Both the position numbers and the translations under genes were made by a program. This document shows, one piece after another, positions 1-35,822 of a stretch of 35,822 nt of DNA. The notes beneath the pieces are model-generated. The model had not been told where the DNA came from and searched no databases. It saw only the letters and a list, made by a program, of their open reading frames with translations. This DNA is from Nocardioidaceae bacterium (lineage in GTDB: Bacteria > Actinomycetota > Actinomycetes > Propionibacteriales > Nocardioidaceae). Position 1 is the stretch's first letter. Each line of letters opens with the position of its first letter. Location of the stretch: positions 1-35,822 of the forward strand of contig JACCZI010000151.1 of assembly GCA_013696015.1 (NCBI GenBank), in the 5' to 3' direction.

Positions 1-10
1 GCTCGTGGCT

Positions 11-150
11 GAGGCGAAAGGAGTGAGCGTGATGCTGGCGGTGCTGAGACGGCCTGGCGGTCACCGAGGTGGCCGAGAAGATGGGAGTGAGCCGGCAAAG
101 CCTGCACGGGCCGTGTGCTGGCGCTGAGGCGCCGGGGTAGCGTGAGCTTT
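11..150 (+). pseudogene. Remnant of an IS481/helix-turn-helix type transposase N-terminus (frameshifted)
   Basis: nt 29-49 read VMLAVLR; nt 48-107 in a shifted frame read DGLAVTEVAEKMGVSRQSLH, resembling the IS481-family N-terminal HTH (..AVLRDGLxVTEVAExxGVSRQxxHRW..). The frame breaks and a stop follows near nt 137. Confidence 0.55.
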
Positions 151-744
151 ATGCCGCCTGCCTTCCAGGCGCGGGTGCTGACACCGGGGTCCTGGGCCGA
201 TGTGGAGGCCCTGTTCGACCTCCCCGGCGGGTCCATTGTGCGTGGTTGCTGGTGCATGTTCTACCGCAGGAGCGGCAAGGTGTCGGTGACTGGCACCGCA
301 GCGGCCGACAACAAGCGACAGTTGTGGGAACTCGTCGGTACCGGTGTTGTCCCAGGTCTGGTCGGGTACGTCGACAAGGTACCGGCCGGCTGGATCAGCC
401 TTGGCCCGCGCGAAGACTTCGCAAAGCTCCGGCGGTCTCCGATCATGAAACCGGTGGATGACCGCGAGGTGTGGTCGATCATCTGCACATACGTGGCCAA
501 GTGCTACCGCGGTCAGGGCGTCCAGCACCGACTGCTCCAGGCGGCGATTCGCTGGGCGCGCGAGCAGGGCGTCGCGATACTGGAGTCCTATCCGGTCGAC
601 AAGCCGGAGCGCAGCCACGACGACTTCATGTTCTTCGGGTCTCGGAGCCTGTATGAGCGGGCAGGTTTCGTCGAGGTCGTACGCCGGTCACCCACGCGGG
701 TGGTCATGCGTCGGACACTTCGCCCCGAACGGCAACCAAGCTGA
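151..744 (+). CDS. GNAT family N-acetyltransferase
   Basis: ORF 115-744, probable start MPPAFQ at 151; CTYVAKCYRGQGVQHRLLQAAIRWAREQG resembles GNAT motif A; C-terminal SLYERAGFVEV is typical. Confidence 0.8.
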   Translation: MPPAFQARVLTPGSWADVEALFDLPGGSIVRGCWCMFYRRSGKVSVTGTAAADNKRQLWELVGTGVVPGLVGYVDKVPAGWISLGPREDFAKLRRSPIMKPVDDREVWSIICTYVAKCYRGQGVQHRLLQAAIRWAREQGVAILESYPVDKPERSHDDFMFFGSRSLYERAGFVEVVRRSPTRVVMRRTLRPERQPS

Positions 745-803
745 CTCCGGCACACTCGACGGGGGGCTTACCCCGTTTCCGGCGGACCGCTGTGGGCCGG
801 CGG

Positions 804-1478
804 CTATCGGTCGGCTGAGTGCCGGATGTCCCGGGAGACCAGCAGTGTGACCAGGCGTGAAACCACCATCGCGAGGTAGCCCACGCCCGCCACCTGCTCG
901 AGCATCACCAGCGCTCGGGCAAAGGGCGCTACGGGGACCACGTCGCTCAGTCCGGTGCTGGATAGCGTGGTGAAGCTCAAGAACAGCAGCTCCATCCAGG
1001 TCCTCGGCTCGCCGGGGTCGATGGCGGCGACGAAGCTCCCGGGATAGACCACCTGGCACCAGGTGTAGATATGCGCGAAGGCCCATGCCACCAAAGTGAA
1101 TGTCGCACCGACGGCGTAGAGCTCGTCGCGGGTGATCTCACGGTCGGCCACCATGTACGCGATCAAGGAGCCGGCCGTATAGAGATACAGCGCCGCCAAG
1201 AGCGCCTCGGCCCAGGGCACCAACCCCGCCGCCTCGGTCACCGCCTGCAGGATCAGGATTGTCATGGCGGGGACGGCGAGTGCGACGCTGATCCACACCG
1301 AGGCCGGCGAGTGGCCGACTGCCCATACCGCCAGCGCGAGGACAACGATGCCGACGGCGCTGAACATGGCTTGCTCGAGCGCGGTGTCCTCCATGAAGGG
1401 GAACGCGAGCACGCTGACCAGCTGGACGAAGAGGAGCACCGCTGACGGCTGTCGCCTTGCCCGGGCCCAGATGTTCAC
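804..1478 (-). CDS. Two-TM ion-channel-like membrane protein (Ion_trans_2-like) with atypical filter
   Basis: Several hydrophobic segments plus pore-like LLFLSFTTLSSTGLSDVVPV followed by a C-terminal TM; probable GTG start VNIWARARRQPS. Confidence 0.6.
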   Translation of the reverse strand: MNIWARARRQPSAVLLFVQLVSVLAFPFMEDTALEQAMFSAVGIVVLALAVWAVGHSPASVWISVALAVPAMTILILQAVTEAAGLVPWAEALLAALYLYTAGSLIAYMVADREITRDELYAVGATFTLVAWAFAHIYTWCQVVYPGSFVAAIDPGEPRTWMELLFLSFTTLSSTGLSDVVPVAPFARALVMLEQVAGVGYLAMVVSRLVTLLVSRDIRHSADR

Positions 1479-1585
1479 CGCACCATTCTGTCCACGTAAG
1501 GCACCTGATTTCGGGACCGCTGCGTCGCGACCATGCTGAGTCGTCGTGCCGCCCCAGCGCCGCTGCAACTGTGCTCCTGGCTGCG

Positions 1586-3079
1586 ATGGACTGGATGCCG
1601 CCTTACCGTAGCCGGATGCGCAGCGAGCCCACCCCTGAGACGGTACGTCCGCTGGAACCGGTCGGCGGTGACCTTCGCGCCCTCTTGGGTACGGTCTCCG
1701 ACTTCGTCACCGACGTCGTCGACGGACTGGCTGACGCGCCAGCGTCGGACGCGACCGGAGTTGCGGATCTGCTGGCGGATCGGTCGTTGCGCCAGCCACC
1801 GCCCGAGGACGGGCGTCCGCTGGCCGAGCTGCTCGACGTGCTGACAGGTGCCGCTGCCAAGGGACTGAACCCGGCGAGCCCCGGCTACCTCGCCTTCATC
1901 CCGGGCAGCGGGCTGGTGAGTGCGGCAGTGGCTGACCTGATCGTCGGCGTGCTCAACCGTTACACCGGGCTTGCATTCCCTGCTCCCGGCCTCGTCGCGA
2001 TGGAAGCCGACCTGCTGCGCTGGCTCGCAGAGCTGTTCGGCCTGCCGGCGCAAGCCAGGGGAATCCTGACCAGCGGTGGCTCCCTGGCCACCCTGTCTGC
2101 GCTGATTACCGCCCGCCAGGCTCGGCTGCCGGCGAACTTTCTCGCCGGCACGATGTACGTCAGCGAGCAGGCGCACCAGTCAGCCGCCAAGGCGCTGCGG
2201 CTCGCCGGCTTCCCGTCGAGCGCGCTTCGGGTGGTTCCGGTCGACAGCGGTGGTCTGCGGATGGACGTCGACGCGTTGTGTGCTGCGGTGCACACCGACC
2301 GGGCGGCCGGGCTGCAACCGTTCTGCGTAGTAGTGACCGCGGGGACGACCAACACCGGGAGCATTGACCCGCTGCCGGCGATCGCCGATGTTGCCGCGCA
2401 CGAGGGTTTGTGGCTGCATGTAGACGCGGCGTACGGCGGCTTCTTCCAGCTCACCGAGCGCGGCCGACAACGTCTGCGCGGCATCGAACGGGCCGACTCC
2501 CTCGTCGTCGACGCGCACAAGGGCCTGTTCCTGCCGTTCGGGACCGGCTGCCTGCTGGTGCGCGACGGCGAGCTGCTCCGCGAGGCGCACAGCGGGCCAG
2601 CGGCCGACTACCTGCAGGACATCACAGACAGCGACCTACCGAACTTCGCCGAGTTCGGCCCGGAACTGACCCGAGACTTCCGGGGCCTTCGCCTGTGGCT
2701 GCCGCTGCATCTGCACGGGGTGGCAGCATTCCGGGCAGCTCTGGACGAGAAACTGGACCTCGCCGAGCTGGCGTACGACGAGCTGGTGGAGCACCCCCAC
2801 CTCCGCGTGCTGCATCGCCCGGAGCTGTCAACGATCGCCGTGCGCTGTCAACTACCCGATCGGAGCGGTTCTGATGGGGACATCGCCACTGCCGAACTAC
2901 TCCGTCGGGTCAATGCAGAGCAGCGCGTCTTCATGTCCAGCACCCGCATAGGCGGGCGGTACTACGCCCGGATCTGTGTGCTCAACCACCGCACCGACAG
3001 GTCCCGGGTGACAGAGGCCATCCAAGCGATTGGTCATCATGCATCCGCGCTCGCAGCACGGTCACCGCGCGAGACGTGA
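1586..3079 (+). CDS. Pyridoxal-phosphate-dependent amino-acid decarboxylase (aromatic-L-amino-acid decarboxylase-like)
   Basis: LHVDAAYGG and VVDAHKGLFLPFGTGCLLVRDG (PLP lysine) motifs, GILTSGGSLATLSAL; full-length group II decarboxylase layout. Confidence 0.88.
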   Translation: MDWMPPYRSRMRSEPTPETVRPLEPVGGDLRALLGTVSDFVTDVVDGLADAPASDATGVADLLADRSLRQPPPEDGRPLAELLDVLTGAAAKGLNPASPGYLAFIPGSGLVSAAVADLIVGVLNRYTGLAFPAPGLVAMEADLLRWLAELFGLPAQARGILTSGGSLATLSALITARQARLPANFLAGTMYVSEQAHQSAAKALRLAGFPSSALRVVPVDSGGLRMDVDALCAAVHTDRAAGLQPFCVVVTAGTTNTGSIDPLPAIADVAAHEGLWLHVDAAYGGFFQLTERGRQRLRGIERADSLVVDAHKGLFLPFGTGCLLVRDGELLREAHSGPAADYLQDITDSDLPNFAEFGPELTRDFRGLRLWLPLHLHGVAAFRAALDEKLDLAELAYDELVEHPHLRVLHRPELSTIAVRCQLPDRSGSDGDIATAELLRRVNAEQRVFMSSTRIGGRYYARICVLNHRTDRSRVTEAIQAIGHHASALAARSPRET

Positions 3080-3116
3080 CCCTGCCTCACGGGCAACCTT
3101 GAAGGTGGGCGAAAGC

Positions 3117-4778
3117 TCAGCGTTCGACAACCACCCGCTGGTTGGGCACGCAGTGCGTCATCGTCAGGCCCTCGACGTCGCGGGGACCGTTCTTTCCGAG
3201 GTTGCTGAGCCGCTCCCGCTCGTGCTCGGACAGCGTCTGGCTCGCCAACGGCTCGAGTGAGCGCACGTCGTCCGCGCTGATGCCCAGCCCGTCACCGACA
3301 CGTTGCCCGAGCTCGTCCTCGACCATGAAGAAGTGCCAGACCATGCGCTCCTGCACGTCGCGAGAGGCCTGCGAGATCAGCGTGACGAAGTTGTCGACGA
3401 GGTCGTCACGCTCCCAGCTCTCCATCAGGCGGAACCGCTGCCCGGCCTGCGTGTAGTCGTTGGTCCGCGGGAGCCGCTGGCGGGTCAGCCGGCCGCGGAC
3501 CTCCGGGCCTTGCTCATCGTGCGTCAGGTACGCCCCCTCACGCAGGCCACCGGTGATCGAGGGCTCGTAGTTCACGTGTGGGTTCTGGTCGTCACCCAGA
3601 TCGACGCCGTACGCCATCTGGCCGCCGCGCTGGTTCGTAGCGACCGGGGCATGCTTGGCCGAGTTCACCGGCAGCTGCTGGTAGTTGGGGCCGACGCGGT
3701 AGCGCTGGGTGTCGCTGTAGCTGAACGTACGACCGACCAGCATCTTGTCATCGGAGAAGTCCAGCCCATCGACGAGCACCCCGGTGCCGAAGGCGATCTG
3801 CTCATTCTCGTTGTGGTGATCGCTGACGTTGCTGTTCAGCACCATTGTCCCGACCTTGCGCGGTGGAAAGTCCTGCTCCGGCCAGGTCTTCGTGTCGTCG
3901 AGTGGGTCGAAGTCGAGCTCGGGGTGCTCGTCGTCGCTCATCATCTGGACGACGAGGTCCCATCTCGGGTAGTCACCCGCCTCGATGGACTCGTACAGGT
4001 CCTTCGACGCGTGCCCCAGGTCGGTGGCCTGGATGTTCCCGGCGTCCGCTTCGGTGAGGCTTTTGACGCCCTGCGCTGGCAGCCAGTGGTACTTCACGAG
4101 GTGCGTGTCGCCGTCGGCGTTGACCCACTTGTACGTGTTGACCCCGAACCCCTGCATGTGGCGGTAGTTCGCGGGGAGGCCGCGGGGGCTGAACAGGTTC
4201 ATGAGCATGTGCATCGACTCCGGTGTCTGCGACATGAAGTCGAAGATCCGGGCCGGCTCCTGGCGGAACGTTGCCGGATCCGGTTTCAGCGAGTGGATGA
4301 CATCGGGGAACTTGACGGCGTCGCGGATGAAGAAGACGGCCAGGTTGTTGCCAACCAGGTCCCAGTTGCCGTCCTCGGTGTAGAACTTGACCGCAAAGCC
4401 CCGCGGGTCACGGGCCGCCTCTGATGAATCGCGGCCGCCGATCACGGTCGAGAACCGGATCGCCAGGTCGGTGCGCTTGCCTGCCGTCGCGAAGATCTTT
4501 GCCCGGGTGTAGCGCTCGATCGGCTCGTCGCCCCACTGGCCGGTCGCCTCGAAGTAGCCGTACGCCACCGCGCCACGCGCATGCACGACGCGCTCGGGGA
4601 TGCGTTCGCGATCAAAGTGGCTGATCTTCTCGAGGAAGTGGTAGTTCTCCAGCGTCGCCGGTCCGCGGGATCCGACCGTGCGCTGGTTCTGGTTGTCGTA
4701 GATGGGGTGTCCCTGCCGGTCGGTCAGGACGGTCCGGTCGTCGCCGGGTGCAGGTGACTGGCTGGCCACGTCGGTCAT
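3117..4778 (-). CDS. katA: Catalase (heme, monofunctional)
   Basis: [80 protein letters not shown]. Confidence 0.97.
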
Positions 4779-4932
4779 CGGGTTCCTCTCGCTGTTCAGG
4801 GACGTTCTGGCGGTGCGATGTCCATCGTCTTGCAGTCCAGCAGACCCTTCTGGAGCGAGTCAACATGGCCTCTGGTCGGACGCGGCGCCGATTGCAGCCC
4901 ACAATCAACACCAATTCGCGGGTGGTCGTAGA

Positions 4933-5556
4933 TCAGGTCGATCTAGTTCGTTTCGACCGTCGGGTCAGCCGTAGGTACGGACCCGGGCGGACCGCATCCA
5001 GGTAGCCGCCTGCGACCGGACGGGCCTCGAAGTGCAGGTGGCAGCCGTCCGGCGAGCCGGCGTCAGAGGCCCGCGCGATGCGCTGTCCACGCTGAACCCG
5101 GTCGCCGGGGGATACGAAGACGCGTCGGGTGTGGCCGATCACGATGTCGACGTCGTGGCGGAAGTTGCGCAACCGGAACGCATGCCGCCCGTACGCCGAC
5201 CCCAGCGCCCCCGGCGACCTTGGTTGCACGACCCGGCCCGCCATGCCGGCGTCGAGCCGGTTGCCGCAGCGCATCGCGATGTCGAGCCCGTGGTGAAACC
5301 CGCGATCGCCTTCACAGCGAGAGCTTGGGGGATAGAACGGGGCCCGGGTGCAGCCGTACGGGATCATCTTGCGATGTGCCCCGGTGAACCAGGGTGAGCC
5401 GTAGTGGTGCTTGTCGTGCACGTAGAAGCGGTCACGAGTCGGCGACCAATCGCTGCCGAGCTGCGGCCGGCTGTCCGCTGCCGATACCGGCACCGGAACC
5501 GCGAGCACCGCGGTCACCAGCCAGAGCACCACGAGCCATGCTTCGTTGCGCCTCAT
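4933..5556 (-). CDS. Secreted M23 (LytM-type) peptidase-like protein
   Basis: Signal peptide MRRNEAWLVVLWLVTAVLAVPVPVSA; HHGLDIAMRCGNRLDAGMAGRVV ... VSPGDRVQRGQRIARASDAGSPDGCHLHFEARP. Confidence 0.85.
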   Translation of the reverse strand: MRRNEAWLVVLWLVTAVLAVPVPVSAADSRPQLGSDWSPTRDRFYVHDKHHYGSPWFTGAHRKMIPYGCTRAPFYPPSSRCEGDRGFHHGLDIAMRCGNRLDAGMAGRVVQPRSPGALGSAYGRHAFRLRNFRHDVDIVIGHTRRVFVSPGDRVQRGQRIARASDAGSPDGCHLHFEARPVAGGYLDAVRPGPYLRLTRRSKRTRST

Positions 5557-5568
5557 GGCTCCACGAGC

Positions 5569-7008
5569 TCAGACCGGCCGAGTCGTCTTGCCGTGCGCCG
5601 GCCGGGCCTTGTGCAGCTCGCCGAGGAAGAGTGACGCCCAGTGGCCGATGTCGTGCTCCGCGACCTGGCGTCGCATCGCCCGCATCCGCCGGCTCAGCTC
5701 GCGGGGACTGGCCTGCAGGGCCGCCAACAGGGCTGCCTTCAGGCCGTTGATGTCGTACGGGTTGACCAGGTACGCCTGCCTCAGCTCGTCGGCCGCTCCG
5801 GCGAACTCGCTGAGCACCAGCGCACCGTCGTCGGTGTAGCGGCACGCGACGTACTCCTTGGCCACAAGGTTCATCCCGTCCCGCAGCGGCGTCACGACCA
5901 TGACGTCAGCCGCCCGGTACAGCGCCGCCATCTCATCACGCGAGTACGACGTGTGCAGGTAGGTGATCGGCGGCTGCCCGATGCGACCGACGGCGCCGTT
6001 GATGCGGCCCACCAGACGTTCGATGTCATCACGCAGCACGCGGTACTGCTCGACGCGCTCCCTCGAGGGCGTGGCCACCTGCACGAAGGCCGCCTCGTCG
6101 AGGTCGACCCGGCCGTCGGAAAGCAGCTCACCGAACGCCCGGAGGCGCTGGGGCATGCCCTTGGTGTAGTCGAGGCGGTCCACCCCGAGCAGCAGGTGAC
6201 GTGGGTTACCGAGGTCGGAGCGGATCTGCCGAGCACGGGCCTCGGTCTGCGGTCTGCGGGCAAGCTCCTCCAGGCCGCTGGCGTCAATCGAGATCGGGAA
6301 CGAGCGCACGGTCACCGTCCGCCCGTCGGGGAGGTAGACGGCGTCGCGATGCGTCTTGTGGCCGACCCGCTGGCGGACCAGGCGAACGAAGTTCGCCGCA
6401 GCGCCTGGCAACTGAAAGCCGATCAGGTCGGCGCCCAGCAGACCCTCGAGGATCTGACGCCGCCACGGAAGCTGCTGGAACAGCTCGGTCGGAGGGAACG
6501 GGATGTGCAGGAAGAACCCGATCCGCAGGTCGGGTCGCTGGGCGCGCAGCATCGCCGGCACCAGCTGCAGCTGGTAGTCCTGCACCCACACGACGGCACC
6601 CGGCTCGGCAACACCGGCAGCGGCGTCCGCGAAGCGCTGGTTGACGGTGACGTACGAGTCCCACCAGTGCCGGTGGAACGCCGGCGGCGCCACAACGTCG
6701 TGATAGAGCGGCCACAGCGTCGCGTTGGCGAATCCCTCGTAGTAGGACTCGATGTCCGCGGTGCTCAACGGCACTGGGACGAGCGTCAGGCCAGCGTCGA
6801 CGAATGGGTCCAGGGACTGGTCCGCCGCGCCATGCCAACCGACCCACGCGCCGTGATTGGAGTGCATAACGGGCTCGAGGGCCGTGACCAGCCCTCCGGG
6901 GGAGCGCTGCCAGAAGGCAGAGCCGTCGTCGCCCCGCACCTGGTCGACCGGAAGCCGGTTGGCGACGACCACCAGTCCCGCCGTCGAGGTGGTCGGACGA
7001 TCGTTCAT
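5569..7008 (-). CDS. otsA: Trehalose-6-phosphate synthase (GT20)
   Basis: [87 protein letters not shown]. Confidence 0.96.
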
Positions 7009-7094
7009 GACGCGGGGACCTCCGCAGATTGCGTGTGTCGACCTTAGCCAGCCCGCGTTTCCCGCTGGCGGCACGCCGCTGGCTGCCAGGTCGA

Positions 7095-7122
7095 ATGACA
7101 TGGCTGTTCTTTCTCCTACGAT
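7095..7122 (+). promoter_or_regulatory. Predicted promoter ATGACA-N16-TACGAT for the DUF3263 gene (leaderless arrangement)
   Basis: -35-like ATGACA at 7095-7100, -10-like TACGAT at 7117-7122, candidate ATG at 7130 (7 nt after the -10). Confidence 0.4.
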
Positions 7123-7129
7123 GAGCCTT

Positions 7130-7420
7130 ATGGACGCCGCCAACCTGGCCCGCTCGGGATCCGCCACCGGCGAGCTGTCCGATCGCGACCAACGGATCCT
7201 GGAGTTCGAGCGGCAGTGGTGGCGCCACGCCGGGGCAAAGGAGTCCGCGATCCGTGAGGCGTTCGACATGTCGGCCACCCGCTACTACCAGGTGCTGAAT
7301 GCCCTCATCGACGCTCAGGACGCCCTGGCGTTCGACCCGTTGCTCGTGAAGCGGTTGCGGCGGCTGCGCGCCGCCCGGCAACGGGCCCGCTCGGCCCGCC
7401 GTCTGGGTTTCGAGGTCTGA
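7130..7420 (+). CDS. DUF3263 family protein
   Basis: [65 protein letters not shown] matches the DUF3263 pattern; alternative start 7121. Confidence 0.8.
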
Positions 7421-7421
7421 C

Positions 7422-7988
7422 TTGGCTACCGATGAGGGCAGCGACGCGGGTCAGGCCCGACATCGAGACCGAGGCGTTGTGCTGCCGTCGTGGCTGGCGG
7501 TCGCCAGCCTGGTCGCAGTCGCGGTGGCGATGCTGGTCTTCTTTGTGACGGGCAGTCCCGATGATCCGGCGCCGTCGACGCGGCCGGTGTCCGTGAACAC
7601 CGACAGCTCCCCCAACGACAGGCCTGGCCGGCGGGCCAACGACCATCAGCAGAAGCCGGACCGAACACACCCCCCGTCGAAGCAGCAGGGGAAGAAACAG
7701 CGCGATCCGCAACGACAATCCCCGCAGGCGTACGTCGAGGTGTACAACAACTCGGCGGTCTCCGGCCTTGCCGCTCAGACCGCCAGCGAGCTGCAGGACG
7801 GGGGATGGAATGTCCTCGCCACCGACAACTGGTACGGCGTCATTCCCGAGTCCACCGTCTACTACCCGGACGGGCTGCGCGGCCAGGCCCGGCTCCTGGC
7901 GCGTGATCTCGGCATCGTCAGGATGATGCCGGCGGTCAGCCCGATGAGCTTCGACCGGCTGACCGTGATTCTGACCTCCGCGACATGA
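7422..7988 (+). CDS. LytR C-terminal domain protein with single N-terminal TM
   Basis: TM VVLPSWLAVASLVAVAVAMLVFFVTG, linker, then VEVYNNSAVSGLAAQTASELQDGGWNVLATDNW...TVYYPDGLRGQARLLARDLG (LytR_C); TTG start. Confidence 0.8.
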   Translation: MATDEGSDAGQARHRDRGVVLPSWLAVASLVAVAVAMLVFFVTGSPDDPAPSTRPVSVNTDSSPNDRPGRRANDHQQKPDRTHPPSKQQGKKQRDPQRQSPQAYVEVYNNSAVSGLAAQTASELQDGGWNVLATDNWYGVIPESTVYYPDGLRGQARLLARDLGIVRMMPAVSPMSFDRLTVILTSAT

Positions 7989-8815
7989 GCCCCGCTCCGC
8001 CCCTTCGCGGGGCGGCGCGGCAGGGGTGGGACTCGCTGCTCGCGGATCCCACCCAGGCGTTGCTCGCCTTCGACTTCGACGGCACGCTGTCCCCGATAGT
8101 CGACGACCCGGAACGCGCGTACGCGCACCCTGACGTGATCGCGGTGCTGGGTCGGTTGGGCACCGTGGTGGGAGCGGTTGCGGTCGTCACCGGTCGGCCG
8201 GTGGCCAGCGTGCTGAGGTTGGCCGAGCCCGCCGGCGTGCCGGGGCTCGAGTCGCTGGTCGTCCTCGGGCAGTACGGCATCGAGCGGTGGGACGCGGCCA
8301 CCGGCGAGTTCGCCGCTCCGCCCCCGCCCGGGGAGATCGCGCGGGTGCGCGACGCGTTGCCCGGGCTGCTCGCGGACCTCGACCTGGCGGCGGCGCGAAT
8401 CGAGGACAAGGGTCGCGCCGTGGCGGTCCACGTGCGGACGTCTGCGAACCCGGTCGCGGCGCTCGAACGGCTACGGGTGCCGCTCGCGCTGCTGGCTGCC
8501 GAGCACGGACTGATTCTCGAGCCGGGTCGGTTGGTTCTCGAGATGCGTCCCCCCGGCATGGACAAGGGCCAGGCGCTGCTGTTGCTCGTGGCCGAACGTC
8601 GGGTGTCGACCGTCGTGTACGCAGGCGACGATCTCGGCGACCTCGCCGCGTACGACGCGGTGGATGCGTGGCGAGGCGAGGGCAGGACCGGTCTGCTCAT
8701 CTGCTCGGCATCGGCGGAGCAGGATGCGCTCAGCAGGAGGGCCGACGTCGTCGTCCCCGGGCCTGACGGTCTCGTCCGATGGCTGGCGGAGTTGGCGGAT
8801 CAGCTGGGCGTGTGA
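7985..8815 (+). CDS. otsB: Trehalose-6-phosphate phosphatase
   Basis: LLAFDFDGTLSPIVDDPERA (HAD motif I), VVTGRPVAS, VVYAGDDLGDLAAYDAV; ATG overlaps upstream stop (ATGA). Confidence 0.93.
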   Translation: MSPAPPLRGAARQGWDSLLADPTQALLAFDFDGTLSPIVDDPERAYAHPDVIAVLGRLGTVVGAVAVVTGRPVASVLRLAEPAGVPGLESLVVLGQYGIERWDAATGEFAAPPPPGEIARVRDALPGLLADLDLAAARIEDKGRAVAVHVRTSANPVAALERLRVPLALLAAEHGLILEPGRLVLEMRPPGMDKGQALLLLVAERRVSTVVYAGDDLGDLAAYDAVDAWRGEGRTGLLICSASAEQDALSRRADVVVPGPDGLVRWLAELADQLGV

Positions 8816-9273
8816 GCAGCGCGGCGCTGCCGCGTCCTGAGGGCGTAGCCACCGGCGCGTAGTCCGGCGTGGACCTCGAAAGCGTTGCCGGTAGCGGTGT
8901 CACCGGTCAGGATCCTGCTCATCAGCATCGCGACGACGTAGAGCGGGACGAACAACGGGCCGAGCACCGCCCACTGAGTGCTGTGCCGGGCCTCGTGCCT
9001 GCGCAGGTCCGGCCGCTTCCGCAGCTCTGTTGCGCAGTGGCGGGTCAGCAGCACGTTGCCGACCGTGAACGGGCGGCGTCGGGCGATGCCCTCGTATCGC
9101 GTCGCGGTCCAGATCCCGTCGGCCTGGCGGTCGAGCTCGGCATGTCCGCTTCGGGCTATCAACAGCCCGGCCGGTGTGGCGCCGTTGAGCCAGTTGAGCA
9201 CCTCGCGCAGCCGCTGCCCTGGCGTCACGCGGCCAGCATCGCAGGTCGCGCAGGTCGTACGCTGGGTGGTCAT
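8800..9273 (-). CDS. Small uncharacterised protein with HEARH motif and one TM (putative minimal metalloprotease-like)
   Basis: RRHEARHSTQWAVLGPLFVPLYVVAMLMSRIL...NAFEVHAGLRAGGY; start ATG 9273 or GTG near 9230. Confidence 0.55.
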   Translation of the reverse strand: MTTQRTTCATCDAGRVTPGQRLREVLNWLNGATPAGLLIARSGHAELDRQADGIWTATRYEGIARRRPFTVGNVLLTRHCATELRKRPDLRRHEARHSTQWAVLGPLFVPLYVVAMLMSRILTGDTATGNAFEVHAGLRAGGYALRTRQRRAAHTPS

Positions 9274-9553
9274 GAGTGTCACCGTTCGGATCCCGACGAT
9301 CTTGCGCACGTACACGGGCGGTGCCGCCGCCGTCGACCTCGAGGGCGCCGGGCACTCAGTGGCGGCGCTGCTCGACTCTCTTGACGCGGCGCACCCCGGG
9401 GTCAGGGGACGCATCGTCGACGAGCGGGGCGAGCTGCGGAGGTTCGTCAATGTGTATGTCGGCAACGACGACGTGCGTTTCGCCCAGGGCTTGCAGACAT
9501 CCGTGCCGGAGGGTGCGACGGTGTCGATCATCCCCGCCGTGGCGGGTGGCTGA
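9272..9553 (+). CDS. CysO/MoaD/ThiS-family ubiquitin-like sulfur carrier protein
   Basis: MSVTVRIPTILRTYTGG...RRFVNVYVGNDDVRFAQGLQTSVPEGATVSIIPAVAGG ends in the diagnostic GG; closely resembles the M. tuberculosis CysO sequence as remembered. Confidence 0.9.
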   Translation: MSVTVRIPTILRTYTGGAAAVDLEGAGHSVAALLDSLDAAHPGVRGRIVDERGELRRFVNVYVGNDDVRFAQGLQTSVPEGATVSIIPAVAGG

Positions 9554-9588
9554 GCAGGGCGCGGCCGCAAGGCTCGGGGGATGTCCCG

Positions 9589-9615
9589 CTTGCACTCGCC
9601 GGTGTCGAGTGCTAA
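9589..9615. promoter_or_regulatory. CIRCE operator 1 (HrcA site)
   Basis: CTTGCACTC-gccggtgtc(N9)-GAGTGCTAA versus consensus TTAGCACTC-N9-GAGTGCTAA. Confidence 0.85.
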
Positions 9616-9622
9616 ACACGTA

Positions 9623-9649
9623 TTGGCACTCTCGCATTGAGAGTGACAG
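9623..9649. promoter_or_regulatory. CIRCE operator 2 (HrcA site, right arm degenerate)
   Basis: TTGGCACTC-tcgcattga(N9)-GAGTGACAG; same N9 spacing, 7 nt downstream of operator 1. Confidence 0.8.
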
Positions 9650-9669
9650 CCAAAGGACCGGGCCGATGA

Positions 9670-11394
<1,725 letters not shown>

Positions 11395-11410
11395 GTCCGA
11401 AGCTCCACAC

Positions 11411-11454
11411 CGCGACAGGGGCGGTCCCGGTTCGCCGGGGCCGCCCCTGTCGCG
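11411..11454 (+). terminator. Strong hairpin terminator downstream of groEL
   Basis: CGCGACAGGGGCGG-T-CCCGG-TTCG-CCGGG-G-CCGCCCCTGTCGCG: 20-bp stem (one G-U) with TTCG loop; no obvious T-tract follows. Confidence 0.85.
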
Positions 11455-11472
11455 TCTCACAGGGAGGTACCG

Positions 11473-11877
11473 ATGGCTGGCGATCTCACGGCCATCCAGC
11501 AGATCCACGTCAGCGTGACCGATGTCGAAGCCTCGGTCGCCTTCTACCGCGACATCCTGGGCCTGGAGCACCTGTTCACCGTCCCCGGACGCCCGATGGC
11601 GTTCTTCGACTCCGGTGGGGTGCGGCTCTACCTCGCGGTCCCGGAGGACGAGGCGTACCGCTCGCGACCGGTGATCTACTACGCGGTGGATGACCTCGAG
11701 GCGGCGTACGCGCGGACCATCGGCCGCGGTGCGCCGTCCCTCTCGGCGCCGACAATGGTGCACCGCGACGCCGACGGCGAGCTGTGGATCGCGTTCGTGT
11801 CGGACCCGGACGGCACTCCCGTGGGGTCTCCGAGCAGCGCGCAGCATCGCCGGTGTGACGGTTTCGGTCATGGCTGA
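11473..11877 (+). CDS. VOC (glyoxalase/bleomycin resistance superfamily) protein
   Basis: IQQIHVSVTDVEASVAFYRDILGLEHLFTVPGRPMAFFDSGGVRLYLAVPE. Confidence 0.88.
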   Translation: MAGDLTAIQQIHVSVTDVEASVAFYRDILGLEHLFTVPGRPMAFFDSGGVRLYLAVPEDEAYRSRPVIYYAVDDLEAAYARTIGRGAPSLSAPTMVHRDADGELWIAFVSDPDGTPVGSPSSAQHRRCDGFGHG

Positions 11878-13000
11878 CGCTGACCACGTCCGCGAGCTGT
11901 TGCGCGCAGCACCGCTCGTCGACGGACACAACGACCTGGCCTGGGCTCACCGGGAGCTGGCCGGGTACGACCTGGCTGCGGTCGACGTTGCCCAGCCGCA
12001 GCCCCGGCTGCAGACCGACATCCCACGGCTGCGGACGGGCTGCGTCGGGGCGCAGTTCTGGTCGGTCTTCGTGCCGTGCTCGCTGAGCGGCGATGCTGCG
12101 GTTACCGCGACGCTGGAGCAGGTTTCCTTCATCCGATCCCTGGCCACCCGTTATCCAAACGACCTGCGGCTGGCCGTTTCGGCGTCGGAGGTGGAGGCCG
12201 CGGTTCGCGGTGGCCGGATCGCCTCGCTGCTCGGCATGGAGGGCGGCCACTCGATCAACGAGTCGCTCGGTGTCCTGGCGGCGATGGCCGCCCTCGGCGT
12301 CCGCTACCTGACGCTGACGCACAACGAGAACGTCGCCTGGGCCGACTCCGCCACCGACAAGCCGGTCCTGGGCGGCCTGAGCGGCTTCGGCGAGCGCGTC
12401 GTGCAGGAGATGAACAGCCTCGGCATGATTGTCGACCTCTCCCACGTCAGCGCCGACGTCATGCGCCACGCACTGCGGGTCACGCGCGCCCCGGTGATGT
12501 TCAGCCACTCCAGTGCTCGGGCAGTGTGCGACGTACCACGCAACGTGCCCGACGACGTGCTCGAGACACTGCACAGCAACGGTGGCGTGTGCATGGTCAC
12601 CTTCGTCCCCATGTTTGTGTCAACCGGCGCGGCACGCTGGTATGAGGAGTGTCAGCAGACGGCGCGCGGGTTGGGGCTCGACCAGCGCGACTTCGCCGCC
12701 CTGGACCCGGTGATGCGCGAGCGGGCCGCGACGGACCCACCGCCACCGGCGACGCTCGACGATGTCGTACGTCATGTCGAGCACGTCCGTGACGTCGCCG
12801 GTGTGGACGCGGTCGGCATCGGCGGCGACTTCGACGGCACTGTGTTCGTCACCGAAGGCCTGTCCGACGTGGCGGCGTACCCGGCATTGTTCGAGGCCCT
12901 CGCCGGGCGCGGCTGGTCCGACGTCGACCTGGGCAAGCTGGCCGGTCGCAACGCGTTGCGCGTGCTGCGCGACACCGAGGTGGCGAGTCAGGGCAGCTGA
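11870..13000 (+). CDS. Membrane dipeptidase (renal dipeptidase family, M19)
   Basis: PLVDGHNDLAWAHRE, GMEGGHSINESLG, YLTLTHNENVAWADSA, IVDLSHVSADVMRHAL, FSHSSARAVCDVPRNVPDD, GIGGDFDG; ATG inside the end of the VOC gene. Confidence 0.93.
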   Translation: MADADHVRELLRAAPLVDGHNDLAWAHRELAGYDLAAVDVAQPQPRLQTDIPRLRTGCVGAQFWSVFVPCSLSGDAAVTATLEQVSFIRSLATRYPNDLRLAVSASEVEAAVRGGRIASLLGMEGGHSINESLGVLAAMAALGVRYLTLTHNENVAWADSATDKPVLGGLSGFGERVVQEMNSLGMIVDLSHVSADVMRHALRVTRAPVMFSHSSARAVCDVPRNVPDDVLETLHSNGGVCMVTFVPMFVSTGAARWYEECQQTARGLGLDQRDFAALDPVMRERAATDPPPPATLDDVVRHVEHVRDVAGVDAVGIGGDFDGTVFVTEGLSDVAAYPALFEALAGRGWSDVDLGKLAGRNALRVLRDTEVASQGS

Positions 13001-13329
13001 CCCAATGGAGCCACGTCGACTCCGGATTCGGCGCAGACCCAGCGCGGGTCAGCTCCGAGCTCGGGGGTGATCTGCAACGAATGCTCGACCGGTCGGCCGC
13101 AGCTGGTGCACTCGGGCCACCGGCAGGCATCGTCGTAGAGCGAGTCCTGGACGTCCTGGGCGACCAGCCCAGCAACGTACTCGAAACCCTGCGCCCACTG
13201 GCTCAGCCACCAGCGCCGGCTGGTGACGGCATCCTCGAGCAATGAGACCGAACGCGCATCGGCGAGTCCCCGCACCTGCAGGTCGTGAAGCACAGCTGCT
13301 CGCGCGGTGAGAAGCGCGTCGGGTGTCAC
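12988..13329 (-). CDS. Conserved hypothetical protein with CxxC
   Basis: VTPDALLTARAAVLHDLQVRGLADARSVSLLEDAV...CRWPECTSCGRPVEHSLQ...WVCAESG; coding-like composition, 3' overlap with dipeptidase gene. Confidence 0.55.
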   Translation of the reverse strand: MTPDALLTARAAVLHDLQVRGLADARSVSLLEDAVTSRRWWLSQWAQGFEYVAGLVAQDVQDSLYDDACRWPECTSCGRPVEHSLQITPELGADPRWVCAESGVDVAPLGQLP

Positions 13330-13354
13330 ATCCTGAATTGTGGCACTCGGTGGC

Positions 13355-13360
13355 GATAAT
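13355..13360 (+). promoter_or_regulatory. Candidate -10 element (GATAAT) for a leaderless cutC transcript
   Basis: GATAAT ends 6 nt before ATG 13366; no convincing -35. Confidence 0.35.
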
Positions 13361-13365
13361 GAAGC

Positions 13366-14085
13366 ATGACCGGCGTCCTGCTGGAGGTGGCAGCGCTGCA
13401 CGCCGCTGACGCCGAAGCGGCCGATGCGGGCGGGGCCGACCGGGTCGAGCTCCTCGCCAGGCCGGACGACGGGGGTTTCAGCCCCGACCCGACCACAGTG
13501 CGCGCTGTCACCCGGGCCACCGAGGTTCCGGTACGGGTCCGGCTACGTCTCTCGGAGGGCTACAGCACTACTGCTGCAGAGGCCAGCCGGCTGATCGGGC
13601 TCGCCGAGCATTACCTGTCCCTCGGCGCCGAGGGTGTCGTGCTGGGCTTTCTGGACCGCGACCTCGAGGTGGCTGCCGACGTCACCGCACGCATCATCGC
13701 CGCCATCCCAGGTGCCCCGTGGACGTTCTCCGAGGCCGTCGACGCGGCCCTGGACACCGGGCGCGCCTGGCGTTCGCTACTGGCACTTCCCCGCCTCGAC
13801 GCGGTGCTCACCGCGGGCTCCTCGCTGGGGGTCGGACACGGCCAGGACACCTTGATCGCCTTGTCGCGTGGCGACCGGCGCATCGCCGCCCGCGTGCTCG
13901 CCGGCTCCGGGCTGAGCACGGAGCATGTGCCCTGGCTCGTGCGGGCGGGGATCCACCAGTTCCATGTCGGCCCGCAGGTCCGGCCGGGCGGCTCGTGGTC
14001 GCGCGCCCACGTCGACGCCGCACACGTGCGCGCGTGGCGACTGCTGCTCGACGACGCGGTGCAGCGCGCGACGATCGCCGGGTGA
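13366..14085 (+). CDS. cutC: CutC family protein
   Basis: LLEVAALHAADAEAADAGGADRVELLARPDDGGFSPDP...LGAEGVVLGFLDRD...LDAVLTAGSS; TIM-barrel CutC layout. Confidence 0.8.
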   Translation: MTGVLLEVAALHAADAEAADAGGADRVELLARPDDGGFSPDPTTVRAVTRATEVPVRVRLRLSEGYSTTAAEASRLIGLAEHYLSLGAEGVVLGFLDRDLEVAADVTARIIAAIPGAPWTFSEAVDAALDTGRAWRSLLALPRLDAVLTAGSSLGVGHGQDTLIALSRGDRRIAARVLAGSGLSTEHVPWLVRAGIHQFHVGPQVRPGGSWSRAHVDAAHVRAWRLLLDDAVQRATIAG

Positions 14086-14342
14086 CCGTGCTCGTAGACC
14101 CCCCGGCCTGGCCGGCCCGGGGGCGGTTGTGGTCGCACCTCGTGAGCGACACCTCGTACGAGGAGCTGCATGCGTTCGCCCGCCGGTGCCGACTTCCGGA
14201 ACGCGGATTTGACCGCGACCACTACGACGTGCCGGCCGAGCACTATCACGCCGTGGTGTCCGCCGGCGCGCTTCCGACGTCGAGTCGGGAGCTCGTCGCC
14301 CGGCTCACCGCAGCGGGACTGCGTCGCCGCCGAGCTCGCTGA
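14082..14342 (+). CDS. DUF4031 family protein
   Basis: VTVLVDPPAWPARGRLWSHLVSDTSYEELHAFARRCRLPERGFDRDHYDVPAEHYHAVVSAGA; GTG overlaps the cutC stop (GTGA). Confidence 0.8.
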   Translation: MTVLVDPPAWPARGRLWSHLVSDTSYEELHAFARRCRLPERGFDRDHYDVPAEHYHAVVSAGALPTSSRELVARLTAAGLRRRRAR

Positions 14343-14925
14343 GCTCCCGCTCCACGTTCCGCTTCGCCTGCGCGCCCCATCGACGCCGTGCCGTCTCGGT
14401 GGTGTAGATGCTCCCGCGGACCAGCTGGTGGAGGATCTGCGAGCGCGCTGCCCGGAACGCGTCGTCGGTCACATGTGCGTACTCTCGGCGCACGTCGGCG
14501 GCGTAGGCGGCGTAGCGCTGCGGCGTTGCCCCGAGAACGACCAGATCCGCATCGCACAGCACCGCACCGTCGATGTCGGAGGACCCCGGGGCATGCATCG
14601 TGGTGAGCCGGACCAGCCGGGCGACCGCGTCGCCGAGTGGTGCCGGCAGCATCGCTGTCGCCAGGACGGCCGAGCGTTCCTCGTTGTCACCGGTGCGCGG
14701 GTCGTAGACGGCGTCGTGAAACCATGCCGCCAGCCGCACGACGCGAAGGTCGCCGGCCGAGCCGGCCAGCTCGTCGACGGCGTCGAGAACCTCGAGCAGA
14801 TGCCGGTGGTCGTGGTAGAGCCGGTGGGACTCCCCGTACCGGGACAGCAGATCACGGGCCAGGTCGTCCGCATCGGGCACGACACTGCGCCAACGGTCCA
14901 GCAGCCGGGCGTACGGATCGGTCAC
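14305..14925 (-). CDS. HD-superfamily metal-dependent phosphohydrolase-like protein
   Basis: YHDHRHLLEVLDAVDEL, RLAAWFHDAVYDPRTGDNEERSA, LCDADLVVLG. Confidence 0.85.
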   Translation of the reverse strand: MTDPYARLLDRWRSVVPDADDLARDLLSRYGESHRLYHDHRHLLEVLDAVDELAGSAGDLRVVRLAAWFHDAVYDPRTGDNEERSAVLATAMLPAPLGDAVARLVRLTTMHAPGSSDIDGAVLCDADLVVLGATPQRYAAYAADVRREYAHVTDDAFRAARSQILHQLVRGSIYTTETARRRWGAQAKRNVERELSELGGDAVPLR

Positions 14926-16943
14926 ACCACCTCCTGCAGAGGATCCGGCAATGGATCCACGTGCAGCACGGTCAGCGAGGTGACCGCTCGGGTGAGGCAG
15001 ACGTAGAGGCGGCGCAACCCGATGACCTCCTCCGGCTCACCGGCCACGATCGCCGCCGGCTCACACACCACGACATGGTCGAACTCCAGGCCCTTGGCCA
15101 GCGTCGCCGGCACCAGGTCCACCCTCGCCGCGACGTCGTGGGGATCCCCGAGGACGACCGACTCGATCCCCGATGACCGCAGCCGCTCGTGATGCTCGTT
15201 CGCGTCGGCGTCGGGGACCACGAGTCCGATCGACCCCTCACGCTGCAGCAGTGCCCGAACGCACTGCGACGCGCTCAACCGGGTGTCCGCGACGTGCTGC
15301 ACCACAAGATCGCCGCGGGCCCGCCGGACCGATGTCGGCGGGTCCAGCCCGGGAGCGATCACCGGCAGCAGCGCGGCGGCAAACGCCAGCACGTCGGCCG
15401 GCACCCGGAAACCCTGCGTCAGCTCGGCCACCGGGGCACTGGGCTTGCCGAGGTGGCTCAAGGCCTGCGGCCAGGACTGGGCACCCCAAGGCGTGGTCGC
15501 CTGTGCGAGGTCACCGAGCACGGTGAGGGATCCCGTCGTGCAACGCCTCCCGACGGCGCGCAGCATCATCGCGGAGAGGTCTTGGGCCTCGTCCAGCACG
15601 ACGTGTGCGGCACTGGGTGTGCGCTCGACCACATCGGCGGCCTCGTCGATGAGCACCGCATCTCCGATGCTCCAGCGAATGCTGCGGGGCGAGCCGGGTG
15701 GCCGCGGCCAGCGCAGCAGCTCCTGTTCGGTCGTGGTCAGCACCCCTTCCGCGGCTGCTGCGAGCAGCACCGGGTCCGACAGCAGCCGGAACACCACCCG
15801 GAGTGGGTCTGTCTTGGGCCAGACCGTCGCCACGTAGTCGCGGACCGGCCGACACCGCGCCACCGTGTCCTGCACCCGGTCGTCGGGCGAGTCGCCGGCA
15901 CTCTCCATCTTGACCAGCACGGCGTTGGCCAGGCGTTGCGCCAACATCGCGCGCCCCGCGCTGTACCGGACACCGCGGGTTCGCAGCTCGGCCACAATCT
16001 CCACCACCTCGTACGCCGGCACCCGCCAGCGTCGTACGCCTCGCGGCACGACCAGCGCCTCGGTGGGCGTCTGCAGCTGCTGCCAGACGGCACGCTGCAC
16101 CACGCGCGCCATGCGGATGTCGCCCTTGAGGCGGCCGACAACGGCGCTGTCGGCGTCACGGACAGGTGTGGTTGCGGTCAGCCCCTCGACGGTGAGCTGC
16201 CGAGCGTCGATCTCACCGAGGGCAGGCAGCACGTCGGCGATGTAACGCAGGAAGGAGTCGTTCGGACCGACGACCAGCACGCCCTGTCGGGTGAGCCGAT
16301 CTCGGTGGGCGTAGAGCAGATAGGCCGCCCGGTGGAGGCCCACAGCCGTCTTGCCGGTGCCAGGAGCGCCTTGCACGCACAGCGAGTCCGCAACGTCGGC
16401 GCGGACCAGCTCGTCCTGCTCGGGCTGGATGGTGGCGACGATGTCGCGCATCGGCCCGACCCGTGGCCGCTCGATCTCGGACTCGAGGATCGTGCTGGGC
16501 GTCGCGTCTCGGGCTCCGTCGACGGCGCCCAGGTGCTCGTCCTCGAGTGCCGTCAGGTCACCGTGCGAGAAGCCGAACCGGCGCCGAAGGCCGACGCCCA
16601 TCGGCTCGGCGCGGCTGGCGCGGTAGAACGGGCGCGACATCGTGGCCCGCCAGTCGATCACCATGGGGTCGCCGCGATCGTCGGTTACGTGGCGTCGACC
16701 GATGTGGAACCGCTCCGTGGTCGCGTCGTAGTCGAGCCGACCGAAGAACAGCGGCACGTCCGGGTCGTCCTCGAGCTCCCGCATCCGCCGCCACAGCGCC
16801 GCCTTGAGGTACTCCGTCGAGACGCTGTCACCACCGTGCGCTTCCAACCCGGCGACCTTGTCCCGCATCCGGGCGAGCTGGTGACGAGACTCGCGGAGGT
16901 GGGCACGCTCGGTGTCGAGCTGTGCTTCGCGAGCTGCGGGCAC
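14922..16943 (-). CDS. HelD/HelR-type UvrD-like helicase (RNA polymerase-associated ATPase family)
   Basis: N-terminal coiled coil (AAREAQLDTERAHLRESRHQLARMRDKV), FFGRLDYD..., CVQGAPGTGKTAVGLHRAAYLLYA, VVLDEAQDLSAMMLRAV, TQGFRVPADVLAFA; GTG start 16943 preferred over 17018. Confidence 0.85.
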   Translation of the reverse strand: MPAAREAQLDTERAHLRESRHQLARMRDKVAGLEAHGGDSVSTEYLKAALWRRMRELEDDPDVPLFFGRLDYDATTERFHIGRRHVTDDRGDPMVIDWRATMSRPFYRASRAEPMGVGLRRRFGFSHGDLTALEDEHLGAVDGARDATPSTILESEIERPRVGPMRDIVATIQPEQDELVRADVADSLCVQGAPGTGKTAVGLHRAAYLLYAHRDRLTRQGVLVVGPNDSFLRYIADVLPALGEIDARQLTVEGLTATTPVRDADSAVVGRLKGDIRMARVVQRAVWQQLQTPTEALVVPRGVRRWRVPAYEVVEIVAELRTRGVRYSAGRAMLAQRLANAVLVKMESAGDSPDDRVQDTVARCRPVRDYVATVWPKTDPLRVVFRLLSDPVLLAAAAEGVLTTTEQELLRWPRPPGSPRSIRWSIGDAVLIDEAADVVERTPSAAHVVLDEAQDLSAMMLRAVGRRCTTGSLTVLGDLAQATTPWGAQSWPQALSHLGKPSAPVAELTQGFRVPADVLAFAAALLPVIAPGLDPPTSVRRARGDLVVQHVADTRLSASQCVRALLQREGSIGLVVPDADANEHHERLRSSGIESVVLGDPHDVAARVDLVPATLAKGLEFDHVVVCEPAAIVAGEPEEVIGLRRLYVCLTRAVTSLTVLHVDPLPDPLQEVV

Positions 16944-16988
16944 GCGTGGACCTCCGCTGCAGCGGTTCGAGGAGGAGGGGGCCACGAG

Positions 16989-17018
16989 ACTGTACGCGTC
17001 GCTGGCCCAGTTTGTCAC
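16989..17018 (-). promoter_or_regulatory. Predicted promoter for helD-like gene: GTGACA-N18-TACAGT
   Basis: On the minus strand, -35-like GTGACA (17018-17013), 18-nt spacer, -10-like TACAGT (16994-16989), upstream of GTG start 16943. Confidence 0.5.
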
Positions 17019-17199
17019 CGGTTAGCCGCCTCGTGGGCCTAGCCGCCACCGGATGCGGTTCGGCCATGGATTCTTGTATTGGGGCGTCCTCTCTCTAAGG
17101 ATCGAATGTGGCAAGACACATGCGCCTGCGCGACCAGACATGTCAATCCTCGCCTGACGACCACCTCCGAGAAGTCAGGTGTGCAAAGAGCCCCGCACG

Positions 17200-18834
17200 T
17201 CAGAGGTCGGTGGCGTCGACAATGGAGTAGGCGTAGCCCTGCTCAGCGAGGAATCGCTGCCGGTGCTGGGCGAAGTCTGCGTCCACCGTGTCGCGCGACA
17301 CGACGGTGTAGAACCGAGCCGGGCGGCCGTCACGCTTCGGACGCAGCAGCCGTCCGAGCCGTTGCGCCTCCTCCTGCCGGGATCCGAAGGCGCCGGAGAC
17401 CTGGATCGCCACGCTGGCTTCTGGCAGGTCGATGGAGAAGTTCGCAACCTTGCTGACGACGAGGCGCGGGATGGCTCCCTTCCGGAACTCCGCGAACAGT
17501 CGTTGCCGCTCCCGGACGGTCGTCTCGCCCTTGATCAGGGGCGAGTCGAGGCACTCGGCCAGCTCGTCGAGCTGGTCCAGGTACTGCCCGATGACCAGGG
17601 TCGGCTCGTCGGCGTGGCGGGCGACGAGCCGCTCGACCACGCGTGACTTCGCGTCGCTCGAAGATGCCAGCCGGTAGCGGTCGGCAGGCTCGGCCGTTGC
17701 GTACGCGAGCCGTTCGGAGCTGCTCAGCGTCACGCGGACCTCCACGCACTCGGCAGGGGCGATCCAGCCCTGCGCCTCGATGTCCTTCCACGGTGCGTCG
17801 AACCGCTTGGGTCCGATCAGGCTGAAGACGTCGCCCTCGCGGCCGTCCTCGCGTACTAATGTGGCCGTGAGTCCGATCCGACGGCGGGCCTGCAGGTCGG
17901 CGGTCATCCGGAAGATCGGTGCCGGCAGGAGGTGCACCTCGTCGTAGATGACCAGTCCCCAGTCACGCGCATCCAACAGCTCGAGGTGGGTGTAGACGCC
18001 CCTGCGCCGTGTGGTCATTACCTGGTAGGTCGCCACGGTGACAGGGCGGACCTCCTTGCGGGCACCGGAGTATTCACCGATCTCGTCGTCGGTCAGCGAC
18101 GTCCGGGCCAACAGCTCGTCCCGCCACTGGCGAGCGGCGACGGTGTTGGTGACCAGGATCAGTGTGGTCGAACGCGCGCGGGCCATCGCGGCCACACCGA
18201 CCAGCGTCTTGCCCGCCCCACAGGGCAGCACGACCACACCGGACCCGCCGTGCCAGAAGGACTCCGCCGCCTGTCGCTGGTACGGGCGCAGGGACCAGCC
18301 CTCCTCGCGCAGGTCGATCGGGTGTTGCTCGCCGTCCACATACCCGGCGAGGTCCTCGGCGGGCCAGCCGAGCTTGAGCAGCGCCTGCTTGAGATGTCCC
18401 CGCTCCGACGGGTGGACAGCGACGGTGTCGTCGTCGATGCGTGTGCCCAACAGCGGCGTGATGCGCTTGGCCCGCAGCACCTCCTCGAGCACCGCCCGGT
18501 CGGTGCTGATCAGCACCAGGTGGTGCTCAGGGTCTCGCTCGAGTCGCAGCCGCCCGTAGCGCGCCATCGTCTCGGCAACGTCGACCAGCAACGCGTGCGG
18601 CACGCTGAAGCGGGAGTACTCCATCAGGGTGTCGACTACCTGTTCGGCGTCATGACCGGCGGCCCGCGCGTTCCACAGTCCGAGGGGGGTCAGTCGGTAG
18701 GTGTGGACGTGCTCGGGCGAACGTTCGAGCTCGGCGAACGGCGCTATCGCGCGGCGGCAGGCATCGGCGCCCGAGTGTCCCACCTCCAGCAGCAGCGTCT
18801 TGTCCGACTGGACGATCAGCGGTCCGTCGTTCAC
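17200..18834 (-). CDS. DNA repair helicase XPB (ERCC3/Ssl2 family)
   Basis: LRPYQRQAAESFWHGGSGVVVLPCGAGKTLVGVAAM, LVIYDEVHLLPAPIFRMTADLQARRRIGLTATLVREDGRE, GSRQEEAQRLGRLLRPKRDG. Confidence 0.95.
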   Translation of the reverse strand: MNDGPLIVQSDKTLLLEVGHSGADACRRAIAPFAELERSPEHVHTYRLTPLGLWNARAAGHDAEQVVDTLMEYSRFSVPHALLVDVAETMARYGRLRLERDPEHHLVLISTDRAVLEEVLRAKRITPLLGTRIDDDTVAVHPSERGHLKQALLKLGWPAEDLAGYVDGEQHPIDLREEGWSLRPYQRQAAESFWHGGSGVVVLPCGAGKTLVGVAAMARARSTTLILVTNTVAARQWRDELLARTSLTDDEIGEYSGARKEVRPVTVATYQVMTTRRRGVYTHLELLDARDWGLVIYDEVHLLPAPIFRMTADLQARRRIGLTATLVREDGREGDVFSLIGPKRFDAPWKDIEAQGWIAPAECVEVRVTLSSSERLAYATAEPADRYRLASSSDAKSRVVERLVARHADEPTLVIGQYLDQLDELAECLDSPLIKGETTVRERQRLFAEFRKGAIPRLVVSKVANFSIDLPEASVAIQVSGAFGSRQEEAQRLGRLLRPKRDGRPARFYTVVSRDTVDADFAQHRQRFLAEQGYAYSIVDATDL

Positions 18835-19379
18835 GCGGTGCGTCCGGCGGCCGCACCGGCCTCGGCCCGGCGGCGCGCCCGGTAGGCCGCGACGTTTGCC
18901 CGCGAGGAACAGCGATCGGAGCAGTACCGGCGGGACCGGTTGGGAGAAGTGTCGACGAAGACGTCAGTGCATCCGGTGGTGGCGGAGCAGACGCCGAGGC
19001 GCGTCGGGCTGAGATCGCATACCAGGGTGGCCAGCCCGAGCAGTGACTCGGCGATGAGCAGCTCGGCGACGGAGGAGGACCTGTTGCTCACGTGCAGGTG
19101 CCAGGTCTGGGCGTCGTGACCCGCGATGTAGGGGGTGATCGGGTGCCGGTCGAGCAGGGCGTTCAGTCGCGACACCACCTCGAGTTCGTCGCTCTGAGAC
19201 GATGCCTCGAAGATCGGACGGAGGTCGCGCTGCATCCGCCGCAGTGCGATGGCGTCCCTGTCCGCGAGCTGCGGTATCAGCCACTCGCGGTCAGCCAAGA
19301 ACTCGTGGAGGTCGTCGCCGTCGTTCAGCGGTGCGTTGACGAGCATCGCGGCTCGTTCGGCGTAACGCACAAAGTCCAC
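18831..19379 (-). CDS. CGNR-type zinc finger protein (ABATE/CGNR family), variant CSSR motif
   Basis: N-terminal FVRYAERAAMLVNAPLNDGDDLHEFL..., C-terminal LGVCSATTGCTDVFVDTSPNRSRRYCSDRCSSRANVAAYRARRR; ATGA overlap with XPB start. Confidence 0.8.
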   Translation of the reverse strand: MDFVRYAERAAMLVNAPLNDGDDLHEFLADREWLIPQLADRDAIALRRMQRDLRPIFEASSQSDELEVVSRLNALLDRHPITPYIAGHDAQTWHLHVSNRSSSVAELLIAESLLGLATLVCDLSPTRLGVCSATTGCTDVFVDTSPNRSRRYCSDRCSSRANVAAYRARRRAEAGAAAGRTA

Positions 19380-19429
19380 TTGAAGATCTTACGAGCCCCT
19401 CGTGACCTGTAATAGGTAAGAGCAGCTCA

Positions 19430-19445
19430 TGTGCCTTACGTCACA
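19430..19445. promoter_or_regulatory. CRP/GlxR-like operator
   Basis: TGTGCCTTACGTCACA versus TGTGANNTANNTCACA (one mismatch), in the divergent intergenic region. Confidence 0.6.
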
Positions 19446-19527
19446 TCGGTTAGCGGTAACAGATCGATCCGCACGCCCGTTACACAACACAGTCGGTCAC
19501 AAGGACCGCAACCATGAGGAGGAAGAC

Positions 19528-19698
19528 ATGCCTACCGCCTACGAGTCTGTGGCGCGTGAGATTGGCGTGTCCCGGCGAGCCGAGGCGGATGAGGCTGCTC
19601 TTTCCGCGGCGGTTCGACTGGGGGCACGTGAGCGCCGGCTGCAGCGCCGGCTGGAGCGGGTGAACGGGCGCCTCGCCGCCCGTGCCTTCTCGCGCTGA
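19528..19698 (+). CDS. 56-aa basic small protein of unknown function
   Basis: MPTAYESVAREIGVSRRAEADEAALSAAVRLGARERRLQRRLERVNGRLAARAFSR; strong Shine-Dalgarno GAGGAGGAAG just upstream. Confidence 0.7.
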   Translation: MPTAYESVAREIGVSRRAEADEAALSAAVRLGARERRLQRRLERVNGRLAARAFSR

Positions 19699-19700
19699 TC

Positions 19701-21209
19701 TCACCGGTCATCGGGCTGGTTGCCGCGTAGCTTGAACGCGGCAACCAGCCGGTCTCGCATGTCCTGACTGGCCAACACGAGTACCTCGTCGCCCGCGAGC
19801 AGCTGAGTGTCACCCCGGACACGCAACAGTTGCGCTTGCCGGAACACGAAGCTGACCCATACGTCGTCGGAGAGGTCGGCCACGTCGGCGATCGGCGCTC
19901 CGTCGGCCGGTGAGCCGGCCTCGACCGTGAAACGGTGAACGCTGTCCGGCTCGTCGCGCACCCGCACGCTGAGATCCCACGGCTCCGGCTCGGTGATACG
20001 CATCGGAATACGCAGTAGCCGCGCGGCGGCGGTGATGCTGCTGCCCTGCACCAACACCGAGAACACCACGGCCACCACGACGACGCCGTACCAGCGCTCA
20101 CCGTCTGGTATCTGACCCAGCAAAAAGCTCCCGAGCAGCAGCGGAACCGCTCCCTTCAGTCCCGCCCACAGCACGAACCCGCGTTCTCGGCTGGAGAGGT
20201 CGAAGGGCAGCAGACACACGCCGATGAGGACTGGGCGCACGACGAAGGCGAGTGTCGCTCCGATGAGCAGGCCCGGTGCCCACACGTCGGTGCGGCTGAG
20301 GGTGGCGAGGTCGATGGTCAACCCGAGGGCCAAGAAGGCCACGATCTCTCCGAGACTTGCCAGGGCGGAGTGGAAGCGCTCGATCTCACCTTTGTACGGC
20401 GCTCGGGCGTCGCCGAGCAGCAGCCCGGCGACGAACACGGCCAGGAAGCCCGAGCCGGACAGGACGGTCGCCGCGCCGAAGACGACCAGACCTCCCGAAA
20501 GCGTACGCAGCGGATACAGTCCTTCGCTGGGCAGTGCGACGCGTCGCATGAATGCGAGCAGTGCCCGTCCGCCGAGCAGTCCGACAGCGCCTCCGACCGC
20601 CATCTGCAGAGCGAAGTCGCCGGCAACGCCGGACAGTGCGCCGGCGCTCACGCCACCAGCGCTGAGCAGCCCCACCATGAGCGCGATCCCGACAGGGTCG
20701 TTCACGCCAGACTCGCCCTCGAGGATGGTGCCGCTGCGACCGGCCGGCTCGCGTTGACCGAGCACCGAGAAGACCACTGCCGGATCGGTGGGTGCAATGG
20801 CGGTGCCGACGAGCAGTGCGACCCACCAGTCCAAGCCGAGGGCGACGTGGGCCAGCACGGCGAGGGCCAGCGTCGTGAGGAACGTCCCGACGACGCCGAC
20901 GGCGACCACCGGTCCCAACGCGCTCCGCATCCGCGGCCAGCCGATGCGCATGCCGCCGTCGAAGAGGATCACCGCAAGGGCAACGGTCACGAGGCGCTCG
21001 ATCGAGCGGTGGGGCACATCGTCCAGCGCGGAGATTAGGTGTGCGCCGAGCGCGGCGGCGACCAGGAACAGGAGAGGGGTCGGCACCCTCACGCGTTCGC
21101 TGAGCCGGTTGGAGAGGACCGCCAGCAAGCCGATCGCGGCGGCGAGAAGGACGAGACCACCGAACGTGGGCAGATCGCTCGTCGACAGGTCGGGTCCGGC
21201 CGATGGCAT
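19701..21209 (-). CDS. Potassium/proton (CPA family) antiporter with TrkA-C-like domain
   Basis: Multiple TMs, LVGTAIAPTDPAVVFSVLGQRE, ILEGESGVNDPVGIALMVGLL, C-terminal cytosolic domain DTQLLAGDEVLVLA. Confidence 0.9.
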   Translation of the reverse strand: MPSAGPDLSTSDLPTFGGLVLLAAAIGLLAVLSNRLSERVRVPTPLLFLVAAALGAHLISALDDVPHRSIERLVTVALAVILFDGGMRIGWPRMRSALGPVVAVGVVGTFLTTLALAVLAHVALGLDWWVALLVGTAIAPTDPAVVFSVLGQREPAGRSGTILEGESGVNDPVGIALMVGLLSAGGVSAGALSGVAGDFALQMAVGGAVGLLGGRALLAFMRRVALPSEGLYPLRTLSGGLVVFGAATVLSGSGFLAVFVAGLLLGDARAPYKGEIERFHSALASLGEIVAFLALGLTIDLATLSRTDVWAPGLLIGATLAFVVRPVLIGVCLLPFDLSSRERGFVLWAGLKGAVPLLLGSFLLGQIPDGERWYGVVVVAVVFSVLVQGSSITAAARLLRIPMRITEPEPWDLSVRVRDEPDSVHRFTVEAGSPADGAPIADVADLSDDVWVSFVFRQAQLLRVRGDTQLLAGDEVLVLASQDMRDRLVAAFKLRGNQPDDR

Positions 21210-21254
21210 CCCGCAACGCTACCGGTGATGTTGTCTGCAGCGCATGGCTGAGCC

Positions 21255-23258
21255 TTAGGTGTCGGGAGGCCCCAAGGCCATCAGCGGTGCGACGGACCGG
21301 ATGCGGTGCAGCGCAAAACTTCGAGTGCGGTCGGAGCGGTGGTCGTGCCCGGTCAACCAGCCTGCGTCGACGGTCAGGGGATCGACAACTCGCTCGCTGA
21401 GCGTCCCGGCCCGGTCCACGTACGAGAGCCACACGCTGGTCGCGTTCTGCGCCGCCTCTCGCAGCACCGCCAACGTGTCGAGCGCCGTGGCCCGGCCGGT
21501 CCTCGGCCCGGGTCGGAGTGCTGCCGCCTCGTCGCCGGCCCGCACGGCCGCAACCACCGACCTTGCCTCCTCCGCCGTAAGAGACAACCGTGGCGGTTGC
21601 GGGAGTCCTCCCGACGCGCGGACAAGACGGCGAGGCGGTGACGTCCGGTGCGGCGACCCGTCCGGCACCTCTGCGACGGGAGAGTGGCCGCGATCGCGAA
21701 GTCGCTCCAGCACCACATCCGACGTAGCGCGCGCCACGAGCACGGTGGGGGCGACGCGCTGCAGCTGCAGGCCGGCCAGGGCGCGATCGGCAACAAGGGC
21801 GTCGATCTCGGCGACGTCGTCGCTGCGCAGGTAAACCCGGGTACTCCCCACGCGTAGCCGCCCGTGCCGCCTGGCCACGTCGTCGACGAGGTAGGTCAGC
21901 GGCTGCGGCACCGGTGTCGACGAGTGAGCCGCAAGAAAAGCGTGCACCTGGTCGGCCGGCCAGCCGGCGTCGAAGGCGCGGCGCAGCGAGCTCGCCGAGA
22001 AGCGGTAGACGGTGGCGCCGCCACGGGACTCCACGTCGGCCAGCAACGCCAGCGCCAGCGCCAGGTCGCGTTGCAGCGGCCCGGGCGCCACCGCCGTCAG
22101 GTCGGCCTGCAGCAGGACGGTGGCGACCGGACGCGGCAACAATGGCTCGAGTGCGGGGGCCGGGTCGCGCCCGAGCAGCAGGTCAGCGCCGGCCGTTGCC
22201 ATGACTCCGAGTCCGGTGACGCCGAGCCACCGGGCTTCAGTGAGCGTACGTCGCACCAGGGGGTCCCGCAGCGGTGTCCGCCGGGGCCGGTGCCAGGCCA
22301 CCCACGCCACGACCGCATCTTCGGCCAACCGTTGCGGTCGGGCGGATGCAAGCGCCCGCATGGTCAGGGCGCGAACGGCGCCTGCCGATGGGTTCTCGAG
22401 GCCAGGCGCCAGGGCGTTGGTGGGCCGACCGCGTTCGTCGCGCTCGGCCACGAGGGACATGGCACGGGCACTGCTCAGCCACCTTCCGGCCAGCTCCGCC
22501 CAGCGGTCGGCGACCGACCGGTCGGGCCAGCCGTGCGCCGCGGCGCTCGGGAGCCACACGTCGTCGCGGACGTCGCCGGCACGAGCGACCAGTCTAGTGA
22601 CGGCAGTGAGCTCGACGAGGAAGCCGGCCTGCTCCTCAGACACGTCGAGCCTGGCCCCGACTGCCCGGACGTCGCGGACGCCGACGCCCCCGCTCCGCAG
22701 CACGGCCGGTGGCTCGAGCGCCCAGGCATCGAGCACGGTCTCGACCTGGCGGACGACCTCGAACGCCGCGCCAGCGGCTGCGGCGTCCACCGCGGCGAGC
22801 TCGGCTCGCGGACCGGCCAGCGCCGGGACCTGCATCGAGTGCCCGACACTCTCACCGGAGTCGAGGGGACCCAGCACCTGGTGCACCGCTCGCGTCACGC
22901 GCAGGGATGAGCTCGGTCCCCACACGAGCGCCAGCTGCCCCAACGCGGTCACGGCGCGAGCAACGGCGTCCGGCTCGGCGGCGACGTCGTCCTGCACCAC
23001 CTCGATGGTGACGGGGTGGTCGCGACCCGTCATTGCAGAGAGCACCGCCAGGTGCAGGCAGTCCAGTGAGTCAACGACCCGGCGCACGGAAGCAGGGTCA
23101 CCTACCCGTGACGCCAGCTGGGTCATGTCCACCGGGATGGGGCGCGCCAGGTCTGGCCGGGCGATCAGCAGAGCACCCAGCGAGTCGTCGTCGCGGTCGC
23201 GCAGCGCAGCGGCGAGCGTTCGCGGTCCGGTACGCGATGCGGCGTCACCTTGAATCAT
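21255..23258 (-). CDS. Helicase-associated domain protein (XPB/Ssl2-like helicase C-terminal family) with WYL-like C-terminus
   Basis: N-terminal LAAALRDRDDDSLGALLIARPDLARPIPVDMTQLASRV; C-terminal VWLSYVDRAGTLSERVVDPLTVDAGWLTGHDHRSDRTRSFALHRIRSV resembles WYL. Confidence 0.8.
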   Translation of the reverse strand: MIQGDAASRTGPRTLAAALRDRDDDSLGALLIARPDLARPIPVDMTQLASRVGDPASVRRVVDSLDCLHLAVLSAMTGRDHPVTIEVVQDDVAAEPDAVARAVTALGQLALVWGPSSSLRVTRAVHQVLGPLDSGESVGHSMQVPALAGPRAELAAVDAAAAGAAFEVVRQVETVLDAWALEPPAVLRSGGVGVRDVRAVGARLDVSEEQAGFLVELTAVTRLVARAGDVRDDVWLPSAAAHGWPDRSVADRWAELAGRWLSSARAMSLVAERDERGRPTNALAPGLENPSAGAVRALTMRALASARPQRLAEDAVVAWVAWHRPRRTPLRDPLVRRTLTEARWLGVTGLGVMATAGADLLLGRDPAPALEPLLPRPVATVLLQADLTAVAPGPLQRDLALALALLADVESRGGATVYRFSASSLRRAFDAGWPADQVHAFLAAHSSTPVPQPLTYLVDDVARRHGRLRVGSTRVYLRSDDVAEIDALVADRALAGLQLQRVAPTVLVARATSDVVLERLRDRGHSPVAEVPDGSPHRTSPPRRLVRASGGLPQPPRLSLTAEEARSVVAAVRAGDEAAALRPGPRTGRATALDTLAVLREAAQNATSVWLSYVDRAGTLSERVVDPLTVDAGWLTGHDHRSDRTRSFALHRIRSVAPLMALGPPDT

Positions 23259-23300
23259 CACCGCCACGGTAATCTGCGTCGCGAATCGAGGGGGTCTGCG

Positions 23301-24251
23301 TTGGCGGTCATCGAGGCGCGCGGGTTGAGCAAGGCGTACGGCGGCAAGACGGCCGTGGTGGACCTGTCATTCCGGGTCGAGCCGGGCAGCGTCACGGGCT
23401 TCCTCGGGCCGAATGGCTCCGGTAAGTCAACCACGATGCGGCTGATGCTGGGGCTGGACAACGGCACCGGCACCACCACGTTCGACGGGCGGGAGTTCCG
23501 AGAGCTCGACGAGCCGATGCGCCAGGTCGGTGCGCTGCTCGAAGCCAAGCCGTTCCACCCCACCCGCAAGGCGCGCAACCACCTCCGGGTGCTGGCGGCC
23601 GCCAACGGCATCCCGGACTCACGGATCGACGACGTGCTGGAGCTGGTCGGTCTCACGTCGGTCAGCAGGGGCAAGCCCAAGAGTTTCTCCCTCGGCATGG
23701 GACAGCGCCTCGGCATCGCGGCAGCGCTCCTCGGCGATCCGCACACCCTGATCCTCGACGAGCCGTCGAATGGCCTGGACCCCCAGGGCATCAACTGGTT
23801 GCGCAAGCTGCTGCGACAGCTCGCGTCGGAGGGCCGTGCGATCTTCGTCTCCAGCCATCTGCTGTCCGAGATGGCGCTTCTCGCCGACCAGCTCGTGGTG
23901 ATCGGCCGTGGCCACCTGATCACCAGCGGCCCGGTCGCGGAGTTCGTCTCCTCCAGCACCCGCACCAGCGTCATCGTGCGCAGCCCCGACATGGACCGGC
24001 TGGCGCCGCTGCTGGCCGAGCGTGGCGGGTACGTCGTGACATCCCCGGACGCGTCGTACGCGGTGACCGGGCTCAGCCAGGAGCAGGTCGGCGACTCCGC
24101 CCACGAGGTCGGGGCCCGGCTGTACGAGCTTATGACTCGCTCCGCGACGCTGGAGGAGGCGTTCCTCGACGCCACCGGCCTCTCCGAGGAGTTCGTCGGC
24201 CACCCCCGCGACGGAGAACCGCACCTAGCACCGCCTTCGGGGCAGTCGTGA
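23301..24251 (+). CDS. ABC transporter ATP-binding protein
   Basis: LGPNGSGKSTTMRLMLGL (Walker A), SLGMGQRLGIAAALLGDPHTLILDEPSNGLDPQG (signature/Walker B). Confidence 0.96.
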   Translation: MAVIEARGLSKAYGGKTAVVDLSFRVEPGSVTGFLGPNGSGKSTTMRLMLGLDNGTGTTTFDGREFRELDEPMRQVGALLEAKPFHPTRKARNHLRVLAAANGIPDSRIDDVLELVGLTSVSRGKPKSFSLGMGQRLGIAAALLGDPHTLILDEPSNGLDPQGINWLRKLLRQLASEGRAIFVSSHLLSEMALLADQLVVIGRGHLITSGPVAEFVSSSTRTSVIVRSPDMDRLAPLLAERGGYVVTSPDASYAVTGLSQEQVGDSAHEVGARLYELMTRSATLEEAFLDATGLSEEFVGHPRDGEPHLAPPSGQS

Positions 24252-25054
24252 CCGCCGCGCTCCGCTACGAATGGCGACGGCTCTGGACGATTCGCTCGAC
24301 GTACTGGCTCATCGGCGCGACGCTGGTCGCCCAAGGCGTCTTCTGCTTCATCGCGGCCGCGAACTCCCCCTCGATCGGGTCGTTCTTCGACGCCGAGGAG
24401 GTGGTCAGCGCCATCGTGAGCCTCGGCGCCTCGTACGGTGTCTCGCCACTGTTCAGCGCCTACATCATCGGCCTGATCGGCGTCTTCAGCTTCGGCCACG
24501 AGTACCGCCACGGCATGATCCGAGCCACGCTCACTGCGTTGCCCAGCCGCACGGCAGTGTTCGTCGCCAAGGCGCTCACAACGGCTGTGCTTGCGGCGCT
24601 GCTGGCCCTCGCCTGCGCACTCATCGGGCTCGCAGCAGCGGCCCTGTACATCGACACCCGCGGAGCTCTGACCAGCGGGGCGGTCTGGGGCGTCATCGTC
24701 GGGCTCGTGCTCTTTACGACGCTGTTCGGACTCTGCGGGATGGCAACCGCGGCGTTGCTGCGCAACCAGACCGGCGCCGTTGCGGTGATGCTGCTGTTCC
24801 CCTCCGTCATCGAGGCAGTGGTGCGGTTGCTGCTGATCCTGGTGTCGCGGGGTGGCAACGACGCCAACATGCTCGCGCGCTTCCTGCCGTTCGACGCGGG
24901 ATCGCAGATGTTCGCCCGACCGGCGGCCGACGTGATCGCCGACGTGCTGGGGTACGACCCGTTCGGCGCCGTCGGGGGTGGCATCGTCCTCACCCTGTTC
25001 ACCTGCGTCCTGGTGGCAGCCGCGCTGGCTCTGTTCCTGCAACGCGATGCCTGA
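24248..25054 (+). CDS. ABC transporter permease (ABC-2 type)
   Basis: Six hydrophobic segments; directly coupled to the ATPase gene. Confidence 0.9.
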   Translation: MTAALRYEWRRLWTIRSTYWLIGATLVAQGVFCFIAAANSPSIGSFFDAEEVVSAIVSLGASYGVSPLFSAYIIGLIGVFSFGHEYRHGMIRATLTALPSRTAVFVAKALTTAVLAALLALACALIGLAAAALYIDTRGALTSGAVWGVIVGLVLFTTLFGLCGMATAALLRNQTGAVAVMLLFPSVIEAVVRLLLILVSRGGNDANMLARFLPFDAGSQMFARPAADVIADVLGYDPFGAVGGGIVLTLFTCVLVAAALALFLQRDA

Positions 25055-25460
25055 GCGACGTGAGGACGAGCCGGCTCCGGAGGTGTCGTACGCCCCGAAC
25101 CTCGACGACGGGCGGCCCGACCCAGGAGAGATTGTCTGGGCGTGGGTGCCGTACGAGGACGACCCGTCTCGCGGTAAGGACCGGCCGGTGCTCATCGTGG
25201 GCCGCGAGGACGACATGCTGCTCGGGCTGATGCTTACGAGCAAGGACCATGACCGCGACGCGGCGGACGAGGCGCGCTGGGGTCGCTTCTGGTTCGACAT
25301 CGGATCGGGCGACTGGGACGCCCGGCGCCGTCCCAGCGAGGTCCGCGTCGACGTGGTGCTGCGCCTCGACCCGGACCGAATGCGCCGCGAGGGTGCGGTG
25401 CTGGACCGGGCCACCTTCGACGCCGTGGTGGCCGAGGTCAGCCGGCGCGCTGGCGCTTGA
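25047..25460 (+). CDS. PemK/MazF-family-like protein
   Basis: DPGEIVWAWVPYEDDPSRGKDRPVLIVGREDDMLLGLMLTSKDHDRD resembles the PemK/MazF fold start; start codon inside the permease gene end. Confidence 0.65.
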   Translation: MPERREDEPAPEVSYAPNLDDGRPDPGEIVWAWVPYEDDPSRGKDRPVLIVGREDDMLLGLMLTSKDHDRDAADEARWGRFWFDIGSGDWDARRRPSEVRVDVVLRLDPDRMRREGAVLDRATFDAVVAEVSRRAGA

Positions 25461-25526
25461 GCCGCTTCACCGGCGGAGCCATGTGCATGCGTCAGAAGTC
25501 TCGGATGGTCGCAGCGGTTTGGGCGG

Positions 25527-26738
25527 TCAGCTGAAGCGTTCGAGTGCCAGCACCTGGAGCTCGCCGAGGCCGAAGCCGAGCACGGCACCGACGGTGATGA
25601 GCCGCCATTCGTCGGCCTGGAAGGCCGGTCGGATCAGCTGTTCGAACTCCTCGTCGGTGAGGTCGTCCATCTTGCGCACCAGAGTTGCCTTGATGTCGAG
25701 CGCCTCGGCCGTGTAGTCCTCGACGTACGCGAGCGTCTCGGGCAGCCGATCCATGACCCGGTCGGCGACGGCGGTCTTGATGTCCTGGAACCGCGAGGTC
25801 CCGACGGCCAGGACGACCAGCGGTCGGGCGACGCCGGTCTGTGCGTCGACGGCCCGCTGGACATGCCGCTGCACCAGAGCGAAGACCCGGTCGGCAAGCG
25901 GGCCGTGCAGCAGCGCCTCGAACAGGTGGTGCGGCGTGATGAGCTCGCGGGCGATCAACGCCGCATACTGCTCGGCGACATGGTCGCGACGGCGTAAGAA
26001 GAGGCCCTGCCACCGCACCAGGCCGAACCCTCGGGGACGCTTGGGATAGAAGATCAGCTTCAGTGCCAACCAGTCGGTGAACCACCCGGTGAAAGCGCCG
26101 AACAGTGGCAGGATCCACGGGTTGTGGGTCAGTGCCCACGCGATCGCCTGGATGCATCCGATAATGAAGCCGAACCAGATGCCCGACCGGGCGATGAAGC
26201 GGAACTCCTCGTCGCCTGCCTCGGCGAAGATCCGGTTGAGCAGGTGCTTGTCGCGCACCAGGTTGGTCACGACCATCGTCTTGAGGTCGAAGACTTGGTC
26301 CACGTCGGCGCGGATGTCGCGCAGCAGGTCGGCTATGACGTCGGGCGCCTCGGCCTGGATCCGCCGGATCAGCCGGAGGCGGGCGGCCTCCGGCAGGGAC
26401 TCCCACAGCCCCGGCTGGAACTCTGCCATCACCTCGCGGGTGATCTCGTCGACCACCGACAGCAACGGCCCTTGGAGCTCGGCGGCGACCTTGGTCGGGT
26501 CGAGGCGTTCGAGGATGTCACCCGGCCCGATCAGCCGGGTGGTGATCAGGTCGCAGGCGACCGCCGCCATCCGCGCGGCGCGCCGCGGGATCACACCCTG
26601 CCAGCCGAAGGGTCCCCAGCCGCGGTACTCGAGCGGCTCGAACATCATCTTGATCGCGGTCAGCTTGGTGAGGTAGCCCACCAGTGCCATGAACAGCGGC
26701 ATGGCGGCATAGACCCACCAGCCGTCGGGCAGCATCAT
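25527..26738 (-). CDS. DUF445 family membrane protein
   Basis: ALVGYLTKLTAIKMMFEPLEYRGWGPFGWQGVIPRRAARMA and GAFTGWFTDWLALKLIFYPKRPRGFGLVRWQGLFLRRR (duplicated DUF445 signature). Confidence 0.9.
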   Translation of the reverse strand: MMLPDGWWVYAAMPLFMALVGYLTKLTAIKMMFEPLEYRGWGPFGWQGVIPRRAARMAAVACDLITTRLIGPGDILERLDPTKVAAELQGPLLSVVDEITREVMAEFQPGLWESLPEAARLRLIRRIQAEAPDVIADLLRDIRADVDQVFDLKTMVVTNLVRDKHLLNRIFAEAGDEEFRFIARSGIWFGFIIGCIQAIAWALTHNPWILPLFGAFTGWFTDWLALKLIFYPKRPRGFGLVRWQGLFLRRRDHVAEQYAALIARELITPHHLFEALLHGPLADRVFALVQRHVQRAVDAQTGVARPLVVLAVGTSRFQDIKTAVADRVMDRLPETLAYVEDYTAEALDIKATLVRKMDDLTDEEFEQLIRPAFQADEWRLITVGAVLGFGLGELQVLALERFS

Positions 26739-26740
26739 CG

Positions 26741-27556
26741 TCAGGACTCGTGGGTGGTGTGCGTGCTGCGCAGCGGGCGCTGCGGCGTCGAGCAGCTTTC
26801 CCACAGGTCGTTGCCCAGCGTGCTCAGTCGCAGGCTGCGTCGCACGATCCGGCTGTGCGAGCCGGCGTCGATCTGGGCTCGGCGCACAACTGCCTCGGTG
26901 AGCAGGATCTCGTATCCGTCGGCGAGCGCGTACGACTCGGGGCCAACGCTGACCAGCTGCAGCTGTTGGAGGTGGGTGACATAGGCGGGCACCCAGTCGG
27001 GCAGCGACACTCCCGCCGCGCGGCCGACGCTGGAGGCGTTCTCGAGCACGACGGGACCGGTCATGCCGAGCGTGCCTCGGGTCGCGACACAGATGACCGG
27101 GTACTGAGTGCCGTCCGACAACGCCGCCAGGATTCGTGCCTCGTCGGGATGCAGCTGGCCCAGCAGCTGCATGAACCAGCGGGAGCGCGCCTGCTGCGCG
27201 GACTCCTCGATCGAGGTGGTCAGCAGCTGCGCCAGGAGCTGCCTCGGTGCGTCATCGTCGGCGCCGTAGCCGGCGGCCGGGTGCCCGACTGCCGCCGTTC
27301 CTGTGGCCGCGCTCATGCGGGTGCGCAGCTCGCGCCACACCAGGGTCTCGACCCGGGACAGCTCCCGCTCGGTGAAGTCGAGCGAGCTGGTCATCCCCGG
27401 TGTGCGTTTCAGCGCCGCCGACGCCAGGCCGAGCAGGGCACCGAACCGGGACGGCCGCGGTTCTGTCGACTCCGCCGGGAGCAGGGGAGGTCGGGGGGCG
27501 GCCTCGGGCTCGGTAGGCGGCGAAGCTGCGGGGTCGGCTGCGGGCTCGGTCGACAC
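26741..27556 (-). CDS. Abi-alpha (DUF4393)-like protein
   Basis: RSRWFMQLLGQLHPDEARILAALSDGTQYPVICVAT...YVTHLQQLQLVSVGPESYALADGYEILLTEAVVRRA; likely GTG start VSTEPAADP. Confidence 0.55.
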   Translation of the reverse strand: MSTEPAADPAASPPTEPEAAPRPPLLPAESTEPRPSRFGALLGLASAALKRTPGMTSSLDFTERELSRVETLVWRELRTRMSAATGTAAVGHPAAGYGADDDAPRQLLAQLLTTSIEESAQQARSRWFMQLLGQLHPDEARILAALSDGTQYPVICVATRGTLGMTGPVVLENASSVGRAAGVSLPDWVPAYVTHLQQLQLVSVGPESYALADGYEILLTEAVVRRAQIDAGSHSRIVRRSLRLSTLGNDLWESCSTPQRPLRSTHTTHES

Positions 27557-27588
27557 GGCCCGAGTATGGCTGATGCGATGGCTGATCC

Positions 27589-27608
27589 ACTCAGCGATTA
27601 CTCTGAGT
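27589..27608. promoter_or_regulatory. Inverted repeat, candidate operator in the divergent intergenic region
   Basis: ACTCAG-cgattact-CTGAGT, perfect 6-bp arms. Confidence 0.4.
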
Positions 27609-27702
27609 ACAGGTTCTAAAACAATCTGTGTCGAGCAGGTGACAGAATCAGGACCGGTCAGCCATACTGGGCTCACGTTGCTGCGTGTCACGGAGGGTGC
27701 TC

Positions 27703-27915
27703 ATGATGAAGCGCTTGGCTGCCATTGCCGCTGCCTCCGCGCTGGCCGGAGCGGCCTTCTTCGGGTCAGGCTCGGCCCCAGCATCCGCTGGCAACTCCTG
27801 GGAAGCACACCCCGGCACGGCGGTGCAGGCCGCTGGCAACTCGTGGGAGCTGCGCGGCAACTCGTGGGAGCTCCACGGTAATTCCTGGGAGCTCCACGGT
27901 AACTCCTGGGAGTGA
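27703..27915 (+). CDS. Secreted 70-aa preprotein with tandem GNSWE(LH/LR) repeats
   Basis: MMKRLAAIAAASALAGAAFFGSGSAPASA|GNSWEAHPGTAVQAAGNSWELRGNSWELHGNSWELHGNSWE; Sec signal with ASA cleavage site; SD-like GGAGGG 5-8 nt upstream of ATG 27703/27706. Confidence 0.85.
   Translation: MMKRLAAIAAASALAGAAFFGSGSAPASAGNSWEAHPGTAVQAAGNSWELRGNSWELHGNSWELHGNSWE
27835..27912 (+). repeat. In-frame 21-bp tandem repeat (GGC/T AAC/T TCG/C TGG GAG CTG/C CGC/CAC), 3 full units plus 15 nt
   Basis: Units start at 27835, 27856, 27877 and 27898 (partial); an isolated fifth GNSWE copy is at 27790-27804. Confidence 0.95.
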
Positions 27916-30698
27916 CCCCCAGCGAGGCGACTACCGGCGCTGACGGCCCTGCTGATCGGGCCGCGGAATGGCGCGTCGTCGCGTACGTCGCGACCCTCCT
28001 GCTGGGCACCGTAGCAACGGTCCTGGCCGGCCTGACGTGGGACCTGGTTCCGCCCGGCAACGGGCCCTGGTTAGGGCTGCCTTTCCTCGCGGCGGCCCTG
28101 GTCGCAGCCGAACAGCTTCGGATCCGCTATCGGCGCGGCAGTGATGTCGACGCGATCACGCTCTTCGAGGCGGTGCTCGCACCGCTGCTTTTCACCTTCC
28201 CACCGCATGTTGTCGTGGTCACGGTCGCCATCTCCCAGGCCATAACCGCGGTGCTGCGACGAACGGTCTGGATCAAGGCAGCGTTCAACATCTCGATGTG
28301 GTCGCTGGCCGCTGGGGTCGGCAGCCTGGTGCTCGGCCTGCTGGTGCGTGAGTCTGGCGCCACGCTGGAGTCGCTCGGCTTCCTCGTGATAGCGCTGGCT
28401 GCTGTCGCCGTGGTCAACAACACCGCCTTCACCGTGGTGCTCGCCATCAGTGGCCGGCAGTCACTGACCTCGGTGCTGCGAGGGCTGGCGCCGATCATCG
28501 TGCCGGGCTGGATCGGCGGCTGGCTGGTCAACCTGCTGATGGGCCTGCTCTTCGTGCTCGCCGACGCCGGCCACCCGATCGCAGTGGTGCTTTTCCCCAT
28601 GCCGCTTGTGGTGCTGCACCTGGCCTACAGGGGCTACGCGTCGGCGCGGACCGACCGCCGTCGGCTGACCGGCCTTCGGGCGGCGGTGACCGCGCTCTCC
28701 GAACCGTTGCGACCGTTCGATGCGATCGACGACTACCTGTGTGAGGTCGTCCGCGGCTTCGAGTCACGCGCCGCCGCGCTGGTGGTCCTCGACGAGACCG
28801 GCGAGTACGACACGTACCTGCTGGCGCCACCCGCCAGCACTGCGGAGGAACGTCAGACGACGCCGCTGGAGCGGACCCTCGCGAACGCTTCGGAGCCGAC
28901 ACGCGTGGCGGCGACCGATGGGCACCCGCTAGCCGCGAAGCTGGCCGATGCCGGTTGGCGCGAGTGTCTGTGCGCACCGCTCGTGGACGAGCACCGCCGC
29001 CTCGGCGTCCTGATCGTCTACGACCGGACTGGTCTGGAAGGCACTGCCACCGCCGACCTGGTGGTCCTGGAGGCGCTTGCCCGCGAGACGGCGCACACCT
29101 TGGCCCGCGGCCGCCTGTTCGAAAGCGTCCTTGAGGAGCGGCGCAAGCTCGACCAGATCGTGAGCACGACCTCCGACGGCATCTTCACCCTCGGTGAGGA
29201 TGGGTCCGTCCTGAGCTGGAACTCCGCCTGTGAGCAGATCACCGGCCTGACCGAGGCCGCCGTACTCGGTCAGCGCGACACTATGCAGTGTCTGGAGGCG
29301 CGAACCACCGCGGGCTCGCGCGTCGACTTCTCCGGCTGGGCCGCCGACCCCGCGCTGCCGCACGACATCGTGATCACGACGCTCCGAGGGGCTCACCGCC
29401 GGTTGTCCTGCTCGACAAGCCCGGCCGCCGACGTCGACGGACGCAGCGAGACACTCGTGGTCGTCGCCCGAGACATCACCCCGGTCGAGGAGCACGAGGA
29501 GCTGCGCGAGCAGCTCAGCCGGCTCGCCGAGGCACAGGCTGCCCAGCGGTTGGTGGTCGACCACCTGCAGAAGGCGGTGGCCCCGGAACCACCGGAGATC
29601 GAGGGTGCAGACCTCGCTGTCAACTACGTTGCCTCGGACCCCTCGTCCCCAACCGGGGGTGATCTCTACGACTGGCACCTGCTGCCCTCGGGCGAGCTGC
29701 ATCTGGCGGTCGTGGATGTGCTGGGCCATGGCGTGGCGGCGACCAAGGCGGCGCTCACCGTCGTCCACACCTTGCGCTTCATCGCGGTCGAGGGCACCCC
29801 CCTGGACCGGGTCGTCGCCCGCGCGGACTCGCTGCTGAGCGCGCAGGACAGCGACCTGGTGGCAACTGTCGTCGTGGCCCGGTACAACCCCGCGACAGGG
29901 GACTTGCGGGTCGCGTCCGGCGGCCACCCTCCGGCGCTCGTTGTCGGCGCCGATGGCGAGGTCACCCAGATCGCGGCGACCGGAGGCGCGATCGGCTGGC
30001 CGGCGGTGGGCAGCGACAACGTGGTGACGGTGCGGCTTCGCATTCACGAGTCGCTGGTGCTGTACACCGACGGCTTGATCGAAGCACGCAAGGACATCCT
30101 CGAAGGCATGGACTCCCTTGTTCGCCATGCCAGTGAGGTGGCGTACCTGCCCGCGCACCGGCTCGCCGAAGAGCTCGTCGACCGAGCCCTGTCGGGTGCC
30201 GACCGGCGCGACGACAGCCTGGCGTTGGTGTTGCGCCGAACTCGCGTCCGGGCCCGACCAGAGCGGATGCGGTGGTGCAGCGACCCGGCTGACGCCGCTG
30301 CCGTCAAGAGCGCGCGGCGCGGGCTGCTCGAGTGGCTCACCAACGAGGGCCGGGCCGCCGACGACCCGCTGCTGGTGGCCTCGGAGCTGCTCGCCAATGC
30401 GGTCAACGTGGCGCGGGACTCGGTGGTGTTGACCGCCGAGCTCTTGGACGGGCTCGTCGTCCTCGAGGTCTCCGATGACGGCCCCGGCGATGCGAACCTG
30501 GACTCGCGCGGTCGACGTCTGCCGGACGCCGACAGTGAAGCGGGCCGCGGTCTTTTCCTCGTGCGTTGTCTCAGTGAGCAGGTCACGATCCTGAGCACCA
30601 CGGAAGGCACCGTGATCCGGTGCTCGGTCGCGGCACGGCGACGGTCCGCGGCCACCGACGGCGCGTCGGCGGGTCGCCTCGTCGGCCCCGGCCGCTGA
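27912..30698 (+). CDS. Membrane sensor with GAF-, PAS-, SpoIIE/PP2C- and HATPase-like regions (phosphatase / anti-sigma kinase type regulator)
   Basis: Multi-TM N-terminus (aa ~20-240), GAF-like region, PAS-like LDQIVSTTSDGIFTLGEDGSVLSWNSACEQITG, PP2C GDLYDWHLLPSGELHLAVVDVLGHG...LYTDGLIEAR...RRDDSLALVLRR, HATPase SELLANAV/VSDDGPG/GRGLFLV; GTG start overlaps upstream stop (GTGA). Confidence 0.9.
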   Translation: MTPSEATTGADGPADRAAEWRVVAYVATLLLGTVATVLAGLTWDLVPPGNGPWLGLPFLAAALVAAEQLRIRYRRGSDVDAITLFEAVLAPLLFTFPPHVVVVTVAISQAITAVLRRTVWIKAAFNISMWSLAAGVGSLVLGLLVRESGATLESLGFLVIALAAVAVVNNTAFTVVLAISGRQSLTSVLRGLAPIIVPGWIGGWLVNLLMGLLFVLADAGHPIAVVLFPMPLVVLHLAYRGYASARTDRRRLTGLRAAVTALSEPLRPFDAIDDYLCEVVRGFESRAAALVVLDETGEYDTYLLAPPASTAEERQTTPLERTLANASEPTRVAATDGHPLAAKLADAGWRECLCAPLVDEHRRLGVLIVYDRTGLEGTATADLVVLEALARETAHTLARGRLFESVLEERRKLDQIVSTTSDGIFTLGEDGSVLSWNSACEQITGLTEAAVLGQRDTMQCLEARTTAGSRVDFSGWAADPALPHDIVITTLRGAHRRLSCSTSPAADVDGRSETLVVVARDITPVEEHEELREQLSRLAEAQAAQRLVVDHLQKAVAPEPPEIEGADLAVNYVASDPSSPTGGDLYDWHLLPSGELHLAVVDVLGHGVAATKAALTVVHTLRFIAVEGTPLDRVVARADSLLSAQDSDLVATVVVARYNPATGDLRVASGGHPPALVVGADGEVTQIAATGGAIGWPAVGSDNVVTVRLRIHESLVLYTDGLIEARKDILEGMDSLVRHASEVAYLPAHRLAEELVDRALSGADRRDDSLALVLRRTRVRARPERMRWCSDPADAAAVKSARRGLLEWLTNEGRAADDPLLVASELLANAVNVARDSVVLTAELLDGLVVLEVSDDGPGDANLDSRGRRLPDADSEAGRGLFLVRCLSEQVTILSTTEGTVIRCSVAARRRSAATDGASAGRLVGPGR

Positions 30699-30725
30699 GC
30701 CACGGGTCGGGGCTACGGTTGCCGT

Positions 30726-31439
30726 GTGAAGGCACGCGTGGCGCAGATGTGGCGATACCCGGTGAAGTCGTTGCAGGGGGAGCAGGTCGACGCACTCATG
30801 CTCACACCCAACGGCTTGGAGGGCGACCGGTCGTACGCGATCTTCGACGTCGAGAGCGGCTTCGGGCTGACGGCGCGACGTCTTCCCCAGCTGTTGTTCG
30901 CCTCGGCCCGGATCCGAGATGACCGCAGCGTGGAGATCACGTTGCCCGACGGCCATTTCGGTGACGACGACGCCGCGCTGTGTGAGTGGCTGGGCCGCAA
31001 GGTGGCATTGCGGTCCGTCGACGAACCGACGTCGCGCCGGTACGAGAACCCGGCCGACTTCGAGAGCGAGACTCGGTGGGAGCCTTTCGATGGCTCGCGG
31101 GGTGCCTTCCACGACTCGCCGCGGGCCGCCGTGTCGCTGCTGTCCTACGGCACGATCTCGGGCTGGCCGACGCGGCGGTTCCGGGCAAACCTGCTGCTCG
31201 AGGACGGGGACGAGGATGCCATGATCGGATCGCGCGTGGGTGTCGGCGAGGCGGTGCTGGACGTCCGGACGTCGATCGAGCGCTGCGTGATGGTGACCCG
31301 GCCGCAGCCGGGGGGGATCGAGCGGGACCTCGACGTCCTACGCACCATCCACCGTCAACGCCAGGGCCGGCTCGCCGTCGGCGCGCTGGTCGCCCGGCCC
31401 GGCATGGTGCGCGTCGGCGACCATCTCCAGGCTGCCTGA
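30726..31439 (+). CDS. MOSC domain protein (with N-terminal MOSC beta-barrel)
   Basis: VAQMWRYPVKSLQGEQVDALMLTPNGLEGDRSYAIFD; FRANLLLE; VGEAVLDVRTSIERCVMVTRPQ. Confidence 0.88.
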   Translation: MKARVAQMWRYPVKSLQGEQVDALMLTPNGLEGDRSYAIFDVESGFGLTARRLPQLLFASARIRDDRSVEITLPDGHFGDDDAALCEWLGRKVALRSVDEPTSRRYENPADFESETRWEPFDGSRGAFHDSPRAAVSLLSYGTISGWPTRRFRANLLLEDGDEDAMIGSRVGVGEAVLDVRTSIERCVMVTRPQPGGIERDLDVLRTIHRQRQGRLAVGALVARPGMVRVGDHLQAA

Positions 31440-31504
31440 CCACCACCGACTATGGAGCGCGCCGACCGTCGCGTCATCAACCGGGTTCCGCACTCGGAGC
31501 GCCA

Positions 31505-32317
31505 GTGAGCGGGCGCCGCGATGCCCTCCGCCGGCGGGTGGCGGTGGCAACCTGGCGACCCTCGAGGGACGGTCGCATCTACACCCGCATGGCCGTCGAC
31601 GTGACGGCGGCGCTCGCCTACATCGACGACGTGCGCCGGAGCACCGGCGAGCGCGTGACCGTGACGCACGTCGTCGGGGCGGCGCTGGGGCGTGCCATCC
31701 GGGGTGTGCCGGAGGTCCGCGCCCGGGTCCTGTTCGGCCGCATCCTGAGGCACGAGACGTGCGACATCGCCTTCGCCGTCGACATCGACGGTGGCACGGA
31801 CCTGGCGCCGATCAAGGTGCGCGACATCGACACCAAGACACCGGTCGAGGTGGCACGCGAGCTGGACTTCGGCGCTGCCCGGGCCCGAGCCGGGCAGGAT
31901 CCGCATCACTCGCGCAGCGCGTGGTACGTGCGGGTCGCGCCACCGTGGACGTTGCGGCCGTTGCTGGGAGCGGCCAGCATCCTCGTCGGCGGACTCGGCG
32001 TCGCAGCCTTCGGGCAGCCGGGATTCCCATTGGGCGCCGCGTTCGTGTCCAACGTCGGGTCGTTGGGGCTCGACGAGGGCTATCTGGCGCCGGTGCCGTT
32101 CGCGCGAGTGCCGTTGTACATCTCGATCGGTGCGGTGCGGCAGGAAGCTGTCGCCGTCGGCCGCGACGTGCTGGTACGCCCGCAGGTGGTCATCGGGGCA
32201 ACCGCGGACCACCGACTGGTCGACGGTGCCCATGCCGGCCGGATTGCCACGGTCCTGCGCGAGCTGCTGTTGGACCCGTACCGGCTGGACAAGCCGAGCG
32301 CCCTCCCATCCCCCTGA
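31505..32317 (+). CDS. Stand-alone 2-oxoacid dehydrogenase E2-type acyltransferase catalytic domain
   Basis: VTHVVGAALGRAI, AFVSNVGSLGLDEGYLAPVPFARVPLYISIGAV, ATADHRLVDGAHAG (HxxxDG); no lipoyl domain. Confidence 0.8.
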   Translation: MSGRRDALRRRVAVATWRPSRDGRIYTRMAVDVTAALAYIDDVRRSTGERVTVTHVVGAALGRAIRGVPEVRARVLFGRILRHETCDIAFAVDIDGGTDLAPIKVRDIDTKTPVEVARELDFGAARARAGQDPHHSRSAWYVRVAPPWTLRPLLGAASILVGGLGVAAFGQPGFPLGAAFVSNVGSLGLDEGYLAPVPFARVPLYISIGAVRQEAVAVGRDVLVRPQVVIGATADHRLVDGAHAGRIATVLRELLLDPYRLDKPSALPSP

Positions 32318-32329
32318 GCCTGGGCGTGG

Positions 32330-33529
32330 TCAGCGGCTGAGCTCGGCCACTCCGGCGACGAGCCGGTCGACATCCGCGTCGCTCGTGTAGGGCGCCAGCC
32401 CGGCACGCACCGCGCCGGTGTCGCCCAGACCCAACCACCGCGACGCCTCGATGGCGTAGAAGCTGCCGGCCGGGGCGTTGACGCCCCGGGTCGCCAAGAA
32501 GGCGTACACCTCAGCCGGTGAGTGCCCGGCCACCGAGAAGAGCACGGTCGGGGTACGCGGAACCGGACGGCCGTGCACGGTCACGTCCGCCAGTCCGGCC
32601 AGCCCCTCGAGCAGCCGGCAGAACAGTCGCTGCTCGTGCTCCTCGGCGGCACGCATCGACGTGAGGACCCGCGACCGCCGGTCGCCCTCGCCGGGCACCA
32701 GATCGGCGATGAAGTCGACAGTTGCAGTCGTGCCCGCGAGCAGCTCGTACGGCAGCGTACCGAGCTCGAGCCGCTCCGGCGCGGCATCGGTGGACGGCAG
32801 CAGCTTGTCGGAGTCGAGCGTCTGGAGCAGCTGCGGTTCGGCCACCAGCACCCCGTGATGGGGACCGAAGAACTTGTACGGCGAGCAGGTGAAGAAGTCG
32901 GCGCCGAGCGCAGCCACATCGACCGGGGCGTGCGGAGCCAGGTGCACGCCGTCGACGAAGAGCAGCGCGCCCACATCGTGCACAGCGGTGGCGATACCGG
33001 CCAGGTCGGGCCGGGTCCCCACCAGGTTGGAGGCACCGGTAACCGCGACCAGCCGGGTCCGCTCGCCGAGCTGCCCGGCGACGGCACCGACAGGAAGCTC
33101 GGCGCTGTCGGGGTCGAACTCCGCCCAGCGCACCGTGGCGCCAGCGCGCTCGGCAGCCTGAACCCACGGTCGTACGTTGGCGTCGTGGTCGAGCCGGGTC
33201 ACCACCACCTCGTCGCCGGTTCCCCACTGCTTGGCCAGGGCTCGAGCAACGTCGTAGGTGATCTGTGTCATCGACCGGCCGAAGACGACGCCACGGGGAT
33301 CGCATCCCAGCAGGTCGGCGACCGCCTGCCGAGCCGCGACCACGATGTCGTCGGCACGCCGCTCCGCCGCGGTGACCGAGCCTCGGTTGGCCAGACCGGC
33401 GCACAGGGCGTCGGCGACCGCCCGGGCGACCGGTGCCGGTGTCTGGGAGCCACCGGGGCCATCGAAGTGGGCGACGCCCTCACGCAGGGCTGGGAACGAC
33501 GCGCGGACGCGCCTGACGTCGAGAGGCAT
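32330..33529 (-). CDS. Cysteine-desulfurase-like aminotransferase class V
   Basis: VRASFPALREGVAHFDGPGGSQTP, VVTRLDHDANVRPW, LFVDGVHLAPHAPVDVAALGADFFTCSPYKFFGPHHGVL. Confidence 0.9.
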   Translation of the reverse strand: MPLDVRRVRASFPALREGVAHFDGPGGSQTPAPVARAVADALCAGLANRGSVTAAERRADDIVVAARQAVADLLGCDPRGVVFGRSMTQITYDVARALAKQWGTGDEVVVTRLDHDANVRPWVQAAERAGATVRWAEFDPDSAELPVGAVAGQLGERTRLVAVTGASNLVGTRPDLAGIATAVHDVGALLFVDGVHLAPHAPVDVAALGADFFTCSPYKFFGPHHGVLVAEPQLLQTLDSDKLLPSTDAAPERLELGTLPYELLAGTTATVDFIADLVPGEGDRRSRVLTSMRAAEEHEQRLFCRLLEGLAGLADVTVHGRPVPRTPTVLFSVAGHSPAEVYAFLATRGVNAPAGSFYAIEASRWLGLGDTGAVRAGLAPYTSDADVDRLVAGVAELSR

Positions 33530-33791
33530 GCGCCCATCCTGCCCGTCGCAGGTCGTCACCGCTCGGGGCGTGACGTCAGCAGCTTTGCGCCACTCGGCAA
33601 GGGCGCGGCAGGTTTGCGCCACCGGCAGTATCCCGACGTCAAGGTTGTGGTCACGACGCCAGTGTCGGGAGGTTCGGCGACGCCGTCGAAGAAAAGAGGT
33701 TCCCTGCGGGGCTGCTTGGCCGTACCGTCGAGACGGACCGATGGCGCGGGGGGACACCACGGCCAGACCTGCGACGAGTGAGGAGCGCGTG

Positions 33792-33896
33792 ATGGCTGGC
33801 AAGAACAAGGGTGGCCGGGAGACCCGCAAGCCCAAGAAGGACAAGAAGGCCAAGGGCGTCCCCGCGGGGTCGTTGACGTCGAAGGCCGGGAAGTAG
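33792..33896 (+). CDS. 34-aa lysine-rich small protein
   Basis: MAGKNKGGRETRKPKKDKKAKGVPAGSLTSKAGK; upstream GAGGAG. Confidence 0.6.
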   Translation: MAGKNKGGRETRKPKKDKKAKGVPAGSLTSKAGK

Positions 33897-33923
33897 CCAG
33901 GTCGGACGACAGGTCGGCAACGC

Positions 33924-34342
<419 letters not shown>

Positions 34343-34346
<4 letters not shown>

Positions 34347-35173
34347 CGCTTGCGAGCCTGCAGTGTGTAGGTGTGCGGCAGGCGTTCCGGTCTGTCCAGC
34401 AGGCGCCACTCGCTGGGCTGGTCGGGCAGCGGCGCCATCATCCCGGGCAGCGCCTCCCACGGGACGCTGTCGTGCTCCACGAGTCCGGTGAGTTCCATAC
34501 CGGTCGCCATCAGGGCGGTGACCACCTCTGAGATGCCGTGGTTCCACTCCACAGTGCGGTTGTGCGTGAAGACCACGTCGGTTGCCACGTACGTGCCGGG
34601 CTCGTCCCACTCCGTCGGCTGGGCGCGCTCGAAGTATGGGTACCCGATGACGAGGCGACCGCTCTCGTCGGGGTCAGCCAGCGACCACAGCACGGGGTGC
34701 CCTTCGCGGATGAACAGCCGCCCGCCGGGCCGAAGCAGGCCGGCCACCACCGAGGCCCACCGGGTGATGTCAGGCAGCCAGCACAAGGCACCGACACCGG
34801 TGAACACCAGGTCGTACGCCTCGGTGCCCAGCAGGTCGACCGCGTCGTACACATCAGCCTCGACGAAGTCGATCTCCGTGCCGGTCAGCTGCGCGAGGCG
34901 ACGGGCCTGCGCCAGCGACGCCGGGGAGAAGTCGAGTCCGCTCATGCGGGCACCGAGCCGGGCCAGCGACAGCGTGTCGGTGCCGATGTGGCACTGCAGA
35001 TGCACCCCGCGCAGGCCGGCGACCTTGCCGAGCAGCGGGAGGTCGAAGCGCACCACGTCGCTGATGTGCCCCGGGTCGGCGACGAACCGGTCGAAGGCGT
35101 AGTCGACCGAGGCGGCGTGCGCTGGGGCTCGTTCGTCCCAGTTGGCCCGGTTCAGAGCGCGGTAGTCCTCCAT
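34343..35173 (-). CDS. Class I SAM-dependent methyltransferase
   Basis: MEDYRALNRANWDERAPAHAAS, VHLQCHIGTDTLSLARLGARMSGLDFSPASLAQARRLA, YDLVFTGVGALCWLPDI. Confidence 0.92.
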
Positions 35174-35207
35174 GGCAGGCACCTTCGCACAGTGGCGACG
35201 TGCGACG

Positions 35208-35624
35208 ATGGCGTACGTGCCGAAGCCGCCGCTGCCGCAATTAGCCCGAGAGCTGCTCGCCGGCCCGAACCCGGCGGTCATCACCACAGTGAGATCCGAC
35301 GGCCAGCCGGTCTCGGTCGCGACCTGGTACCTGCTCGACGGTGACCGGGTGATGGTGACGATGGACGCGGCGCGCAAGCGGCTGGCCTACCTGCGCGCCG
35401 ACCCTCGGGTCAGCCTGACCGCACTGCAGGCCGACGACTGGTACAGCCAGGTGAGCGTGCAGGGCCGCGTGGTCGAGATGCGCGACGACGACGGCCTGGC
35501 AGACGCTGACCGGGTGTCGCGGCACTACAACGGCCGACCGTACCCGGACCGTGAGCGGCCGCGGGTCACCGCCTGGATCGAGGTGGACTACTGGCACGGC
35601 TGGGGCGCCGCCACCGGCTCCTAG
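35208..35624 (+). CDS. Pyridoxamine 5'-phosphate oxidase-like (PPOX class, probably F420-dependent) protein
   Basis: [54 protein letters not shown]. Confidence 0.88.
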
Positions 35625-35743
35625 CCGAAGCGTCCGTTGACGTAGTCAGACGTGCGTGGATCGACCGGCGAGTCGAACACGTCCTGGGTCGCACCGCTCT
35701 CGACGACATGCCCGGGCGTCCCCTCCTCGGCGAGGAAGAACGC
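35621..35743 (-). pseudogene. C-terminal 40 aa of a PstB-like phosphate ABC transporter ATPase (truncated or disrupted)
   Basis: Minus strand reads [40 protein letters not shown], characteristic of PstB C-termini; upstream sequence to the window edge does not continue as PstB in any frame. Confidence 0.65.
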
Positions 35744-35822
35744 ACGGCGTGCAGCACCCCGCCGGACGTGACGGGTGCGAGGGGGCCGGTGGGGCTGAGG
35801 TCGTCCGTGAACAGGTTGAGGT

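Follow-up and report, generated by a model that had tools for sequence, protein, structure and literature searches.

In Agr/Com-type systems, the gene for a small exported precursor lies beside the gene for a polytopic receptor kinase, and the signal diverges between species. Multi-copy pheromone precursors, such as yeast alpha-factor and some Phr peptides, are built from a signal peptide followed by a repeated short motif with variable linkers. On the receptor side, the S-component fold carries the substrate site in known transporters and receptors, and in RsbU/RsbW-type proteins the SpoIIE and HATPase modules act in the partner switching of anti-anti-sigma and sigma factors. The fold of S-components is common to receptors with histidine kinase, GGDEF, EAL and SpoIIE outputs, as published (PMC11109136).

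Here we describe a pair of genes that shares traits with each of these systems, found in a window of 35,822 nucleotides (the whole stretch of DNA analysed) from contig JACCZI010000151.1 of a Nocardioidaceae bacterium; its genome is a MAG-like assembly with 85% completeness, 2.3 Mb spread over 317 contigs. An ORF at 27703-27915 (+) encodes 70 aa, MMKRLAAIAAASALAGAAFFGSGSAPASA|GNSWEAHPGTAVQAAGNSWELRGNSWELHGNSWELHGNSWE*, with five GNSWE copies in a mature part of 41 aa, the fifth ending at the stop codon. Its stop overlaps the start of a receptor gene that the earlier note on this DNA had overlooked; it had also missed where the repeats probably come from, the tail of a secreted subtilase in relatives. 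The features of the locus are as follows.

27639..27668, plus strand: candidate sigma-70-like promoter of the peptide-receptor operon (consensus scan, 9/12 matches; shuffles 0.1; not evidence of function)
27692..27697, plus strand: Shine-Dalgarno-like GGAGGG, 5 nt before the ATG (sequence)
27703..27789, plus strand: predicted signal peptide MMKRLAAIAAASALAGAAFFGSGSAPASA, 29 aa, SPase I type, ASA end (sequence; n- and h-regions alike in homologues)
27790..27804, plus strand: GNSWE copy 1, immediately after the predicted cleavage site (sequence)
27835..27849, plus strand: GNSWE copy 2 (sequence, TRF)
27856..27870, plus strand: GNSWE copy 3 (sequence, TRF)
27877..27891, plus strand: GNSWE copy 4 (sequence, TRF)
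27898..27912, plus strand: GNSWE copy 5, the final five residues; C-terminal W-[ED] kept in 9/9 Nocardioidaceae precursors (sequence, homologues)
27912..27915, plus strand: GTGA overlap of peptide stop TGA and receptor start GTG (sequence)
27912..30698, plus strand: 928-aa receptor, membrane domain-GAF-PAS-SpoIIE phosphatase-HATPase (Pfam; homologues)
27975..28760, plus strand: membrane sensor domain, MASE9-related by sequence, model resembling ECF transporter S-components (sequence, AlphaFold2)
28731..29096, plus strand: receptor GAF domain (Pfam PF01590, 6e-7)
29166..29486, plus strand: receptor PAS domain (Pfam PF08448, 9e-7)
29688..30239, plus strand: receptor SpoIIE (PP2C-type) phosphatase domain (Pfam PF07228, 2e-34)
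30285..30620, plus strand: receptor HATPase_c_2 (anti-sigma-kinase-like) domain (Pfam PF13581, 9e-14)

Like Agr/Com-type systems, the locus sets a small, putatively exported precursor against a polytopic receptor gene, with a signal sequence that diverges between species, but it differs in its predicted Sec signal peptide, tandem copies, phosphatase output, predicted S-component fold and the lack of an adjacent AgrB-like gene: neither an AgrB-like processing protease nor a cyclic thiolactone precursor lies directly beside the pair, whose neighbours encode Abi_alpha, DUF445 and MOSC proteins. The Abi_alpha gene (26741-27691, minus strand; PF14337, 1e-32) is divergent from the pair and adjoins the DUF445 gene (25527-26804). 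With alpha-factor and Phr precursors the peptide shares the layout of signal peptide, repeated short motif and variable linkers, whereas the receptor gene is adjacent and overlapping, the host is bacterial, dibasic sites are not conserved, and the motif also occurs as a subtilase tail. That tail, found in secreted S8 subtilases (Peptidase_S8, T7SS mycosin-like), resembles the window peptide in its layout, its G-x-x-W-x motif and its place in the genome, but the window gene has no protease domain. The receptor is alike in predicted fold and modular outputs (HK, GGDEF, EAL, SpoIIE) to 5TMR-LYT (PF07694) and other S-component-fold receptors of the LytS and YpdA/BtsS type (PMC11109136); it differs in its MASE9-like sensor sequence and in the upstream Trp-repeat gene, a partner that the available passages of that paper do not mention. 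The new element is the genetically linked Trp-repeat partner, S-component-fold receptors with these outputs having already been published (PMC11109136). As for MASE9 (PF20972) itself, the family description consulted contains no partner peptides.

The earlier note had proposed a good Shine-Dalgarno sequence, a signal peptide and a 41-aa mature region with five GNSWE motifs, four of them in a 7-aa register. This description holds: GGAGGG stands 5 nt 5' of the ATG, and the translation agrees with a TRF array (27835-27912, 89% matches) in which the last four copies keep a 7-aa (21-nt) register, with secretion predicted from sequence. The mature peptide is short, acidic and not cationic, and the precursor contains no Cys. 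Neither Pfam nor the sequence itself reveals a Peptidase_S8 domain, the 70 aa comprising only signal peptide and repeats. Pfam and NCBIfam gave nothing above cut-off (best noise a sub-threshold methanol dehydrogenase beta subunit, 0.003), and the literature searched contained no published account of a Trp-repeat/receptor pair and no relevant paper on GNSWE or MASE9, in line with the earlier remark that the family was not recognised.

The five GNSWE cores of the window differ at four codons, all synonymously (GGC/GGT, AAC/AAT, TCC/TCG, GAA/GAG). Across five precursors, with cores chosen by motif pattern and decayed copies such as GNNPE left out, within-precursor changes were 6 synonymous and 0 nonsynonymous against an expected synonymous fraction of 0.19 (P about 5e-5), which supports the suggestion that synonymous-only variation reflects selection on the protein. 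Concerted evolution can also make repeats uniform within a gene, and this counts against reading them as a ligand.

Absence of repeat-bearing homologues from related genomes had been named beforehand as grounds for rejecting the family. Eight related Nocardioidaceae genomes carry the same gene in the same place; the window ORF is therefore not a chance occurrence but a real gene. The nine precursors comprise the window, six relatives recovered by peptide or profile search and two (G006 and G026) recognised by reading the region upstream of the receptor; the relatives with names are Nocardioidaceae MAGs. Searching 346 genomes of the family with a profile of the peptide alignment returned the seven known loci, followed by signal-peptide noise. 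All nine are small signal-peptide proteins ending in W-[ED]-stop directly upstream of a receptor, and the signal peptide layout (positive n-region, hydrophobic core, AxA-type end) was judged by eye to be present in 9/9. Most precursors keep to a single motif, which changes from species to species: GNSWE x5 in the window, GTSWE x3 in G001, GNDWE x2 in G027, GNDWE x3 plus a decayed GNNPE in G041, GNSWE x3 in G030, GVGWD x2 in G016, GVDWE and GTDWE in G002, and single copies of NGWNWD in G006 and GVSWE in G026. The earlier comparison with multi-copy precursors such as yeast alpha-factor is supported by this uniformity and divergence and by the overlapping receptor gene; the likeness is one of layout only, and two relatives have one copy, so that repetition is not essential, which weighs against a ligand. 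The GTGA stop/start overlap occurs in the window and G001 and is absent from several relatives, and its sequence makes translational coupling of peptide and receptor likely in these two, not in all relatives.

The receptor itself is an RsbU-type SpoIIE phosphatase, with a PF07228 match of 2e-34 and the PP2C metal-binding motifs GGDLYDW, DVLGHG, YTDGLIEA and RRDDSLAL. Its membrane domain has no Pfam match, MASE9 included, whereas 4/8 close homologues of this domain match MASE9 weakly to moderately (best 5e-6). AlphaFold2 prediction of the domain from 16 natural sequences (pLDDT 85.8, pTM 0.79) models it with an S-component-like fold: Foldseek comparison with the PDB placed mostly ECF S-components (RibU, FolT) on top, with prob 1.00 and weak E-values (best 2.5e-3, none < 0.001) and a TM-score of up to 0.71 by target length (RibU), while a negative-control search against viral proteins returned nothing. 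Profile comparison showed the membrane domains of divergent receptors to be homologous to that of the window (99.6%, E 3e-24; 97.4%, E 1e-11). Known S-components serve small molecules, and none is known for pentapeptides, a further point against a peptide ligand.

A search with the window membrane domain for deeper relatives yielded 15 loci. In eight of them (L073, L075-L081; Frankiales, Frankiaceae, Sporichthyaceae, Acidimicrobiia and unclassified actinomycetotal MAGs), and in G032 of the same family as the window, the gene upstream is that of a secreted S8 subtilase whose C-terminus carries a Trp-repeat tail; for L081 only the end of this ORF is visible. Among such partners are subtilases of roughly 600 aa and ones that look active, with D, H and S motifs; those of L073 and L075 are Peptidase_S8 by Pfam. 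Tail motifs include GNSWL, GSRWY, GQSWY, GRNWQ, GYNWE and others, mostly with GAWE, GAWD or GVWN at the stop, and the GYNWE copies of L081 bridge the subtilase and peptide forms. Receptor outputs are SpoIIE-HATPase (L073, L079), HisKA-HATPase (L077) or GGDEF-EAL (L078, L080, L081). Outputs are swapped while sensor and Trp-repeat partner stay, which suggests that the repeats pair with the sensor. At L140, L143 and L145 the subtilase tail is an array of at least 8 almost perfect Trp pentads (GSSWY, GTSWY, GSSWW) that reaches close to the stop codon. Separately, a protein of roughly 270 aa follows the Trp-tailed subtilase at L257, L262 and L263; Pfam identifies that of L257 as a GNAT acetyltransferase, and the next gene at L263 encodes a GGDEF-EAL membrane protein.

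Trp-repeat protein and receptor are paired time and again over much of the phylum Actinomycetota. In a class-wide search, 46/395 genomes contained the membrane domain, and 60 loci were fetched. Scored as at least 6 Trp in 40 stop-free codons, a Trp-rich stretch lies upstream of the receptor in 39/60, compared with 6/60 on the antisense strand and 9/60 downstream in any frame. Where at least 450 nt of upstream sequence were available, 36/53 receptors had such a stretch versus 0/16 SpoIIE genes without the domain (Fisher 6e-7). Several receptors outside this count have small upstream peptides, single- or multi-copy, with a Trp motif or a W-x end, such as (TPGTGWHLI)n, ...AGRRWN, ...DITWN and ...AKWE, and a few show no upstream Trp peptide. 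Beyond the class, all ten assessable loci (of eleven) were paired, nine with Trp-tailed upstream proteins and one with a 49-aa peptide ending in GSTWR. Reciprocally, among 40 further subtilase loci, counted by ourselves, 30 are Trp-tailed and have their downstream side in view; a membrane receptor gene follows 26 of these, once behind a GNAT-like gene, and 0/3 that are tail-less. Partner and polytopic membrane receptor genes are thus conserved side by side, as in a peptide-receptor pair, and this recurrence suggests an undescribed peptide-to-receptor signalling system.

In a midpoint-rooted tree of 29 receptors, the nine peptide-type receptors and three without a peptide form one clade (100/100), with five SpoIIE receptors of the subtilase type next to it. 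Most likely, a tailed subtilase was replaced once, in Nocardioidaceae, by a peptide-only gene reduced to signal peptide and tail; the direction follows from the wide distribution of the subtilase form, given the midpoint root. The peptide gene would then have been lost in genus g22, where no peptide is present in the readable regions upstream of the receptors (L091-L093 and L096; those of L094 and L095 were left out), which also speaks against a ligand.

Certain partners lack a signal peptide and do not fit a simple Sec-exported ligand (L188:443-667, L166 and L183). The first belongs to a second system in the window genome: a leaderless 75-aa peptide (on G000:C86) with tandem DVSHW repeats nearly identical in DNA, just upstream of a MASE9-like-PAS-GGDEF-EAL protein (L188:700-3435). 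L166 (G432:C250) encodes leaderless MSDTK(TPGTGWHLI)3TPGTGWH, of 9-residue period, before a MASE9-like GGDEF-EAL receptor. Before the same receptor class, L156 (G695:C18) encodes a protein that has a signal peptide and (SGSSL/I)n repeats and lacks Trp. A folded solenoid of the pentapeptide-repeat kind was considered for the repeats and rejected; their period varies between systems (5, 7, 9 or irregular), and a linear motif is therefore preferred.

We consider it somewhat probable that the GNSWE gene encodes a minimal precursor, devoid of a protease, whose secreted product is the ligand of the neighbouring receptor. Once exported by Sec and cleaved from its signal peptide, it would place five linear G-N-S-W-E motifs outside the membrane, where the repeat peptide could remain tethered or be released, possibly cut to short GNSWE-containing peptides able to diffuse or to act on the producing cell. 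The S-component-like membrane domain of the receptor encoded downstream would read this ligand, and how active the SpoIIE phosphatase and HATPase modules in the cytoplasm are would depend on its occupancy; this domain content points to a partner-switching output. For the wider proposal, an undescribed Actinomycetota-wide system in which secreted tandem Trp motifs, as subtilase tail or mini-precursor, are the ligand of S-component-fold (MASE9-like) receptors with freely exchanged outputs (SpoIIE phosphatase, histidine kinase, c-di-GMP enzymes), we put the chances as even.

The same pairing evidence would also accommodate a Trp-repeat protein that is retained in the envelope and bound to the receptor, either as a structural partner or as an inhibitor; the receptor would then sense that this protein is cleaved, lost or displaced under stress, and not a diffusible peptide. 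The active-looking subtilase partners suggest proteolysis as the sensed event, and copy number varies freely, but the window form has neither a protease nor an anchor beyond its cleavable signal peptide, and a motif uniform within and divergent between species better suits a recognised ligand; we regard this alternative as doubtful. Trp-rich repeats and secretion, and subtilase tails that could be surface-binding modules, might instead indicate an antimicrobial, adhesin or wall-binding tail, with the receptor regulating or sensing something else in the operon. This is improbable given that the mature window peptide is not cationic, that these receptors do not follow subtilases without Trp tails, and that the pairing holds across changes of output domain. 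That the ORF serves only as a leader coupling receptor translation, its repeats a by-product of DNA slippage, would suit the GTGA overlap and the fairly stable RNA fold of the repeat region (z = -2.6), but is highly improbable in view of the signal peptide kept in 9/9, the synonymous-only core changes, the relatives without overlap and the subtilase that occupies the peptide's place elsewhere.

Few peptide signals were found described for the phylum Actinomycetota. The window version of the proposed ligand is among the simplest forms found, making direct synthesis and testing feasible. If the ligand reading is true, genetically encoded peptides would join small nutrients among the ligands of S-component-fold receptors, there would be an explanation for the Trp-repeat tails that many secreted subtilases carry, and orphan actinobacterial membrane receptors would gain a candidate ligand encoded next door.
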